Shown piece after piece: positions 1 to 64,000 of a DNA stretch of 64,000 nt (the stretch's first letter is position 1; each line of letters starts with the position of its first letter). The stretch is from Rhodocaloribacter litoris (GTDB taxonomy: Bacteria > Bacteroidota > Rhodothermia > Rhodothermales > ISCAR-4553). The notes beneath the pieces are model-generated. The model saw nothing but the letters and a program-made list of their open reading frames with translations, made no database searches and was not told the DNA's origin. The stretch spans positions 124,001-188,000 of the forward strand of contig NZ_CP076718.1 of NCBI RefSeq assembly GCF_011682235.2, read 5' to 3'. A program made the position numbers and the translations under genes.

Positions 1-644
1 TTCTGCAGCGTGCCCAGCAGATCCGGCTGGCGGAAGATCTCGCCCGGATACGGCGCCTCGCGTTCCTGGCCCAGATGAGGCAGGAAAACCCCCGGCGCGT
101 ACTTCCACTCCTTGATCCGCTCCTTCTGCCGTTCGATCTGGTCGGCGGTCTGGGCCTCGATGGGATAGCCCTCGGCCATCTGCATGGCGGGCTCGAGCAC
201 CTCCCGGAGGCTGAGCGTGCCGTATTCGGCCAGCATCACCATCAGGCCGCCGGGCGTGCCGGGGGTGACGGCGGCCAGCGGGCCGTATTCGGGCGGGTAT
301 TTCATCTCCTTCTCCTTGAAGAAGGCGGCCGTGGCTCCGGTCGGGGCCACCCCGAGGGCGTTGACCCCGATGACCTTGCCCGTATGGGGGTTGTAGATGA
401 GGGCCTGCGTCTCACCGCCCCAGCCGAGGACGTCCCACATGGTGGCGGTGGCCGCCAGCATGGCACAGGCAGCGTCGACGGCGTTGCCACCTTTCATGAA
501 GACGGCGGCGCCGGCCGTGGCCCCGAGCGGCTTGCCGGTGATGGCCACCCAGTGCCGCCCGTGCAACACCGGCTTGGCGGTCTGCTGGGCCCGGGCCACC
601 ATCGGAAGGAGAAGCAGGGTGAGAAAGAGGCTGAAGATACGCAT
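1..644 (-). CDS. ggt: Gamma-glutamyltransferase, N-terminal part (cut by window edge)
   Basis: The first 214 residues of a gamma-glutamyltranspeptidase-family (Ntn-hydrolase) proenzyme; the catalytic Thr region lies outside the window. It begins with a Sec signal peptide ending in ARAQ, so the enzyme is exported, as expected for a family that cleaves glutathione and other gamma-glutamyl compounds in the periplasm. Family features seen are GGNAVDAACA near residue 52, a GGETQALIYN stretch, and VTPGTPGGLMVMLAEYG near residue 125. The start at 644 is the first Met before the signal peptide. The gene diverges from lgt across a 236-bp gap in which I see no clear promoter. I recognise the family with confidence; substrate preference cannot be told from this part. 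Confidence 0.9.
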   Translation of the reverse strand, partial: MRIFSLFLTLLLLPMVARAQQTAKPVLHGRHWVAITGKPLGATAGAAVFMKGGNAVDAACAMLAATATMWDVLGWGGETQALIYNPHTGKVIGVNALGVAPTGATAAFFKEKEMKYPPEYGPLAAVTPGTPGGLMVMLAEYGTLSLREVLEPAMQMAEGYPIEAQTADQIERQKERIKEWKYAPGVFLPHLGQEREAPYPGEIFRQPDLLGTLQ

Positions 645-880
645 GGCATGAGAAAGCTTGGCCTGGAGGGATGCCGGAACAGGCGGGGGGCCGGTGCCAC
701 GGGGCGTACACCCGTCCGAAACCGGCGCCCCGCCCGCCGGGAACCAACGTAACCATACCGGCGCGTTAAGGCAAGCACCCCGCGGCCCCGGGTGCTGCTG
801 CAAATATGCGGATTTTGTCGTAGGTTGGCGCGGCCTTCGCACGGGTCCCCGCCCGATCAACCGCCTGCCGTGTCGTTCCC

Positions 881-1693
881 ATGCCCGACCGTTCGTATTT
901 CGTCTGGGACGTCAGCCCGGTCCTCTTCTCGCTCGGCCCCTTCAGCGTGCGCTGGTACGGGCTGCTCTTCGCCCTGGGCTTCGTGCTCGGCTACTTCTTC
1001 ATGCGGTCGGTCTATCGCCGCGAGGGCAGGCCCGAGGCGGACCTGGACCGCCTGCTCCTCTACCTGCTCGCCGGCACCGTGGTGGGCGCCCGCCTCGGGC
1101 ACGTCCTCTTCTACGACCCGGCCTACTATTTCTCGCACCCGCTCGAAATCCCGCAGGTGTGGAAGGGCGGGCTGGCCAGCCACGGCGGGGCGCTCGGCAT
1201 CCTGATCGCCGTCTACCTTTACCACCGCCGGACACCGGACCAGCCCTACCTCTGGCTGCTCGACCGCATCGCCGTGCCGACGGCGCTGGCGGGCGCCTTC
1301 ATCCGCCTCGGCAACCTGTTCAACTCGGAGATCCTCGGGGTCGAGACGGACGTCCCCTGGGCCGTCGTCTTCGCCCGCGTCGACGCGGTGCCGCGCCACC
1401 CGGCCCAGCTCTACGAGTCGCTCGCCTACCTGCTCGTCTTCGGGCTGCTCCGGCACACGTACCGCCGCTTCGGCAACCGGACGCCGCGCGGGCTGCTGCT
1501 CGGGCTCTTCTTCGTGCTCGTCTTCACGGCGCGGTTCTTCATCGAGTTCGTGAAGGTGCGGCAGGCCGCCTTCGGCGAGGCCCTCCCCCTGAGCATGGGC
1601 CAGCTGCTCAGCCTGCCCGCCGTCGCCGCCGGCGGCGTGCTCCTCTGGCACGCCTACCGGCACGGCCGGAACGCCCCTCCGGTGACACCCTGA
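881..1693 (+). CDS. lgt: Prolipoprotein diacylglyceryl transferase (Lgt)
   Basis: Inner-membrane enzyme that moves diacylglycerol from phosphatidylglycerol to the lipobox Cys of prolipoproteins, the first step of lipoprotein maturation. At 270 aa it has normal length. It is strongly hydrophobic with about seven membrane segments. Family motifs are RWYGLLFALGF near residue 24, the HGG motif in GLASHGGALG near residue 105, and the Lgt signature RLGNLFNSEI near residue 143. Several lipoprotein genes in this window (5784, 13234, 46570) would be its clients. nadC follows after 14 bp on the same strand, so the two are probably cotranscribed. Confidence 0.97.
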   Translation: MPDRSYFVWDVSPVLFSLGPFSVRWYGLLFALGFVLGYFFMRSVYRREGRPEADLDRLLLYLLAGTVVGARLGHVLFYDPAYYFSHPLEIPQVWKGGLASHGGALGILIAVYLYHRRTPDQPYLWLLDRIAVPTALAGAFIRLGNLFNSEILGVETDVPWAVVFARVDAVPRHPAQLYESLAYLLVFGLLRHTYRRFGNRTPRGLLLGLFFVLVFTARFFIEFVKVRQAAFGEALPLSMGQLLSLPAVAAGGVLLWHAYRHGRNAPPVTP

Positions 1694-1707
1694 CGCCCGC
1701 CCACGCC

Positions 1708-2607
1708 ATGCTCCCGCCCTACCTGACCGACGACGCCCTCGACGACCTCATCGCCCGCGCCCTGGCCGAGGACGTGGGCCCGGGCGACGTGACGACGCTC
1801 GCCACCATCCCCGAAGGCACACGGGCCACAGCCGCCTTCCTCGCCAAGGAGGACGGGGTGCTGGCCGGCCTGTACGTGGCCGAGCGCGTCTTCGCCGCCG
1901 TGGACCCCGCCGTACGCGTCCACTGGCACGCCGCCGACGGCGAGGCCGTCGCACGGGGCACCGTCTTCGGCATCGTCGAAGGGGCGGCCCGCAGCCTGCT
2001 CACGGCCGAACGGACGGCCCTCAACCTCCTGCAACGCATGAGCGGCATCGCCACGGCCACCCACCGCATGGCCGGGGCCGCCCGCCCCGCCCGCATCCTC
2101 GACACACGGAAGACGGCGCCGGGCCTGCGCCTGCTCGACAAGTGGGCCGTCCGCCTGGGCGGTGGCGAGAACCACCGCATCGGCCTCTTCGACATGATCC
2201 TCATCAAGGACAACCACATCGCCGCCGCCGGGGGCGTGCGTGCCGCCATCGAGGCCGCCCACCGCTACCGCCATGCCACGGGCCGCACCGGCCTGAAGAT
2301 CGAGGTCGAGGCCCGCACGCTCGACGAGGTGGAGGCCATCCTCGCCACCGGCGGCGTGGACGTCATCCTGCTCGACAACATGGCCCGCCGCCGCGACGAC
2401 GGCTCCGTGGACACCTCGCTCCTCCGGGAGGCCGTCGCCCGCATCGGCGGGGCCGTGCAGACGGAGGCCTCCGGCAACGTCACCCCGGACACCGTCGCCG
2501 CCATCGCCGCCACCGGCGTCGACTTCATCTCCTCGGGCGCCCTCACCCACTCCGTGCGCGCCCTCGACCTCTCGCTCAAGATCGACCTCGAACGCGCCTC
2601 GCTGTAG
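1708..2607 (+). CDS. nadC: Nicotinate-nucleotide pyrophosphorylase (carboxylating)
   Basis: Quinolinate phosphoribosyltransferase, which converts quinolinate and PRPP to nicotinate mononucleotide in de novo NAD synthesis. It is 299 aa, full length. Family motifs are LNLLQRMSGIAT, the DTRKTAPGLR loop, GGGENHRIGLFDMILIKDNH and, near the C-terminus, EASGNVTPDTV and DFISSGALTHS. I chose the ATG at 1708, 14 bp after lgt stops; the frame stays open upstream but that part overlaps lgt and is not conserved. An imperfect hairpin (TGTAGG/CCTACA) sits over the stop codon and may help end transcription. Confidence 0.96.
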   Translation: MLPPYLTDDALDDLIARALAEDVGPGDVTTLATIPEGTRATAAFLAKEDGVLAGLYVAERVFAAVDPAVRVHWHAADGEAVARGTVFGIVEGAARSLLTAERTALNLLQRMSGIATATHRMAGAARPARILDTRKTAPGLRLLDKWAVRLGGGENHRIGLFDMILIKDNHIAAAGGVRAAIEAAHRYRHATGRTGLKIEVEARTLDEVEAILATGGVDVILLDNMARRRDDGSVDTSLLREAVARIGGAVQTEASGNVTPDTVAAIAATGVDFISSGALTHSVRALDLSLKIDLERASL

Positions 2608-2738
2608 GGATCCTTCCTACACCCGCATACCGGCTTTCCCTCACAACGCGCCACCCCACTTTTTGCGACCTTGCCTGCAGGTTGAGCCCTGCACGAGAGA
2701 ACCTTTCGACGGCTTCACCGGATGCGGAGGGTATCTCC

Positions 2739-3353
2739 ATGCTGGTACAGGACATCATGTACGGCCCGGTCGTCACGGTTGCCCCCGGCGACACCCTGGC
2801 CGACGCCTACCGGATCATGCATGAGCGCGACATCCGGCACCTGCCCGTAGTCGAAACGGGGCGTCTGGTGGGTATCGTGACCGACCGCGATCTGCGTTTT
2901 GCGACGAGCGCGTTGCACCCCGCACCCTTCCCGCCGGAGGCACGGGTAGCGGACGTGATGATGCGGGCCCCGAAGACTGCGACGCCGGACGATCCCGTCG
3001 AAGAAGCCGCCCTGAAGATGCGCACATACCGGATCGGCTGCCTGCCCGTGGTCGAATCCGGACGGCTGGTGGGCATCGTGACAGTGACGGACCTGCTGGA
3101 CGCCTTCGTCCGAATGACCGGCGTCGAGGTGCCTGGAAGCCGGCTGGTGGTGCAACTGGACGAGGAGCGGGACCGGCTGACGGCGCTGGTGGCCCGCATC
3201 GCCGCCCGGGGCGTGAACCTGCACGCGGTGCTAACCTATCCGGCCAACAAGCATCATACCGAGGTAGTCCTGCGTGTCGACGCACCGGCGGCCGAGCCCC
3301 TGGCCGACGCCCTGCGCCGCGAGGGTTACACCGTGCGCCGACCCCACACCTAG
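2739..3353 (+). CDS. CBS-pair plus ACT-like protein (AcuB-like)
   Basis: A 204-aa cytosolic protein with two CBS motifs in tandem (about residues 1-60 and 75-135; note the paired phrases HLPVVETGRLVGIVTDRDL and CLPVVESGRLVGIVTVTDL) and a C-terminal ACT-like segment (about 140-204). CBS pairs usually bind adenine nucleotides and the arrangement matches AcuB-type proteins, but the regulated partner is unknown. The start at 2739 follows a good GGAGG ribosome site at 2726-2730; the open frame extends much further upstream but there it is only the shadow of nadC. It converges with the DUF2721 gene at 3379. Confidence 0.88.
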   Translation: MLVQDIMYGPVVTVAPGDTLADAYRIMHERDIRHLPVVETGRLVGIVTDRDLRFATSALHPAPFPPEARVADVMMRAPKTATPDDPVEEAALKMRTYRIGCLPVVESGRLVGIVTVTDLLDAFVRMTGVEVPGSRLVVQLDEERDRLTALVARIAARGVNLHAVLTYPANKHHTEVVLRVDAPAAEPLADALRREGYTVRRPHT

Positions 3354-3378
3354 CCGGTACCGGCCCGACACGCGCCCC

Positions 3379-3828
3379 TCACCGGGAAAGCCGGTCTTCC
3401 GGCGGGATCTCCAGCCCCAGGGCCTTCAGCGACACGTTGATGTCCACGATGAAGAGCACGAGCGCCGCGATGAGCGCGGCCAGACAGAGGACGAAGAGCC
3501 CCACGAGGGCCACCGTAACGGCCAGCCCGAGCAGCGCTCCCACGAACAGGGTGATGACGAGCAACGCCGCCAGCAGCACGCTCACGGCGGCCAGCGCAAT
3601 GGCGGCCCGGACGATCCGCGCCCGCTGCCAGAGAATGCGGAGCTGGGCGTGCACCTGCCGCTGATCCGCCCCGGCACCGAGCAGGAGGTCCTGCCGCAGG
3701 AGCCGCGCCCGGTCGATGACGCGGCCGAAACGGTTGGTCATGCTCAGCAGGAGCAAGCCCACCCCCGAGATGAGGATGACCGGCCCGATGGCCAGTTGCA
3801 GCGTCGCGACGAGGTCCGAGAGCGACAT
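3379..3828 (-). CDS. DUF2721 membrane protein
   Basis: A 149-aa integral membrane protein of the DUF2721 family, whose function is unknown. The family pattern is clear: an N-terminal hydrophobic helix (about 10-28), the phrase SMTNRFGRVIDRARLL, a charged region, then two long hydrophobic helices (about 75-130) and a short tail. It lies 13 bp downstream of the bisphosphate nucleotidase gene on the same strand and probably shares its transcript. Confidence 0.88.
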   Translation of the reverse strand: MSLSDLVATLQLAIGPVILISGVGLLLLSMTNRFGRVIDRARLLRQDLLLGAGADQRQVHAQLRILWQRARIVRAAIALAAVSVLLAALLVITLFVGALLGLAVTVALVGLFVLCLAALIAALVLFIVDINVSLKALGLEIPPEDRLSR

Positions 3829-3841
3829 GGCGGTCCGGGGA

Positions 3842-4846
3842 TCACCCGGCGGTGCGTCCTACCCCGACGGCCTCCAGCGCGGCGATGATGCGGTCGTGGA
3901 AACGGCCGTTCGAGATGATGACGCCGGTGTTCTTCTCGAGGCGGTAGCCCCGGCTGAAGTCGAGCGGCGCGCCGAAGACGTCGGTGGCCATGCCGCCGGC
4001 CTCGGTGACGACGAGCATGCCGGCGGCGTGGTCCCAGATCTTCTCCACATAGCCGGGCCGGGTGGGCAGGCGCATGTAGATGTCGGCCTCGCCCCGGGCC
4101 ACGACGGCGTACTTGGCCTGGCTGTCCAGGCGCACGGGCTCGGCCGTGATGCCGAGCACCTCGGCCACGCGGGCGGCGTCGTCGTGCGAGCTGTGGCCGG
4201 ACTCGACCGACTCGCAGAAGCGGGCCTGTGTCACGTCCTCGAGCGTGCTCACGTGGACGGGCACCATCGCGCCCGGGCCCGCGAGCGGCACGCGCACGGT
4301 GCCCTGCCCCCGGATGGCGGCATAGACCACGCCCCGCTCCACCGCGCCGGGCTCCACCGGCAGGTTCGGGCAGGCCAGCGCCGCCACGGTCACCTCTCCG
4401 TCGATGATGAGCGCCAGGGCGATGGCGTACTGCTCGCCCCGCAGGAACCCTTTCGTCCCGTCGATGGGATCGAGCGTCCAGAAGCGGGCGCTGTGCTCCT
4501 GCGCCCCGCCGTGGTCGATCCAGGCGAGCACGTCTTCCGCCCCGGCCGCGGGATGGAACGCCCGCACGTGGCCCACCACCTTCTCCAGCGTCGCGGCGTT
4601 CTCGGGCCGGCGCAGCGCGGCCGCATCCTCCTCGGCGATGACCGGGTCCTCGGGGAAGGCCTCGGCCAGCATCCGGCAGACGAGGGCCTGGCTGCCATAG
4701 TCCGCCACCGTGACGGGGCTGCGGTCCTTTTTCTGGATGACGTCGGGTGAGATGCCGGCCTGCACGGCCCGGCAGAGCCGGGCGGCCTCGCGCACGGCCG
4801 CGACGGCCACGCTGCGCTCGTGGTGATACGGGATGTTTTCTTCCAT
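3842..4846 (-). CDS. 3'(2'),5'-bisphosphate nucleotidase (inositol monophosphatase superfamily)
   Basis: A 334-aa magnesium-dependent phosphatase resembling CysQ/HAL2 enzymes, which turn 3'-phosphoadenosine 5'-phosphate into AMP during sulfate assimilation. Signature elements in order are VTVADYGSQALV near residue 45, VIAEEDA (metal-binding Glu-Glu), the WTLDPIDGTKGFLRG motif near residue 130, and the C-terminal IWDHAAGMLVVTEAGG. The length and the plant/yeast HAL2-like SAKYAVVARGEADIY-type region favour a PAP phosphatase over an inositol phosphatase, though substrate is inferred. I chose the Met at 4846 (MEENIPYHHER); the frame is open upstream but runs into repeats. DUF2721 follows after 13 bp. 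Confidence 0.9.
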   Translation of the reverse strand: MEENIPYHHERSVAVAAVREAARLCRAVQAGISPDVIQKKDRSPVTVADYGSQALVCRMLAEAFPEDPVIAEEDAAALRRPENAATLEKVVGHVRAFHPAAGAEDVLAWIDHGGAQEHSARFWTLDPIDGTKGFLRGEQYAIALALIIDGEVTVAALACPNLPVEPGAVERGVVYAAIRGQGTVRVPLAGPGAMVPVHVSTLEDVTQARFCESVESGHSSHDDAARVAEVLGITAEPVRLDSQAKYAVVARGEADIYMRLPTRPGYVEKIWDHAAGMLVVTEAGGMATDVFGAPLDFSRGYRLEKNTGVIISNGRFHDRIIAALEAVGVGRTAG

Positions 4847-4960
4847 GAAGTGAAGGGAAGATGCTGTTGAGAAGCCCCGGCGAACCGGTCGCCTCCGAGT
4901 ATAGCCCCTCCTCCCGACCAATGCAACGCAGCCGGGATGAAGGATCGGGAAAAGGTGTTT

Positions 4961-5000
4961 TGCCACAAAGACACGAAGACTCGAAGGACTCTGTGCCTCC
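4961..5000. repeat. Short intergenic element of the CACAAAGACACGAAG kind
   Basis: Part of the 358-bp gap between the nucleotidase and the HsdR-N gene. It reads as near-repeats of C-A-C-(A/G)-A-A-G spaced by 8-9 bp and ends in an inverted partner (CTGTGCCTCC). I have seen similar 'cacaaagacacgaag' runs in intergenic DNA of unrelated bacteria, but assign no function. Confidence 0.4.
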
Positions 5001-5082
5001 CCCTCGAGCCCCACATGGCACACGGAGGAGGACGGATCAGAACGGATTTTCTTCCGAAACACCGGGCCGGTGGAGGTTCGGA

Positions 5083-5206
5083 AAACGCGCAACGTGCGGC
5101 TCAACGCGAAACATGCAACCCGAAACATGCAACCCGAAACGCGCAACCCGAAACGTGCAACCCGAAACGTGCAACCCGAAACGTGCAACCCGAAACGCAA
5201 ACGTTC
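5083..5206. repeat. 14-bp tandem array made of paired heptads
   Basis: Six full copies of a 14-bp unit (cgaaacgtgcaacc and variants) run head to tail from 5107 to 5190, with degenerate units on both sides (from about 5083, and to 5206). Read in another phase the unit is two heptads, ACGTGCA + ACCCGAA. The array abuts the stop codon of the HsdR-N gene at 5205. It belongs to the heptad family found in five other gaps of this window. Confidence 0.85.
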
Positions 5207-5675
5207 AGCCCAGCGCCTCGTAGCGAGGCAGGGCGTCCAGGAAATGATAGGTGCCCGCGCTGTGGTCGATCCGGCAGCAGTAGTGGACGAGGCCGTTGGT
5301 GACGACCAGGTAGCGCGCCCGTACGACGGTGTTGTAGCGGGCGGCCTGGTCGAAGGCCGCCTGCCGGATCTCGACGTCCGGCGCCTTGCACTCGACCATG
5401 AGCAGCGGGCGGCCGGACCGGTCGTGCACGATGACGTCGGCGCGGCGCGGCATCCGGGCATACGTGAAGGCCGCCTCGATGGCCACCAGCCCGGCCGGCA
5501 CCCCCCGGTCCCGGATCAAGTACTGCACGAAGTGCTGGCGCACCCACTCCTCCGGCGTCAGCCGCACGTACTTCTTCCGGACGGGATCGAAGATCATCGC
5601 CTTCCCGTCGATCTCGCGCACGAGAAAATCGTACGGCGGCAGGTTGAGCGGCGGCCGGGCCGTGGCGTCGGTCAT
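5205..5675 (-). CDS. HsdR N-terminal-like PD-(D/E)XK protein
   Basis: A 156-aa stand-alone protein like the N-terminal nuclease domain of type I restriction R subunits (HSDR_N_2 type), a common single-domain gene in Bacteroidota. It keeps a nuclease core: Asp in RADVIVHD near residue 79 and Glu-X-Lys in LLMVECKAPD near residue 93, followed by QAARYNTVVRARYLVVTNG. No helicase, specificity or methylase gene is nearby, so it is not part of a visible restriction system; its role is unknown. The C-terminus ends in the heptad array. Confidence 0.82.
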   Translation of the reverse strand: MTDATARPPLNLPPYDFLVREIDGKAMIFDPVRKKYVRLTPEEWVRQHFVQYLIRDRGVPAGLVAIEAAFTYARMPRRADVIVHDRSGRPLLMVECKAPDVEIRQAAFDQAARYNTVVRARYLVVTNGLVHYCCRIDHSAGTYHFLDALPRYEALG

Positions 5676-5783
5676 GGGGTTGTGGACGATGCGAAGGGTT
5701 GCTTCAGGAAAATACGCCAGGCGTCACGCTCCATGCCATCCGTCCCGGCCCGCGGCATCGGACCGGCACGCACGCCGGCCTCC

Positions 5784-6959
5784 TCACCCGCCCGGCGTCA
5801 CGCCGGCCTCGTCGTAGCCCGTCAGCTCGACGTAGCCGTGGCCCTCGACGGGGCTTCCGGCGGCGGTGCCCTCCACGCGCACGGCGCCTTCCCAGTAGCG
5901 CACGGACACGTTCATCTCCTGATCGGCCAGCAGCGGCGTGAGAGTCAGGTCGAGGGCTTCGCGCGGCACACGCAGCCGCCAGCGTGCGGGGTAGACGGCG
6001 CCGCTGTGGGGGCTCGTCCACCGGTCGAGCACGTCGACGACCACGTCCGTGTGGTCGAGCCGGCGCGGGGTGCCGTCCCCGGCGACGAGGACGCCGTCGC
6101 TGGTGGGGCTGATGCCGCCGTCCCGCTCCCGGAGCCGGTAGAACATCAGTTCCCGCCCGTCGGAGAGCTGCAGGGCGAACCAGTCCCACCCGACCTGATC
6201 CGGCCCGAGGGCGCTGGTGCTCCACTCCCGGTCCATCCAGCTCAGCCCCTCGACCGGGAACGTCGCCCCATCGACGGTAACCGTGCCCTCGGTGGCGATG
6301 CGCGTCATCGAGTAGTAGTACGAGGCGTTGCCCGGGTCGTCGCCCTTGGGGTCGAGGCCGCGGTCGCCCTGCAGGACGATGGGCTTCAGCGGCCGCAGCA
6401 CCAGATCGACGCCCGTACCGTCCTCGTGGGCCCGCAGGCGCATCACCGGCAGCGCGGGGTCGGGCGCGGGCTGCGTGGTGTCGGCTTCGAGGTACCAGTC
6501 TTCGAGCCAGACGCGGAACGGGCGCGCCCGCGCACCCGCCAGCCCGGCGGCTCCCCGGCTGAAACGCTCGAACGGGAAGAAGCGCCGACCGGCCACGTCC
6601 GTGACGGCGAAGTGGCCCATGTAGAGCTGGCGCGTGGCCCAGGCGGAGGCCCGCGCGGTGCCGTCCGGCGGGGCCAGCGCGAAGCGGAAGATCGTCAGTT
6701 CGTACCCGAAGCGCCGGCCGTCCGCGGCCGCCAGGTTGCCGGTGACGTACCACCACTCGCTCTTGAAGTCCGGGTGCGGGCCGTGATCCTCCGGAAAGAC
6801 GAACGGCCGCACCGCCGTGGCACGGGCATAGCCGGCCGTGTCCGCCGCCATGGCCTCGGCCACGGTGACCGTCGCCCGGACGGACGCCTCCTCGCCGGCA
6901 CACCCCGCAGCGGCAAGGAACGCGAGCGTCGCGATGAGAAGAAAAGGGAAATGTTTCAT
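5784..6959 (-). CDS. AttH-like lipoprotein with tandem lipocalin-like domains (CrtC-N type)
   Basis: A 391-aa lipoprotein: signal peptide with lipobox LAAAGC near residue 20, then a carotenoid-hydratase-type lipocalin pair. Typical phrases are HPDFKSEWWYVTGNL near residue 65, MGHFAVTDV, and GLSWMDREWSTSALGPDQVGWDWFALQL in the middle. Proteins of this family are encoded with an ABC ATPase and permeases in AttEFGH-type systems, and here they follow the permease gene after 69 bp. The real cargo is unknown. I placed the start at 6959 because the ten residues before it in the open frame are encoded by heptad repeats. Confidence 0.85.
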   Translation of the reverse strand: MKHFPFLLIATLAFLAAAGCAGEEASVRATVTVAEAMAADTAGYARATAVRPFVFPEDHGPHPDFKSEWWYVTGNLAAADGRRFGYELTIFRFALAPPDGTARASAWATRQLYMGHFAVTDVAGRRFFPFERFSRGAAGLAGARARPFRVWLEDWYLEADTTQPAPDPALPVMRLRAHEDGTGVDLVLRPLKPIVLQGDRGLDPKGDDPGNASYYYSMTRIATEGTVTVDGATFPVEGLSWMDREWSTSALGPDQVGWDWFALQLSDGRELMFYRLRERDGGISPTSDGVLVAGDGTPRRLDHTDVVVDVLDRWTSPHSGAVYPARWRLRVPREALDLTLTPLLADQEMNVSVRYWEGAVRVEGTAAGSPVEGHGYVELTGYDEAGVTPGG

Positions 6960-6965
6960 GTCTTC

Positions 6966-7029
6966 ATGTTGAACGTTCCATGTTTTCACGTTGAACGTTG
7001 AACGTGCAACGCAAAACGCGAAACGCGCC
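6966..7029. repeat. Heptad array between permease and AttH-like gene
   Basis: Nine units of seven bases with one extra base: ATGTTGA, ACGTTCC, ATGTTTT, (c), ACGTTGA, ACGTTGA, ACGTGCA, ACGCAAA, ACGCGAA, ACGCGCC. It fills nearly the whole gap inside the transport operon and touches the permease stop codon at 7029. Confidence 0.85.
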
Positions 7030-9548
7030 TACCGACCCATGCGGAAGGCGGGATACAGCCCGGCCAGGACGGCGGCGACGAGGGCCACGCCGACGGCCTG
7101 CAGGAGCATCTCCGGCGGCACGTCGAGCTGGAGCGTCCAGCCGAACGAGCGTTTGTTGATCACGTGGACGAGCACGCCGGCCAGCAGCAGGCCCAGCGGG
7201 ATGGAGAGCAGCCCGGCGAAGAGGCCCATCAGGCCTGTCTGTAGCGTCACCAGGCGACGGAGCCGGCCCGCCTCCATGCCGACGGCGTGCAGGACGGCGA
7301 ACTCGCGGGCGCGTTCGAGTTGCAGGGCCATCAGGGCGCTGAGCACCCCCACGAAGGCCACCAGCACGGCCAGCATCCGCAGCACCACCGTGACGGTGAA
7401 GGTGCGGTCGAACACCTCCAGCGAGGCCTCGCGCAGGGCGCGGTTCGAGCGGATGAAGACCTCCTGCATCCCTTCGACCCGGCTGCGCAGGCGGGCCATC
7501 AGGGCATCGCGGTTCTCCCCCGGCGCGGCATAGAGGGCCAGTCCGGAGCGGAGGCGGTCGTCGAAGTGGCGCTCGAACGTGGCGCGGCTCATCAGCACCA
7601 CGCCGCGGTCCGAGGCATAGTCGTAGTAGATGCCGCGGACGACGAAGGGGCGCTCTCCGTGGTCCGTCTGCAGGCGGAGCGTGTCGCCCACGCCGGTGCG
7701 GTGGCGGTAGCTGTAAGGCTCCGAGACGAGGACCGACGCCCCATCCTCGAAGGTGGACCAGACGACATCCGGGTCGCCCGCTTTGAGGCGGAAGGTGGAC
7801 GGCGTCATCGGCCCCCGGTCGACGGCGACGAGGCGGACGCGGCCGTGGTTCGAGGCCACGTCGAGGCGGCGCACCGAGTAGGCGGCGGCGACGCCGGGCG
7901 TCGTGCGCAGGCGCTCGAGCACCTCGGGCCGGAGCGTCGCCTCCCCCTCGCGCAGGACCAAGCTCGGCGGCTGCACGTACACGTCGGCCTGCAGGGCATA
8001 GCCGAGCCAGGTGTCCACCGTCAGGCGGAAGCTGTCCACCATGACGCCCACGCCGATGGTGGCCGCCAGCGCGATGGTCAGCGCGGCGATGGCCACGGCG
8101 GTGCGGCTGAGCGCGGCGACGATGCCGGAGGCCGCCATGCGCCCGGTCAGGCCGAAGAGGCGTCCCATCACCGGCCGGGCAATCCGGGCCATTCGCTGTA
8201 CCGCCCACGGCGTCGCCAGCGCGAAGCCCAGCAGCAGGCAGAACAGCGCGGCGTAGCTCCCGCCGATGCTCCGCCCCGAGAGCAGGAGCAGGACGCTACC
8301 CGCCCCGCCGAGGGCGACGCCCGCCCGCGCCAGCCGTGGCGCCCGGCGACGCGCCCGCGCCTCCGGCACCGACGCCTGTAGCACCATCCCCGCCGGCGTC
8401 TCGGCCGCCTCCCGGGCCGGGAAGAACGCCGCCGCCAGCGTCGCCCCCAGCCCCAGCGCGATGCCCTTGGCCAGCGTCAGCGGCGCCAGGTACAGCTCCC
8501 GTACCGTCACCACGTAGTAGAGGTCATTGATCGTGCGGGTGACGAGCCGCACCAGCCCCTGCCCGAGCACGACCCCCAGCAGCCCGCCCAGCACCGTGCC
8601 GGCCAGCCCGATCAGCAGCGCCTCGCCCAGCACCAGCGTGAACACCTCGCGGCGCGTCACGCCCAGCACCCGGAGCCGCCCCAGCAGGGGACGCCGCTGG
8701 ACGACCGAGAAGGTCATCGTGTTGTAGATGAGGAACATGCCGACGACGAGCGCCAGCAGGCTCAGCGCCGTCAGGTTCAGTTCGAAGGCACGGGTCATCT
8801 GCTCGACCGTCTCGGTGCGGGTCGCCGAGCGGACCACCTCGGCGCCCGGCGGCAGCACGGCGCGGACCCGTTCGAGCAGCGCCGCGCCGGCCCTCCCCTC
8901 CGGCACGATCAGGTCGATGCGGCTCAGGCGGCCAACCCGCCCGAGCAGTTCCTGCGCCGTGGCGATGTCGACGACGAGCAGGCCGTCGAGCGCCTCCGCG
9001 CTGTGGGTGTCCGTCCCCTCCATCAGCCCGACCAGGTGCAGCCGGGCCGGCCGCCCCTCGACGCGCACGACCAGTGTGTCGCCCGGAGCCAGCCCCATCG
9101 CCCGGGCCGTGGTGCCCGCCATCAGGGCCGCGCCGGGCTGCGTCAGGAACGCGCCCAGGTCGAGCCCCGTCTCCCGCCCGGCGTAGCTGCGGAACGGTCC
9201 CTCCGCCAGCGGGTCGACCCCCAGCAGGTGGAACGTCCGGCCCGAGTCGGCCACGGCGGCGACGTAGCCCTCCACCACGGGCGCGGCGGCCCGCACGCCG
9301 GCCTCCAGGCGCAGCCGCCGGTACACGTCCTCCGGCAGCCCGCGCTCCGTCGGGCCGACGACCAGGTGCGTCGCCCGCCCCGTGACCGTCTCGGCCGAGA
9401 GCTCGAAGGCACGGCGGGCGCTCCCGCTGGCCAGGTCGATGGCGACGACCACGGACACGCCCAGCGCCACGCCCAGTATCGACAGCGCGAGCAGCCAGGG
9501 ATGGCGCAACAGGTAGCGCAGACCGGCACGGAGGAGCAGCGGGGCCAT
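7029..9548 (-). CDS. ABC transporter permease with two FtsX/MacB halves (AttF-AttG-like fusion)
   Basis: An 839-aa inner-membrane permease of the LolE/MacB/FtsX superfamily. It has two repeats: an N-terminal helix (about 15-40), a periplasmic MacB-like region, three helices with an FtsX domain (about 255-385), then a second helix near 470-500, another periplasmic region, and a C-terminal FtsX domain (about 720-839). Such permeases move lipoproteins or other hydrophobic cargo by mechanotransmission. In AttEFGH-type systems the halves are often separate genes; here one protein carries both. It starts 4 bp after the ATPase stop, so the two are translationally linked. Confidence 0.9.
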   Translation of the reverse strand: MAPLLLRAGLRYLLRHPWLLALSILGVALGVSVVVAIDLASGSARRAFELSAETVTGRATHLVVGPTERGLPEDVYRRLRLEAGVRAAAPVVEGYVAAVADSGRTFHLLGVDPLAEGPFRSYAGRETGLDLGAFLTQPGAALMAGTTARAMGLAPGDTLVVRVEGRPARLHLVGLMEGTDTHSAEALDGLLVVDIATAQELLGRVGRLSRIDLIVPEGRAGAALLERVRAVLPPGAEVVRSATRTETVEQMTRAFELNLTALSLLALVVGMFLIYNTMTFSVVQRRPLLGRLRVLGVTRREVFTLVLGEALLIGLAGTVLGGLLGVVLGQGLVRLVTRTINDLYYVVTVRELYLAPLTLAKGIALGLGATLAAAFFPAREAAETPAGMVLQASVPEARARRRAPRLARAGVALGGAGSVLLLLSGRSIGGSYAALFCLLLGFALATPWAVQRMARIARPVMGRLFGLTGRMAASGIVAALSRTAVAIAALTIALAATIGVGVMVDSFRLTVDTWLGYALQADVYVQPPSLVLREGEATLRPEVLERLRTTPGVAAAYSVRRLDVASNHGRVRLVAVDRGPMTPSTFRLKAGDPDVVWSTFEDGASVLVSEPYSYRHRTGVGDTLRLQTDHGERPFVVRGIYYDYASDRGVVLMSRATFERHFDDRLRSGLALYAAPGENRDALMARLRSRVEGMQEVFIRSNRALREASLEVFDRTFTVTVVLRMLAVLVAFVGVLSALMALQLERAREFAVLHAVGMEAGRLRRLVTLQTGLMGLFAGLLSIPLGLLLAGVLVHVINKRSFGWTLQLDVPPEMLLQAVGVALVAAVLAGLYPAFRMGR

Positions 9549-9552
9549 GAGA

Positions 9553-10269
9553 TCAGTCGTGGAGGTGTGCGGGGGTGCCCTCGTGCAGCCGCCCGTCGTG
9601 CAGCGTGAAGATGCGGTCGGCGGCGTCGAGGAAGTCGCGGTCGTGCGTGGCCACGAGCATGGTGGTGCCGGTACGGCGGACGAGCCGGTGGAGGAGGTCC
9701 ATCACCCGGCGGCCGGTCCGGTAGTCCAGGTTGCCCGTCGGCTCGTCGGCCAGGACCAGGCGCGGCGCGTGGGCCAGGGCCCGGGCAATGGCGACACGCT
9801 GCTGCTCCCCGCCCGAGAGCCGATCCGGAAAGCTGCCGGCCCGGTCGGCCAGCCCCACCTCGTCGAGGAACGCCAGCGCCCGCTGCCGGGCCGCCGCGTC
9901 GTTACGCCCGTTCAGTTCGAGCGGCAGCAGCACGTTCTCCTCGACCGTGAGCGTCGGGATCAGGTTGAAGGCCTGGAAGACGAAGCCGATGTGGGCGCGG
10001 CGGAAGCGGGTGCGGGCCTGCTCATCCAGGCGGGTCAGGTTAGTGCCGTCGACGATGACCTCGCCGGCGTCCGGGCGGTCGATGCCGCTGATGAGGTTGA
10101 GCAGGGTGCTCTTGCCCGAGCCGCTGCGCCCGAGCAGCACCACCAGCGCCCCCGGCGCGATGGCGGCATCGACGCCGCGCAGCACCGTCCGTTCGTGCTC
10201 CCCTTCGCGGTACGTCTTCGTCAACCCGTGCAGCCGCACGAGCGGCTCCGTCATTCCCTGATCCGGCAT
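9553..10269 (-). CDS. ABC transporter ATPase (LolD/MacB type)
   Basis: A 238-aa cytosolic ATPase that powers the downstream permease. It shows Walker [10 protein letters not shown] near residue 47, Q-loop in [21 protein letters not shown], signature [15 protein letters not shown], Walker [13 protein letters not shown] and the H-loop ATHD. The Q-loop and 'NLD' phrases are those of the LolD/MacB group rather than importers. A second Met six residues in (10254) could be the start. It is the first gene of the three-gene minus-strand operon. Confidence 0.95.
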
Positions 10270-10424
10270 GGTTACGGTTTCCTGCGTGATGCGTACAGGA
10301 TCGGGCGGCCAGGCCTCCGATCCCCCGAAAGCCGGCGCCTCGGACGCGCTTCCCCGGGGAAAGTTCGACTTTCTCCTTTATCCCCGGGCGGTGAACCGGC
10401 TACCCCGGCTTCAAAGATAGTGCG

Positions 10425-10616
10425 TTACGTCGCGTGGGTTCGTTGGGGGGTAGGTGGGTGCTCGGCACACAGGGCCTCGTACTGCGCCGGGGTCTGATAC
10501 CCGGGCGTACGGCACGCAGGCGCGGCACCTCGCCGAACGATCTTTCGGCTCGCACGTACCGGCAGAAGCGTCTGCGGATGGTGGGCCGTCTGGCGTGCCC
10601 CGCCCTCGTCTCGCAC
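10425..10616 (-). pseudogene. Possible transposase C-terminal remnant in a 432-bp gap
   Basis: The gap 10270-10701 has no intact gene that I trust. On the minus strand, about 10440-10510 encodes GYQTPAQYEAL, which resembles the end of IS3-type integrase-transposases ('LGYxTPxxYE'). The sequence before it does not continue as a transposase in any one frame, so this would be a decayed scrap. The match is short and the call is weak; the rest of the gap shows nothing. Confidence 0.22.
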
Positions 10617-10701
10617 TACTTGTACCCGCGAGAGAAGATATTGATGGCGCAGACGTGGTAGGCGCGATGTTCGTAGGCATTACAACACGTTGCCCCACCT
10701 G

Positions 10702-11088
10702 TTAGCGGGCTCCTTTCACTTTCTCCTTGTACTGCACGCCTTCGATTCCCATGAAGTCTGCGTCCTGCGTCCACAATGTAGCACCGTACCAACGCGCCGT
10801 AGCCAGAATGATACTGTCGGCCATCGGTAGCTTCAACGCCCAACTCAGCCTGGCTGCACTGATCGCCAGGGCAGCATCCAGGTCTACGACCTGCCCCTGG
10901 TGCATCTGGGCCACCGCTTGCAAGGCTTCACCCTCGCCGCGCTGCATCAGCACGCGCTTGAAGACCTCAAAGACGCTGATCGAGGGCACAATCAGCAGCG
11001 CCGTATTCTCTATGGCCTCAGCAAAGAAGTCTGCATTCGGCCCATCGGCGAAGTATTCGAGCCATCCGGAGGAGTCCACCAGGTTCAT
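10702..11088 (-). CDS. VapC-type PIN-domain toxin
   Basis: A 128-aa PIN-domain ribonuclease, the toxin of a type II pair. The four acidic residues expected for the Mg-dependent active site are present: Asp5 (MNLVDSSGW), Glu41 (VFEVFKRVL), Asp91 (LPMADSIILATA) and Asp109 (WTQDADF). Its start overlaps the antitoxin stop by 4 bp (ATGA), the usual coupling for such pairs. Its base composition is less GC-rich than its neighbours, which suggests acquisition. VapC toxins usually cut tRNA; the target here is unknown. Confidence 0.9.
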   Translation of the reverse strand: MNLVDSSGWLEYFADGPNADFFAEAIENTALLIVPSISVFEVFKRVLMQRGEGEALQAVAQMHQGQVVDLDAALAISAARLSWALKLPMADSIILATARWYGATLWTQDADFMGIEGVQYKEKVKGAR

Positions 11089-11294
11089 AGGACACGGTCT
11101 GGCTCGCGCTCAACGGTGGTATCAATGCCTTTGAGAAAGCCCCGCAACTGGCGCATGGGCCTGACCGGCACGAGTTCAATGCGGTTGTCATAGAGCAGGA
11201 CTTCCACCTGTTGTCCGGCTTTGAGTTGGAGTTTTTCCCGGACCTGCTGTGGAATGACGACCTGGAATTTAGGGGAAATCTTAACCGTTGGCAT
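11085..11294 (-). CDS. AbrB/SpoVT-type antitoxin of the PIN toxin
   Basis: A 69-aa swapped-hairpin AbrB-family antitoxin with the typical N-terminus PTVKISPKFQVVIPQQVREKL, a DNA-binding fold that also autoregulates the operon. The C-terminal tail (about 45-69) would wrap the toxin. I chose the Met at 11294; 13 further residues are open upstream but do not fit the family. Confidence 0.88.
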   Translation of the reverse strand: MPTVKISPKFQVVIPQQVREKLQLKAGQQVEVLLYDNRIELVPVRPMRQLRGFLKGIDTTVEREPDRVL

Positions 11295-11397
11295 TGGATC
11301 GATCAGGTATGCGTAAAACGATCTCCTGATCAAACGGTCCTCCAGATCGTCGGTTTCCTCGAGGCAGCTAACATAGCATGATCAACATGACCGATCC

Positions 11398-11443
11398 TAC
11401 CCCTCCGTCGCTCCGCGACACCGCCCCTTCGCAGGGGGAGAGG
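11398..11443. repeat. REP-like double hairpin
   Basis: Two small hairpins side by side, GTCGC-TCC-GCGAC (11407-11419) and CCCC-TTCGCA-GGGG (about 11424-11437), framed by CCCTCC and GGAGAGG. The 'ccctccgtcgc...gcgacacc' layout resembles dispersed intergenic repeats seen in many bacteria. It lies in the 275-bp gap between the toxin-antitoxin pair and the nitrilase gene; there is one copy in this window. Confidence 0.4.
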
Positions 11444-11569
11444 CTATTGTGAACGAAAAAACGCCGTTCTGCAGGTCGATGTACCTGTACCACATAGCCG
11501 GGAATATTTGCAGGGGCATCGACGTACCACAGGGTGACATCCGAAACACGCCCATCGACTTTGAACCCC

Positions 11570-12472
11570 ATGCATCGTTCTCGTTCCGGCCGTATCCGCG
11601 TCGCCGCCGCCCAGTATTTCGTCCGTCCCGTCCGCACGTTCGAGCAGTTTGCCGAGCAGGTGGAAGCCGTCGTAGAGGTCGTGGCGGGCTACCGGTGCCG
11701 CCTGCTCGTCCTGCCGGAATACTTCACGATGCAACTGCTGACCCTGCACGACATCCGGTTGCCGATCGCCGAGCTGGTGCGCCAGGTGGCAGGGCACCGC
11801 GACCGGTTCGTCGAGCTGATGCGCGACCTGGCCCGGCAGTACGGCCTCTACATCGTCGCCGGCACCATCCCGGCCATGGACGACGGGGACGACCGGGTGT
11901 TCAACGACGCCTACTTCTTCTCTCCCTCCGGCGACTTCGACGTGCAGGGCAAGCTGCACATGACCCGCTTCGAGCGCGAGGAGTGGCACGTCTCGCCCCG
12001 CAACCGGCTCAAAGTCTTTGAAACCGACTTCGGGCGGCTGGCCATCGCCATCTGCTACGATGTCGAGTTTCCCGAGCTCGTCCGGGCGGCGGCACACGAG
12101 GGGGCCCACCTCCTGGCCGTGCCCAGCAACACCGACGACCGCAAGGGCTTCCTCCGCGTGCGCTACTGCGCCCATGCCCGCACCATCGAGAACCAGCTCT
12201 ACGTCATCCACAGCCCGACGGTGGGCACCCTCCCCCGCGTGGCCGACATGACGCTCAACTACGGCCAGGCGGCCATCCTGACCCCGTCCGACTACCCCTT
12301 CGCCCGGGACGGCATCCTGGCCGAAGGCGTGCTCAACCAGGAGGACATCGTCATCGGCGAACTCGACATGCACGCCATCGAGGAATCCCGCACGTTCGGG
12401 ACCGTCCTCCCGCTCAACGACAGCCATCACACCCGAGAACTCATCCGCGACCTCGACGTCGTTCCTCTATGA
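11570..12472 (+). CDS. Carbon-nitrogen hydrolase (nitrilase superfamily)
   Basis: A 300-aa cytosolic amidase-like enzyme of the nitrilase superfamily. The catalytic triad is visible: Glu in LLVLPEYF, Lys in GKLHMTRFE, Cys in AICYDVEFPE. The substrate is unknown. A GTG at 11534 could add 12 residues; I prefer the ATG at 11570, after which the beta-strand IRVAAAQYF of the fold begins. The stop overlaps the start of the GNAT gene by 4 bp (ATGA). In other bacteria this type of hydrolase occurs fused to a GNAT domain, so the two products probably act together. Confidence 0.9.
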   Translation: MHRSRSGRIRVAAAQYFVRPVRTFEQFAEQVEAVVEVVAGYRCRLLVLPEYFTMQLLTLHDIRLPIAELVRQVAGHRDRFVELMRDLARQYGLYIVAGTIPAMDDGDDRVFNDAYFFSPSGDFDVQGKLHMTRFEREEWHVSPRNRLKVFETDFGRLAIAICYDVEFPELVRAAAHEGAHLLAVPSNTDDRKGFLRVRYCAHARTIENQLYVIHSPTVGTLPRVADMTLNYGQAAILTPSDYPFARDGILAEGVLNQEDIVIGELDMHAIEESRTFGTVLPLNDSHHTRELIRDLDVVPL

Positions 12473-13218
12473 ACGCCCATCACGCCGGGCGGAAAAAGCC
12501 CGCCACCGGCATCCTCGTACGCAACACCCTTCCGGAAGACTTCGACGCCATCACCCGGTTGAGCCGGGCCGTCTACCCGGACCAGCCGCCCTGGACCGCA
12601 CGCACGCTCGCGGCCCAGCACGAGGCCTTCCCCGAAGGGCAGTTCGTCGCCGTGGACACCCGCACCGGCGAGGTGGTGGGCATGGCCGCCAGCCTCATCG
12701 TCGCCTGGGACGACTACGACCACCGGGACGACTACGCCACGTTCACCGCCGAGGGACGCTTCAGCAACCACGACCCGTCCGGGCGCACACTCTACGGCGC
12801 CGAGGTGATGGTCCACCCGGCCCACCGCCGCCGTCGCATCGGGGCCCGGATCTACGCGGCCCGCCGCGCCCTCGTCGAGCGGCTGGGCCTGCTCCGCATC
12901 CGTGCGGGCGCCCGCCTGCCCAACTACCACCGCTACGCCGACCGGCTCACGCCCGAAGCGTACGTCCTCCGGGTCATCCGGGGCGAGCTGCGCGACCCCA
13001 CCCTCTCGTTCCAGCTCCGGCAGGGGTTCGAGGTCATCGACGTCATCCCCGAGTACTTCCGGCATGACCCCCAGAGCCGGGGCTGCGCCGCCCTCATCGA
13101 ATGGCTCAACCGGCAGGTGGCCCGCCCCGAAGACTACGCCGGGCGCAACCCGCGCTTCCTGCGGCCCGACACCCCGCGCCGCCCCCGCCGCTTCGGCGGC
13201 CTGGAGACGGGCCGGTGA
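12469..13218 (+). CDS. GNAT-family acetyltransferase partnered with the nitrilase
   Basis: A 249-aa GNAT protein. The acetyl-CoA loop is in VHPAHRRRRIGARIYAARR near residue 122, and a long C-terminal extension follows (about 160-249, with EYFRHDPQSRGCAALIEW). It overlaps the nitrilase gene by 4 bp and is certainly cotranslated. Joint or fused GNAT/carbon-nitrogen hydrolase proteins are known from other phyla; the acetylated substrate is not known. The gene converges on the metalloprotease gene with only 15 bp between stops. Confidence 0.85.
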   Translation: MNAHHAGRKKPATGILVRNTLPEDFDAITRLSRAVYPDQPPWTARTLAAQHEAFPEGQFVAVDTRTGEVVGMAASLIVAWDDYDHRDDYATFTAEGRFSNHDPSGRTLYGAEVMVHPAHRRRRIGARIYAARRALVERLGLLRIRAGARLPNYHRYADRLTPEAYVLRVIRGELRDPTLSFQLRQGFEVIDVIPEYFRHDPQSRGCAALIEWLNRQVARPEDYAGRNPRFLRPDTPRRPRRFGGLETGR

Positions 13219-13233
13219 ACGTGCGGGCCGGCC

Positions 13234-15708
13234 TCATTCCCGGTCGGCCTCCAGGATGTCGTCGATGCGGGCGAGGACGTCGTCGAGGTGGAGGCGTGTC
13301 ATGCGGTCGGTGGTGCGGCTGCGGGCCCGCTGCACCTCACCCCGGAGGGCCTGCAACTCGCCCCGCGCCAGGGCCCGGATGTCGGACTGGCTGACCTTGA
13401 CCGGCGTGAAGCCGACGAACTCGCGGAAGGCGGCCGGCGGCGGCGTGACTTCCTCGGTCATCAGGTACTCGAGCCGTTCGAGGTAGCCGCGTTGCAGGTT
13501 GCGCCGGTACGGGTCGATGGCCTCCCCCCGTTCGAGTTCCCGCCAGATGCCCCGCCGCAGGTCGGTGAGCATCTCCAGGCAGGGGTACGGGTCGCCGCCC
13601 GGCAGGGCCTCGGCCTCGATCATGCGGGCCAGCCGCTGCGGGTCGAGCACGAGTTCGACGACGCCCACCTGCAGGCGCCGCACGCGCTCGACGGCCCCGG
13701 CATGCTCGATGCGGCGCAGCACGCCGGTATCGAGCAGCCACGACGGCGTGGCAAAGACCTCGCGGTTGAGGAACGCCATCGCCTCGCGCTGCCGTGCCGC
13801 CGGCACCGGCTCGTAGACGGCGCCCTCCTGGTCGTACGTCTTGTAGGTCTCGTAGACGCCCCCGATGTTGCGGGCCACGTGCCCGGCGTAGCGGTTCCAC
13901 TGCGCCACGACCTGCTCGTAGAGCTCTTCGAGGTCGTCGTAGTTCTTGCCGTTCTCCTCCGTCCACGCGATCAGGTTCGGGACGATGCGTTTCAGGTTGG
14001 CCAGCCCGTACGTGCTCGCCTTGACGGCGTCGTCGCCCAGGTCCTCGTTCTGCGCGCGCGGGTCGATGCGGGCGCCGGACTGCCGGCCGTAGAAGTAGCG
14101 TGGGTCATCCGCCCGCTCGACGACCCACCGGTTCAGGACCGGCCGCTCCTCGTCGGGCGTGCGGGCCTCGGGGATGGGCCGGTAGCCCCACTCGATGGCC
14201 CACTTGTCGTACTCACCGATGCGCGGCATGAAGTTCGTCACGCCGTCGCCGGGCTGGGCGATGTAGTTGAACCGGGCGTAGTCCATGATCGAGGGCGCGG
14301 TGCCGTGCGTGGCCGTGAACGTCGGCGAGCGGAGCGAGTCGACCGGGTAGGCGTAACTCGACCCCCAGTTGTGGGGCAGGCCGAGCGTGTGCCCCACCTC
14401 GTGCGCCGACACGAACCGGATCAGCTCTCCCATCACCTCGTCCTCGAACTTGACACGCTGCGCCTCGGGGTTGACGGCGGCCGTCTGCACGAAGTACCAG
14501 TTGCGCAGCAGGTTCATCACGTTGTGGTACCAGCCGATGTCGCTCTCCAGGATCTCGCCCGTGCGGGGGTCGTGCACGTGCGGCCCGAAGGCGTTCTGGA
14601 TGGGTGAGGAGAAGTACCGGATCACCGAGTAGCGGACGTCCTCCGGGCTGAACTCGGGGTCCTCCTCGGGCGAGGGCGGGTCCTTGGCGATGATGGCGTT
14701 CTTGAAGCCGGCGGCGGCGAAGGCCTCGTTCCAGTCCTCGACGCCCTGCTTCAGGTAGGGCCGCCACTTCATCGGCGTGGCCGGGTCGATGTAGTAGACG
14801 ATGGGCTTCTTCGGCTCGACGAGCTCGCCACGCGCCCAGGCCTCGGGATCGCTCGGCTCCAGGCGCCAGCGGGTGATGTAGCACCGCTCGGCCGCCTTCT
14901 GCTCGTCCCGCCCGTAATCGGTCATCCGCACGCTGAAGAAGCCGACGCGCTCGTCGCACAGGCGCGGCTGCATCTTGTCCTCGGGCAGCACGATCATGGA
15001 CTGGTTCATCTCCAGCGAGAGGGCACCCGTGTTCGAGGGCGAGTCGGTGGCCTCATACGTGAGCACGTGCCGCACCTCGATGTTCTTGGGGTAGCTCCGC
15101 GCCGAGACGATGTAGGAACGGCTCTTGTCCAGCCGCCGCACCTTGAACTGGTCGCGCCGCTCCTTCGGCAGGCCGAGCGACGGGACGTCGTCCGTGAACA
15201 GGTTCGTCACCTCTACGACGTAAGCGGTCGAGTCGTCGTTCATCGTCTCGATGTCGAAGGCGGCGATGATCGGCTCGAAGTTGGAGTTGCGAACGGCCTG
15301 GTAGATGGGCTCGTTCTCGTCGGCCACGTTCTCGTAGCTGACCACGCGCAAGAGGATCTTCTTCCCCTGCTTCTGCCAGCGGACCACCTGCGTGTTGGCC
15401 TTCATCCCGCCGTAGCCGATGTTGTTCTCGGTCCGGGCGTAACGGGTCACGAGCAACAACTCGCGTTCGAGCAGGCTGTCGGGGATCTCGTAATAGAGTT
15501 TCTCCTCGATGCGGTGCACCGTGAAGAGGCCTTCGTCCGACCGGGCTTCCTCCGTGATGACGTCGCGGTACGACTTGCCTTTCTTCTGCTGTTCCTGCCG
15601 GGCCTGGGCGGGTTGTGCGGCAGGTTGTGTGGCGGGCTTCGTGCCGGCACACCCGGCCAGCAGGCCGGCCACCAGCGCGAGCACCGCCAGCGTGCGAAAA
15701 GTTGCCAT
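13234..15708 (-). CDS. Zinc-dependent metalloprotease lipoprotein (DUF5117/DUF5118 type)
   Basis: An 824-aa surface or periplasmic metallopeptidase. It starts with a lipoprotein signal (LVAGLLAGC, Cys near 20) and a Gln/Lys-rich linker. The metzincin-like zinc motif HEVGHTLGLPHN has its first His at residue 436. Flanking regions match the large Bacteroidota 'zinc-dependent metalloprotease' family. I chose the Met at 15708 that begins the lipoprotein signal; 29 codons upstream are open but lie in the repeat-rich leader. Substrate unknown. The 537-bp region upstream holds hairpins and repeats, not a gene. Confidence 0.9.
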   Translation of the reverse strand: MATFRTLAVLALVAGLLAGCAGTKPATQPAAQPAQARQEQQKKGKSYRDVITEEARSDEGLFTVHRIEEKLYYEIPDSLLERELLLVTRYARTENNIGYGGMKANTQVVRWQKQGKKILLRVVSYENVADENEPIYQAVRNSNFEPIIAAFDIETMNDDSTAYVVEVTNLFTDDVPSLGLPKERRDQFKVRRLDKSRSYIVSARSYPKNIEVRHVLTYEATDSPSNTGALSLEMNQSMIVLPEDKMQPRLCDERVGFFSVRMTDYGRDEQKAAERCYITRWRLEPSDPEAWARGELVEPKKPIVYYIDPATPMKWRPYLKQGVEDWNEAFAAAGFKNAIIAKDPPSPEEDPEFSPEDVRYSVIRYFSSPIQNAFGPHVHDPRTGEILESDIGWYHNVMNLLRNWYFVQTAAVNPEAQRVKFEDEVMGELIRFVSAHEVGHTLGLPHNWGSSYAYPVDSLRSPTFTATHGTAPSIMDYARFNYIAQPGDGVTNFMPRIGEYDKWAIEWGYRPIPEARTPDEERPVLNRWVVERADDPRYFYGRQSGARIDPRAQNEDLGDDAVKASTYGLANLKRIVPNLIAWTEENGKNYDDLEELYEQVVAQWNRYAGHVARNIGGVYETYKTYDQEGAVYEPVPAARQREAMAFLNREVFATPSWLLDTGVLRRIEHAGAVERVRRLQVGVVELVLDPQRLARMIEAEALPGGDPYPCLEMLTDLRRGIWRELERGEAIDPYRRNLQRGYLERLEYLMTEEVTPPPAAFREFVGFTPVKVSQSDIRALARGELQALRGEVQRARSRTTDRMTRLHLDDVLARIDDILEADRE

Positions 15709-15770
15709 GTCTCCGTATCGGTTCGATCTGAGGGAAAGAAGGTGGGGGGTGTAGTGCGTGCGTGGTGCGT

Positions 15771-15804
15771 AACCATGCCTTACGGCCATACGCACTACGA
15801 AATA
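15771..15804. repeat. Copy A of a 34-40 bp element flanking the 80-bp repeats
   Basis: Runs from AACCATG to ACGAAATA and shares ATACGCAC...ACGAAATA with copy B at 16133-16172. Here it is also the right half of a hairpin: GTAGTGCGT at 15751-15759 pairs perfectly with ACGCACTAC at 15790-15798. Confidence 0.5.
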
Positions 15805-15848
15805 TAGCGCTGGTCAATGCCATTGAGGGCGTCATTGTGCAGCGCGAT

Positions 15849-16055
15849 GTAGCCGCACCCTTCACGGGTGCGTCCCCTGGGCCACAGAAGAGCCCGGGCT
15901 AAAGCCCACGACTACAGGAAACAACCCTGTAGCCGCACCCTTCACGGGTGCGTCCCCTGGGCCACAGGAGAGCCCGGGCTAAAGCCCGCGACTACAGGAA
16001 ACAACCCTGTAGCCGCACCCTTCACGGGTGCGCCCCCTGGCCCACAGGAGAGCCC
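15849..16055. repeat. 80-bp tandem repeat (2.6 copies) with REP-like hairpins
   Basis: Copies start at 15849, 15929 and 16009, an exact 80-bp period; the third is cut near 16055. Each begins GTAGCCG and the full ones end near CGACTAC. Each full copy holds two hairpins, CGCACCC-TTCAC-GGGTGCG and GGGCT-AA-AGCCC. They differ by only a few bases. It resembles REP/BIME-like intergenic elements; no open frame is credible here. Confidence 0.85.
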
Positions 16056-16132
16056 GGACCGACGGGACGCGCAACGCGTCCAGATCCGCGGCTACACGTG
16101 GGCCGTTCGCTAAGGGCAGCCCTGCCCTCCAT

Positions 16133-16172
16133 AACCATGACCTCCGCTATACGCACGACGCACGACGAAATA
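16133..16172. repeat. Copy B of the element flanking the 80-bp repeats
   Basis: Same order of blocks as copy A (AACCATG, ATACGCAC, ACGAAATA) with one extra 7-bp unit (GACGCAC). The 80-bp repeats sit between the two copies. Confidence 0.5.
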
Positions 16173-16245
16173 CCGGGAGAATCTACGAAAGAAATCTTGA
16201 GGTGCAAGGGCAGAACGGCGGATCTCACCGGTGCGGCCATGAGCG

Positions 16246-19152
16246 TCACGCCCGGGTTGCCAGCGCGTCGAGCAGCACCTGGGCCGGATGCAGGGCCGTG
16301 CGCCCGGCGACGTCGTGGATCTGGGCGCGGCACGAGGTGCCGGCGGCGACGATGAGCGTCTCTTCGCCGGCTGCCCGCACGGCCGGGGCCAGCACCCGCT
16401 CGGCCATGGCCAGCGAAACGGCCCGGTGCTCCTTCTCGTACCCGAAGGCGCCGGCCATCCCGCAGCAGCCGGCGTCGAGGGTCTCGACGGTGTAGTTCGG
16501 CGGCAGGGCCAGGCAGCGCTCGGAAGGGCCGGTGCCGTCGAGCGCCTTCTGGTGGCAGTGCCCGTGCAGGAGCACCCGGCGCGGCGCGTCGGTCCAGGCG
16601 ACGTGGTCGAGGGCGCCCCGGCCGGCCTCACGGGCGAGGAACACCTCGAGGGTGCAGGCGGCGTCGGCCACGCGGCGCGTGCGGGGGTCGCCGGGGAGCA
16701 GCGTGCGGAACTCGTCGGCCAGCGTGAGGATGCAACTTGGTTCCAGCCCCACCACCGGCATCCCCTCCGCCACGTACGGGTAGAGCGCCTCGACGACGCC
16801 CAGCGCCCGCCGCGCCGCCTCGTTTACGAAACCTTTCGAGAGGTACGTGCGCCCACAGCACACCCGCGCCTCCGGCACGACGACCCGGTAGCCCAGGCGG
16901 TCCAGCAACCGGGCGGCGGCCCGGGCCACCTCGGGGTGCTGGTGGTTGTGGAACGTGTCGGGAAAGAGAACGACGGGCGGCCCGTCGGCACGCCACCGCT
17001 GCCGGGCGAACCACACGGTGAAGGGCTCCGGCGCGAAGGAGGGCAGGGTGCGGTGGCGGCTGAGGCCGAGCGTGGCGTCGAGCAGGCGGCGCGTCAGGCC
17101 CCGGCGGTTCACCCAGTTGACCACGCGGGCCACGGGGCCGTGCACGCGGGCGGCCACCTCCGGCAGCCGGGCGAAGAGGCGGGTACGCGCGGGCACGGGG
17201 TTGTCCTGCCAGTAGCGGGCCAGCCACTCGGTCTTGAGCTTCGCCATGTCCACGTTCGAGGGGCACTCGGTCTTGCACGCCTTGCACTGGATGCACAGGT
17301 CCATCACCTCGTACATCCGGCGGCCGGTGAGCGTCTCCGGCGGCAGGGCGCCCGAGAGGGCCATCCGCAGCGCGTTGGCCCGCCCCCGGGTGGTGTGCTC
17401 CTCGTCGCGCAGCACCATGAAGCTGGGGCACATCGTCCCGCCCTCGAGCTTGCGGCAGGCGCCGTTGCCGTTGCACAGCTCCACCGCCCGTGCGAAGCCG
17501 CCCTCGACGGAGAAGTCCTGCTCGGTGAGCACCTCGAGCGTGTGGTAGTCCGGCCCCATGCGCAGGTGTTCGGTCATCGGCGGGGCGTCCACCACCTTGC
17601 CGGGGTTGAGCAGCCCGTGCGGGTCGAAGAGCTGCTTCGTGCGGCGGTAGACCTCGTAGAGTGCAGGCCCGACGAGCACGGGCGTCAGCCAGCTGCGCGC
17701 CAGCCCGTCGCCGTGCTCCGACGAGACGGCCCCGCCATATTTGCGCACCAGCTCGGCCGAGGCCAGCGCGATCTCGCGCATCTTCTCCACCTCGGCCGCG
17801 TCCTTCGTGTTGATGAACGGCCGCACGTGCAGGCAGCCGGCCGAGGCGTGCGCGTAGAAGACGACCTCGGTCCGCGTCTCCTCCAGCATCTTCGCCAGCG
17901 CGTCGATGTAGTCGGCCAGGTGCTCCGGCGGGACCGAGGCGTCCTCGATGAAGGCGACGGGTTTGTGGTCGCCGTAGACGCTCATGATCAGGCCCAGCGC
18001 CTCGGTGCGCACCCCCCACACGTTGGCGACGGCGGCGGGGTCGGTGACGCGGACGACGGCGTACCCTTCGCCGGCGCGGGCCAGCGTGTCCTCCAGCGCC
18101 TGGAGGCGGCCCGTCAGTTCGGCCTCCGTCTCACCGTAATATTCGGTGATGAGTACCCCGCCCGGCTCCCCCGTGACGAACGTCAGCCGGGGGCCGAAGC
18201 CGGGCGACCGGCGGGCCTGCCGGATGGAGCGCCCGTCGAAGAACTCGACGGCGGAGGGGTCGGTGCCGAGGATGGTGGGAACGGCGCGGAGGGCCTCGCG
18301 GCGCGTGTGGAAGTGGACGACGCCGAGGGCCGTGCGCCGGGGCCGGTCCACCAGGCGGACCGTCAGCTCGGTGACCACGGCGAGCGTGCCCTCACTGCCG
18401 CAGAGGAGCTGCGCCACGTTGCGCTCGTCGCCGAGCAGGTATTCGAGGCGGTAGCCGCTGTTGCGCCGCCAGTGCCGGGGCGTGTCGCGTTCGATGACGT
18501 CGCGGTGGGCCTTCAGGAGGGCGTCGAGGTCCCGGTAGAGCTGTCCCTCGCGCCCGGCGCGGCGGGTGCGCTCGGCCCAGGCGTCCGGGGGCAGGGGCTC
18601 CAGCCGCACGGGGGTGCCGTCGTCGAGGAGGGCCTGCGCCGCCGCCACGTGCCGCACCATGTTGCCGTAGAGGATGGAATGGGTGCCCGTGGCGTTGTTA
18701 CCCAGCATCCCGCCGAGGGTGGCCCGCTTGCCGCTGGCGGGGTCCGGTCCCACCATCAGGTGCGGCGCCCGGGCGCGCAGGTAGCGGTCGAGGCGGTCGA
18801 GCACCAGGCCGGGCTGCACGCGCACCCACCGCTCCTCGGCGTTGAGCTCGACGACGGCGTCGAGGTGGGGGGTAAAGTCGATCACGAGGGCCTCGCCGAC
18901 GGTCTGCCCGGCCAGCGACGAGCCGCCGCCCCGGGGCAGGACGGGCACGCCAAAGCGGCGGGCCTCCTCCAGCGCCGCCTGCACGTCGTCGGCGTGGCGG
19001 GGCAGCAGCACCCCGACGGGCATCATCTGGTACAGGCTGGCGTCGGTGGCGTAGAGCGCCCGCGTCATCGCGTCGGTGCGGAGCGTGCCGGCGAGCCGGG
19101 GCTGCAGCGCAGCGAAGAAATCTTCGAGCAGTTCGGCGGAAACGGTGGACAT
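16246..19152 (-). CDS. FAD-linked dehydrogenase with Fe-S and CCG domains (YdiJ/Dld2-like)
   Basis: A 968-aa fusion enzyme. The N-terminal half is a PCMH-type FAD oxidase (about 20-460; GGGSSLAGQ and GNNATGTHSILYG are FAD-contact motifs). Next come two cysteine clusters for 4Fe-4S centres (CNGNGACRKL...CPSF near 535 and CIQCKACKTECPSNVD near 590), then a C-terminal pair of CCG domains (CCGRTYL and CCGMAGAFGYE) as in heterodisulfide reductase-like subunits. This layout fits D-2-hydroxyacid (D-2-hydroxyglutarate or D-lactate) dehydrogenases such as E. coli YdiJ, about 1000 aa, passing electrons to the quinone pool. Substrate is inferred. It lies 78 bp downstream of the beta-CASP gene. Confidence 0.9.
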   Translation of the reverse strand: MSTVSAELLEDFFAALQPRLAGTLRTDAMTRALYATDASLYQMMPVGVLLPRHADDVQAALEEARRFGVPVLPRGGGSSLAGQTVGEALVIDFTPHLDAVVELNAEERWVRVQPGLVLDRLDRYLRARAPHLMVGPDPASGKRATLGGMLGNNATGTHSILYGNMVRHVAAAQALLDDGTPVRLEPLPPDAWAERTRRAGREGQLYRDLDALLKAHRDVIERDTPRHWRRNSGYRLEYLLGDERNVAQLLCGSEGTLAVVTELTVRLVDRPRRTALGVVHFHTRREALRAVPTILGTDPSAVEFFDGRSIRQARRSPGFGPRLTFVTGEPGGVLITEYYGETEAELTGRLQALEDTLARAGEGYAVVRVTDPAAVANVWGVRTEALGLIMSVYGDHKPVAFIEDASVPPEHLADYIDALAKMLEETRTEVVFYAHASAGCLHVRPFINTKDAAEVEKMREIALASAELVRKYGGAVSSEHGDGLARSWLTPVLVGPALYEVYRRTKQLFDPHGLLNPGKVVDAPPMTEHLRMGPDYHTLEVLTEQDFSVEGGFARAVELCNGNGACRKLEGGTMCPSFMVLRDEEHTTRGRANALRMALSGALPPETLTGRRMYEVMDLCIQCKACKTECPSNVDMAKLKTEWLARYWQDNPVPARTRLFARLPEVAARVHGPVARVVNWVNRRGLTRRLLDATLGLSRHRTLPSFAPEPFTVWFARQRWRADGPPVVLFPDTFHNHQHPEVARAAARLLDRLGYRVVVPEARVCCGRTYLSKGFVNEAARRALGVVEALYPYVAEGMPVVGLEPSCILTLADEFRTLLPGDPRTRRVADAACTLEVFLAREAGRGALDHVAWTDAPRRVLLHGHCHQKALDGTGPSERCLALPPNYTVETLDAGCCGMAGAFGYEKEHRAVSLAMAERVLAPAVRAAGEETLIVAAGTSCRAQIHDVAGRTALHPAQVLLDALATRA

Positions 19153-19230
19153 GCAGGCCCGATGCGTCCGGGGTTCAGGATCTGTTCTGTGGAAAAGGTA
19201 CGACGCCGGCCCCTCCGGGGGCGAGCCGGT

Positions 19231-20628
19231 TCACAGCGGCACCGCCTCGCCGAGTTCAGGCAGCACGACCTCGATCTCCGGATAGAAGAAACGCAGGTTG
19301 TCCGCCATCCAGCGGCGGGCCCGGTCCTCGCCGTGGACGAGCAACACCTTCTTCGGCTGCAACCGGCCGGTGAGCTGGATCAGATCCCGGCGATGGCTGT
19401 GGCCGCTGAAACGGAAACGCGCGACCTCACAGTGGACCGGCTGGGGCTCCCGGCTTTTGTCCAGCACCACCTCGGTGCCCTTGCCCTGCGCCGCCGCCTC
19501 CAGCAGGCGACCGGCCGGTGCGTCCTCTCGCGTGTAGCCGACGAGAAAGATGGCATCCTTCTCGTTTTCGACGATCATCCGCGCAATCTCGTTCGAGATC
19601 GTTCGTTCGAACATCATGCCGCTGCCAACGACGTAGATGCTCGGCTCGGCGAGGGCCTGCCGGAGGGCCTGACGGCTGCGGGGCAGGCGTTTCTGCGGCA
19701 CGCCGAAGACCTGAAAGTCGGGATCGAGGCGCGGCGTGGAGAAGCGCGTCTTGTCGTACAGGTCGGCGATGGCCCGCATGGAGCCGGCCGTGTAGACGGG
19801 CACCTCGGACGGGATGATGCCGCGCCGCTTGAAGCGGTCGATGAGGGCCAGCATCTCCTGACCGCGGCCCAGTGCAAAAACCGGCACGAGAACCGCCCCC
19901 CCGCGCTGGAGGACCCGCCGGAGGGCCGCCCCGAACTTCTTCTCCTCCGTCTTCCGGGTGGTCTGTTCCGCCTCGGAATCCGCACCCAGGGTCGATTCCA
20001 GGATGAGCACGTCGATCGGGCCCCGGGGATAGGATCCGCCGGGCAGGATGGCCTGGGGACGCAGGCTGGTATCGCTCGTATAGAAGAGCTTTCGCGTGAC
20101 GCCCCCCTCCTCGAAGGACAGGTGGACCCCGGCGGCCCCCAGCACGTGCCCGGCGTTGAAGAAACGGGCCTTGACCGGTGTCTTTCCCCGCAGGCCGGTC
20201 ACGTCGAACTCGGTCTCGAGCTCATGCGTGAGGTAGAGGTAGCTCATCACGTCGAGCTCCTCCTCTTCGAAAAGCGGGGGCGCCGTGGAGGATCCTTCGC
20301 GGAGCCGGCGCCGCTGCAGACGCGCCGAAGCCGGCAGCAGCAGGTCGGCCAGCTGGCGCGTGGCCTTCGTCATGTGCACGTGCACGTGGGGAAAGTGGCG
20401 GATGAGCACCGGCAGCGCCCCGATGTGGTCGTGATGCGCGTGCGTGACGATGGCGTGGTCGACGTACCAGTCCGGGTTCTGGCGGATGAGCTCCAGGCGG
20501 GGCAGCCCCTCCGGCCCCTCCTGCTCCGGATGGACCCCGGCGTCGAGCACGATGCCCGTCCCGTTGATCTTGAGGAAATGACAACTTGCGCCGATCTCGT
20601 CGGTAGCCCCCAGCGCAACGAAAACCAT
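19231..20628 (-). CDS. Metallo-beta-lactamase / beta-CASP nuclease
   Basis: A 465-aa protein of the MBL-fold exonuclease group (CPSF/YsmA-like RNA nucleases). The zinc motif THAHHDHIGALP is near residue 65, a third ligand is in NAGHVLGAAG near 165, and the YTSDTS strand follows. The beta-CASP insert carries VPVFALGRGQEML and GSGMMFERT; the RMK-type end has SGHSHRRDL and LVHGED. These are all features of RNA-cleaving members, so RNA processing or decay is the likely role. It lies 39 bp after the transaldolase gene, same strand. Confidence 0.92.
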   Translation of the reverse strand: MVFVALGATDEIGASCHFLKINGTGIVLDAGVHPEQEGPEGLPRLELIRQNPDWYVDHAIVTHAHHDHIGALPVLIRHFPHVHVHMTKATRQLADLLLPASARLQRRRLREGSSTAPPLFEEEELDVMSYLYLTHELETEFDVTGLRGKTPVKARFFNAGHVLGAAGVHLSFEEGGVTRKLFYTSDTSLRPQAILPGGSYPRGPIDVLILESTLGADSEAEQTTRKTEEKKFGAALRRVLQRGGAVLVPVFALGRGQEMLALIDRFKRRGIIPSEVPVYTAGSMRAIADLYDKTRFSTPRLDPDFQVFGVPQKRLPRSRQALRQALAEPSIYVVGSGMMFERTISNEIARMIVENEKDAIFLVGYTREDAPAGRLLEAAAQGKGTEVVLDKSREPQPVHCEVARFRFSGHSHRRDLIQLTGRLQPKKVLLVHGEDRARRWMADNLRFFYPEIEVVLPELGEAVPL

Positions 20629-20667
20629 AGGATCGAACGATTTGAGCGACGAAGAGCGGGTGTTCCT

Positions 20668-21348
20668 TCAGGACCGGATGCCGTTGCCGGCGACGGCGGC
20701 GTTTTCCTCGTACTTCCTCCAGTCGGCCAGGAAGCGTTCGAGCCCGATGTCGGTGAGCGGATGCTTGATGAGCTGCTTGATCACACCGAAGGGCATCGTC
20801 GCCACGTCGGCCCCGGCCAGGGCGGCCTCCACCACGTGCATCGGATGGCGGATCGAGGCGGCCAGCACCTCCGTCTCGAAGCCGTAGTTGGCATAGATCT
20901 GCACGATCTGCTCGATCAGCTCCATCCCCGGCGTCGAGATGTCGTCGAGCCGGCCGATGAAGGGGCTGATGTAGGTGGCCCCGGCCTTGGCCGCCACGAG
21001 CGCCTGCGTGGGCGAGAAGCACAGCGTGCAGTTGGTGCGGATGCCCTCGGCCGCAAGCGCCCGGATGGCCTTGATGCCGTCGAGGATCAGCGGCACCTTC
21101 ACCACCACGTTGTCGTGGATCTTGGCCAGGGTGCGGGCCTCGCGCAGGATGCCGTCGAAGTCGGTGGCGGTCACCTCGGCCGAGACGTCCCCGTCGACGA
21201 TCTCGCAGATGGCGCGGATGTGCGCGTGAAAGTCGGCGCCGCCGGCCTTCATCATGAGCGAGGGGTTGGTGGTGACGCCGTCGAGCACGCCCATGGCGTT
21301 GGCCTCGCGGATCTCGTCGAGGTCGGCCGTATCGATGAAGAATTTCAT
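20668..21348 (-). CDS. Transaldolase, small TalC/Fsa type
   Basis: A 226-aa (beta/alpha)8 aldolase of the short transaldolase family. Key parts are [13 protein letters not shown] at the start, GVTTNPSLM near residue 25, and the Schiff-base Lys in VVVKVPLI near residue 85. The C-terminal part has SPFIGRLDD and [16 protein letters not shown]. It probably serves the non-oxidative pentose phosphate pathway; fructose-6-phosphate aldolase activity cannot be excluded. The open frame extends far upstream but the Met at 21348 matches all family members. Confidence 0.94.
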
Positions 21349-21507
21349 GGTGGGTTCAGGATTGCAAATCAGCGGGTGACGGGTACAGACGTCGTCTGCC
21401 GGAAGTATCTTCCAGGTGCCTATTACGCCCGGCCCGCCGTTGGGTTTGGCAAAGAATCGACAGATCGGGTAATCTAAAGCTGGAAACCTGAAAATCCGAA
21501 ATCCGCC

Positions 21508-22788
21508 ATGTACCTCTGCCTGTTTGAAGACGAGACCGTCGAGCACCTGAACCCGCTGGTCCGGACGCGGGCCGTCTACGACCTGCGGCTCGGCATCCGC
21601 ACGGTGCTGGAGAACACCCGTGCGGCCTTCGGGGACCCGCCGTTGCTGCTGCACACCCGCCGGCACGTAGCGGCGGTGACGGCCCGGATGCATCCGGGCG
21701 CCGACGCCCTGGTGGGTCACATCCCGGAGGGTCTCGGCGTGCTGTTCGTCAACGGGCGGTACGTTGCCGAGGCGAGCCCGCTGCTCGAAAGGTTGCAGGG
21801 GGCCGCCCGCGCGGCCGAGCCGGCCCGTGTCTTCGTGCAGGGAAGCGACGTGGTGGCCGCCTGGGTCCCCGAAGCCGGGAAGGCGCGCCTGACCGGCGAG
21901 GTCGTCACCCGCGAGACCTTCGCCGACCTGCCCGAGGAGCCGGTCGAAGGGGCCGTGCTCCTGGCCCGCCTCTGGCACCTGCTCGATGCCCGGGATGCCG
22001 CCCTGCGCCGCGACTTCGCCGCGCTGACGAAGGGGTACCGGATCTACGAGCGTCCCGGCGCCGACATCCGGGAAGGGGCCCGGCTCGTCCACGGCGAGCA
22101 GGTCTACGTAGCCCCCGGCGCCGTCGTCCACCCGGGCGCCATCCTCAACGCCGAAGACGGCCCCGTCTACGTCGACGCGCAGGCCGTGGTCATGGAGCAG
22201 GCCGTCGTGCGGGGCCCGGCCTACATCGGCCCGCACAGCCAAGTCCGCGTCGGCGCGCTGCTCGACGGCTGCGTACTCGGGCCCTGGAGCAAGGTCGGCG
22301 GCGAGGTCTACCACAGCATCATCGACGGCTACTCGAACAAGGCCCACAGCGGCTTCCTCGGCGACGCCTACCTGGGGCGCTGGTGCAACATCGGTGCCGG
22401 CACGAACAACTCGAACCTCCGAAACGACTACGGCCCCGTCCGGCTCTACAACGAACGGCTGGGCACCTACGAGACTACCGAGCGCCAGTTCCTCGGCCTG
22501 TTCCTGGCCGACCATGCCAAGTGCGGCATCGACACCATGTTCAACACCGGCACCGTCGTCGGGGTGGCGTGCAACCTCTACGGGGCGGGCTACCACCCCA
22601 CCTACCTGCCCTCCTTCATCTGGGGCAGCCCCCAGGACCGCTACACCACCTATCGCCTCCCCAAGGCCCTCCGCGTGGCCGAAACCGTGATGGCCCGCCG
22701 CCAGGTCCCCTTCACCGACATCGACCGGGAACTGCTCACGACCGTCTTCGACCAGACCGAAGCGGCACGAGCGGCGTTCCTGGCGTGA
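21508..22788 (+). CDS. GlmU-like protein of the Bacteroidota type
   Basis: A 426-aa protein with a divergent N-terminal half in place of the nucleotidyltransferase (about 1-180) and a left-handed beta-helix of hexapeptide repeats (about 185-385; [35 protein letters not shown]). The order matches putative GlcNAc-1-P acetyl/uridyltransferases specific to Bacteroidota. I do not see the canonical GxGTRM nucleotide loop, so sugar nucleotidyl transfer is unproved. It diverges from the transaldolase gene over 159 bp that includes a run of degenerate CCGAAAT-like units near 21480-21505. Confidence 0.82.
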
Positions 22789-22795
22789 GGCGGTG

Positions 22796-22860
22796 CAGGT
22801 TTCACGTTCCGTTTTCCAGGTTCCGGCCATCGTGAAACCCGGAACGTTCAACGTGAAACG
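22796..22860. repeat. Inverted heptad pair between convergent genes
   Basis: The left arm (22796-22825) carries TTTCACGTTCC and further TTCC units; the right arm (22830-22860) is its inverse with GGAACGTTCAACGTGAAACG. The arms can fold into one long imperfect hairpin. It lies exactly between the stop codons of two convergent genes (22788 and 22862), where it could act as a two-way terminator. Confidence 0.7.
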
Positions 22861-22861
22861 G

Positions 22862-24595
22862 TCACCTTTCCGCTTTCACCACGATCATCGTCAGGTCGTC
22901 GCTGAGGGCGGAGGCCTCGCCGGTAAAGCGGCGGACGTCGGCCAGCACAGCGTCGAGAAGGGCCGGGGCGGATGCCCGGCGGTGGGCCTTCAGGACGGCC
23001 TCCAGGCGTTCCTCACCGTACTCCTCCCCGCCGGGACTCATGGCCTCGGTGACCCCGTCGGTGAAGAGGACCAGCACGTCGCCCGGCGCGAGCGTGACGG
23101 TGCCGCGTTCGTAGGTCGACGCGGAAAAGACCCCGAGCAACAGACCGCCCTTCTCCAGCAATGCGACGGAGCCGTCGTCGCGCACGAGCACCGGCGGGTT
23201 GTGCCCGGCGTTGACGTACTGGAAAGAGCGGTCGCGGGCGTCGTAGATGCCGGTGCAGAGCGTGATGAACTTGTCGTAGTCCGTGTTCTCGCAGACGACC
23301 CGGTTGGCATGGGCGACGGCTTCTTCGAGCGTGATGTCCATCGGGGCCATGACGTGGATACACGCCTGCAGGTTGGACATGAGGAGCGAGGCTGGAAGGC
23401 CCTTGCCCGTCACGTCGGCGATGGCCAGCAGGAGGCGGTCGTCGTCCAGGCGGAGAACGTCGTAGTAGTCACCGGCGACGTAGCGGCTGGGCAGGGCGAC
23501 GGCGGCGATCTCCAGGCCGCGCAGCGCGGGAAGGCGCTGCGGCTGGAGCTTCATCTGGATCGCCCGTGCCAGGCGCATCTCCTCCTCCAGCCGTTCCTTC
23601 TCGATCTGTTGTTCGACGAGAAAGGCGTTCTGGAGCGAGACGAAGGCCAGATTGCCCAGGGCCGTCAGGAACTCGACGTCATCCGGCCGATAGGGCAGGC
23701 CGGTTCGCTTGGGGCCCAGGCACAGCATGGCACACGTCTCGCCCTGGTGCCGGATGGGCAGGGCCAGCACCAGCCCGCGCCGCCGGAGCCCGTCCCAGCG
23801 CGGATCCGCCTCCGCCTCGTCCTGTAGCAGCAGCATCGTCTTCAACTCACACAGGGCCTCGATCAGCTCGGGCTCGACCGGGTCTTCGCCCACGCCCCGG
23901 GCCGTGACGATGCGGAAGGCGTGCGGCCGGGCTTCTCCCTCGCGTTCGCCCATCAGGAACAGGTACTTGCCCACGAGCAGCTGCCCCATCAGGGCCAGCG
24001 AGAGCAGGTGCACGAGTCGCTCGCGGTCCACCGTGGCGTTGAACTCCTGGGACAGGTCGAACAGGGTGTTGAGCTGCTGGACCTTGGCGTCGAGGTCGCG
24101 GTTGGCCTGCCTGAGTTCGGCCACCATGAGCGAGTTGTGCACGGCCGCCGAGGCCATGTTGACCAGGGACTGGACGAACTCGAGCTCCTTGTTGCTGAAG
24201 GCCTCGCCGGTCATCTTCCCGCCCAGCCCCACGAACCCGATGTGACGGTGCCCGAAGACGATGGGCAACACGAGCACGACGCGGTGGACGGCCAGCGCCT
24301 CCGGTACGGCCTCGTCCCGGAGCAACGCGCCCCGGGCCTCCCCGTCCAGGCGCAGGCGCTCGCCACACCGGAGGTTTGCGATGCCTTTGACGGCAGCCAC
24401 CTCGTAGCCGTCCTCGACCGGATCGTGGAGCAAAGCCACGCCCCGCGTGACGAGCAACTTGCTCATGGCGGTGAGCAGCAGGTTGTTGAGCACGAACTCG
24501 AGGTCAAGCGAGGTGCTGAGCAGCTGGCTCGTCTCGTGCAGGGCACGCAGGTCGAAGCGCTCGGTCTGCCGGACCGGCGGAGAAGCCTCGGGCAT
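22862..24595 (-). CDS. GAF-GAF-SpoIIE serine phosphatase (RsbU-like)
   Basis: A 577-aa cytosolic PP2C-type phosphatase. There are two GAF sensor domains (about 20-160 and 185-345), a short coiled-coil ([19 protein letters not shown]) and a SpoIIE catalytic domain (about 375-575). The metal-binding motifs are present: [39 protein letters not shown] and SDDLTMIVV. Such enzymes usually free an anti-sigma factor antagonist (STAS protein) by dephosphorylation. No STAS or anti-sigma kinase gene is adjacent, so the partner must be encoded elsewhere. Confidence 0.93.
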
Positions 24596-24706
24596 GACGG
24601 TCTCTCGTGGATCGGGGGTGTCGGCTCATCCTTCAACGGGAAGCCCGGGGGTGGGTCCCCCCCGGAAGATACGCCTTTTCATGCAACGCATGCCGGTCCG
24701 ATCCGT

Positions 24707-25204
24707 TCATCCCGTCTCATCCAGGTGAACCACCTCGGCCTGCCGGAGCGTCCCCCCGTCGAGGACGAGGCGGACGCACGTCTTGACGCGGTGCAGGCCC
24801 TGGCGTCCTGCGGCGCCGGGGTTCAGGTAGAGCATGCCGCCGAGCTCGGCCACGCGTTCGATGCGGAGGATGTGGCTGTGCCCGCAGATGAAGACGTCGG
24901 GGGGATCGGCCCGGAGCGCCTGTCCCATGCCACGCTGCCACCGCCCGGGCCGCCCGGCGATGTGGGTCATCCAGAAGGACAGCCCGTCGAGCGTGAAGCG
25001 CTGGTGCTCGGGCAGGCGACGTCGCAGTTCCGGCCCGTCCACGTTGCCCCACACGGCCCGGGTGGGGGCGATGGCTTCGAGGCGGTCGAGCACCTCGGCC
25101 GTGCCGACGTCGCCCGCGTGCAGGATCAGGTCCGTGCCCGCCAGCACGTCCGGCAGGGCGGGATGGAAATACCCATGCGTGTCGGAAAGGATGCCGAGGA
25201 GCAT
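24707..25204 (-). CDS. Phosphodiesterase of the YfcE/MJ0936 type
   Basis: A 165-aa calcineurin-like phosphoesterase. The five metal-binding blocks are present: GILSDTHGY, LHAGDVG, WGNVD, MTHIAGRP (divergent from the usual THGH) and ICGHSHI. The small size and block order match YfcE/MJ0936 enzymes, which split phosphodiesters such as cyclic nucleotides in vitro; the natural substrate is unknown. It begins 24 bp before the end of the next upstream gene on the same strand. Confidence 0.9.
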   Translation of the reverse strand: MLLGILSDTHGYFHPALPDVLAGTDLILHAGDVGTAEVLDRLEAIAPTRAVWGNVDGPELRRRLPEHQRFTLDGLSFWMTHIAGRPGRWQRGMGQALRADPPDVFICGHSHILRIERVAELGGMLYLNPGAAGRQGLHRVKTCVRLVLDGGTLRQAEVVHLDETG

Positions 25205-25228
25205 AGGGGGCGGCCGGGCACGGGAAGC

Positions 25229-26200
25229 TTAACGCAGCATCAGGCGGGCACCGATGTGGAGACGGGCACTGGGCCACTCGCCCTCGTCGGGATGCCACTG
25301 CCTGAGCGGTACGGCCATATACGGGGCGATCTGGTAGGCGGGCCGGTCGAACTCGAGTCCGGTCCGTACCCATATGACCCCGCCCCGGAAGCGGGTGGTC
25401 GTGCGCTCGCCGTCCGCATCGACGAGCCTGCCGTCCGGCCCCACCTCGCCGAGTTCGATCAGGTCATACCGCCCGGCCTCCCCGAGGAAGGTGACGAAGA
25501 GGTTGCTGCCGGCCGGATCGAAGAGGATGTTGTAGGACATCATGAGGTGCGCCTCCCAGCCGAGCGCGCGGGTCCGGATGAGCGCCCGGTCGGCCGGCGT
25601 GGTGACGACGGGGTCGTCCGGATCGGGGGGCGGGACCTCCAGGCGCACCAGTTGCTGGTAGCCGATGCGTATCCGCCGCAGGCCGAGCGCAAAATCCGTG
25701 GTGAGGGTGGGCGAGGCCGGCGAGGTGTAGAGAAACGCCAGGTCCATCTGCGGAAAGCCCACCCGTCCTTCCGAGGCCGGGTCGACGGCCAGCCGGAAGG
25801 CGTAGTCCTGCGTGTCGACCGTGCGGTAGTACTTCAGCGCCACCCAGTTGACCGCAAGCTTCCGTCCGGCCGTCCCGCCCACGGCGTCCATGAGGATGGC
25901 CAGGTCGAAGCGGCTCGAGAGCTGATAGTCGAAGCGCAACCCGAGCGCGAACGGGTCCGCGTTGGGCGAGGGAATGTCGCCGTCGGACTGGATGAAACCG
26001 GCCGGCCGGTAGGAGACTTCGGCGGTGAGGGCGTAGCGATCGAAGAAGATGCGGCGGGCGGTCTCGTCGCGGTAGAACGGGTCATAGACGCGCAGCGGTC
26101 GCTGGGCGGCGGCTTCCGGCAGGGTGCTGCCGCAGAACAGGAGCAGCCCCAGCAGGGCTACCCTGCGCACGCTGAAAACGGTATCGACAGGCCGTCGCAT
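25229..26200 (-). CDS. Outer-membrane beta-barrel-like protein, unknown function
   Basis: A 323-aa exported protein. A signal peptide (about 1-32, ending PEAAAQ) is followed by amphipathic beta-strand-like stretches with alternating aromatic residues (FALGLRFDYQ, WEAHLMMSYNILF, YQIAPYMAVPL) and a C-terminal strand ARLHIGARLMLR. This suggests an outer-membrane barrel; I do not recognise the family. The start at 26200 is the Met of the signal peptide. It is separated from the UlaG-like gene by 88 bp. Confidence 0.65.
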   Translation of the reverse strand: MRRPVDTVFSVRRVALLGLLLFCGSTLPEAAAQRPLRVYDPFYRDETARRIFFDRYALTAEVSYRPAGFIQSDGDIPSPNADPFALGLRFDYQLSSRFDLAILMDAVGGTAGRKLAVNWVALKYYRTVDTQDYAFRLAVDPASEGRVGFPQMDLAFLYTSPASPTLTTDFALGLRRIRIGYQQLVRLEVPPPDPDDPVVTTPADRALIRTRALGWEAHLMMSYNILFDPAGSNLFVTFLGEAGRYDLIELGEVGPDGRLVDADGERTTTRFRGGVIWVRTGLEFDRPAYQIAPYMAVPLRQWHPDEGEWPSARLHIGARLMLR

Positions 26201-26288
26201 AAGCTTGACGGAAGACGGCGGCACATGGGCCGGCGGAGCGGGCATGCCCACGCCGTTGGGTGCGTCGCCCGCTCCGGCTGTTACGACG

Positions 26289-26975
26289 CTAGAGCGCCAG
26301 CGTTTCACCGGGCTTGAGCACTTTCGGCTCGAACCCCGCCGTGCGCATCCGCCGGGCCCATGCCTCCACATCGACCTCGATCAACGGGAAAGTACCGTAG
26401 TGGATGGGGATGACCAGTCCGGGCCGGATGAGCCGGGCCGCCCGGATCGAATCTTCCGGCCCCATGGTGAAGCAGTCGCCGATGGGCATGAGCGCCACAT
26501 CCACCGTGTGGTCTTCTCCGATCCAGGCCATCTCGGCGAACGGGCACGTGTCACCGAGCGCATAGACGCACTTGCCCTCGATGTGGAGCAGGTAGCCGTT
26601 CGGGTTGCCGCCGTAGGTGCCGTCCGGAAAGGAGGACGAATGCCGGGCATAGGTCTGCGTGACCCGCCCCCAGGCGAACGTCCAGGACCCGCCCGTATTC
26701 ATCGGCAGGACGTTCTCATGGCCGTGCTGCTTCTGCAGGTACTGTGTGATCTCGAAGTTGGCCACCACCTGCGCGCCCGTGCGCCGGGCGATGTCGGGCG
26801 TATCCCCCCAGTGATCGCCGTGGGCATGGGTCAGAAGGATGACGTCCGGGTTGAGGTCGCCGGCCTGCACGACCCCCTCCGTATGGGGGTTGCCGGTAAG
26901 GAAGGGATCGACCAGGATCGTGGTGTCGCCGGTCTCGATCTGAAAAGCCGAATGGCCGAAATAGGTGAGCTTCAT
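26289..26975 (-). CDS. UPF0173-type metal-dependent hydrolase (UlaG-like)
   Basis: A 228-aa metallo-beta-lactamase-fold hydrolase. It starts MKLTYFGHSAFQI and has the zinc motif LTHAHGDHWGDTPDIA near residue 52, then GDTCPFAEM and IPIHYGTFPLI. This is the full UPF0173 pattern; the substrate is not known. I chose the Met at 26975; the nine codons before it come from the repeat-rich gap. Confidence 0.92.
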   Translation of the reverse strand: MKLTYFGHSAFQIETGDTTILVDPFLTGNPHTEGVVQAGDLNPDVILLTHAHGDHWGDTPDIARRTGAQVVANFEITQYLQKQHGHENVLPMNTGGSWTFAWGRVTQTYARHSSSFPDGTYGGNPNGYLLHIEGKCVYALGDTCPFAEMAWIGEDHTVDVALMPIGDCFTMGPEDSIRAARLIRPGLVIPIHYGTFPLIEVDVEAWARRMRTAGFEPKVLKPGETLAL

Positions 26976-26994
26976 GGGGCGTCGTGTTTTAAAT

Positions 26995-27044
26995 GGTTCC
27001 ACGTTTCACGTTCCACGTTCCACGTCATGTTTCACGTTCCGGGG
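26995..27044. repeat. Heptad array between OPT transporter and UlaG-like gene
   Basis: Units in phase are ACGTTTC, ACGTTCC, ACGTTCC, ACGTC (short), ATGTTTC, ACGTTCC, preceded by GGTTCC. It lies in the 121-bp gap between two minus-strand genes. Confidence 0.8.
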
Positions 27045-27096
27045 TAAGGTCCGGCGCGGTCCTGGCGCGTCGTCGAGGCCGTCACGCGGGTGATTC

Positions 27097-29166
27097 TCAC
27101 GTCCGGCGGGCGATGCGGTAGAGCCAGAGCACGAAGCAGGCGAAGGCAAGCACTCCGAGCACGTCGGCGACGGTATCGAAGCCGTCGGGAGCCAGGCGCA
27201 GCACGTCCGTGCTCTGCGCCGCGGCGAACGGGATGGCCAGGACGATACCCACCAGCGCCTCGCCCGTGATCAGCCCGGAGGCGAAGAGCAGGCCGCGGCG
27301 GTTGGCCCGGGCTGCGGCCGCCTCGTAGTCCCCTCCCAGCGTCTCCCGGCGACGCCGCAGGTACCGGCCGGCAAACAGGGCCACCATTCCCCCCACAAAA
27401 ATCGGTACCGAGAGTTCCAGCGGCAGGTAGATTCCCACGGCCACGGCCAGCACGGGCGTGCGGAAGCCCGATCCGCGGGCTTCGAGCACCTTGTCCAGCG
27501 CGATGATCGCCACGGCGATGGCCACCCCGATCCAGATCATCGTCCACGGCAGGTTGCGCAGGAAGACACCGGAGGCGACCGAACTCATGAGCGTGGCCTG
27601 CGGGGCCTGAAGCGCCTCCGTCGGATCCATACCGGGCCGGGGGAACACGTCGCCCAGGCCGTAGGCGGAGAAGAGCAGTTGCAGCACCGGCGCGATGACC
27701 AGTGCCCCCGCGGCCACCCCGACCATCTGCATGATCTGCTGCTTGTAGGGCGTGGCCCCCACGATGTGCCCGGCCTTCAGGTCCTGCAGGTTGTCCCCGG
27801 CGATGGCCGCCGCACAGGCCACGATGCCGCCGACCAGGATGGCCGTCGCGGCGGCGGCCGTGGCCCGCTCGGCGTCGACGGCGAAGTCGACCTGCAGGCC
27901 GAGCAGCGCCAGCAGCACGAGCGAGACAGTCAGGATCGTGGCGATGGTCACCCCCGAGATCGGGTTGTTCGACGAGCCGACGAGCCCGGCCATGTAGCCG
28001 GCCACCGAAGAAAAGAGGAAGCCGGCCACGAGCGCGAAAAGGAGCCCGATCCCGAGGGTGCCCCAGTACAGCCCGGCCGAGATGTCCAGGTGTCCCGGAT
28101 CGATGACGTACAGGAAGACGACGAAGATGGGCACGGCCAGCGCCAGCGTCCCGTAGAGGACGATGTGGATGGGCGTGTCCCGCTCGGTGCGCAGGATGTC
28201 CACGGCCTCGCCCCGGCGGGCAGCCCGGACGGCCTCCAGCGACGAGCGAACCCCGTCGCGGATGGGTTTGATGAGCGCCAGCAGGGCCCACAGGCCCCCC
28301 GTAGCCATGGCCCCGACGCCCATGAACCGGATCTCGGCGCTCCAGATCGCCTCGGCCGCCGCATAGCCCGTGGCCCCGCCCGTGACGGCGGCAACGGTCT
28401 CCGGATCGGCCAGCAGCGTGAAGAGCGGGATGCCGAAGAGCCACGAGATCAGCCCCCCGGCGAAGATGAGCACGGCGATGTTCAGCCCGACGATGTAGCC
28501 GACGCCGAGCAGGGCCACGCCCAGTTCACTCCCGTAGCCGAAGACCATGCCGCCGGTCGTGAACGCCCCGGACGCCTTGCCCGCCACGAGCTTGAAGCCG
28601 GACTGGAACAGCTTCAACACGGCCCCGGCCACCCCGGCGAGGGCGATGTACCGGGCCCCCTCGCCTCCTTCGGTACCGGCCTTGAGCACCTCGCCGGTGG
28701 CCACCCCCTCGGGGAAGAGCAGCTTCGCCTCCAGGATGAGTGCCCGCCGCAACGGTATCGTGAACAGCACCCCCAGTACCCCGCCGCAGAGCGCGATCGC
28801 CATCGTGGGAATGAATTCGAAATCACTCCAGTAGTGCAGCATCACCAGCGCCGGCAGCGTGAAGATGACGCCGGCCGCCACCGACTCCCCCGCCGAAGCC
28901 GCCGTCTGCACGATGTTGTTCTCCAGGATGTTGTGTTCCCGGAAAAAGCGGAGCACGGCCATGGAGATGACCGCCGCCGGAATCGACGCGGACACCGTCA
29001 TGCCGACCTTCAGGCCCAGGTAGGCGTTGGCACCGGCCAGGATGGCCGAGAGCAAAAACCCCAGCACCAGGGCCTTGACGGTGATCTCGGGCAGCGACGT
29101 GGTGGCCGGGATGAACGGCCCGGCCACCACCTCCCCGCGCGCACTCGCTTCGGAAGGATGTTTCAT
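27097..29166 (-). CDS. OPT-family oligopeptide transporter
   Basis: A 689-aa integral membrane transporter of the oligopeptide (OPT) family with about 14-16 hydrophobic helices spread over its length. Recognisable parts are LPEITVKALVLGFLLSAILAGANAYLGLKVGMT at the start (a family hallmark), GVATGEVLKAG in the first third, and a C-terminal segment ALVGIVLAIPF. OPT proteins import peptides or metal chelates by proton symport; the cargo here is unknown. I chose the Met at 29166 (MKHPSEAS); upstream residues in the open frame are not conserved. Confidence 0.92.
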   Translation of the reverse strand: MKHPSEASARGEVVAGPFIPATTSLPEITVKALVLGFLLSAILAGANAYLGLKVGMTVSASIPAAVISMAVLRFFREHNILENNIVQTAASAGESVAAGVIFTLPALVMLHYWSDFEFIPTMAIALCGGVLGVLFTIPLRRALILEAKLLFPEGVATGEVLKAGTEGGEGARYIALAGVAGAVLKLFQSGFKLVAGKASGAFTTGGMVFGYGSELGVALLGVGYIVGLNIAVLIFAGGLISWLFGIPLFTLLADPETVAAVTGGATGYAAAEAIWSAEIRFMGVGAMATGGLWALLALIKPIRDGVRSSLEAVRAARRGEAVDILRTERDTPIHIVLYGTLALAVPIFVVFLYVIDPGHLDISAGLYWGTLGIGLLFALVAGFLFSSVAGYMAGLVGSSNNPISGVTIATILTVSLVLLALLGLQVDFAVDAERATAAAATAILVGGIVACAAAIAGDNLQDLKAGHIVGATPYKQQIMQMVGVAAGALVIAPVLQLLFSAYGLGDVFPRPGMDPTEALQAPQATLMSSVASGVFLRNLPWTMIWIGVAIAVAIIALDKVLEARGSGFRTPVLAVAVGIYLPLELSVPIFVGGMVALFAGRYLRRRRETLGGDYEAAAARANRRGLLFASGLITGEALVGIVLAIPFAAAQSTDVLRLAPDGFDTVADVLGVLAFACFVLWLYRIARRT

Positions 29167-29221
29167 GGATGACACGTCGTGGTTCGTTCGGAAGCGCTTT
29201 TCGCCAAAAAAATCCGGCGCC

Positions 29222-30928
29222 TCATTTCGCCAGCACCATCTGCCGGGTCTGCACGCCGCCGGCGGTCCGCAGGTGAATGAAGTAGGTGCCGCTGGGCAGA
29301 TCACCGGCCTCAAAGTGTACCTCATGATAGCCTTCCCCCTGCTCTTCATCGACCAGCACCGCCACGAGCTGGCCCGAGAGGTCCCACACCGCAAGGCGCA
29401 CGTGCTGGCGCTTTTGGAGGCTGTAGGAGATCGTGGTGGCCGGGTTGAAGGGGTTGGGGAAGTTGCCGATCAGGAGCGCGTCGGGTTCTTCCGTGCCCCC
29501 CAGGCCCATCTTGATGGTCCCCGAGACGCGCTCACTGCCGTTACGAAACCGCTGGCGGATCCGGTAAAAGCGGACTCCGCCGCCGGGATCGGGGTCGAAG
29601 AAGGAGAAGCGTACCGCTCCGCCCGGCGCATGGACGCCGGCGGCAGCCGCGCCCGGCTCCAGGCGCCCGACCTCCTCGAAGTGGCGACCGTCCCCGGAGC
29701 GTTCGACGATGAAGGCCTCGGTCTGCCGGTCCTCGGTTTCCCAGGTGAGCCGGATGCCCTGCTCGTCGACGGTGCCACGCAGGTTACGTACGGGCAGGAA
29801 GAAGTCGAGGTCGGCGGGTTGCCGCCGGAGGCGGGGCGGCCGGCCGTCGATGAGGTGCTCCGGCACCGGCTGTTCAAAGCCCAGCACCACGCCCTGGCCG
29901 CCGAGGTCGGGCAGGGGTTCGTGCATCGTCCGGCGGATCTCGGCACGGGTACGGGAGCGAGCCCAGAGCCGCAGCTCGTCGAGCCGCCCGGTGAAGGGAC
30001 GCCCCCCGGCACGGCGGCCCGGGGCCGGCAGGCGCCCTCCCACCGCCACCCCGCCCGGCATGTCGATGAAGGGCAGGAGCTCATGAAAAAGGGAGTCGGC
30101 CGGCTGCCCGTCGAGGTACAGGCGGGTCCAGCCGGCGGCCGGGTCGTTCGTCACGGCCACGTGATGCCACCGGCCGTCGGCGACGGGGTGCTGCGTCCGC
30201 AGGGCGTGGTGCCGGCCCGGCTGCCCGTAATACGCCAGGAACCGCCCCCGGCCGTCGACGACGAGCTCGAGCGGGTACGCCGTCCGCTCTTCCCCGGTCC
30301 ACGTCGAGAGGACGACCTCGTTCAGGCCGGTGGTACGCAGCCAGAACTCGACCGTGAACGCCGCCCGCAGGCCCAGATCGGGCACGGCCTGCCGGCGTAG
30401 CAGCAGGGGCACCGTCGCCGGATCGAACGCGAGGACCCGGTTCTCGCCTTCAAACGCCTGCCGGAGCGATACCGGCGCCGTCACCTGCAACGCATCCTGC
30501 CGTTCCAGCTGTACCCGTCCGGTGCGCACGTGCCGGAGGAGCGGGGTCAGCACACACAGGGCACGGCCGGGCAATTCCCCCGTCTGCACCCGAAAAACCA
30601 GTTCGTGCCCGCCCCGCAAGGGCTGCCCGGCCAGGACGTCGTAGGTGCCCGCCTGGCCGGAGACGGCCTGAACCGTCGCGGCAACGGGTTCGTACCCGTA
30701 GCGCAGGATCCTGACCTCGCGCAGTTGCCACCCCGCCGGCAGTTCGATCCGGAACCCATCGGCGACGCGACGCCCCTCCCACGTGACGAACAGGTTGGCC
30801 GCCTGGCCGGCCGTGAGGTGTTCGGGGACGTGTATCTCCTGGAACTGCCCGAACGCAGGCACCCCACCCAGCAGCATCGCCCAGACGATGCCCGGCCAGA
30901 CACCCGCGTGCTTGCAGCAAGAGAACAT
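29222..30928 (-). CDS. LamG-domain protein with type IX secretion C-terminus
   Basis: A 568-aa exported protein: a signal peptide (about 1-28), an N-terminal beta region, a concanavalin/LamG-like domain (about 195-345; FTVEFWLRTTG, WHHVAVTNDPA, LDELRLWARSRT), an Fn3-like part, and a C-terminal sorting domain with FPNPFNPATTISYSL and LPSGTYFIHL. The last piece is typical of type IX secretion substrates, so the protein should end up on the cell surface or outside. The ligand is unknown. It sits 55 bp upstream of the OPT gene's start. Confidence 0.85.
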   Translation of the reverse strand: MFSCCKHAGVWPGIVWAMLLGGVPAFGQFQEIHVPEHLTAGQAANLFVTWEGRRVADGFRIELPAGWQLREVRILRYGYEPVAATVQAVSGQAGTYDVLAGQPLRGGHELVFRVQTGELPGRALCVLTPLLRHVRTGRVQLERQDALQVTAPVSLRQAFEGENRVLAFDPATVPLLLRRQAVPDLGLRAAFTVEFWLRTTGLNEVVLSTWTGEERTAYPLELVVDGRGRFLAYYGQPGRHHALRTQHPVADGRWHHVAVTNDPAAGWTRLYLDGQPADSLFHELLPFIDMPGGVAVGGRLPAPGRRAGGRPFTGRLDELRLWARSRTRAEIRRTMHEPLPDLGGQGVVLGFEQPVPEHLIDGRPPRLRRQPADLDFFLPVRNLRGTVDEQGIRLTWETEDRQTEAFIVERSGDGRHFEEVGRLEPGAAAAGVHAPGGAVRFSFFDPDPGGGVRFYRIRQRFRNGSERVSGTIKMGLGGTEEPDALLIGNFPNPFNPATTISYSLQKRQHVRLAVWDLSGQLVAVLVDEEQGEGYHEVHFEAGDLPSGTYFIHLRTAGGVQTRQMVLAK

Positions 30929-31115
30929 CGGCTACGTTCCGGTGGGGGCGACAAACACAACGCACCGCAGCAAGCGACGGTCGCGCTGTGGGACGGGACG
31001 TAGCGCGTCCCGAACAGAACGGCGTCTAAAATAGGGGCGTGCCGCCACGGTGTCAATGCCGGCCCGGCCCGGCGCCCCCCGCACGGGCCGTCCTCCGGGT
31101 GCCGGGCCCCGGTCC

Positions 31116-32780
31116 CTACCGGATGTGGAAAGCTGCCAGGGCCTCGGCACGCTTCCACAGCTGCATGGCCTGCTGGAAGTCGGGCTCGATGGGGTTGAAG
31201 ATGGGATAGCCGGCCTCGCTCCGGTAGAGGCGCTGGGCGAGTCGAGCCTTGAGCAGGGTGGCGAGCACCGCCCGGTGCGCCTCCGCCTCCGACCGGGCAA
31301 AGCGTCCTTCCGCGGGAGCCGCCGCTCCGTCGCTTACCAGGTGCAGCGGCCCCTCCTCCGCCGCATAGCGCCAGAACTCCTGCCAGAGCGCCTCGTCCAC
31401 CTCGAACGTTTGCATGAAGGCCTCCTGACGATCCGCCCACTGCTCCCGGAGGGCACGTTCGTGGCGGTTGAACCAGTCGCGAATGAAGCGAACGTCGAGC
31501 GCACGCTCGCGAACGGCCATCACGACGGGAGCCAGGAAGGGATGGGTGCTGTCTGCGGTGACGACGACATCCGGCAGGATCCCCCCGCCCCCGACGACGA
31601 CGCGCCCGTGCGCCGTCTTGTACTTGAGCGAATCGGGCACCTCGTCAAGGTTCAGCTCGCGCGTGGCGACCTTCTGCTCGAAATAGCCTTCGAGGTCACC
31701 GTTCTCGTAGGGCGTCTGGATGAGGCGACCGGCCGGCGTGTAGTACCGGGAGACGGTCACCTGCAGCACACTGCCGTCCGAGAGGGGGAACGGGCGCTGC
31801 ACGAGCGCCTTGCCGAAGGTGCGGCGCCCGACGATGAGGGCCCGGTCGTGGTCCTGCAGGGCTCCGGCGACGATCTCGCTGCCGGAGGCCGAGTTGCCGT
31901 TGACGAGCACGATGACCGGCTCCTCCTCGAAGAGACCACCCGGCGTGGAGCGATCGACCTCACTCTCGGCCGGGTTGCGCCCGCGCGTATACACGATGGT
32001 CTTACCTGCCTTCAGGAGTTCGTCGGCCACCTGCACCGCCGTCTGCTTGATGCCGCCCGGGTTGTCCCGCAGGTCCAGGATGAGCCGCTGCATGCCCCGG
32101 GCTTTGAGGCGCCGCATGTGCTCGACGAACTCCTGGTGCGTGGTCATGGCAAAACGACCGATGCGGACGTAGCCGGTCCGGTCGTCGACCATATAAGCGC
32201 TGTCGATGCTGTAGAGGGGAATCTGGTCGCGGGTGATGACGAAATCGAGGGGCCTGCGGGCGCCGGGCCGGATCACCGTGACTTTCACCTTCGTCCCGAC
32301 GAGACCCTTGAGCCGTTTCTGGATGGCCTGGGAGTTCATTCCGATGGCACTCGAATCGTTGATGGCGACGATGCGGTCGCCGGGCATGAGGCCGACCATC
32401 TCGCTCGGCCCGTCGGGGATGGTGGAGGTCACCTTGGCCGTATCCTTTTCGGTGGCCGCCGGCTCGAACCAGATGCCGATGCCGCCGAACGACCCGCGGT
32501 AACTCTCCTGCAACTCGGCCACCTCCTCGGCCGGGATGAAGGTCGAGTGGGGGTCGAGGGCCTTCAGCATGCCGGCGATGGCACTCTCGGCAAGCACTTT
32601 GGGATTCACCTTCTCGACGTACTGCCGGTCGATCACGAGGAAGGCGTCTTCGAGCTTCTTCAGTTGCTCGAAGGTGTCGTCACCGGAGACGGCAGCGTCG
32701 ATCTGCATGCCCAGTGCCGCACCCAGCAACAGCAGGATCACGGCAAAGAGAAGGGAGCGCTTTTTCGGTCGCGTATGCAT
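31116..32780 (-). CDS. S41-family C-terminal processing protease (CtpA-type)
   Basis: A 554-aa periplasmic serine protease. An N-terminal membrane anchor (about 8-28) is followed by a PDZ domain (about 85-175; GGIGIWFEPA, GLMPGDRIVAIND) and the tail-protease core. The catalytic Ser lies in VNGNSASGSEIVAGAL and the Lys in FGKALVQRPF, the usual Ser-Lys dyad. Such enzymes trim C-termini of exported proteins. The start at 32780 gives a proper signal anchor. The gene is divergent from the ECF sigma gene, with a 207-bp gap. Confidence 0.94.
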   Translation of the reverse strand: MHTRPKKRSLLFAVILLLLGAALGMQIDAAVSGDDTFEQLKKLEDAFLVIDRQYVEKVNPKVLAESAIAGMLKALDPHSTFIPAEEVAELQESYRGSFGGIGIWFEPAATEKDTAKVTSTIPDGPSEMVGLMPGDRIVAINDSSAIGMNSQAIQKRLKGLVGTKVKVTVIRPGARRPLDFVITRDQIPLYSIDSAYMVDDRTGYVRIGRFAMTTHQEFVEHMRRLKARGMQRLILDLRDNPGGIKQTAVQVADELLKAGKTIVYTRGRNPAESEVDRSTPGGLFEEEPVIVLVNGNSASGSEIVAGALQDHDRALIVGRRTFGKALVQRPFPLSDGSVLQVTVSRYYTPAGRLIQTPYENGDLEGYFEQKVATRELNLDEVPDSLKYKTAHGRVVVGGGGILPDVVVTADSTHPFLAPVVMAVRERALDVRFIRDWFNRHERALREQWADRQEAFMQTFEVDEALWQEFWRYAAEEGPLHLVSDGAAAPAEGRFARSEAEAHRAVLATLLKARLAQRLYRSEAGYPIFNPIEPDFQQAMQLWKRAEALAAFHIR

Positions 32781-32906
32781 GACAACGTCGGTCGGTCGGC
32801 CTGATGGCGTGTTCGAGGGAGCGCAGCGGGCGAGCCGTCGCGGCGCGTACAGCATCAACGCGGCAGGCCGCCGGGCGTTTCAACGGAGGGGCGCACGTCC
32901 CTTTCC

Positions 32907-32934
32907 TGTAACCTTTTCACCGGCTGTAGCGTCT
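32907..32934 (+). promoter_or_regulatory. Candidate ECF-type promoter of the sigma operon
   Basis: TGTAAC at 32907-32912 and CGTCT at 32930-32934, 17 bp apart, lie 54 bp before the sigma start. AAC-type -35 and CGTC-type -10 elements are usual for ECF factors that drive their own operon. This is one instance read by eye. Confidence 0.4.
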
Positions 32935-32987
32935 TTCCGGGCGTCGAAAAGGTCGACTTTCAATTGCGGGCGGCGCACAGCTCCAGC

Positions 32988-33509
32988 GTGAACCTGAACG
33001 AGTACGAACAACACGTCCTCCGTCACCAGCACCGGGTCTACGGCCTGGCCTGCTACCTGCTGGGTAACCGGGAAGAAGCCGAGGATGTGACCCAGGAGGT
33101 GTTGCTACGGCTGTGGGACCATCGCCATGCGGTGGATCCGGAGCGGCTGCCGGGCTGGCTGCTGCGCGTCACCCGCAACGCCTGCATCGACACGCTGCGC
33201 CGTCGACAAACCTACCGGAGCATGATCCGGAACGATCCGGAGGGGGTAGACAGCGCTCCGGCACCGGAACGGCTCCCGGACGCCCACGCCGCCACCACCC
33301 TGTTCCAGGAGCACCTGATCCAGGCCCTGAACCAGCTCGACGAACCCTATCGCAGCATCGTGATTCTCCGCGAAATCCAGGCGTTGAAATACGAGGAGAT
33401 CAGCGAGGCGCTGGAGCTGCCGCTGAACACGGTGAAGGTGTACCTGCACCGTGCCCGCAAGACCCTTCGCAGGCTGTTAGAGGAGGTGTACGACCGTGCA
33501 ACCGTTTGA
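32988..33509 (+). CDS. ECF-type RNA polymerase sigma factor
   Basis: A 173-aa sigma-70 factor with only regions 2 and 4. Region 2 has GLACYLLGNREEAEDVTQEVLLRLW (about 20-45) and LLRVTRNACIDTLRRR; region 4 has LDEPYRSIVILREIQALKYEEISEALELPLNTVKVYLHRARKTL (about 112-160). I prefer the GTG at 32988 because the added eight codons from a TTG at 32964 are not family-like. It overlaps the anti-sigma gene by 14 bp, and a candidate self-directed promoter lies upstream. Confidence 0.93.
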   Translation: MNLNEYEQHVLRHQHRVYGLACYLLGNREEAEDVTQEVLLRLWDHRHAVDPERLPGWLLRVTRNACIDTLRRRQTYRSMIRNDPEGVDSAPAPERLPDAHAATTLFQEHLIQALNQLDEPYRSIVILREIQALKYEEISEALELPLNTVKVYLHRARKTLRRLLEEVYDRATV

Positions 33510-34020
33510 CCCACTGCCGGAGCCTGAGGACGACCTCATCGAGCGCTATCTCGACGGCGACCTGTCGCCCGGAGCGGCGGCGGCGCTCGAGCGCCGTCTG
33601 GCCGACGCCGGCCGGTCGGAGGTACTCCGGCTGGCCGAACGGATACGGGACGACCTTCGCACCCTACCCGTGCCGTCGTGTCCTCCTCATGTGACACGGG
33701 CGGTGTTGCAGGCGGCACGGCAGCGGGCCCGCAGGGACCGGCGCCGACACGGGCACCCACAGGATCGACGCTGCACCTGGCAACCGGTGCTGGCCATGGT
33801 CCTGCTGCTGGGCCTCGCCCTGGTGGCCGCCCTCATCGGCCGTCCCGCACAGCCCTCCCCGGACGACCCCGCCATACAACGCGCCCTGGTCGAGGTCAAG
33901 TGGACGCTTGCCCTCGTCTCCGAGGTAGGCCGCCAGACCGGAGCCTCCGTCAGCCGGGCCATGCTCGGCCCCCGCACCGACCTTCCCCGAGACGCTGCCG
34001 AACCCTCCAAGACGCCATGA
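33496..34020 (+). CDS. Membrane anti-sigma factor
   Basis: A 174-aa protein cotranslated with the ECF sigma gene. A GTG start at 33496 follows a strong AGAGGAGG ribosome site (33479-33486) inside the sigma gene. The N-terminus (about 1-60; LIERYLDGDLSPGAAAALERRLAD) matches the cytosolic helical part of anti-sigma factors but lacks a His-Cys-Cys zinc motif. One membrane helix (about 93-113) and a short periplasmic tail follow. It should hold the sigma factor at the membrane until a signal arrives. Confidence 0.8.
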   Translation: MQPFDPLPEPEDDLIERYLDGDLSPGAAAALERRLADAGRSEVLRLAERIRDDLRTLPVPSCPPHVTRAVLQAARQRARRDRRRHGHPQDRRCTWQPVLAMVLLLGLALVAALIGRPAQPSPDDPAIQRALVEVKWTLALVSEVGRQTGASVSRAMLGPRTDLPRDAAEPSKTP

Positions 34021-34577
34021 CACACACACCGACCGTGGCATACCGTGCCCGTCTCCTCACAGGCCTCCTGCTGCTCGTCCTGCCGGGCGTTCCGTCCTTC
34101 GCTCAGACCCCCCTCGAAGACGATCCCGGCTTCCTGGACCTGGCCTCGATGACCGCCTGGTTCGACCGGGAACCGACGCTGGAGGTGGACATCCAGGGTT
34201 CCTTGTTGCGCCTGGTCGCCGAAGCCTCTCGCTACGACGATCCCGAACTGGCCGACTTGCTGACCCGCCTGCGTGCCATCCAGGTTCGCGGCTTTCCCCT
34301 GCCCCGAACCCGCTTCAACGAGATCGCCCGCCGCACGGCCGAGGTGGCCACCCGCCTCGAAGCCGCCGGATGGGATACCGTCCTCCGCGTGCGCGACTAC
34401 GACGAACAGGTGCACATGTACGTTCGCGTGCACGACAACGCCATCGCCGGCATGGTCGTCTTCGTCGTCAAACCCGGCTACGACGAAACAGTCTTCGTCA
34501 ACATCGTGGGGGAGATCGACCCCGAGCAGGTCGGCCGCCTCGGGCGCAAGTTCAGCTTTGGACGGCTGGAACGCTGA
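34017..34577 (+). CDS. DUF4252 exported protein
   Basis: A 186-aa exported protein of the DUF4252 family, common next to ECF sigma operons in Bacteroidota. The signal peptide (about 1-30, ending SFAQ) is followed by short beta-strands and the family's final pattern (VVFVVKPGYDETVFVNIVGEIDPEQVGRLG). Its ATG overlaps the anti-sigma stop (ATGA), so it is the third gene of the operon. The role is unknown; it may be an output or sensor of the regulon. Confidence 0.85.
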   Translation: MTHTPTVAYRARLLTGLLLLVLPGVPSFAQTPLEDDPGFLDLASMTAWFDREPTLEVDIQGSLLRLVAEASRYDDPELADLLTRLRAIQVRGFPLPRTRFNEIARRTAEVATRLEAAGWDTVLRVRDYDEQVHMYVRVHDNAIAGMVVFVVKPGYDETVFVNIVGEIDPEQVGRLGRKFSFGRLER

Positions 34578-34735
34578 TCCGGCGCGTTTCAACGGATCGG
34601 AAACCCGCCATCCCCGGCCCGCCGTACCGGCCCCTCCTGCGCCGTGCGGACCGGTGCCAGAAACCCCGATCCGCCCTCGTCGTATGCCGGGGTGCTCGTA
34701 CGCGGCTTCTTCTCTTCAACATCTACGGGACACAC

Positions 34736-35335
34736 ATGCGCAGCAAAGGTACGCTTGGTTTGCTCATCGTGCTCATGCTGGTCGGGCTGGCCGGCTGTGC
34801 CGGTTGTACCACCTACAACAACCTGGTCGAGGCCGAAGAGCGGGTGGAACAGGCCTGGGCCAACGTGGAGACGACCTACCAGCGACGGGCCGACCTCATT
34901 CCCAACCTGGTCAACGTCGTGAAAGGGGCGGCCGACTTCGAACAGGAGACGCTGGAGGCGGTCACCAGCGCCCGCGCCCGGGCCACCTCGATCACGCTTT
35001 CGGTGGATGACCTGAGCGACCCGGCCAAGGTCGAACAGTACCTGGCGGCCCAGCAGCAGCTCGGCAGCGCGCTCGGCCGGCTCCTGGCCGTGGCGGAAAA
35101 CTACCCGCAGCTCCGTGCCACGGAGGCTTTCCGCGACCTCCAGGCCCAGCTCGAAGGCACGGAGAACCGCATCAACGTGGCCCGGCGGGACTACAACGAG
35201 GCCGTCCGCGAATACAACGTCCGGGTGCGGCGTTTCCCGAACGCGCTCTTCGCCGGCCTCTTCGGTTTCGAGCCGCGTACGCCCTTCGAGGCCCAGCCCG
35301 GCGCCGAGAAAGCCCCTACGGTCGACTTCAACTGA
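34736..35335 (+). CDS. LemA-family protein
   Basis: A 199-aa LemA protein: a lipoprotein-like or membrane N-terminus (LVGLAGCAGC near residue 20) and a four-helix body with the family phrase TTYNNLVEAEERVEQAWANVETTYQRRADLIPNLV. The C-terminal motif NVRVRRFPNALFAGLFGFE is also standard. Function is unknown though it usually pairs with a TPM protein, as here (9 bp downstream). I chose the ATG at 34736, the Met before the hydrophobic segment. Confidence 0.93.
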   Translation: MRSKGTLGLLIVLMLVGLAGCAGCTTYNNLVEAEERVEQAWANVETTYQRRADLIPNLVNVVKGAADFEQETLEAVTSARARATSITLSVDDLSDPAKVEQYLAAQQQLGSALGRLLAVAENYPQLRATEAFRDLQAQLEGTENRINVARRDYNEAVREYNVRVRRFPNALFAGLFGFEPRTPFEAQPGAEKAPTVDFN

Positions 35336-35344
35336 GCGAGCATC

Positions 35345-36130
35345 GTGCGGTGGTTGCCAATCGTGATCGGCGGGTTACTGGCACTCGCGGCCCCGGCGGC
35401 GGCCCAGCGCATCGAGGTGCTGCCGCCTTCCGGCCGGTGGGTGACGGATAACGCAGACCTGCTCTCGCCCGCCGAGGAACGCATCCTGAGCGCCCGGCTC
35501 GCCGGCTATGCGGACACCACCTCCACGCAGATCATTATCGTGACGTTGCCGTCGCTCGGCGGGGTACCCGCCGCCGACTACGCCGTCGAGCTCGGCCGGC
35601 GCTGGGGCGTGGGCCAGCAGGGCAAGGACAACGGCATCGTCATCCTGGTCTCGCGCGACGACCGCGAGGTGTTCATCGCCACCGGCTTCGGCCTCGAAGG
35701 CGCCATCCCCGACGCGGTGGCCGCCCGCATCGTACGCAACATCATCATCCCCCACTTCCGCCAGGGACGCTTCTACGACGGCCTTTCTGCTGCCGTCGAC
35801 GCCCTCATCCAGGCGGCCGCCGGCACGTTCACCGCCGAACCGGTACCCCGCTCCGCCCCCGGCGACACGCCCAACTACGCCCTGCTTTTCATCCTGCTCA
35901 TCCTGGCCGTCTTTATCCTCTCCTCTCTGGGCAACCGGGGGGGAGGTCGCGGCGGAGGACGCCGATACCGCCACCGTCACGGCGGCCCGCCGGTCATCAT
36001 CTGGGGAGGCGGCTGGGGTGACTACGGCGGCCGGCACGGCGGCTTCGGCGGCCTGGGCGGTGGCGGCTTCGGCGGCTTCGGCGGCGGGGGGGGCGGCTTC
36101 GGGGGCGGCGGCGCCGGCGGAAGCTGGTAG
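35345..36130 (+). CDS. TPM-domain membrane protein (YgcG-like), partner of LemA
   Basis: A 261-aa protein: a signal peptide (1-20), a TPM domain (about 30-150; VTDNADLLSPAEERILSARL, GVGQQGKDNGIVILV, GFGLEGAIPDAVA), one membrane helix (about 180-200) and a Gly-rich, low-complexity tail ending GGGGAGGSW. The TPM fold is often described as an autonomous periplasmic domain. GTG start at 35345, nine bases after lemA stops, so the pair is an operon. The Gly-rich end is typical of this family and not a frameshift. Confidence 0.92.
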   Translation: MRWLPIVIGGLLALAAPAAAQRIEVLPPSGRWVTDNADLLSPAEERILSARLAGYADTTSTQIIIVTLPSLGGVPAADYAVELGRRWGVGQQGKDNGIVILVSRDDREVFIATGFGLEGAIPDAVAARIVRNIIIPHFRQGRFYDGLSAAVDALIQAAAGTFTAEPVPRSAPGDTPNYALLFILLILAVFILSSLGNRGGGRGGGRRYRHRHGGPPVIIWGGGWGDYGGRHGGFGGLGGGGFGGFGGGGGGFGGGGAGGSW

Positions 36131-36156
36131 CGTGCGGCCCGGCATGCACGGCCCGG

Positions 36157-38232
36157 TCAAAACGTGTAGCGATGCCGGAGAACGACGTAACGATCCGTGT
36201 ACTCGGCCTCGCCCCGATAGGTGTCGTACCCGAGTTGCAGTTCCAGTTCCATGTCCCGGCGGAGACGGTAGACGCCGCGCAGCAGCAACCCGATGCGGTC
36301 AGATCCGGGCAGGACAAGCGGCTCTCCTCCCGGGGTCAGGAACAGCTCCGTCTCGGCCGTATGGGTGTTCTGCACGCCGGCCGAGACGTCCAGTTCGGGC
36401 CGGCGCAGCCGGTAGCCGATCAATCCGGAAAGCGTGGTCAGCTTCCGGAGCGTACCCTGATCGCCCGACGTGACCAGGAGATGGTTCAACTGCATGTTGA
36501 AGTAGAGCGGGAACGGGAACGTCTCGTTCAGGCCGGCCGTGATCACCCGCGTGACGTTGTCGAGGGCGGGCAGCAGCACATCGCGGCGGTCGGTGTAGGT
36601 GTAGGAGAGGCTCAGGCCGTGCTGGTAGTCTCCCGAACGCGCCAGATGGTACCCGCCCACGGAGAACGACCGCACCCGGGTGTCCGAGGCCGGGTCACCG
36701 GTGCCCTCGCGGGTGGTGCTGCGGTTGTGCAGGCGCAGGCTGGCGAAGAACCAGGTCGGACGGCGCCAGGGAGCAAGGGCAACCTGCCCGTAGAAAAGGT
36801 CGGCATTCAGGGAGGCACGGGTGGGGTCGTCACGCCGGGGGGTACCGTAGTGCTGGTAACGCAGCGTACCCGAGAGCCGGTCGCCGAGCAACTTGAACCG
36901 GTCCGTCAGGGTCAGCGAGCGCCGGTCGCTCAGCAGAAACGGGTTGCCGAAGGCGACGTAGGCCTCGCCCACCTGCCGCACTTCCGCCGTGAAGGTGTGC
37001 CCGCCGGCGGCGACCCGCCCGCGCAGGTACCAGGCCAGCGACGAAAGCCGGTCGGGGCGCAGCGGAACGGTGGTCGTGTTGAAGGTGAAGAGCCACGCGA
37101 GATCGGCAGGGTCCACCGGGATATGCGTGTCGAAGAGGGAATCGATGCGGGCCCTGGTTGCCACCCCGCGGGCAACGTCTTCGGTGGTGAGGCTGAGGGC
37201 CCCCCCGCCTTCGAAGTAGAGACGCCCCTGCAGGAGGCGCAGGCTCAGGCTGCTGCCGGCCACCAGGTTTTCCATCGGCGTGAGGCCGGTGGCCTCGGCC
37301 AGGTCTTCGGGCAGCGAGCCGGCATCGTCGCGGGCGCGGGCCACGTCGAGGTGCCAGAGCACGGAGCGCTCGCTGCCGACCCCGAGGCGCAGCGCCGTCA
37401 GGGTGCGCGTGAAGGCGGCCGGGCCGCTGATCGCGCCGGGCAGGCGTTCGGGCTCGATGCCGCGCCGGAGTTGCCCGTGCACCCCGGCCAGGCGCACGGG
37501 GTGGAGATAGAGTTCGGCCCGGATACCACGCGTGCGGGCCCCGTCGAGCATGAGCGGGTTGTAGAGCGGCGTGTTGTCTCCGAGGAGCAGGGTCAGGTGC
37601 TCGGAACGAACCCCGACGAGGAAGCGGTTGCGCGGCTGGGCCCGGGGATCCTCGTCGGTAGTGAGATAGAGCCGCACCGGGAACGTAAAGGCGCCATACC
37701 GCCCTTCCGCCTCCGCCTGCAGCACGTAGGTACGCAGCGGTTCCTGCCGCAGGTCGCGCCGCCCGGAAAAGTCGGAGGTGCGGGTGTCGAGGATGGTGCT
37801 GCCGGTGAAGTCGAACCGGCGGGCGGGTCGTGGGGCCGTGGCAACCGCCGCGTCTTCGGCCGCGCCTGCCACACGAAACGACCACTGGAGCGCCGGCAGG
37901 CTGCTTCCCCCGGCTTCCTGCCCCTCGATGTGAAGCGTATGCCGGCCGGCACCGAGCCGGCGCGCATACAGAAGCCGTACCGAGGTGTCAGAGACCTTTG
38001 CCTGCCGCGTCAGTTCCTGCCCATCGAGGTAGAGGCGAACCGAGGCGGGATCGAGGCGCTTTCCCGCCTGCAACGTCACCACGACGAACAGGCTCCCGTC
38101 CTGCACGAGGGTGTCCGGGGTGGGGCTGTGTATCCGCCACGGCCCGTCGACGGCCTGCGCCGCCGCCGGGCTGCTCCCGACCCATACCAGCCCCATCAAC
38201 AGGCTCACACCCTGAACGATCCTTAGCCGCAT
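36157..38232 (-). CDS. Large outer-membrane beta-barrel protein, unknown function
   Basis: A 691-aa exported protein. The signal peptide (about 1-26, SPAAAQ) is followed by an N-terminal beta-sandwich-like part (about 30-125) and a long set of alternating strands that end in RHRYTF; the C-terminal Phe is the usual BAM recognition end of outer-membrane barrels. I see no TonB box or plug signature, so a passive porin, assembly factor or surface protein are all possible. The start at 38232 is the Met of the signal peptide. Confidence 0.72.
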   Translation of the reverse strand: MRLRIVQGVSLLMGLVWVGSSPAAAQAVDGPWRIHSPTPDTLVQDGSLFVVVTLQAGKRLDPASVRLYLDGQELTRQAKVSDTSVRLLYARRLGAGRHTLHIEGQEAGGSSLPALQWSFRVAGAAEDAAVATAPRPARRFDFTGSTILDTRTSDFSGRRDLRQEPLRTYVLQAEAEGRYGAFTFPVRLYLTTDEDPRAQPRNRFLVGVRSEHLTLLLGDNTPLYNPLMLDGARTRGIRAELYLHPVRLAGVHGQLRRGIEPERLPGAISGPAAFTRTLTALRLGVGSERSVLWHLDVARARDDAGSLPEDLAEATGLTPMENLVAGSSLSLRLLQGRLYFEGGGALSLTTEDVARGVATRARIDSLFDTHIPVDPADLAWLFTFNTTTVPLRPDRLSSLAWYLRGRVAAGGHTFTAEVRQVGEAYVAFGNPFLLSDRRSLTLTDRFKLLGDRLSGTLRYQHYGTPRRDDPTRASLNADLFYGQVALAPWRRPTWFFASLRLHNRSTTREGTGDPASDTRVRSFSVGGYHLARSGDYQHGLSLSYTYTDRRDVLLPALDNVTRVITAGLNETFPFPLYFNMQLNHLLVTSGDQGTLRKLTTLSGLIGYRLRRPELDVSAGVQNTHTAETELFLTPGGEPLVLPGSDRIGLLLRGVYRLRRDMELELQLGYDTYRGEAEYTDRYVVLRHRYTF

Positions 38233-38508
38233 CGATAATCTTGCTCCGTGCAACGGCCGTGCAGGCACCTTCACAACACCGGCCGGTCTGGTGGGAATCT
38301 CAAGAAAACACAACCTGCTCGCTAAAGCATCGGGAGAATACGCACTGGACTTAAGCCCCGCAAAAGGGACCGGCCCTGCACCAATACCCTTCACACCATC
38401 TTCCTACCCAAAACCTCCACCCTTGATTTGTCTCCAGCGGCCGTACCTCCCCGGAGGAAGGACCTTCTCCGGCGCACAGCGACCGGACGGCCGGGCGGAC
38501 GACGCGGC
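38233..38508. other. Intergenic stretch without a gene
   Basis: The 350-bp gap between the barrel gene (start 38232) and the anti-sigma gene (stop 38584), both on the minus strand. I find no coding frame and no RNA fold that I can support here, other than the terminator at 38509-38549. It should hold the barrel gene's promoter. Confidence 0.4.
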
Positions 38509-38549
38509 AAAAACACATCGCCCCCGCCCGTGGAGAGCGGAGGCGATGT
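38509..38549 (-). terminator. Rho-independent terminator of the sigma/anti-sigma operon
   Basis: On the minus strand a GC-rich stem (ACATCGCCtCCGC paired with its near-inverse, 38515-38549) is followed by five T (38509-38513). It lies 34 bp past the anti-sigma stop. Confidence 0.75.
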
Positions 38550-38583
38550 CATGCGCTCGAAAAGCCGGTGCGGGATCGCGTCG

Positions 38584-39573
38584 CTACTCGACCCGCTGGA
38601 TCTTCTGGGTGCGGATGACCGGGCGTACGCCGCCCTCTTCGTAGAAGGCCACGACGTTCAGCGTATAGGTAACGCCGGGAGCAAAGACGGCGGGCGTGAC
38701 GGCCCACGCGTTCTCCGGGACGTCCTGCTCCAGAATGGGCCGGTTCTCGTCATCGTAGACGCGGACACGGTAGCCGCTCACGCGTTGCTCGCCGACGTCC
38801 GGCCAGGTAAAGACGATCTCTTCGTCCTCATTGCCGGTGATCACCAGCACGTCGTTGCGCAGGGTGGCACCGGGCAACCTGCCGCTCATGACCTGGTCCG
38901 GATTGGCGATGGCCTGCTGCACGGTCTGCAGAGAGATCACGTTCGAGGTCCGAAACAGGGGAAACACCAGGAGCACAGCCAGCATGCCAAGGGCCAGAGC
39001 CAGGGCCGGAGCCCGCAGGGGACCTCCAAACACCTGCTCGCTCCAGGCCGTCAGGCGTCGCCAGAGCGTGTGCAGGCGCTCCCTCGCCACGGTAAGCAGA
39101 GACGGCGGCGCGGTCGTCTCCGGGGCAAGCACCAGCTGAAGGGCCTCCTGCGGCGTACGATGGGCTGCCGTCACGGGGGTCTCCAGGTCATACACGGCGG
39201 CAGCGTACTGCTGGTAGCACGTATAACAGGCTATGATGTGGGCTCGCACGGCCTCCTGGTCCGCCGGTGCCAGGGTACCCTCGACGAAGGCAGCCAGGCG
39301 GACCTCGTCGAGGTGCTCCGGCGCCGCCGGATCTTCCTCCGGGGCCCCGTAAAGGTGTTCCTGCATCAGGTGTCGCCCGATCCCGCGAAGCGCCCGGACA
39401 CGCTCCAGTTCGGCCGCACACGTATTGCAGAACCGGACGTGCTTGTCGATGGCGCGCTGCACCGGCGGCTCATATCCCCCTTGCAGATACCGGATGACCT
39501 CTCCGACGGTCATCTGGATGATCGGGCACCCTGCCCGGACGGGTTGTTTCTTTTCCTGTGCCGTCATGATCAT
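38584..39573 (-). CDS. Membrane anti-sigma factor with two zinc fingers and an Fn3-like ectodomain
   Basis: A 329-aa protein. Two HxxxCxxC motifs, His45-Cys49-Cys52 and His112-Cys116-Cys119, form a tandem zf-HC2 region on the cytosolic side. One membrane helix lies at about 188-207. The outer part (about 225-329) has beta-strand patterns like an Fn3 domain (DEEIVFTWPDVGEQRVSGYRVRVYD). It overlaps the sigma gene by 4 bp (ATGA), so it is the cognate anti-sigma factor. A doubled zinc finger is unusual and may sense metal or redox state, or bind the long sigma factor at two points. Confidence 0.85.
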   Translation of the reverse strand: MIMTAQEKKQPVRAGCPIIQMTVGEVIRYLQGGYEPPVQRAIDKHVRFCNTCAAELERVRALRGIGRHLMQEHLYGAPEEDPAAPEHLDEVRLAAFVEGTLAPADQEAVRAHIIACYTCYQQYAAAVYDLETPVTAAHRTPQEALQLVLAPETTAPPSLLTVARERLHTLWRRLTAWSEQVFGGPLRAPALALALGMLAVLLVFPLFRTSNVISLQTVQQAIANPDQVMSGRLPGATLRNDVLVITGNEDEEIVFTWPDVGEQRVSGYRVRVYDDENRPILEQDVPENAWAVTPAVFAPGVTYTLNVVAFYEEGGVRPVIRTQKIQRVE

Positions 39574-40658
39574 GGTTCTGACCCAGCGTTGGAGGCGCGT
39601 GGGCCGGCCTGCCGGGAAGCAGGTTCCGGTCCGAGCCCCATGTTTTTCAGCAAGGCTTTCAACCCCTTCACCGATACCGAACCCCGCACATCGAGCGTGT
39701 CGTCGAGCCAGTTGTAGGCTTCCGCGAGCACCTCGGGAAAGCGTTCCCGGAGGCGCTCGCCCACGGTTTTCAAGATGCTGTCCACCGACTGATAGACGGT
39801 GTGGATGGTGACGTTTCCGCTCCGGGGTATCACCGGCAGCGTCACGCCGAGGGTTTCGCAGCGCTCCAGGATCGTTTTGGCGTCGAGCTCTTTGTCGAAC
39901 ACCATGTCGAGCAAGATCTTGTGATGCTCCGGCAGTTCGCTGATCAGCAGGCAGACCTTTTCCCAGATCTGGTCCACGGCGTGCTGCATCGGCAGCAGGC
40001 GCGGCCCGTCTCCCCGGTCCTGCATGCCGGTGTCGTCGAGCATGCCCTCGGGGTTGCGCAGGATCAGGTGCAGGTTGCCGTTGGTCATCAGGGCATGCGT
40101 GACCCGCTCCTGTGCCTGTTCGGTCTCCTCGATCGAGAGGCCCACCTTGCGGGCGATCGTCTCGGTCGGGCGCTGCATCACCATTTGCTTGAAGACCCGC
40201 TGGTCTTTCGCCGGGAGGCGCTGGATCTCCGGGGGCAGGGTGATCTGATCGACGCGCAGGCGGCGCCGGTGCCGGATCCAGTCGGTGCGCAGGTGCCCGT
40301 GAAGCACCGCCGAGACGAACGTGTCGAGCCGGGCGCGGCCGTCGTAGTGTTTCAGCTTGCCGGTGCTCTGGTCGCGCTTGTACAGATAGTCAAAGATGAA
40401 GGCGTAGATCTCCAGCCCTTCGTCACAGCTGCGCCGGTCGTCACCGGAAGGTTGCACGCCGCCGGCCGCCAGCGCGTGAAAGACGCAGAAGACCCCGCCG
40501 CGCTTGTGGGGGCACGTCTCGTAGCACAGCTGCCATGCCCGGCGCCACACCCGGTCGGAAAACCGTTCGACGAACTGGTTCCAGGCCTCGGCATCACCGT
40601 CAAAGATGCGTTGGACCCAGGACAGGTCGCCTTCGTGGGTCTTGGCGTCGGCAGTCAT
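39570..40658 (-). CDS. Long sigma-70-like factor with a Cys-rich insert
   Basis: A 362-aa sigma factor, about twice ECF length. Region 2 is recognisable at about 10-60 and 100-135 (FDGDAEAWNQFVERFSDRVWRRAW, DTFVSAVLHGHLRTDWIRHRRR), but it is split by an insert with Cys45, Cys49, His51, Cys58 and Cys78. A middle part (about 140-200) has a second helical region, and region 4 is at about 245-300 (ISELPEHHKILLDMVFDKELD, VTIHTVYQSVDSILKTVGERL). It pairs with the overlapping anti-sigma gene. The Cys set could bind zinc or respond to redox. I chose the Met at 40658. Confidence 0.78.
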   Translation of the reverse strand: MTADAKTHEGDLSWVQRIFDGDAEAWNQFVERFSDRVWRRAWQLCYETCPHKRGGVFCVFHALAAGGVQPSGDDRRSCDEGLEIYAFIFDYLYKRDQSTGKLKHYDGRARLDTFVSAVLHGHLRTDWIRHRRRLRVDQITLPPEIQRLPAKDQRVFKQMVMQRPTETIARKVGLSIEETEQAQERVTHALMTNGNLHLILRNPEGMLDDTGMQDRGDGPRLLPMQHAVDQIWEKVCLLISELPEHHKILLDMVFDKELDAKTILERCETLGVTLPVIPRSGNVTIHTVYQSVDSILKTVGERLRERFPEVLAEAYNWLDDTLDVRGSVSVKGLKALLKNMGLGPEPASRQAGPRASNAGSEP

Positions 40659-40895
40659 CGATGGGTCGGGTTGGCATGTGCAACAAAGCAGGGTGGGGTG
40701 TATGCACACGCGGTCAATATACGGACGGAGGAACCTTTTTTATTTAGCTCCGCCGGAGAATTTCGGCTGCGACACGAACAAAAACCACACACAGGCAGCC
40801 GCGACGGCCGTGGGTTCTCACGGCAGGTATCGCGCCCGGCCGCACCCCCTTAAACCGGGGCGGCACGATTCGGAACGGTCGCCGGCGGCTTTTGC

Positions 40896-43800
40896 CTACC
40901 GCAGGGCTTCCCTGAGGCGATCGAGGTTGACGGCGCCCCAGCCGAAGCGTGGATCTTTCTCCCCGGCTTCGGCACCGGCCGGCGGGTCGACGCAGGTTCG
41001 CAGGAGCTGAAGGGCCCGGCTTGCCGGCCAGTCCGGATGCCGGTCGAAGATACGGGCGAGGGCGGCGGCCACCCGGGGCGCGGCGAAAGAGGTTCCCACC
41101 GGCCACAGGGCTTCCACCTCGCCCCGGCGTACCACCCCGTCGGCGGCGAAGTCGGGCCGCAGGCGGCCGTCGTTGGTCGGTCCCTGCGAGCTGTGCTCGA
41201 AATCGACGGCGGCCACGGGCACCACGGTTTCCGGCCGCGCCACGGCGAGCCCGGAAGCCAGGCTGCTGCGGCCTTCGGGGGCGGGGTCGCTATCCTCGGG
41301 CCAGGGGTACATGTAGAGTTCGAAGTGCGGCGGGGCCGCTCCGGGTCTGAGCCGGTGCGCCCGCACCTCCAGCCGGTACGGTTGCGTGCCGGGATAGGGG
41401 GGTACAAAACTGCGGATCCGCTCGGTCGGTTTTTCGAACCGCCCCCTCCCCTGCCGGTTGACCGACCGCATCGGATAGCCGCCGGCGTCGTAGAGGGGCT
41501 GGCCGGTCTCGTCCAGGAGGTACAGGTCCAGATCCACCTCGGGCTGCTCCCAGTCGTCCCAGCTCAGGAGAAAGTTGTAGACCTCCTCTCCGGAGAGAGA
41601 GAGCGTGAGCCCGTTGCGTTCCGGTGTAAAGTTGTGGCGTCCGTCGCCATCCGGGTCCGAGAAGCGCCCTTCCCAGTGGCTGCGGGCGAAGTTGCCGGCG
41701 GCAGCCACCAGCACCGCCCGTTCCCCGAGCATCTCGGCGAGGTTGGGCCCGAAGAGATAGCCGGTCCCGTCGTAGTGATCGTAGGCATCCATCCAGGAAA
41801 CCGAGCTGGTGGCAACGCGCACGCCGAGCGAGTCCACGGCATAGCGCAGGGCGGCGCGAAATTCGAGCTCCGTTTCGAAGTTGAACAGGTGGAGGCGGCT
41901 CGCCTCCGGAAGGGTTTCGATCAGGGCCTGCACGGTGGTGAGGCCGTGTGCGGCGGCCTCGGGGCTCCGCCCGTCGAGGCGGCGGTCGCGCCGGAACGAG
42001 TACAGCGCGTACTCGACGCCTTCGGCTTCGAGCAGGCTGCGGAGACGCGGCACGTCGTAGCCGAACTCGAAGACGGCCACGCCGACCCCGGACGGATTCG
42101 ATGCCGGCCGGGCCTCCGCGACGGTCCGGCGTGCCGGGGTGGGCGCGGGCGGGCGCGTGGCCTCGTGCGCCTCCTCCCGCCCGGAGAACCAGGGGGGAGC
42201 CGGCAGGGTCAGCAGGCGCAGGAAAGGCAATTGCACCAGGGCTGGCAGGCTGCTCACGGGCACGGAAAGCTGCAGCCAGGGCCCGTCTTCCAGGTCGATC
42301 TGGACGTTCGTGTTGAGCAGGGCCTGCCGGTCGAGCGGGGCCAGCGCCGGGGTGCGCAGCTCGGCCAGCAGCGTGAGGGTCACCTCCAGCTGTCCCTGCC
42401 GGAGGGCATTGTCCCAGGCCTGGCGGAGATCCCAGCCCACGTTGGCCTGGGGCGCCATCGTGAAGCGTACCGGTGCCGAACGGGCCAGCAGGTTGTCTTC
42501 CGGATCGAGAACGTCGACCTGCACAGCGTAGAGACGGCCCGGTTCCAGCAGCGGAGCCCCCGGCGGATAGTACATCGACGTGGCCTGCCGCACCGTCTGC
42601 ACGAGCACCGGCGGCACGTCCGGCACCTCCTCGGCCGGATACCCGGCCTCTACCGGGAAGACGCTGACGCGATACCGCAGCGCATCGGCCGAATCGGCCC
42701 CGGCCACCTGCCAGACGAAGTGGACACCGGGCGCGACGACCGGCTGTTCCTCCACCGGGAAGACGATACGCACCCCGAGCGCCCGCGTGGGATCCCCGGG
42801 AACGCCCCCGGTGGTGTCGGCGGCGGCCGGACCGGCCGCCAGGGTGTCGTTGGCGGCGACGACAGCTTCTCCGGGGCGTGTGTCGGGGACTTCGATGAAA
42901 ACCGTCGCGTAATCCATCACCTCGCCGGCGCGGGCCGTGACGGCCACGACCCCGGGCTGCTCCCCGGCCGTGAACCGCCCTTCCTCATCGATGGCACCGG
43001 CCCCGAGCGGTTGCAGGCTCCACGTCACCCGCACCCCGGGCAGGAGCAGGTCGGCGGCGTCGTAGGCCGCCGCACGAAAGAGGAACGTACCGCCGGGCGG
43101 CAGCGTGATCTCCTGCGGGCTGACCTCCAGGCGGGCCACCCCCTCACCGGCAACCCCGGCCGAAAGCACCGGCGGCAACCCGTCCGACGCCGCCACGTTC
43201 AGATCCTCCCTCGCCTCCACGACGAACCAGTACATCTCGCTCGGCTGCACCAGCGGGCCCGCGGCGGTCTCCACAATGGCCTCCACCTGCCAGGCATACG
43301 TCACCCCGGGGCGCAGGGCCTCGGCGAAGCTCGGGTAGGGCAGCACGGTCGCCGTCATGAGGCTGTCCCGGACGGCAAAGACCGGCCGGCTGCCGGCCAC
43401 GTCTTCGGGCGAACGCTGGTGAGGTCGCACCTCGTAGAGGGCAAAGTTGAACCGTGCGGCGTCCGAGAGCCACTGGAAGATGGGGAACGGCGTCGCCACC
43501 ACGTCCGGCTCCTGCCCGAAGGGCGTGCCTGGCCCCACGAGATCGAGTTGCCGCCCGGGGTTCTCCGTCACGATGACCCCTTCGCCCTCGGCGACCAGGG
43601 CCCCGCCCCCCGGCCCGGCCTCGTCGAACACCCGCACCTCGAAGACGTATTCGTCCGCCGGCAGCACATTGCGCTCCAGAGCCGTCTTCACCAGATCGGT
43701 ACCGGCGTCGGCGACCTCGTACGTCTCGATGTCCCGGTTCGTGACCGGCACGACGGCGAAGGGCGCTACACGGCCCAGCCGCTTCGTGCCGGTGACGAGC

Positions 43801-44075
43801 ACCCCGAACCGGGCCGAACGGACGTGGACTTCCAGGCGCAGATCCCGTTCCTGCTCGTCGTTGATCACGGTGGCGTGCAAGAAAACCGGCGCCCGCTCCG
43901 GACGGAGCGGGTCGAAGTCGGAGAGGCGCAGCAGTTGCACGCTCACCGTACGCACTTCCACCATCACCGCCCCCTGGGCCCGGGCTGCGGGCACCACCAC
44001 GTCCCCCGGCAGGCCGGCGAGCAAAACCACCAGCCCGCCCAGGAGGCAGGCACAAAGATGACGAACAGGAATCAT
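40896..44075 (-). CDS. Exported subtilase-like protein with substituted catalytic Asp
   Basis: A 1059-aa exported protein: a signal peptide (about 1-35), a long N-terminal part with Fn3/Ig-like and Big_2-like repeats (about 36-600; VARLEVSPQEITLPPGG), and a C-terminal S8 peptidase domain. His710 (AAAHGLTTVQAL), the oxyanion Asn (VAAAGNFARSHW) and Ser996 (VGTSFAAPRVAAAL) fit the family. The Asp position reads Glu670 (VAVFEFGYD where VAVIDxGxD is usual). An inserted jelly-roll-like region (about 765-900; LLSWDDWEQPEVDLDLYLLD) is typical of one subtilase subgroup. It may be weakened, altered or inactive. The sigma gene lies 237 bp downstream. Confidence 0.82.
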   Translation of the reverse strand: MIPVRHLCACLLGGLVVLLAGLPGDVVVPAARAQGAVMVEVRTVSVQLLRLSDFDPLRPERAPVFLHATVINDEQERDLRLEVHVRSARFGVLVTGTKRLGRVAPFAVVPVTNRDIETYEVADAGTDLVKTALERNVLPADEYVFEVRVFDEAGPGGGALVAEGEGVIVTENPGRQLDLVGPGTPFGQEPDVVATPFPIFQWLSDAARFNFALYEVRPHQRSPEDVAGSRPVFAVRDSLMTATVLPYPSFAEALRPGVTYAWQVEAIVETAAGPLVQPSEMYWFVVEAREDLNVAASDGLPPVLSAGVAGEGVARLEVSPQEITLPPGGTFLFRAAAYDAADLLLPGVRVTWSLQPLGAGAIDEEGRFTAGEQPGVVAVTARAGEVMDYATVFIEVPDTRPGEAVVAANDTLAAGPAAADTTGGVPGDPTRALGVRIVFPVEEQPVVAPGVHFVWQVAGADSADALRYRVSVFPVEAGYPAEEVPDVPPVLVQTVRQATSMYYPPGAPLLEPGRLYAVQVDVLDPEDNLLARSAPVRFTMAPQANVGWDLRQAWDNALRQGQLEVTLTLLAELRTPALAPLDRQALLNTNVQIDLEDGPWLQLSVPVSSLPALVQLPFLRLLTLPAPPWFSGREEAHEATRPPAPTPARRTVAEARPASNPSGVGVAVFEFGYDVPRLRSLLEAEGVEYALYSFRRDRRLDGRSPEAAAHGLTTVQALIETLPEASRLHLFNFETELEFRAALRYAVDSLGVRVATSSVSWMDAYDHYDGTGYLFGPNLAEMLGERAVLVAAAGNFARSHWEGRFSDPDGDGRHNFTPERNGLTLSLSGEEVYNFLLSWDDWEQPEVDLDLYLLDETGQPLYDAGGYPMRSVNRQGRGRFEKPTERIRSFVPPYPGTQPYRLEVRAHRLRPGAAPPHFELYMYPWPEDSDPAPEGRSSLASGLAVARPETVVPVAAVDFEHSSQGPTNDGRLRPDFAADGVVRRGEVEALWPVGTSFAAPRVAAALARIFDRHPDWPASRALQLLRTCVDPPAGAEAGEKDPRFGWGAVNLDRLREALR

Positions 44076-44350
44076 CAAGGATCGCCTTCGACACATACAA
44101 CAAAACGGGTCGTCCCAACCGAACCACCCCGCACCGGTGAGACAATCCCGCGCGGGAGTCAGGACGGCAGGTTCACCCGGGTTCAGTTGCCATCAACCGG
44201 CTTTTTCAAGGATCGAACCATCATTTTACATGGGCTCCGTTCCCAACTTTCCCGTTCCTCCGGAACATGTTGCCGTAATGTTCGGGAATAAAGGGCGTAT
44301 TGGCAACCAGACGCCCGCTGCGTTTCACCACCCGGAGGCCCGCAACGAAC

Positions 44351-44689
44351 ATGCCGCAAGATCGACTGGAAGCCCTGCTTCGCTTCTATGAGGAAGATCC
44401 GAACGACGCCTTCACCCGGTATGCGCTGGCGGGAGAGTACCTGAAGCGCGGCGACACGGACCGGGCGCTTTCGTTCTTCGAAGGGCTCGTGGCCGACGAG
44501 CCGGACTATCTGGGGACGTATTATCACCTGGGCAAGCTGTACGAACACCTCGGCCGCCCGAGTGACGCCCTGGCGACGTACCGTCGCGGCATCGAGCGGG
44601 CCCGGGCACAGGGCGCATGGCATACGCTCTCCGAGTTGCAGTCCGCCCTGCTCGAAGCGGAGGGACTCGGCTCCGACGATGCATCCTGA
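44351..44689 (+). CDS. Small TPR protein
   Basis: A 112-aa protein made of about two and a half tetratricopeptide repeats (YALAGEYLKRGDTDRALSFFEGLV, YYHLGKLYEHLGRPSDALATYRRGI) with a short acidic end. It has no signal peptide, so it is probably a cytosolic adaptor. The start at 44351 is the first Met that fits the repeat register. The 275-bp gap upstream, shared with the divergent subtilase gene, shows no clear feature. Confidence 0.85.
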   Translation: MPQDRLEALLRFYEEDPNDAFTRYALAGEYLKRGDTDRALSFFEGLVADEPDYLGTYYHLGKLYEHLGRPSDALATYRRGIERARAQGAWHTLSELQSALLEAEGLGSDDAS

Positions 44690-44771
44690 CACCGGGCCGG
44701 ACGTACGCCGGCCCAAGCCCGGGCCACCTGCCCGGCATATCGATCACGCCAACCTGCGGGAGACCGGCCAG

Positions 44772-45521
44772 ATGGAACAGGGAACCGCCACCGTGCCGGG
44801 ATGGAAGACCTATCACCGGCTCACCCGGACGGCCACCTACGGCTTCGTGAGTGTGCTCCCGTTGCTGGTGCTCTATGAGGTGATGATCCTCATCGCCAAC
44901 CGGGGAGACATCTACCAGGTGCGCGTCGGTGCCGAGGTCTGGATCAAGCGCCTGCTCGCGAGCGTGGGGCTCAGCGGGATCCTGGCCCTCGGCGTCCTGG
45001 TGCTGCTGGCCGGCGTGGCCGTCGCGTTCTACGAGCGGCACCGCTCGATCCCGCTGCGCCCGCGTTATTTCGGCTGGCTCATCGTCGAGAGTGCGGGGTA
45101 CGCCGTGCTCGTGGCCTTTGCCGTGTCCCGCCTCGTCGGCCTGCTGCTCTCGGCATGGGCCGCGGGCGGTGCGGGGCCGGTGGCCGACACGTGGACGATG
45201 CTGGCCCTCTCGATCGGCGCCGGGCTCTACGAAGAGCTGCTCTTCCGCGTCCTGCTCGTCGGCGGCCTCTACCTCGTGCTGAAGCGACTCGGCCTGCGGG
45301 GGGCCCCGGCCTATGGCCTCGCCGCCGTGGCAGGCGCGCTGGTCTTCAGCGCCGCCCACTACCTGGGCCCGCTCGGCGACCCCTTCACGATGGCCTCGTT
45401 CCTGTTCCGGTTCCTCTTCGGCCTTGCGCTCAACGCCCTCTTCCTGGTGCGCGGCTTCGGGGTGGCCGCCTGGACACATGCCCTCTACGACGTGATGGTG
45501 GTCACCCACCTGCTCGGCTGA
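44772..45521 (+). CDS. CPBP-family intramembrane metalloprotease
   Basis: A 249-aa membrane protein of the CPBP (Rce1/Abi-like) family with about seven helices. The motifs are YEELLFRVLLVGGLY near residue 155, FSAAHYLGPLG near 195 and HALYDVM near the end. Members cut prenylated or other membrane peptides. The Met at 44772 follows a GGGAG site; another at 44679 would overlap the TPR gene by 11 bp and is possible. HtpX follows after 131 bp. Confidence 0.9.
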   Translation: MEQGTATVPGWKTYHRLTRTATYGFVSVLPLLVLYEVMILIANRGDIYQVRVGAEVWIKRLLASVGLSGILALGVLVLLAGVAVAFYERHRSIPLRPRYFGWLIVESAGYAVLVAFAVSRLVGLLLSAWAAGGAGPVADTWTMLALSIGAGLYEELLFRVLLVGGLYLVLKRLGLRGAPAYGLAAVAGALVFSAAHYLGPLGDPFTMASFLFRFLFGLALNALFLVRGFGVAAWTHALYDVMVVTHLLG

Positions 45522-45652
45522 GCGGGTCCCTGCAACCGCCCCCATCGCCCGCCCGTCAACCTCCTGCACGGGGTGTAGAACTGGCCGGGGCCTCGGTCGT
45601 TCAACCTCCCCGATGACCGATCCGAACAACTCCAGTCTCTTTCGATAAACAG

Positions 45653-46495
45653 ATGCTTTCGAACGGCCTTCGCACCGCCGCCCTGATGGCGGTCCTCATC
45701 GTGCTTTTCGCCCTCATCGGCCGGCAGCTCGGCGGCGAAGCCGGGCTGGTGCTGGCCTTCGGCATCGCCGTGGCGATGAACTTCGCCGGCTACTGGTTCA
45801 GCGACAAGATCGTCCTGAAGATGTATCGCGCGCGCGAGGTGTCCCGGCGGGAGGCACCGGAACTCTACGACATGATCGACCGGCTGCGGCAGCGGGCCGG
45901 ACTGCCCATGCCGAAGGTGTACGTCATCCCGTCCGAGCAGCCCAACGCCTTCGCGACGGGCCGGAACCCCGCGCACGCGGCGGTGGCCGTCACGAACGGT
46001 ATCGTGCGGTTGCTCTCGCGCGAGGAACTCGAAGGGGTCATCGCGCATGAGCTGGCCCACATCAAGAACCGGGACATCCTGACCTCCTCGATCGCCGCCA
46101 CGATTGCGGCGGCGATCACCCTGCTGGCCCGCTTCGGGCTGTTCTTCGGCGGCGGTCGCGACCGGGACAACGTCATCGGCACCCTGCTGATGCTGCTGCT
46201 GGCGCCGGTGGCGGCCATGCTGATCCAGCTGGCCATCTCCCGCGCACGCGAGTACGCCGCCGACCGGGACGGTGCCCGCATCTGCGGCAAGCCCCGGGCG
46301 CTGGCCAGTGCCCTGAACCGGCTCCAGCACGGCGCCGAGCAGGTTCCGATGGACGCCAACCCGGCCACGGCCCACATGTTCATCGTCAACCCCTTCTCCG
46401 GCGCCATGGCCGGCCTGCGCAACCTGTTTTCCACCCACCCCCCCACGGAGGAGCGCATCCGGCGCCTGCTGGAGATGGAGCGGACGGGCTTCTGA
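45653..46495 (+). CDS. htpX: HtpX-type membrane metalloprotease (M48B)
   Basis: A 280-aa zinc metallopeptidase of the inner membrane, part of the quality control of membrane proteins. Helices lie at about 8-25 and 30-50, then HELAH with His132, Glu133 and His136, two more helices (about 145-195), and the third zinc ligand Glu200 in [13 protein letters not shown]. Length and motif order match E. coli HtpX. It stands alone, with no linked sigma-32 type promoter that I can see. Confidence 0.95.
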
Positions 46496-46569
46496 CACCG
46501 GGAACCGGAGCAGGCGTACCGCCCATCAACCCGCGGTGCCCTCCGGGTCCGGGCCGCCTCCCTGTTGCC

Positions 46570-49500
46570 ATGCTCTCACCGCACCCGCTACGATGGGCCA
46601 TGCCGGCGCTTGCCCTGGGGCTGGCCGGCTGTCTGGCCTCCTGGCAGGACCGGCCCATGCCGGAAGACCAGCGGGCCTACTGGGCCTGGACCCGGTCGAT
46701 CCACGAAGATCCGGCACGGGCGCTCGAGACCGGCTTCGCCCTGTTGAACGAGTACCCGGACCTGCAACGCCTCTACCTTCGCCTGGCCGAGATCTGCCGG
46801 GACACGGACCGCCGACCGGATTGCCGCAATGCGCTGGCCGGCGTCACCCCGCCGGACACCCTCAGCGCCCTCTACCGCGAGGCCGCCCTCCTGCTCCTGA
46901 TGCCGGAGGACGAGGCTGCCGGCCGCTGGCAACGGATCGCCCGGGCCCCGGTCCTCGACCCGGCACTGGCACGCCTGCTCGTGGATACGGCCTTCCGCAC
47001 GCAGGACAACGCCCGGCTCGAAGCGTTCCGGGCGCTGTGGCAGCAGCGGCAGGCCGAGACCCCCGAGGCCCCCGGCCCCCTCTTCGGCCTGGGCTACCTC
47101 GCCGTGCTCCGCGCCGCCTGGGAGGAGGCCGAACCCCTCCTGCAACGCGCCACCGAACTCGCCCCCGACGACCCGGAGGCATACCGCGAACTGGGGCGCC
47201 TCTACTTCCACACCGCACGGCCCGAAGCCCTCGTCCAGGCCCTCGAAAACGGTATCCGGGCCGCACGCGCCCGGTATGACCTGCGGACGGAACTCATCCT
47301 GCGCGGCAACCTGGGCCTGACGCTGATGGAACAGCAGGGCAACCTGGCCGGTGCTGAGCAAATGTTCCAGACCGCCCTCGAGCAGAGCCGCGCCCTGGCC
47401 GACGGGGCCAGCGAAGGGTTCAACCTGTACCGGCTGGCCCTCGTCCGTATCCGGCAACAGCACTATCAGGAAGCCCTGCCCCTGCTCCAGCGCGCCGACT
47501 CGCTCTTTGCCCGGCACACCCCCCGCCAGCGGGCCGAGGTGCTGGTCCAGATCGGAACCGCCCTCCACGGCCTCTACCGCTTCAGCGACGCCGAAGCCGT
47601 CCTCGAGACAGCCGTGGCCGAAGCCGAGACCCATCGCCACCTCGGCGCCCAGCTCCAGGCCCTGACGGCCCTGGCCCACCTCCGCTACCAGATGGGTCGC
47701 TACACCACGGCCCGGCAAACCGCCCTCGACGTACTCAACCTGACGCAGCGCTACCGCTCCGTAAAGTTCGAAATCACGGGTCGCCTCGTCCTCGGCGACA
47801 TCGAAAACCGCTGGGGCAACTACGAAACGGCCGTCGCCCATTACGAACAGGCCCTGACCCTGGCCCGGGAGCATGCCCTCCACCCACGCATCCGCGAGCT
47901 GTACCGGCGGCTGGGCCGTACGACGCTCAACCTGCACGACACGGGCAGGGCCCGCGCCTACTTCGACAGCCTGCTCGCGCACGAACGCCACCACGCCGAC
48001 GCCGTCACACAGGCCCATTCCTACCTCGGCCTGGCCCGTACCTACGCGCAGTTCGGTAACCCGGACGAGGGCATGCGCTACCTGGAACAGGCCCGCGCCC
48101 TGATCGACCCTTCCCGGCAGACCCGGCTGCTGGCCTCTACCCTGCTGGAAATGGGCTGGAACGCCATCGGCCGCCGGGCTTTCGACGAGGCCGAGCGACA
48201 CCTGCTCCGGCTCGACAGCCTCCTCCGGCACACCGGCCTGCCCGCCTCCATCGCCTACGAGATGCACGCCGCGTTCGGCCGGCTATACCGGCAACGGGCC
48301 CGCTACGACGCGGCCCTGCATCACCTGAACGAAGCGCTCCGCTACGAGCGCACGCTGCCCCTGCCCGCCGAACGCTGGGAAGTGCTGCACGACCGCGCCC
48401 TGACCCTGTGGCGCAACGGCCGTCTCACCGAAGCGGAAGCCGACTTCCGCACCGCCATCGAACACATCGAAACCATACGAAGTCACCTCGCCTCCCGGGA
48501 AAACCGGGCGGCCTTCGTGCAAGACAAGGTGCTCGTCTACAAAGACTTCGTCACGTTCCTCGAAGCGCAGGGACGGCTCGCCGAAGCGTTCCACTTCACC
48601 GAACGGGCCCGGAGCCGCAGCCTGACCGACCTGCTCTTCACGACGCAGCAGGACAACGCGGCCGCCGGTGCCGACGAGACGCTCGAACAATTCATCGAGG
48701 CCGAACGGCGGCGCCAGACCATCGCCGGGGCACTCGCCGGCGAGGACCTCGACGACAACCCGGCCCCCGATCCAGCCCGCACCGCCGCACTCATGCGCGC
48801 GTACGCCGAAGCCGACTCGCTCTACCGGACCACCCTGCTCCGGCTGCGCACCGACCGGCCGCTCGGTGCCCTGCTCGCACCCTCCCCCCTCACCGCCGGC
48901 GAGGCCCGGGCCCTCCTCCGGCCGGACGAGGCCCTCCTCGCCTACCAGCTGCGTACCGCCCCGGAGACGGCAGCCCATGGCACGATCCAGGCCTACGTGC
49001 TCACCCGGGACACCCTCTTCTCGGTCACCCTGCCCATCGAGCCGGTCAACCTGAGCGAGTCGATCCGGTTCTTCCGGGATCAGATCACCACCCCCGGAAC
49101 GGGCGAAGAGGCATTCTGGCGCAACACCGGCCGCCGGCTCTACGAGCACCTCCTGGCACCGCTGCTGGCCCGGCTGCCGGACTCCATCCGGCACCTCCAT
49201 ATCGTCCCGGAAGGCCCGTTGCACTACCTGCCCTTCGCCGCCCTCCCGGATGCGTCGGGGCGCTTCCTGGTCGAGCGGTACACCCTCTCCACCACGCCGT
49301 CGGCCAGCGTACTGCAGATCGTGCAGGCCCACAACCCGCACCGGTGGCGTTCGATCCTGATCGTGGCCGACCCGGCGGACAACCTGCCCGGCAGCCGCCG
49401 CGAGGCCGCCCGCCTCGCCGCCCTGCCCGGCATCCAGGCGCACTCCCTCGTCGGGGCGGAAGCCACCCACCGCAACGTCCTCGACGAAGCCGGCCGCCAC

Positions 49501-49932
49501 GACGTGCTCCACTTCGCCACACACGGCCGCTTCATGCGGCGCGCACCCGGGCGCTCCCACCTCGAGTTGCACGACGCACCACTGAACGTGGCCGACATCG
49601 GGCGCCTGCGCCTGAACGCCTATCTGGTCACCCTCAGCGCCTGCGAGACGGCCCTTGGCAGCGGCCGGCAGGCCGACATCCCTGCCGGCGACGAGTGGAT
49701 CGGGCTGCACCAGGCCTTCCTGGCGGCCGGTACCCCGACTGTCATGGCCAGCCTGTGGCCCATCGACGACCGCACCAGCAGCCGCTTCATGCCGGCCTTC
49801 TACGAGGCCCTGCGTGAAGCGTCCGGTAAAGCCCGTGCCCTGGCCGACGTGCAGCGACGGTTTCTCCGGAATCCGGAAACCCGTCACCCCTTCTACTGGG
49901 CGCCCTTCGTCCTCGTCGGAGATCCGCGCTGA
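46570..49932 (+). CDS. TPR-CHAT protease, predicted lipoprotein
   Basis: A 1120-aa protein. It starts with a lipoprotein signal (lipobox GLAGC, Cys21), followed by many TPR units (about 40-620; LGYLAVLRAAWEEAEPLLQRA and others) and a C-terminal CHAT domain (about 800-1120). The caspase-like dyad is His985 in LHFATHGRF and Cys1025 in TLSACETALG. CHAT-TPR proteins are caspase-like proteases of the separase branch. Most are cytosolic; the lipobox puts this one outside the inner membrane. Its target is unknown. It lies 74 bp after htpX, same strand. Confidence 0.9.
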   Translation: MLSPHPLRWAMPALALGLAGCLASWQDRPMPEDQRAYWAWTRSIHEDPARALETGFALLNEYPDLQRLYLRLAEICRDTDRRPDCRNALAGVTPPDTLSALYREAALLLLMPEDEAAGRWQRIARAPVLDPALARLLVDTAFRTQDNARLEAFRALWQQRQAETPEAPGPLFGLGYLAVLRAAWEEAEPLLQRATELAPDDPEAYRELGRLYFHTARPEALVQALENGIRAARARYDLRTELILRGNLGLTLMEQQGNLAGAEQMFQTALEQSRALADGASEGFNLYRLALVRIRQQHYQEALPLLQRADSLFARHTPRQRAEVLVQIGTALHGLYRFSDAEAVLETAVAEAETHRHLGAQLQALTALAHLRYQMGRYTTARQTALDVLNLTQRYRSVKFEITGRLVLGDIENRWGNYETAVAHYEQALTLAREHALHPRIRELYRRLGRTTLNLHDTGRARAYFDSLLAHERHHADAVTQAHSYLGLARTYAQFGNPDEGMRYLEQARALIDPSRQTRLLASTLLEMGWNAIGRRAFDEAERHLLRLDSLLRHTGLPASIAYEMHAAFGRLYRQRARYDAALHHLNEALRYERTLPLPAERWEVLHDRALTLWRNGRLTEAEADFRTAIEHIETIRSHLASRENRAAFVQDKVLVYKDFVTFLEAQGRLAEAFHFTERARSRSLTDLLFTTQQDNAAAGADETLEQFIEAERRRQTIAGALAGEDLDDNPAPDPARTAALMRAYAEADSLYRTTLLRLRTDRPLGALLAPSPLTAGEARALLRPDEALLAYQLRTAPETAAHGTIQAYVLTRDTLFSVTLPIEPVNLSESIRFFRDQITTPGTGEEAFWRNTGRRLYEHLLAPLLARLPDSIRHLHIVPEGPLHYLPFAALPDASGRFLVERYTLSTTPSASVLQIVQAHNPHRWRSILIVADPADNLPGSRREAARLAALPGIQAHSLVGAEATHRNVLDEAGRHDVLHFATHGRFMRRAPGRSHLELHDAPLNVADIGRLRLNAYLVTLSACETALGSGRQADIPAGDEWIGLHQAFLAAGTPTVMASLWPIDDRTSSRFMPAFYEALREASGKARALADVQRRFLRNPETRHPFYWAPFVLVGDPR

Positions 49933-50104
49933 CGCGGCGTCCGACACGGTCCTGCCCCCCACTCCTTCCCGCCCCCGCCCTTCAACCGCTTAAAAATAAG
50001 CGCTCTCGTCCGATATCCCCGGTGAGTTGCCGTGCCTGTGCCCGAGCGGCGCAGCCTGCGGCGCACCCATCCCGGACAAACCCTCTACCAGGACGAGAGC
50101 AACC

Positions 50105-50725
50105 ATGAAATCCACTTTCCGCTTCACGCTGCACGGTCTTTTCCGGCACCCCCTTCTCACCCTTGCCCTGTGCTTACTCTCCGGCTTCATCGCCCTCCCG
50201 GCCAGCGGGCAGGACGAGCCTCCCATCGAACCCGGCGACGGCGGCTACCAGTCCGTCGTACAGGCGCCCGTCGAGGGCCTGACCCTGCTCCGCCTCCCGG
50301 TTCTGACGGTCTCCAACCCACAACCGGGGGACGACGAGCCGCCCCTCGAAAGCGGCGGCGACGAGCCTCCCATCGAACCCGGCGACGGCGGCTACCAGTC
50401 GGCGGACCGGGCCGGCGGCTTCGAGACGGGCCTCCTCCGCACAAATACCACCGTACCCGCCGGCTCACCGGGGCTGCTGGGCAACTATCCCAACCCCTTC
50501 AACCCGCAGACGACCATCCGCTTCCATCTGGACGAAACCCAACCGGTTCGGCTGGTCGTTTACAACATTCTGGGCCAGCAGGTACGGCTGCTCGTGGAAG
50601 GTACGCTGCCGGCCGGCGTACACGAGACCACCCTCCGTGCCGGCGACCTGCCCCCCGGCCTTTACCTGGCCCACCTGGCAACCCCGACCGGCACCTTCGT
50701 ACAGCGCATGACGCTGGCCAGATAA
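50105..50725 (+). CDS. Small type IX secreted protein with repeats
   Basis: A 206-aa exported protein: a signal peptide (about 1-37), a Gly/Asp/Pro-rich part with two copies of DEPPIEPGDGGYQS, then a type IX C-terminal domain (YPNPFNPQTTIRFHL, LPPGLYLAHL). The repeat units are identical in DNA (see the repeat entry). I find no known fold in the repeat part. It follows the CHAT gene by 172 bp and has its own strong terminator. The Met at 50105 is the start of the signal peptide. Confidence 0.8.
   Translation: MKSTFRFTLHGLFRHPLLTLALCLLSGFIALPASGQDEPPIEPGDGGYQSVVQAPVEGLTLLRLPVLTVSNPQPGDDEPPLESGGDEPPIEPGDGGYQSADRAGGFETGLLRTNTTVPAGSPGLLGNYPNPFNPQTTIRFHLDETQPVRLVVYNILGQQVRLLVEGTLPAGVHETTLRAGDLPPGLYLAHLATPTGTFVQRMTLAR
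50213..50400. repeat. Two exact 41-bp direct repeats inside the small secreted gene
   Basis: Positions 50213-50253 and 50360-50400 are identical. They are 147 bp apart (49 codons), so both read in the same frame and encode DEPPIEPGDGGYQS. A third, shorter variant (DEPPLESGG) lies just before the second copy. Confidence 0.9.
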
Positions 50726-50789
50726 CCGGGCGGCCGGGATATCAGACGGCCCGCACGCCCTCCCTTCTCCACACCAGACCGCCCTTTCC

Positions 50790-50825
50790 GGGGCGTCGCC
50801 TTCCGGCGACGCCCCTTTTGTTTTT
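50790..50825 (+). terminator. Rho-independent terminator after the small secreted gene
   Basis: A perfect 11-bp stem GGGGCGTCGCC / GGCGACGCCCC with a TTCC loop, followed by TTTTGTTTTT. Confidence 0.9.
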
Positions 50826-51006
50826 GCCGCCCGTATCGTTTCTTTGTCTCATTCTGAAACAGATCTCGATGCACCGTCCTCTATACCGTGCCGCTCACGC
50901 CTCCCAGAAGGCCGCTGAAGGCCATTCTGCCCCTCTTTCTCCATACGGGCACGGATGTTGACCTGCGCTTTCCCCCGACGCCAACCGACAAGCCGTGCAG
51001 GACAGC

Positions 51007-52017
51007 ATGAAGAACCTTCTCGTTATCCTCTTTCTTTCCCTCATGGTCGCCGGGTCTGTACGAGCACATACCTGCTCCAACCCGAGCACCGCACCCTCCT
51101 GGGACAACACGATCATCAACAACGGCGACGGGACCGGCCTCCTCGTCCACGTGCAGGCACCGATGGGGTTTGCCCGGGTTGCCCTCGACCTGGCCTATAC
51201 CCACAACCTGACCCTCCTCCGCCCGCGCCTGCCGGACGATACCCCCATACCGGGGTTCTCGCCGACCGGCACCACGATCGAGCCCCACGACCCGGCGCTG
51301 GGCGAGGGCAACAGCGAATGGACCTACGGGGGCTCGTCGGCTCCGACCGAACTGCGTCTCCCCATTGCGGCGGAGCATGCGGGCTCCTCCCGGGCCGTCG
51401 TGCTCCTGATCGACACCTGCGGGCGCTCGCGGGCCTATGACCTGGTCGACGGCCCCCTGCCGGTCGAGCTGGTCTCTTTCGAGGGGATGCTCGACGGCGA
51501 CGACGCCGTGCTCACCTGGAAGACGGCGGGCGAACTGGCCAACCTGGGCTTCGAGGTCGAACACCACGACGGCTTCGCGTGGCAGGCGCGCGGCTTCGTC
51601 GACGGGGCCGGCACCACCACCTTCGCCCGGCAGTACCGCTACGTGGTCCACGACCTGGCCCCGGGCCGGCACCGCTTCCGCCTCAAACAGATCGACGCGG
51701 GGGGCGGCTTCCGGTACAGCGCCGAGATCGAACTGGACGTGACGGCGCCGGAGGCGTTCGTGCTGTCGGCGGCGTATCCCAACCCGTTCAACGCACACGC
51801 CACCTTCGCGCTGCACGTGCAGCAGACCCAGCACGTGCGCGTGGCCCTCTACGACACGATGGGACGCCTTGTGACCCTCCTCTACGACGGCACCCTGCCC
51901 GCCGGCACCCGCCACGCCGTCCGCATCGACGGAAGCAACCTGCCCAGCGGCACCTACTTCTACCGGGCGACGGGGGAAACGTTTGTGGAAGCCCGCCCGG
52001 TAACCCTGGCACGATGA
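51007..52017 (+). CDS. Type IX secreted protein, unknown function
   Basis: A 336-aa exported protein: a signal peptide (about 1-21), a cysteine-containing N-terminal domain (CSNPSTAPSWDNTII...LLIDTCGRSR, one likely disulfide), a middle Fn3-like domain (about 155-245; LPVELVSFEGMLDGDDAVLTW) and a C-terminal sorting domain (YPNPFNAHATFAL, LPSGTYFYRA). The phrase 'PVELVSFEG...VLTWKT' is frequent in Bacteroidota surface proteins. Only an N-terminal domain of about 120 residues is unassigned. A palindromic terminator follows. Confidence 0.82.
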   Translation: MKNLLVILFLSLMVAGSVRAHTCSNPSTAPSWDNTIINNGDGTGLLVHVQAPMGFARVALDLAYTHNLTLLRPRLPDDTPIPGFSPTGTTIEPHDPALGEGNSEWTYGGSSAPTELRLPIAAEHAGSSRAVVLLIDTCGRSRAYDLVDGPLPVELVSFEGMLDGDDAVLTWKTAGELANLGFEVEHHDGFAWQARGFVDGAGTTTFARQYRYVVHDLAPGRHRFRLKQIDAGGGFRYSAEIELDVTAPEAFVLSAAYPNPFNAHATFALHVQQTQHVRVALYDTMGRLVTLLYDGTLPAGTRHAVRIDGSNLPSGTYFYRATGETFVEARPVTLAR

Positions 52018-52036
52018 CCCCCTTCCCCTGAACGCC

Positions 52037-52070
52037 CGAAGGCCCGGAGGCGATCGCCTCCGGGCCTTCG
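52037..52070. terminator. Two-way terminator, perfect 34-bp palindrome
   Basis: A 17-bp arm (CGAAGGCCCGGAGGCGA) meets its exact inverse with no loop. It lies 19 bp after the secreted gene (+) and 7 bp after the 3' end of tRNA-Ala (-), so it can end both. Tttcg follows on the plus side. Confidence 0.85.
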
Positions 52071-52077
52071 TCTTTCG

Positions 52078-52150
52078 TGGAGCTAAGCGGATTCGAACCG
52101 CTGACCTCCTGGGTGCGATCCAGGCGCTCTACCAACTGAGCTATAGCCCC
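52078..52150 (-). tRNA. tRNA-Ala (anticodon CGC)
   Basis: A 73-base cloverleaf read on the minus strand from GGGGCTA to TAGCTCCA. The D arm AGCTCAGTTGGTAGAGC, anticodon stem CCTGG/CCAGG with loop ATCGCAC, and T arm GGTTCGAATCC are all present. The loop gives anticodon CGC for codon GCG. The G3-U70 pair of the acceptor stem is the classic alanine identity mark. CCA is not encoded. Confidence 0.97.
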
Positions 52151-52409
52151 GCTTGCGCCGGAATGAACGAGGTGACGCACCCCGCTGTTCCACGCCAGGC
52201 CGCGAATATACGACGCCTTCCCGCTCCCCCGCAAAGCCCCGAACCGGCCACGAGAGGCCGCCTCCGGACGCTTCATCCCTTTTTCACCCCGCCCGTCCGT
52301 CCCGGCCGGACTCGCCGGGAGCCCCCATGAACAAATATCACCCCGAAGCCGTATTTTCCACGTTGCTTCCTTGTGCACCCCTTCATTCACCCATAGATGA
52401 ACGAACTCC

Positions 52410-55157
<2,748 letters not shown>

Positions 55158-55308
55158 GACACGGTGCGGGCGGGGCCGGTCCGATACCGCCGGCGCCGTG
55201 CTTCGCAGCCATAACCCGGCCCCGGCACGCGGATCGCCGGGTTGCAAAGGCCGCGCGGGTGCCGCCTCAACGCGCCGGGCCGCCCGCCCGCCCCTGAAAC
55301 GCCAGACC

Positions 55309-55782
55309 ATGACCACCGCCTTCTTCCTCGACCTTTTCCGGTACACGTCCTGGGCCAACGGCCGGATGCTCGATGCCCTCCACACCCTTTCGGCGCGCCC
55401 GGAGGCCGGCACGGCACTGGCCGAGGCCTGCCGCCTGTTCGGGCACATGCACCGGGCCGAGCACGTCTGGCTCGGACGGGTCCTCGGCACCGAGGCGGCC
55501 CACCGGCCCTTCTGGGTCGACGACGACCTGGCGGCCTGTACGGCCCTGGCGGCGGAGACCCCCTGGCTCGACCACCTCGCCACCCTCTCTGAGGCCGATC
55601 TCGGTCGCCCCGTCGCCTACACCAACTCGAAGGGGGAACCGTTCACCAGCACCGTCGCCGAGATCGCCACGCATCTGGTGAACCACCACACGCATCACCG
55701 GGCGCAGATCGCCCGTATCCTCCGCACGGCCGGCGTCCCGCCGCCTCCCACGGATTACATCTTCTACGCACGCACCCGCTAG
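55309..55782 (+). CDS. DinB-family metalloprotein
   Basis: A 157-aa four-helix protein of the DinB/YfiT group. The metal-binding His set is present: His in LFGHMHRAEHVWL near residue 47 and the pair in HLVNHHTHHRAQI near residue 128. Members are often thiol-dependent S-transferases, but the substrate here is unknown. I chose the Met at 55309; the frame is open upstream only as a shadow of acnA. Confidence 0.9.
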   Translation: MTTAFFLDLFRYTSWANGRMLDALHTLSARPEAGTALAEACRLFGHMHRAEHVWLGRVLGTEAAHRPFWVDDDLAACTALAAETPWLDHLATLSEADLGRPVAYTNSKGEPFTSTVAEIATHLVNHHTHHRAQIARILRTAGVPPPPTDYIFYARTR

Positions 55783-55842
55783 GGGAACCACCCGTTCCCC
55801 GTGCGTTCTACCCCTCGGCCGTTTCATCCATCCCCCGAGCCC

Positions 55843-56775
55843 GTGTCCACACCGGACGCCGCCCTGCGCTACCTCGACCCCATCGTCATCTCGCAACTCA
55901 AGAACATGGAGCTGCGGGCACGGCTCATCGTCGAGGGATTCATCACCGGGCTGCACAAAAGCCCCTACCACGGCTTTTCCGTCGAGTTCGCCGAGCACCG
56001 GCCCTACAACCCCGGCGACGAGCTGCGGCACGTGGACTGGAAGGTCTACGCCAAGACCGACCGGCACTACGTCAAGCAGTATGAAGAGGAGACGAACCTG
56101 CGGCACTACGTCGTGCTGGACACCTCTCCGTCGATGCGCTACCGGCACACGGCCCCGGTGACGAAGCTCGAGTACGGCGCGTACCTGGCCGCCGCCCTGC
56201 ACTTCCTGATGATCAAGCAGCGGGACGCCTCCGGGCTGATGGCCTTCGACGAACGGATCCATACGCTGCGCCCGCCGAAGAGCACGCCGGGCTACCTGCG
56301 CCAGCTCCTGGCCACGCTCCAGCACCTGGCCGACACCCCGCCGGCCGGTCAACGCACCAGCGCCGCCGCCGTCCTCAACGAGGTCGCCGAACGCATCGCC
56401 CGCCGCTCGCTCGTGGTCGTCATCACGGACCTGTTCGAAAACATCGCCGCGCACGACGACCTGCTCAAAGCCCTGCGGCACCTGCGCTATCGCGGCCACG
56501 AGGTGCTCGTCTTCCACGTCCTCGAGAGCGAGACCGAGCGGCGCTTCCGCTTCCCCGACGTGCCCATGCTCTTTCGCGACCTGGAGACGGGCGAGGAGAT
56601 CACCCTGCAGCCGGCCCAGCTCCGCGAGAACTACGCCGAGGCCGTGCGCCTCTTCAGCGAGCGCTTCCGCCGCCGCTGCCGCGAGTTCAACGTGGACTTC
56701 CTCGAACTCGACACGGCCGAACCCTACAATACGGCCCTGCTCGCCTACCTGAACAAACGCCGCACGCTGCTCTGA
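55843..56775 (+). CDS. DUF58 protein (vWA-like)
   Basis: A 310-aa cytosolic protein of the DUF58 family, often next to a MoxR AAA ATPase, which is not seen here. The family phrase NPGDELRHVDWKVYAKTDRHYVKQYEEETNL is near residue 60, followed by a vWA-like MIDAS start DTSPSM near residue 93 and LVVVITDLFEN. I prefer the GTG at 55843 to the one at 55801; the residues before it (mostly Pro, Ser) do not fit the family. Its partner ATPase must be elsewhere. Confidence 0.88.
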   Translation: MSTPDAALRYLDPIVISQLKNMELRARLIVEGFITGLHKSPYHGFSVEFAEHRPYNPGDELRHVDWKVYAKTDRHYVKQYEEETNLRHYVVLDTSPSMRYRHTAPVTKLEYGAYLAAALHFLMIKQRDASGLMAFDERIHTLRPPKSTPGYLRQLLATLQHLADTPPAGQRTSAAAVLNEVAERIARRSLVVVITDLFENIAAHDDLLKALRHLRYRGHEVLVFHVLESETERRFRFPDVPMLFRDLETGEEITLQPAQLRENYAEAVRLFSERFRRRCREFNVDFLELDTAEPYNTALLAYLNKRRTLL

Positions 56776-56871
56776 ACGCGCCGCCCTGAAACCTGACGCC
56801 GAGACCGGCGAAGAAGGCCACGACACGTTCCACTGCATCGACTGAATCCTCCACACGAACCCCGAACCACG

Positions 56872-58635
56872 ATGCAAACCCGAATCCTGACCGCCGGAAG
56901 CCTGTGGGCGGTCCTGCTGATGCTGATCACCGGCACAGCCTGCGCCCAGGATGCCGACGACGCCCCCCCGGCGACGACCAACCGGACACCGACCGTCTTC
57001 GACGCCCCGGCGATCGTGCAGCGCTATCAGGCCACCATCACACCGGAAGACCTGGCGGCCCACCTGTACCTGTTCGCCTCCGACTTCTTCGAGGGGCGGG
57101 AGACGACCACGCGCGGGCAGAAGCTGGCCGCCCACTACCTGGCCGCGCAGTACCGCAAGATGGGCCTGGCCCCGAAAGGCACCGTCGCCACCGACGACCC
57201 GCTCGCACCGGAAGCCTACTTCCAGCCCTTCACCGTCCACGGCCGGCGGCTGAAGAAGGCCGAACTGGCCGTGAAGGTCGGCGGCGCGACCGTGGCGACG
57301 AGCACGTTCGCCCCGCCCGCCTATGATGCCGACGCCTTCCTGTCCTTCGGCGGCGCGCCCGAAGTCAGCGCCGGCGTGGTCTTCGCCGGCTACGGCATCG
57401 CCGACGACGGCCTCGGCTACAACGACTACGCCGCCCTCGAGGCGCAGGGCATCGCCTACCAGGATCGCTGGCTCCTGATCCTCCGCGACGAGCCGCTCCG
57501 CGACGCGGAGACGAGCCGGCTACCCACCGAAGACGGCAAGCCCTCCGCCTGGACGACCGGCGGCAGCACGAAGCTCCGCTACCTGTTCCGTGCCGGCATG
57601 CCGAAAGGCATCCTCATCGTCGGCGACGTCGGCCCCCGCGCCGAGAAGAGCGTGGCCGGCCAGGCCGCCGAGGCCGCCGGACGCACCAGCGTCGGCAGCC
57701 TGTCGCTCGAACCCCAGGGCGGCGGTTTCCGCTTCCCTCCCGTCTACATCATCTCCTCCGACCTGGCCGACCGCCTGCTGGCCCCTACCGGCCGCACCGT
57801 GGCCGAGGTGAAGGCCGAGATCGATGCCCACCTCGCGCCCGTCGTCTTCGCCGTCGAGGACGTCACCGTCGAGAGCCGGATCGAGCACGAAGCCTTCCAG
57901 GCACAGACCGAGAACGTGCTGGCCTTCATCGAAGGCACCGACCCGCTGCTCAAGGACGAGGTGGTGGTCCTCTCCTCGCACTACGACCACGTGGGCATGA
58001 CCAGCGGCGAGGGCGACACCATCTACAACGGCGCCGACGACGACGGCTCGGGCACCGTCGCCATCCTCGAGATCGCCGAGGCGTTCGCACGCGCACGCGC
58101 CGACGGATACGGCCCGCGCCGCTCCATCCTCTTCCTCAACGTCAGCGGCGAGGAAAAGGGACTGCTGGGCTCGGCCTACTACGCCGACGAGGAACCCGTC
58201 CTCCCCCTCGAGAAGACGGTGACCAACCTGAACATCGACATGATCGGTCGCCGCGACCCCACCTACCCCGGCAACCAGCCCGACAACTACGTCTACATCA
58301 TCGGCTCGAACCTGATCTCGCAGGAACTGCACGACCTGAACGCACGGGTGAACGAGGTCACCGGGCTGAAGCTGGACCTGCACGAGCGGTTCAACTCGAA
58401 GGACGACCCGAACCAGTTCTACCGCCGCAGCGACCACTGGAACTTCGGCAAGCACAACATCCCGTTCATCTTCTATTTCAACGGCACGCACGAGGACTAC
58501 CACGGCCTCGACGACGAGCCGGACAAGATCGACTACCCGCAGCTGGCCCGGCGCGCGCAGCTGATCTTCGCCACGGCCTGGCAGGTGGCCAACCAGGACA
58601 AACGGCCGGCCGTGAGCGGGAAAGGGTTCAACTGA
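56872..58635 (+). CDS. M28-family zinc peptidase, exported
   Basis: A 587-aa peptidase with a signal peptide (about 1-25, ending TACAQ), a PA-like inserted domain (about 130-290) and an M28 catalytic domain (about 340-560). The two-zinc ligands are in SSHYDHVGMT (His), NGADDDGSGT (Asp), NVSGEEKGLLGS (Glu, and the catalytic Glu), NIDMIGRRD (Asp) and RRSDHWNFGKHNIPF (His). It should cut peptides outside the cytosol; specificity is unknown. A strong terminator follows at 58659. Confidence 0.94.
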   Translation: MQTRILTAGSLWAVLLMLITGTACAQDADDAPPATTNRTPTVFDAPAIVQRYQATITPEDLAAHLYLFASDFFEGRETTTRGQKLAAHYLAAQYRKMGLAPKGTVATDDPLAPEAYFQPFTVHGRRLKKAELAVKVGGATVATSTFAPPAYDADAFLSFGGAPEVSAGVVFAGYGIADDGLGYNDYAALEAQGIAYQDRWLLILRDEPLRDAETSRLPTEDGKPSAWTTGGSTKLRYLFRAGMPKGILIVGDVGPRAEKSVAGQAAEAAGRTSVGSLSLEPQGGGFRFPPVYIISSDLADRLLAPTGRTVAEVKAEIDAHLAPVVFAVEDVTVESRIEHEAFQAQTENVLAFIEGTDPLLKDEVVVLSSHYDHVGMTSGEGDTIYNGADDDGSGTVAILEIAEAFARARADGYGPRRSILFLNVSGEEKGLLGSAYYADEEPVLPLEKTVTNLNIDMIGRRDPTYPGNQPDNYVYIIGSNLISQELHDLNARVNEVTGLKLDLHERFNSKDDPNQFYRRSDHWNFGKHNIPFIFYFNGTHEDYHGLDDEPDKIDYPQLARRAQLIFATAWQVANQDKRPAVSGKGFN

Positions 58636-58658
58636 TCCCCTCGCCGGAACGAGCACGA

Positions 58659-58698
58659 AAACAGCGGGCGCGGTCGTATCTTGCCGCGCCCGCTGTTT
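58659..58698 (+). terminator. Terminator after the M28 peptidase gene
   Basis: A 15-bp stem (AAACAGCGGGCGCGG paired with CCGCGCCCGCTGTTT) with a 10-base loop, followed by a T-rich run (TTTCATTTTCC). Confidence 0.88.
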
Positions 58699-58720
58699 CA
58701 TTTTCCATCTCCCCATCTGC

Positions 58721-58737
58721 CATGCGTGACCGTATCC
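58721..58737. repeat. Duplicated start of the M20 gene, left copy
   Basis: 17 bases (catgcgtgaccgtatcc) identical to 59859-59875, where they are the first codons of the M20 amidohydrolase. The upstream bases are also alike (ttttccatctcccc / ttttcccatccccc). Here the frame ends after ten codons (MRDRILALQL). It marks the left edge of the toxin-antitoxin islet. Confidence 0.75.
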
Positions 58738-58753
58738 TTGCTCTGCAACTTTA

Positions 58754-58770
58754 GTACGCCATTGGCGTAC
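58754..58770. promoter_or_regulatory. Candidate operator of the HigBA-like operon
   Basis: A perfect palindrome GTACGCCA-T-TGGCGTAC ends 11 bases before the toxin start. Antitoxins of this type bind such sites to repress their own operon. Confidence 0.6.
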
Positions 58771-58781
58771 CGATACCTCCG

Positions 58782-59090
58782 ATGGTATTCATCGAGTCCA
58801 GCCGGTTCAGTGACCGACGAAGGCGTTATCTAGATGACGACGCCTTTCGGTCCTTGCAAAATCTCATCTTGATGCATCCCGAACAGGGTCGATTGATCCG
58901 TGGGGGGCGCGGCCTGCGCAAGATCCGCTTCGCTCCTTCTGGCCGGGGTAAGAGCGGTGCCTTCCGCGTGATTTACTACCTGGCCGTGGGTGAATCGATA
59001 ATCTACCTGCTGGACCTCTATTCAAAAAGTGACAAAGACGACCTGACGCCCGATGAGATAAAAGCCCTGGCGGCTCTGATCAAACCATGA
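58782..59090 (+). CDS. RelE/HigB-type toxin
   Basis: A 102-aa RelE/ParE-superfamily protein, the putative mRNA-cleaving toxin of the pair. The pattern RGGRGLRKIRFAPSGRGKSGAFRVIYYLAVGESIIYLLDLYSKSDKDDLTPDEIKAL is typical of the RelE members paired with HTH antitoxins. It comes first in the operon (toxin before antitoxin, as in higBA) and overlaps the antitoxin by 4 bp. Its base composition is less GC-rich than its neighbours. Confidence 0.88.
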   Translation: MVFIESSRFSDRRRRYLDDDAFRSLQNLILMHPEQGRLIRGGRGLRKIRFAPSGRGKSGAFRVIYYLAVGESIIYLLDLYSKSDKDDLTPDEIKALAALIKP

Positions 59091-59389
59091 CGAACTTCGA
59101 GAAAGAAACCCCCTTCGAGCGGTTGAAAGCTTCCATCGAGGAGATGAACGCGCACCGCGCCGGCCGGAGCGAACTGCCCCCGGAAAACATTCATTTTGCC
59201 GGTGAGCCTGACCCCCGCCAGATACGGGCTCAGATGCAGCTTTCGCAGGAGGACTTCGCGCACGTGCTGGGGATCAGCGTTCGCACGCTGCAGAACTGGG
59301 AGCAGGGGCGACGGCGGCCGACCGGTCCGGCCATGAAGCTCCTCCGGATCGCAGAGCGCCACCCCGAACTTTTGCTCGAAATGGCCTGA
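59087..59389 (+). CDS. HigA/NadS-like HTH antitoxin
   Basis: A 100-aa protein with a C-terminal helix-turn-helix (about 47-85; QIRAQMQLSQEDFAHVLGISVRTLQNWEQGRR) and an N-terminal part that should mask the toxin. Its start overlaps the toxin stop (ATGA). It probably represses the operon by the palindrome at 58754-58770. Confidence 0.9.
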   Translation: MTNFEKETPFERLKASIEEMNAHRAGRSELPPENIHFAGEPDPRQIRAQMQLSQEDFAHVLGISVRTLQNWEQGRRRPTGPAMKLLRIAERHPELLLEMA

Positions 59390-59496
59390 TAAAGTGTAAA
59401 AAGAGCGGGCATGATGCCACGATGAGAGCCCGCAACCATCCTCCGGGCAGGGCGTTGATCTAAACATGTGCCATCCGGCAACTGGCAGGCAAAAAC

Positions 59497-59724
59497 GTGA
59501 CCGAAACAACCATTCTCCAGAAGCTCCGGGCGCTTCCGCCTGATAAACGGCAGGAAGTAATCGACTTCATCGACTTTCTTCTCCAGCGTATCGCACCGCC
59601 CGCCTCACAGCGGACCACGTTCTACGGTCTCTGGTCCGACCTGAACGTCGACCTCTCCGCCGACGATCTCGACGCGGCCCGCCGCGACACGTGGAACGAT
59701 TTCCCCCGTCCCGACCTGCCATGA
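59497..59724 (+). CDS. DUF2281/VapB-like antitoxin, toxin lost
   Basis: A 75-aa protein of the DUF2281 group (LQKLRALPPDKRQEVIDFIDFLLQR), which usually precedes a PIN toxin. It overlaps the start of the VapC remnant by 4 bp (ATGA). GTG start at 59497; an inverted TGCCA...TGGCA repeat (59469-59487) just before it may be its operator. As the toxin is broken it is an orphan antitoxin. Confidence 0.85.
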   Translation: MTETTILQKLRALPPDKRQEVIDFIDFLLQRIAPPASQRTTFYGLWSDLNVDLSADDLDAARRDTWNDFPRPDLP

Positions 59725-59823
59725 GCCTCCTGCTCGACACCCACGCGGCGGTCTGGTTTGAATGTTCCGCTGGTTACCCGAGATCACAAAATTCGGCTCT
59801 CGGACATTGAAACAGTCTGGTAG
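59721..59823 (+). pseudogene. VapC PIN toxin with its middle deleted
   Basis: The start codes for MSLLLDTHAAVWF, the N-terminal strand of a PIN domain with its first Asp. Then a different frame (from about 59758) codes for LNVPLVTRDHKIRLSDIETVW and a stop at 59823, which is the C-terminal end typical of the same family. About 90 residues that should lie between are missing and the frames do not match. In the first frame translation stops about 29 residues after the start. Confidence 0.8.
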
Positions 59824-59858
59824 GCTGTCAACCGACCTGCTTTTCCCATCCCCCCTGT

Positions 59859-59875
59859 CATGCGTGACCGTATCC
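59859..59875. repeat. Duplicated start of the M20 gene, right copy
   Basis: The partner of 58721-58737. Here the bases are the real start of the M20 amidohydrolase (ATG at 59860). Confidence 0.75.
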
Positions 59876-61062
59876 GAGCCCTGGCCGACGAGGTGTTCCC
59901 CGAGGTCGTCCGGCTGCGGCGGGCGATCCACCGGAACCCGGAGCTGGCCTTCGAGGAGCACGAGACGGCCCGCCTGGTGGCCGAGACGCTGGCGCCGTTG
60001 CCGCTGGAGGTGCAGACGGGCGTGGCCCGCACGGGCGTCGTCGCCACGCTGCGGGGCGGGCGGCCCGGCCCCACGCTGGCCCTCCGCGCCGACATCGACG
60101 CGCTGCCCATCCACGAGGAGAACACCTTCGACTTCGCCTCGCAAAACCCGGGCAAGATGCACGCCTGCGGGCACGACGCGCACACGGCCTCGCTCCTGGG
60201 CACGGCCATGATCCTGGCCCGCCTGAAAGACGACTTTCCGGGCACGGTGCGCTTCCTCTTTCAGCCGAGCGAGGAGAAGCTGCCGGGTGGCGCGCCGGCA
60301 ATGATCGAGGCGGGCGTGCTGGCAGCCGGTCCCGGCTACCCCGCCCCCGAAGCCGTCTACGGACAACACGTCCGTCCCGAGTTGCGGGCCGGGCAGATCG
60401 GCGTCCGCGCCGGCTGGTTCATGGCCTCCGCCGACGAGCTGTACCTGACGGTGCGGGCCGCGGGCGGCCATGCCGCCGAGCCGCACCGCCTGCCGGGCGA
60501 CGCCGTCCTCGTGGCCGCCCACCTGGTCGTGGCCCTGCAGAGCGTCATCAGCCGGCACCGCCCGCCCGGCGTGCCGAGCGTCCTCTCCCTCGGCCGCCTC
60601 GTGGCCGACGGCGCCACCAACGTCCTCCCCGCCACCGCCCGCCTGGAGGGCACATTCCGCGCGATGGACGAGGCCTGGCGCCTCCGGGCGCACGACCTGA
60701 TCCGCCGCGTGGCCGTCCACACCGCCGCCGCCCACGGCGCCGAGGTGGACGTGGACCTCGTCGTCGGCTACCCGGCCCTGTACAACGACCCCGCCGCCGC
60801 CGCCCGCGTCCGTGACGCCGCCATCGACTACGCCGGCGCCGAAAACGTGGTGGACGTGGAGCCCTGGTACGCCGCCGAGGATTTCGCCTACTACCTCCAC
60901 CAGGTGCCCGGCTGCTTCTACCTCCTCGGCGTGGGGAATCCGGAGGCCGGCATCACGCACGCGCTCCACACCTCCCGCTTCACCATCGACGAGGAGGCCC
61001 TGCGCCTGGGCCCGGGTTTCATGGCCTACCTCGCCTGGCGCCACGCCACCGAAGCCGCCTGA
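59860..61062 (+). CDS. M20D-family amidohydrolase
   Basis: A 400-aa metallo-amidohydrolase of the hippurate hydrolase / N-acyl-amino acid hydrolase group. Motifs are LRRAIHRNPELAFEEHET at the start, LRADIDALPIHEEN, the zinc Cys-His in MHACGHDAHTASLLGTA near residue 105, the Glu pair in FQPSEEKLPGGA and the last His in ITHALHTSRFTIDEEALRLG. It has no signal peptide, so it is cytosolic. The substrate is not known. The next M20 gene starts 14 bp later, so the two are probably cotranscribed. Confidence 0.95.
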   Translation: MRDRIRALADEVFPEVVRLRRAIHRNPELAFEEHETARLVAETLAPLPLEVQTGVARTGVVATLRGGRPGPTLALRADIDALPIHEENTFDFASQNPGKMHACGHDAHTASLLGTAMILARLKDDFPGTVRFLFQPSEEKLPGGAPAMIEAGVLAAGPGYPAPEAVYGQHVRPELRAGQIGVRAGWFMASADELYLTVRAAGGHAAEPHRLPGDAVLVAAHLVVALQSVISRHRPPGVPSVLSLGRLVADGATNVLPATARLEGTFRAMDEAWRLRAHDLIRRVAVHTAAAHGAEVDVDLVVGYPALYNDPAAAARVRDAAIDYAGAENVVDVEPWYAAEDFAYYLHQVPGCFYLLGVGNPEAGITHALHTSRFTIDEEALRLGPGFMAYLAWRHATEAA

Positions 61063-61076
61063 AAAAGCCGTACGTC

Positions 61077-62258
61077 ATGCCTTCCGCACCGTCCCTCTCC
61101 CCCGTCGCCGAACAACTCCTTGCCTACCTGCATGACCGGCGGGCGCCGTTCATCGACTTTCTCCAGACCCTCGTTCGTACCGAGTCACCCTCGTTCGAGC
61201 CGGCACGGACGCGGGCCGTGCTCGACCTCCTGGCCGAAGCCTTCGGCGCCCTCGCCTTCGACGTGACGCACCTGCCGGGACGCAGAACGGGCGGGCAGCT
61301 CTACGCACGCCCTCGCCGCCGCGCCCGCGGCACCGGAGCCCAGCTCCTGCTCGGTCATGCGGACACGGTCTGGCCCGCCGGCACGCTCGACGAGATGCCG
61401 TGCACGCTGAAGGACGGCCGCCTCTACGGGCCGGGCGTCTTCGACATGAAGGCCGGCCTGGCGATGATGGTCTTCGCGCTGCGGGCACTTCGCGATCTCG
61501 ACCGCCAGCCCGCCCTCACGCCGCTGGTCTTCGTCAACACCGATGAAGAGATCGACAGCATCGAGTCGCACCGGCGGATCGAACGACTGGCACGGGTCGT
61601 GGACCGCGTGCTGGTGCTCGAGCCGGCGCTGGGCCCTTCCGGCAAGATCAAGACGGCCCGCAAGGGTACCGGTGAGTTCGAGATCATCATCCACGGGCGG
61701 GCCGCCCACGCGGGGCTCGCCCCCGAGGAAGGCCGCAGCGCCATCCTGGAGCTCTCGTACGTCATCCAGCAGCTCTTCGCCCTGAACGATCCGGCCTCCG
61801 GCGTCACGGTCAATGTGGGAACCGTCGCGGGCGGCCTCCGCACGAACGTCGTCGCGCCCGAATGCCGCCTGACGGTGGACGTGCGCGTCCCCTCCCGGGC
61901 GGACGCCGAACGGATCGAACGCCGGATCCGCGGCCTGAAACCCACCACGCCGGATGTCACGCTGGAGATCCGCGGCGGCTTCCACCGCCCGCCCCTCGAA
62001 CGGACGCCGCGCAACCGGGCGCTCTGGCAGCAGTATCAGGCCCTCGCCCGGGAACTGGGCTGCACGCTCGAAGAAGCCACGGCCGGCGGCGGGTCCGACG
62101 GCAACTTCACGAGCCGCTTCACCGCCACGCTCGACGGCCTCGGTGCCGTCGGCGACGGTGCCCACGCCCGCCACGAACACATCGACGTGGACCGCACATT
62201 GACGCGCTGTGCCCTCCTGGCCCGCCTCCTCGTCGAGCCTCCGGCCGGCGCCCGTTGA
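61077..62258 (+). CDS. M20A-like peptidase (carboxypeptidase G2 / ArgE-like)
   Basis: A 393-aa two-zinc peptidase. Motifs are LLLGHADTVWPAG (His-X-Asp) near residue 88, GPGVFDMKAGLAMM (Asp) near 118, VFVNTDEEIDSIES (Glu pair) near 155, and GVGDGAHARHEHIDV (His) near the end. The dimerisation domain (about 185-290) carries IIIHGRAAHAGLAPEEGRSA. Cleavage of glutamate or an N-acyl group is possible. It follows the M20D gene by 14 bp; heptad repeats lie right after its stop. Confidence 0.93.
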   Translation: MPSAPSLSPVAEQLLAYLHDRRAPFIDFLQTLVRTESPSFEPARTRAVLDLLAEAFGALAFDVTHLPGRRTGGQLYARPRRRARGTGAQLLLGHADTVWPAGTLDEMPCTLKDGRLYGPGVFDMKAGLAMMVFALRALRDLDRQPALTPLVFVNTDEEIDSIESHRRIERLARVVDRVLVLEPALGPSGKIKTARKGTGEFEIIIHGRAAHAGLAPEEGRSAILELSYVIQQLFALNDPASGVTVNVGTVAGGLRTNVVAPECRLTVDVRVPSRADAERIERRIRGLKPTTPDVTLEIRGGFHRPPLERTPRNRALWQQYQALARELGCTLEEATAGGGSDGNFTSRFTATLDGLGAVGDGAHARHEHIDVDRTLTRCALLARLLVEPPAGAR

Positions 62259-62301
62259 ACGTTTGTGCGTTGCACGTTGAACGTTGAACGTGATGCGTTT
62301 G
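62253..62301. repeat. Heptad array, left half of an inverted pair
   Basis: Units in register are ACGTTTG, (8 bp), ACGTTGA, ACGTTGA, ACGTGAT, GCGTTTG. It begins at the last codons of the M20 gene and faces the array at 62345 in opposite sense. Confidence 0.75.
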
Positions 62302-62344
62302 AGAACGTAGGACGCGGCTCCGTCCTTCCGCTCGCCTCGACAAA

Positions 62345-62386
62345 ACGTGGAACATAGAACGTGGAACGTTCAACGTGAAACCCGAA
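62345..62386. repeat. Heptad array, right half of an inverted pair
   Basis: Six units in exact phase: ACGTGGA, ACATAGA, ACGTGGA, ACGTTCA, ACGTGAA, ACCCGAA. The last is the unit of the 14-bp array at 5107. Confidence 0.85.
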
Positions 62387-62392
62387 CCCTCT

Positions 62393-63097
62393 ATGGACTT
62401 CCCTCCGTTTCCCGGCTTCCGAGAAGAAGCCTTCGCCTTTCTGCGGGATCTCAAGGCCAACAACCTGCGCGACTGGTTCAAGCCGCGCAAGGAGATCTAC
62501 GAGGACGAGGTCGTCTGGCCGCTGCGGTGCCTTCTGCTGGACGCTGCCCGCGAGGCGGCCGGGCAGGGCCTGCCGTTGCGGGCCGACCCCCGCCGCTCGA
62601 TCTTTCGCATCTACCGCGACACCCGCTTCTCGAAGAACAAGGATCCGTACAAGACCCACGCGGGCGGCGTCCTCTCGCGCACGGGCGACCACCGCTCCCC
62701 CGGCGTGGTCTACGTGCACGTGGAGCCCGGCGCCTCCTTCCTCGGAGCCGGCTTCTGGCGTCCGGACGCCGCGCTGCTCCGCGCCTGGCGTCACCATATG
62801 ACCACCGCCCCCGAGGCCTTCCTCGACCTTGCCGCCGACCTCGAAGCCCGGGGTCTGCCCCTCGACAACGGCGTCGAGATGCTCCGGCGGATGCCGCGCG
62901 GGTTCGAAGCCCATGCCGATACGGCCCTGGCCCCGTACCTCCGGCGTAAGTCGTTCGTCGTCACCCGCCCCGTGGACGAGGCGGCGCTGGCAACACCGGA
63001 CTTCACCGCCACGCTGGTCGCCTTCATGGAAGCCACCCTGCCCCTGCTCGCCTTCGGGTGGGCCGCCGAAACGCACCGGCCCCGCGACCGCCGTTGA
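62393..63097 (+). CDS. DUF2461 protein
   Basis: A 234-aa protein of the DUF2461 (TIGR02453) family of unknown function. The pattern is clear: GFREEAFAFLRDLKANNLRDWFKPRKEIYE near the start, then RIYRDTRFSKNKDPYKTH and VYVHVEPGASFLGAGFWRP. The frame is open from a GTG at 62375, but those codons overlap the heptad array, so I chose the ATG at 62393. Confidence 0.9.
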   Translation: MDFPPFPGFREEAFAFLRDLKANNLRDWFKPRKEIYEDEVVWPLRCLLLDAAREAAGQGLPLRADPRRSIFRIYRDTRFSKNKDPYKTHAGGVLSRTGDHRSPGVVYVHVEPGASFLGAGFWRPDAALLRAWRHHMTTAPEAFLDLAADLEARGLPLDNGVEMLRRMPRGFEAHADTALAPYLRRKSFVVTRPVDEAALATPDFTATLVAFMEATLPLLAFGWAAETHRPRDRR

Positions 63098-63192
63098 AGC
63101 CCCGGCGAAACCGGAAGCCGCGCGCCCCGCCCGCCGAACTCTTACCCGCCGTCGCCGTTTACCGGGCAGAAGTTCGCCATCCCCTTCGCCCC

Positions 63193-63777
63193 ATGATTCT
63201 CCCGATCTACACCTACGGCCAGCCGATCCTGCGTGAGCAGACGGAAGACGTGACCGAGAACTCCGAGGCGCTGCAGCAGCTCATCGACGACATGATCGAG
63301 ACGATGCACAACGCCGCCGGCATCGGGCTGGCGGCCCCGCAGGTGGGCCGCCGCGAGCGCCTCTTCGTGGCCGACCTCTCCGCCCTGGCCGACGACCTGG
63401 CCGAACAGGGCGAGACCGTCCCGGACGGGCCGCAGGTGTTCATCAACCCGGAGATCCTCGAGGAAACGGAAGAGGAGACCGACTTCGAGGAGGGCTGCCT
63501 CTCCATCCCCGACCTGCGCGAGGTCGTCTGGCGACCGAAGGGCATCCGCCTGCGGTTCCTCGACCGGAACTTCCGGCCCCGTGAGATGCAGGTCGACGGC
63601 ATGCTCGCCCGGGTCATCCAGCACGAGTACGACCACCTCGAGGGGATCCTCTTCATCGACCACATCAGCCCGTTCCGGCGGCGCCTGCTCCGGCGACGCC
63701 TCCAGGAAATGGCCCGCGGCCAGGTCGAAGCCGACTACCCCATCCTCCCTCCGAACGGATCCGGCGACGCACGCTGA
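63193..63777 (+). CDS. def: Peptide deformylase
   Basis: A 194-aa metalloenzyme that removes the formyl group from new protein N-termini. All three motifs are present: GIGLAAPQVG near residue 43, EGCLSIPD with Cys102, and QHEYDHLEG with His144, Glu145 and His148. I chose the Met at 63193 (MILPIYTYGQPILRE), the standard start. A heptad array follows the stop after 9 bp. Confidence 0.97.
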   Translation: MILPIYTYGQPILREQTEDVTENSEALQQLIDDMIETMHNAAGIGLAAPQVGRRERLFVADLSALADDLAEQGETVPDGPQVFINPEILEETEEETDFEEGCLSIPDLREVVWRPKGIRLRFLDRNFRPREMQVDGMLARVIQHEYDHLEGILFIDHISPFRRRLLRRRLQEMARGQVEADYPILPPNGSGDAR

Positions 63778-63786
63778 CCGGGTAAC

Positions 63787-63833
63787 GGTCGACGTTACAC
63801 GTTGAACGTTATACGTTGAACGTTGAACGCATT
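63787..63833. repeat. Heptad array after def
   Basis: Six units in exact phase from 63792: ACGTTAC, ACGTTGA, ACGTTAT, ACGTTGA, ACGTTGA, ACGCATT. It is the cleanest of the arrays. Confidence 0.85.
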
Positions 63834-63882
63834 CCGGCGTGCGGCGTATCTTTCGGGCACCCTTTCGCTTCGCAGAACCCCC

Positions 63883-64000
63883 ATGCGTGGTTTTCGTCGA
63901 CACGGCGCCGTCTACTTGCTCGCCCTCTTCATGGCGGGGGCGGTGGTGGCGCCCGTGTTGCACCACGTGGGCCATGCCCTGCACGAGGCGTCCGTGCGGG
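63883..64000 (+). CDS. Small membrane or exported protein, cut by window edge
   Basis: The first 39 residues only. An Arg-rich start (MRGFRRHG) is followed by a hydrophobic stretch (VYLLALFMAGAVVAPVL) and a His-rich run (HHVGHALHEASV). It could be a signal peptide or a membrane anchor of a protein that binds metal. I do not recognise a family; too little is visible. Confidence 0.6.
   Translation, partial: MRGFRRHGAVYLLALFMAGAVVAPVLHHVGHALHEASVR

Follow-up and report, generated by a model that had tools for sequence, protein, structure and literature searches.

ECF sigma factors that work with class I anti-sigma domains are two-domain proteins. About 56% of the class I anti-sigma domains carry a zinc motif, which may be structural (PMC7406223). 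Some sigma factors bear cysteine clusters of their own. CorE and CorE2 of Myxococcus xanthus (ECF238, formerly ECF44) have C-terminal cysteine-rich domains, as well as an extra CXC in the linker between sigma2 and sigma4, and no anti-sigma factor (PMC8999054). In OrbS of Burkholderia cenocepacia, the cluster Cys196-X2-Cys-X3-Cys-X5-Cys is placed at the C-terminus, and Fe(II) acting through it blocks the binding to core RNA polymerase (PMC9023288). In the sigma factors with on-board metal sensing that we found described, the site is C-terminal. No metal site in sigma region 2 is described in the passages considered from the three papers, and no sigma factor with a metal-binding region 2 insert was recognised in the open-licence literature, covered mostly as titles and abstract openings.

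The gene studied here belongs to Rhodocaloribacter litoris, whose genome consists of one contig of 4.50 Mb (NZ_CP076718.1). It lies in the window, i.e., the whole stretch of 64,000 nucleotides that was analysed (contig positions 124,001 to 188,000, forward strand), and the coordinates given below are those of the window unless otherwise stated. Counting the own genome in each case, orthologs were found in 8 of the 60 relatives searched, in 9/114 genomes of the order and in 9/244 genomes of the class, all of them within one order. The single genome with an ortholog in a phylum sample of 394 was the own genome, and a tblastn search of plasmids and phages found no ortholog. The distinct ortholog set is formed by nine members, in which the loci L017-L022 are counted once.

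Identity of the Putative Sigma Factor Gene

The gene is located at 39570..40658 on the minus strand and encodes a protein of 362 aa. Its coordinates and frame, together with the residues C45, C49, H51, C58 and C78, had been read correctly in the initial annotation. The ATG at 40658 is favoured as the start over an upstream in-frame GTG because of the spacing of the promoter-like motif described below. The extension from that GTG (40659-40709, minus strand) would add 17 residues with several extra cysteines, MCIHPTLLCCTCQPDPS.

We take the protein as a very divergent, probable member of the sigma-70 superfamily; its own similarities to sigma models lie below every curated cut-off. The Pfam scan matched no family, and the protein is not among the 20 own-genome matches of Pfam Sigma70_r2. 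Two NCBIfam models are reached under their thresholds, namely sigma70-ECF TIGR02937 with 16.7 bits (E 0.0043, residues 25-263, cut-off 42.9) and FliA_WhiG with 18 bits (E 0.0019, residues 157-264, cut-off 189.6). TIGR02937 is also matched weakly by 8/8 orthologs of the alignment A1 (best E 1.3e-4), and FliA_WhiG by seven of these eight. When Pfam was run on eight orthologs with E-values up to 5, one of them reached Sigma70_r4_2 (E 0.093) and one Sigma70_r4 (E 0.21), amid unrelated chance matches. The best PDB profile matches of the protein are FliA chains (residues 210-265), which are weak, with E-values of 0.011-0.016 that exceed the usual threshold. Another profile, built from the own-genome sigma factors and E. 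coli RpoE, matched 8/8 orthologs at E 1e-6 to 0.007, these being local E-values for a tiny database of the eight ortholog sequences only, with the filters off. Locus L006 of the window (33015-33209, plus strand), at a distance of about 6 kb, encodes a sigma factor with a normal Sigma70_r2 domain.

The protein had been described as an ECF factor of about twice the usual size. In favour of the ECF assignment is the co-encoded anti-sigma factor, which is frequent for ECF factors although not universal, and which is here a zf-HC2 protein whose gene overlaps by 4 bases. The assignment is nevertheless doubtful, as the protein has no Pfam Sigma70_r2 match, stays under the TIGR02937 cut-off and has an extra central HTH of about 60 residues instead of sigma2 and sigma4 modules only. 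Regarding the size, a larger share of the extra length comes from this central HTH module than from the Cys/His insert.

The Cys/His Insert and Its Likely Position

The Cys/His insert with its flanking cysteines comprises residues 45-78 (40425..40526, minus strand, as are all the features of this section placed in the window). In the nine-row alignment, C45, C49, C58, H61 and C78 are invariant in 9/9 orthologs, as they also are in the eight-row alignment A1. The most divergent ortholog, found in genome G429 with 49% identity, retains all five ligands although its insert is longer by two residues. Orthologs without the cysteines had been named beforehand as what would refute the idea, and no Cys-less ortholog was found. 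The histidine singled out at first does not hold in the same way: H51 is Tyr in 2/9 orthologs and is aligned in G429 only via a gap, and it is H61, missed in that reading, that is invariant. The only other cysteines of the protein, C236 and C267, vary among the nine orthologs, and in the own-genome Sigma70_r2 proteins, 20 in number, the initial 120 residues of the examined stretch contain two Cys at most. Therefore, we think that the Cys/His set is more than chance. The cluster is at residues 45-78 and not at the C-terminus, where CorE and OrbS have theirs. In total, 110/362 positions are invariant in the nine rows, with a mean pairwise identity of 0.64 in the insert, 0.66 in region 2.1, 0.73 in regions 2.2-2.4, 0.59 in the central module and 0.57 in sigma4.

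Region 2.1 (residues 9-44; 40527..40634) and regions 2.2-2.4 (residues 79-135; 40254..40424) were delimited with two profile alignments, one to the own-genome sigma factors and the other to a cysteine-free family. The latter is represented in the own genome by a 264-aa sigma protein (genome positions 467528-468319, minus strand; loci L105 and L109), which has neither cysteines nor the insert. In this protein, sigma2 precedes two HTH modules of sigma4-like type, both of which match sigma-70 models; the protein reaches TIGR02937 with 84.6 bits, over the cut-off, in three stretches, and it has strong matches in 18/60 relatives. The family profile was built from 17 aligned sequences (loci L109-L125), and its profile-profile alignment with the sigma factor is weak (E 3.6e-4, probability 37%). 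With default settings the alignment covers residues 78-267, with looser options it runs colinear over residues 9-308, and the gap in region 2 appears only with the looser options. In that gap, 30 residues of the sigma factor have no counterpart in the cysteine-free family, which are 46-71 together with 73-76, or 47-76 when the alignment is global. The own-genome sigma profile matches residues ~6-44 and ~102-135 and leaves those between them unmatched. Since the weak 37% alignment agrees with this second profile, the insert is most likely placed where helix 2.1 ends and helix 2.2 begins, flanked at its base by C45 and C78. As far as the weak alignment indicates, the 30 residues fall where the main core-binding helix begins and not between the core-binding and the -10-binding helices, where the insert had originally been located.

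The central HTH module (~residues 140-200; 40059..40241) was defined by the FliA/WhiG match at 157-264 and by its colinearity with the cysteine-free family, and sigma4 (~residues 223-306; 39741..39992) by the profile alignments and the weak FliA PDB match at 210-265. The HTH of sigma4 contains 13 extra residues (~272-285), which is the largest gap outside region 2 with respect to the cysteine-free family. The extra length of the protein was first attributed to sigma3, as suggested by the FliA match, and this was dropped for a second sigma4-like HTH. The latter is preferred because the central module of the colinear cysteine-free family matches the part of the FliA model that, from the model coordinates, we take to be region 4; the choice comes from that family, as the target alone does not decide it. 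The C-terminal tail (residues 307-345; 39624..39740) has 8/39 positions invariant in the nine rows. It carries a SVSVKGLKALLKNMG-type motif at residues 327-341 (39636-39680), which shows small changes in the eight closer orthologs and is partial in G429. AlphaFold gave no usable model of the insert, either with the full-length sigma factor (seven sequences; pLDDT 55.4, pTM 0.36) or with residues 1-140 (pLDDT 42.6), and a Foldseek search with the weak full-length model found no match at E <= 0.001.

The Putative Anti-Sigma Partner and the Gene Neighbourhood

The overlapping gene at 38584..39573 (minus strand, 4 bases shared with the sigma gene) encodes a protein of 329 aa that is probably a membrane-bound anti-sigma factor. 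It matches zf-HC2 with 24.4 bits (cut-off 22.2) and contains the HxxxCxxC signature of the zinc-binding class I anti-sigma factors. Eight anti-sigma proteins were compared (own, L017, L019-L022, G026 and G429), the ninth, of G016 (short contig), being left out. The first zinc motif, made of C16, H45, C49 and C52 (39418..39528, minus strand), has the form CP...M - H-x3-C-x2-C and is kept in 8/8. Two HxxxCxxC fingers had been reported for the partner, and both are there in the own protein, but the second (residues 112-119; 39217..39240, minus strand) is kept in 4/8, being present in own, L017, G026 and G429 and missing in L019-L022. A probable membrane helix is found at ~residues 188-207 (38953..39012, minus strand), with a hydropathy of 2.43 over 19 residues. 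In all six anti-sigma proteins tested, a hydrophobic segment is found close to residue 180 (hydropathy 1.77-2.43 over 19 residues), so membrane anchoring of the anti-sigma factor is likely. The C-terminal domain is fibronectin-III-like (38629..38841, minus strand), matching PF00041 at E 7.7e-5 with 23.3 bits, just under the cut-off of 25.

Upstream of the sigma gene there is an S8 subtilase-like protein of 1066 aa (40896..44096, minus strand), which matches PF00082 over the cut-off. The downstream neighbour is an ORF of 745 aa (36157..38394, minus strand) without a Pfam family, judged by eye to be probably of outer-membrane type, and a similar long ORF is present in related loci. The order subtilase, sigma factor, anti-sigma factor and outer-membrane-type protein, as viewed by eye, is complete in the own genome, L019, L020 and L139, and L017 and L021 show the same order with the subtilase truncated at the edge of the contig. 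In L022, the anti-sigma gene is followed by a gene of the opposite strand that does not resemble the outer-membrane-type protein, and in G429 only subtilase, sigma factor and anti-sigma factor are visible. The Pfam scan of the seven window ORFs around the sigma gene showed no metal-handling or redox gene.

Promoter-Like Motif and Predicted Targets

A promoter-like motif, CTAAAT-N13-CCGTCC, is located 64 bp before the sigma ATG (40723..40747, minus strand). In the general form C-T-[GAT]-A-A-[AT]-N13-CCGTCC, it is found 23-74 bp before the ATG in 8/9 ortholog genes and is absent in G429. A weaker copy, of score 13.7, lies 65 bp before the ATG of the subtilase gene (44162..44186, minus strand), and the sites before the sigma and the subtilase genes are the only two that reach 13.7 on both strands of the window. 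Subtilase genes have such sites 41-66 bp before their start in three of the six loci, i.e., own (13.7), L020 (17.7) and L022 (17.9). L019 has a weak site (score 10.3), and no upstream site of score at least 10 was found for the subtilase genes of L139 (G026) and L140 (G429).

The exact pattern CTKAAW-N13-CCGTCC gives 48 sites against 13 of the reversed pattern in the nine sigma-bearing genomes, and 12 against 11 in nine genomes without the sigma factor that were hand-picked from the same order. Over genomes this enrichment is modest, with a Fisher p of 0.029, or 0.059 without the seven sigma-gene sites; scaled to the rounded amount of DNA, 41/53 sites are in the sigma-bearing set (p 7e-6). G002 alone supplies 14/48 of the exact sites, and of the 30 loci inspected many have the motif inside a long open frame. 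The own genome shows no enrichment, either of the exact motif (4 sites against 3 reversed) or with one mismatch allowed (66 against 82). As the one-mismatch motif is not enriched, no own-genome regulon is claimed beyond the sigma and subtilase genes.

The motif sites at L048 and L060 precede related genes for S8-protease lipoproteins, of which a protein search gave 20 in 7/9 sigma-bearing genomes. A site of score at least 16 is present within 800 bp upstream of 6/20 of these genes, which are those of G016 (3/3) and G026 (3/6), and of 0 of the remaining 11 outside both genomes. The other 14/20 have no upstream site of at least 16; some of the upstream stretches searched end at contig edges. The background rate of such scores is 0.6% per 830-bp stretch (4000 stretches, from which those with listed motif sites were excluded). 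The enrichment has p 2e-9 for 6/20, a count that includes the two genes that first suggested the family, and p 4e-6 without them (4/18). The motif-bearing S8-protease lipoproteins, at L076, L077, L083, L088, L089 and L093, come from G016 and G026 only, which represent two genera. By eye they show an I9-like propeptide, and the motif precedes the matched start by ~135-175 bp. The motif seems to be the promoter of this sigma factor, which would itself control its own gene and the secreted protease genes.

Proposed Mechanism and Alternatives

We think, with a probability of about one half, that the insert is a structural or docking metal knuckle in a divergent sigma factor of the order sigma2, central HTH and sigma4, with a membrane anti-sigma factor and with promoters at its own gene and at S8-protease genes. 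The loop of about 30 residues between 2.1 and 2.2 would be a small metal-binding knuckle, with zinc as the most likely metal and with C45, C49, C58 and H61 and/or C78 as ligands. C45 and C78 are the two outer cysteines, at the foot of the loop, so that a metal held there would tie the end of helix 2.1 to the beginning of helix 2.2. Helix 2.2 docks on the beta-prime clamp helices of RNA polymerase. In this structural or docking role, which is the most likely one, the knuckle would shape the face of sigma2 that contacts the core enzyme and/or the anti-sigma factor. The latter probably has its anchor in the inner membrane and would keep the sigma factor bound until its release by an envelope signal. 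The free sigma factor would then direct transcription at CTgAAw-N13-CCGTCC promoters, located before its own gene and before genes for secreted or surface S8 proteases, so that the predicted regulon is one of surface proteolysis.

The five invariant ligands would also suit the main rival reading, an on-board metal or redox sensor, in which the metal of the insert or the oxidation of its thiols switches core binding and the zinc motif of the anti-sigma factor acts as a second sensor. CorE/CorE2 and OrbS give precedents by analogy, since their cysteine clusters alter activity and, in OrbS, core binding. We find the sensor less likely than the knuckle, given that no metal-handling or redox gene appears in the seven ORFs scanned, with the related loci viewed by eye, and that the predicted targets are proteases. 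Moreover, the anti-sigma factor is probably membrane-bound, whereas the sigma factors with regulatory extensions that are reviewed in PMC8999054 lack an anti-sigma factor. The initial annotation had proposed a metal- or redox-sensitive pair, and this finds no support in a partner that has lost the second finger in 4/8 and that has a probable membrane helix and a fibronectin-III-like domain, next to neighbours of protease and outer-membrane type. The insert and its base contain precisely four invariant Cys plus a single invariant His, which brings to mind an iron-sulfur cluster and an oxygen- or NO-responsive sigma factor. This is quite improbable, as the spacing CxxxC-x8-CxxH looks more like that of a zinc knuckle, no functional link was seen and no such sigma factor was found in the open-licence literature, covered mostly as titles and abstract openings.

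The metal binding of the insert is itself a prediction from the sequence, and the cysteines might hold the loop by packing or disulfides, metal-free; in cytoplasmic proteins, a short loop with a conserved CCCH(C) set would usually mark a metal site, which makes this improbable. A degenerate paralog that merely titrates the anti-sigma factor and is no longer an active sigma factor would be in line with a protein that is under all curated cut-offs and has no Pfam match. Nevertheless, regions 2.2-2.4 show the highest pairwise identity (0.73) and the promoter-like motif is common to its own gene and to other genes, so we consider such a paralog highly improbable.

If the metal-ligand set between 2.1 and 2.2 is real, it would place a metal site on the surface that grips RNA polymerase, where a small change could switch a sigma factor. 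A bolder extension is that no earlier sigma factor had a metal or redox switch inside the core-binding sigma2 and that this one is the first, in which metal loading or loss would clamp or free the start of helix 2.2 and gate the joining of RNA polymerase, atop the control by the membrane anti-sigma factor; in our opinion this is unlikely. Similar factors may be annotated as hypothetical, because the protein escapes Pfam Sigma70_r2, perhaps owing to the insert.

Comparison with Known Systems

With FliA/WhiG, the sigma factor shares a local match at residues 157-264 and its weak best matches to solved structures, although the 18 bits obtained are far from the cut-off of 189.6, and we know of no insert in the sigma2 of FliA/WhiG. 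The cysteine-free 264-aa family has the same order of sigma2, central HTH and sigma4, without the insert between 2.1 and 2.2. The ECF systems with class I zinc anti-sigma factors have, as here, a neighbouring gene for an HxxxCxxC anti-sigma factor. In the passages considered from PMC7406223, it is the anti-sigma factor that bears the zinc motif, whereas here a cysteine set is also present in the sigma factor. An on-board cysteine cluster is what this protein has in common with CorE/CorE2 and with OrbS. In CorE/CorE2 the cysteines are in the C-terminal domain and in the linker, in OrbS the cluster is at the C-terminus, and in the sigma factor described here it is at residues 45-78, within sigma2, and is accompanied by an anti-sigma factor.

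Follow-up and report, generated by a model that had tools for sequence, protein, structure and literature searches.

An orphan DUF2281 antitoxin gene beside a truncated vapC gene in a toxin-antitoxin islet at an M20 peptidase gene of Rhodocaloribacter litoris

In a 64-kb window of Rhodocaloribacter litoris DNA (the whole stretch analyzed here), a 1.1-kb islet lies between an M28 peptidase gene and an M20 peptidase gene. It consists of a RelE-HTH toxin-antitoxin (TA) pair and an orphan antitoxin gene with a remnant of the toxin gene vapC (Table 1). The orphan is a DUF2281 protein in the role of VapB. As an earlier sequence-only reading of this DNA had stated, it is intact, and it includes the C-terminal part that is kept in intact pairs. 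Its stop codon (TGA, 59722-59724) overlaps the start codon of vapC as ATGA. From 59721, the codons ATG AGC CTC CTG CTC GAC ACC CAC GCG GCG GTC TGG TTT encode MSLLLDTHAAVWF, the N-terminal fragment of VapC. The C-terminal fragment, LNVPLVTRDHKIRLSDIETVW, is read from 59758 in a frame that differs by +1, and ends at a TAG codon (59821-59823).

Table 1. Features of the islet and its neighbours in the window, and broken toxin genes and TA islets at other loci (L) of the same genome
Feature	Location	Strand	Basis or remark
M28 peptidase gene, left neighbour of the islet	56872..58635	+	Pfam PF04389, E 1.9e-37; adjoins M20 in relatives
Hairpin with T-rich tail, probable M28 terminator	58659..58698	+	Loop holds CGCGGTCGTATCTTG, common to the M20 leader of G001
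Left copy of duplicated M20 start	58701..58745	+	Exact 17 bp at 58721-58737; reads MRDRILALQL, then stop; 37/45 identical to right copy
RelE-type toxin gene (predicted), full length	58782..59090	+	Pfam PF06296, E 1.8e-7; relatives align over residues 1-101
HTH antitoxin gene (MqsA/Xre-like), partner of RelE	59087..59389	+	Pfam PF15731, E 4.5e-11; PF01381, E 1.7e-10
DUF2281 antitoxin gene (VapB role), intact, 75 aa, orphan	59497..59724	+	Pfam PF10047, E 1.2e-8, above cut-off; 43-48% identical to antitoxins of L098-L102
N-terminal vapC remnant, 12-13 codons	59721..59757	+	Profile positions 2-15
C-terminal vapC remnant, 21 codons and stop, +1 frame	59758..59823	+	Profile positions 112-134, E 9e-6
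Right copy of duplicated M20 start, begins the working gene	59842..59883	+	Exact 17 bp at 59859-59875
M20 amidohydrolase/peptidase gene, intact, right neighbour	59860..61062	+	Pfam PF01546, E 1.1e-42; 76% identical to G001 from residue 1
PIN gene with stop and frameshift	L009 1520-2084, C1 about 1516 kb		Behind open 73-aa ORF without Pfam match
VapC gene frameshifted after codon 12	L008 rc 1380-1845, C1 about 266.5 kb		Behind open 87-aa ORF
HepT gene, frameshifted	L243 17243-18068, C1 about 2942.5 kb		Nucleotidyltransferase partner intact
VapBC islet	L007 1313-2250, C1 about 2909.0-2910.0 kb		42-bp repeat, 54/56 extended, intergenic hairpin
VapBC islet	L008 1407-2267, C1 about 266.5-267.3 kb		36-bp repeat (42/43) = 3' end, stop included, of TANGO2-family gene
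DUF4258 and MqsA/YgiT-like zinc-finger protein islet	L234 3235-3910		34-bp repeat; MqsA match weak, E 0.003
Nucleotidyltransferase and small partner, probable TA only	L240 1394-2306		51/54 repeat, end of uvrA-like gene
HepT-nucleotidyltransferase islet	L243 17243-18109		42-bp repeat, end of carB
HicBA islet	L272 2512-3581		38 and 25 bp exact in longer duplication, end of SDR gene

When genome contigs were scanned with the antitoxin alignment, relatives that match the antitoxin over its full length came from Phormidesmis (L098), Obscuribacterales (L099), Leptolyngbyaceae (L100), Bryobacterales (L101), and Leptolyngbya (L102); scans of genome and viral contigs with single-protein queries gave no match. 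Directly after the antitoxin gene, L098, L100, L101, and L102 have an intact PIN protein of 133-134 aa. These are the intact DUF2281-PIN pairs for which a search had been proposed from the sequence, and all four were aligned. A profile of the four PIN proteins was searched against the six frames of the window. The C-terminal fragment was the top match in the window (E 9e-6, model positions 112-134 of 134), while the best E value in block-shuffled windows was about 9. The N-terminal fragment, which lies directly 3' of the antitoxin gene, matched profile positions 2-15; by itself it is too short for significance (E 0.9). A Pfam search gave no match for either fragment, and no PDB chain matched the PIN relative by sequence. 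Together, the reading frames and the profile bear out the description of 13 N-terminal and 21 C-terminal PIN residues joined out of frame, and both parts belong, as had been proposed, to one family, since both match the subfamily that partners the relatives of the antitoxin. The missing part had been put at about 90 codons; the internal loss is confirmed, and by comparison with the relatives model positions 16-111 (approximately 96 codons) are gone. The gene is 103 nt long here and 402-405 nt long in the intact relatives, and is thus 299-302 nt shorter. Of the four acidic positions conserved in this PIN subfamily, the deletion removed two and left a third out of frame; the toxin is thus dead, and with approximately 96 codons gone and the frame broken the locus does not hold an intact PIN toxin with the four acidic residues. 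It does hold the DUF2281 antitoxin of a VapBC (DUF2281-PIN) system. This antitoxin, complete and adjoining a context without a working toxin, is an orphan antitoxin of a degraded TA locus.

DUF2281 pairs are known from the SIO2C1 VapC/DUF2281 pair, which was tested in Escherichia coli (PMC12654330), and from Ssr8013/Slr8014 of Synechocystis (PMC4963859), and neutralization of the toxin by the antitoxin was shown for these pairs (PMC12654330, PMC4963859). As in VapC/DUF2281 type II pairs, the DUF2281 antitoxin gene of the window is located directly 5' of the PIN toxin gene and overlaps it. However, the toxin gene is alive in those pairs and dead in the window. Orphan antitoxins are common, as a Klebsiella survey (PMC7192599) and a marine survey (PMC12654330) have shown. 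Like the orphans of degraded TA loci in these surveys, the antitoxin described here has no working toxin but keeps the old toxin context, whereas the toxin remnant in the window is readable at both ends.

At the 5' border of the deletion, all of the four intact relatives have W followed by Y, and at the 3' border they have ALHLNVPL or a similar sequence. The joint reads TGG TTT GAA TGT in the window, and the corresponding codons in L100 are CAT TTG AAT GT. Judging from these codons, the TTT at the joint (the codon of F13) may be common to both sides, may belong to the 3' side, or may have been made by the joint. A search for a short direct repeat at the joint had been proposed, and none was found in the window; with the L100 codons in place of the ancestor, the microhomology may amount to 0-4 nt, and a longer repeat in the ancestor itself is conceivable. 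No sister strain with an intact vapC gene at this site was found, and thus the deletion is recognized by comparison with relatives that are about 45-60% identical.

The islet around the pair had been missed in the sequence-only reading. The islet is bracketed by a direct duplication of the start of the M20 gene, the core of which, CATGCGTGACCGTATCC (17 bp), has exactly two copies in the 4.5-Mb genome. The gap between the M28 and M20 genes is 1224 bp here, compared with 10-115 bp in 11 relatives of the same order and 256 bp in a twelfth (L027). Thus, the site is empty and single-copy, with M28 and M20 adjoining, in 11 relatives; in G001, the only genome of the same family, the two genes are not adjacent. 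The left copy of the M20 start is preceded by an apparent old leader of the M20 gene. From this anatomy we infer that the TA islet was inserted at the 5' end of the M20 gene, and that the approximately 45 bp present on both sides kept this gene whole. The islet gave no match to any RNA family.

We consider it likely, with a probability of about three in four, that the islet was inserted at the 5' end of the M20 gene, that a later illegitimate deletion of approximately 300 nt killed vapC, and that the antitoxin persists without a function as an antidote. One or more insertion events would have brought in DUF2281-VapC and RelE-HTH, as the anatomy of the islet and its neighbours suggest. The deletion, as judged against the intact relatives, would have used little or no microhomology, removed approximately 96 codons, and shifted the frame. 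Several circumstances may explain why the antitoxin is still present. The toxin of a pair can disappear while the antitoxin is still there, but not vice versa; decay of the toxin first is the economical reading, because a cell that lost the antitoxin first would be left exposed to the toxin. Furthermore, the deletion seems to be recent. The C-terminal remnant is identical to the intact relatives at 12-15 of 22 positions, and L101 is identical to the others at 10-12 of 22-23. Since the remnant shows no visible drift beyond the differences among the intact relatives, little time may have passed since the deletion, and the orphan antitoxin would be too young for its intactness to be informative about selection. 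Linkage to the intact, predicted RelE-HTH pair, another reason for retention that came into view with the islet, should also penalize loss of the islet.

The sequence-only reading had offered two explanations for the loss of the toxin with retention of the antitoxin, namely decay and selection for an antidote against a homologous toxin. With a remnant as fresh as this one, ordinary recent decay of the toxin is probably the better reading, and antidote selection found no support. Nevertheless, an antidote role of the antitoxin is possible: the antitoxin could be kept for anti-addiction against VapC toxins of plasmids, phages, or other strains. Its completeness, including the C-terminal part, agrees with this idea, anti-addiction by a chromosomal ccd system has been demonstrated (reviewed in PMC2654758), and orphan antitoxins of Klebsiella can function (PMC7192599). 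However, the profile of the PIN subfamily revealed no close intact homologue or paralogue of vapC in the genome, either as a source or as a target. The genome has seven other PIN loci, and the best intact one, which has its own antitoxin, scores 22.6 bits with the profile of the DUF2281-partner PIN proteins. In plasmid records, only two weak DUF2281 matches were found, both of them adjoining PemK/MazF toxins, and the islet DNA had no match in plasmids or phages. Moreover, the remnant is too fresh, so retention of the antitoxin needs no explaining. We thus regard the antidote explanation as improbable.

Another explanation is that the antitoxin or the region upstream is kept for regulation of the transcription of the M20 gene, which it would supply or repress, the islet having cut off the old leader. 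In fact, 1.1 kb separates the working start of M20 from the old leader and the hairpin terminator, which lie on the left side of the islet. However, no promoter-like site was found, and the DUF2281 protein has no recognized DNA-binding domain here, so this explanation appears slightly less probable even than the antidote. The GC content of the C-terminal remnant is 47%, compared with 61-68% for the antitoxin gene and the N-terminal part. This difference would also fit a chimera, in which remnants of two different vapC genes were joined by a larger deletion. Such a fusion was rejected as very unlikely, because the subfamily matched by both ends is the one that partners the relatives of the antitoxin; the two ends and the antitoxin match one type of pair (L098, L100-L102), and L100 has the same codons at the 3' border. 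An assembly or sequencing artefact is the least likely explanation, for although two other broken toxins of the genome are single-base frameshifts, which can be errors, a clean loss of approximately 300 nt without a repeat at the joint would be an unusual assembly error, and the genome is one contig with 99.9% completeness.

The recent deletion of vapC by an illegitimate event, which we favour, has possible counterparts elsewhere in the genome. At three further loci, a broken toxin gene (PIN, VapC, or HepT) adjoins the open reading frame of a partner; the single-base frameshifts in VapC and HepT could be sequencing errors. In another genome (G123; L049 and L206), a cluster contains Phd-PIN and a DUF2281-PIN pair that is broken in both genes, with RelE-HTH adjoining.

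At least five other TA modules of this genome (VapBC twice, DUF4258/YgiT-like, HepT-nucleotidyltransferase, and HicBA) are located between direct duplications of 30-90 bp, mostly at the ends of host genes. Except for the two VapBC modules, these came from a scan of forty 20-kb stretches at even spacing, in which we looked for exact direct repeats of at least 17 bp lying 300-2500 bp apart and dropped those spanned by one open frame. A nucleotidyltransferase with a small partner is probably a sixth such module, and a DUF2442 gene between an 18-bp repeat is possibly a further one. Apart from one clear non-TA case, before metH, the remaining matches of the scan were gene duplications and unexplained short repeats. 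Clear bracketing repeats were absent from five other PIN loci of the genome. In local alignment of the flanks, the islet of the window scored 47 and the other TA islets scored alongside 68-102; random flank pairs scored 30 at the 95th percentile and 58 at the 99th, although the top ones are probably the same islets. In other genomes, bracketing repeats of at least 16 bp were found at 10 of 79 TA loci and at none of 50 M20/M28 control loci. This excess is only suggestive, as the ten include tandem TA copies and attC-like repeats as well as the islet of the window itself. We rejected the possibility that the islets are integron gene cassettes: their repeats are not an attC common to cassettes, each islet has its own repeat, mostly a local host gene end, and attC-like repeats were found only in other genomes (L052 and L058).

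Insertion of restriction-modification genes with long target duplications has been reported (Nobusato et al. 2000; Furuta et al. 2010; both as cited in PMC3874152 and PMC3031569). According to these citing accounts, direct duplications that vary in length flank a small addictive unit at host genes, as they do here; in the present genome, the cargo is TA modules and the duplications are about 34-90 bp. In Microcystis aeruginosa PCC 7806, a fenced ParDE-like TA pair behind a host gene is bracketed by identical direct repeats (PMC7935541). Unlike the islet in the window, this module is intergenic and its repeat is 152 bp long with an inner inverted repeat. The open literature searched contained no case of TA modules of several families in the pattern of long target duplication in one genome.

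A truncated toxin alone is routine, and the islet setting of this one is more useful. One genome carries at least six TA islets of several toxin families, two of which, besides the present one, have an apparently dead toxin. We suggest, quite tentatively, that TA modules of several kinds spread in this lineage as islets of the size of a TA module, whose insertion, mostly at the end of a host gene, leaves a duplication that varies in length. Between such repeats an islet could be lost precisely and the toxin would prevent this, so that the death of the toxin (vapC here, and apparently VapC and HepT in two other islets) would start the loss. Such a set of islets would make the old question of whether addiction stabilizes small chromosomal insertions against loss accessible to direct comparison and excision experiments.

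Some other observations were made during the analysis. A non-TA insertion of a similar kind, a beta-propeller gene with a gene for a small cysteine-rich protein, is present before metH (L266, 4410-6360), with a 112-bp duplication of the metH start (109/112). In genome G020 (L003), a DUF2281-PIN pair is located directly behind carB, the gene that hosts the HepT islet in R. litoris, and no bracketing repeat was found at this VapBC locus. The window also contains an intact PIN toxin gene on the minus strand (10705-11109) with a MazE/AbrB-type antitoxin gene upstream, and a simple-looking repeat, ACGTTGAACGTTGAACG, at 62274-62290 and 63813-63829. Finally, one PIN locus (L253, 5450-6300) is beside what looks like a CRISPR array with the 36-bp repeat ATTTCAATCCTCATCCGCCCCGGAGGGCGGATGCGA.
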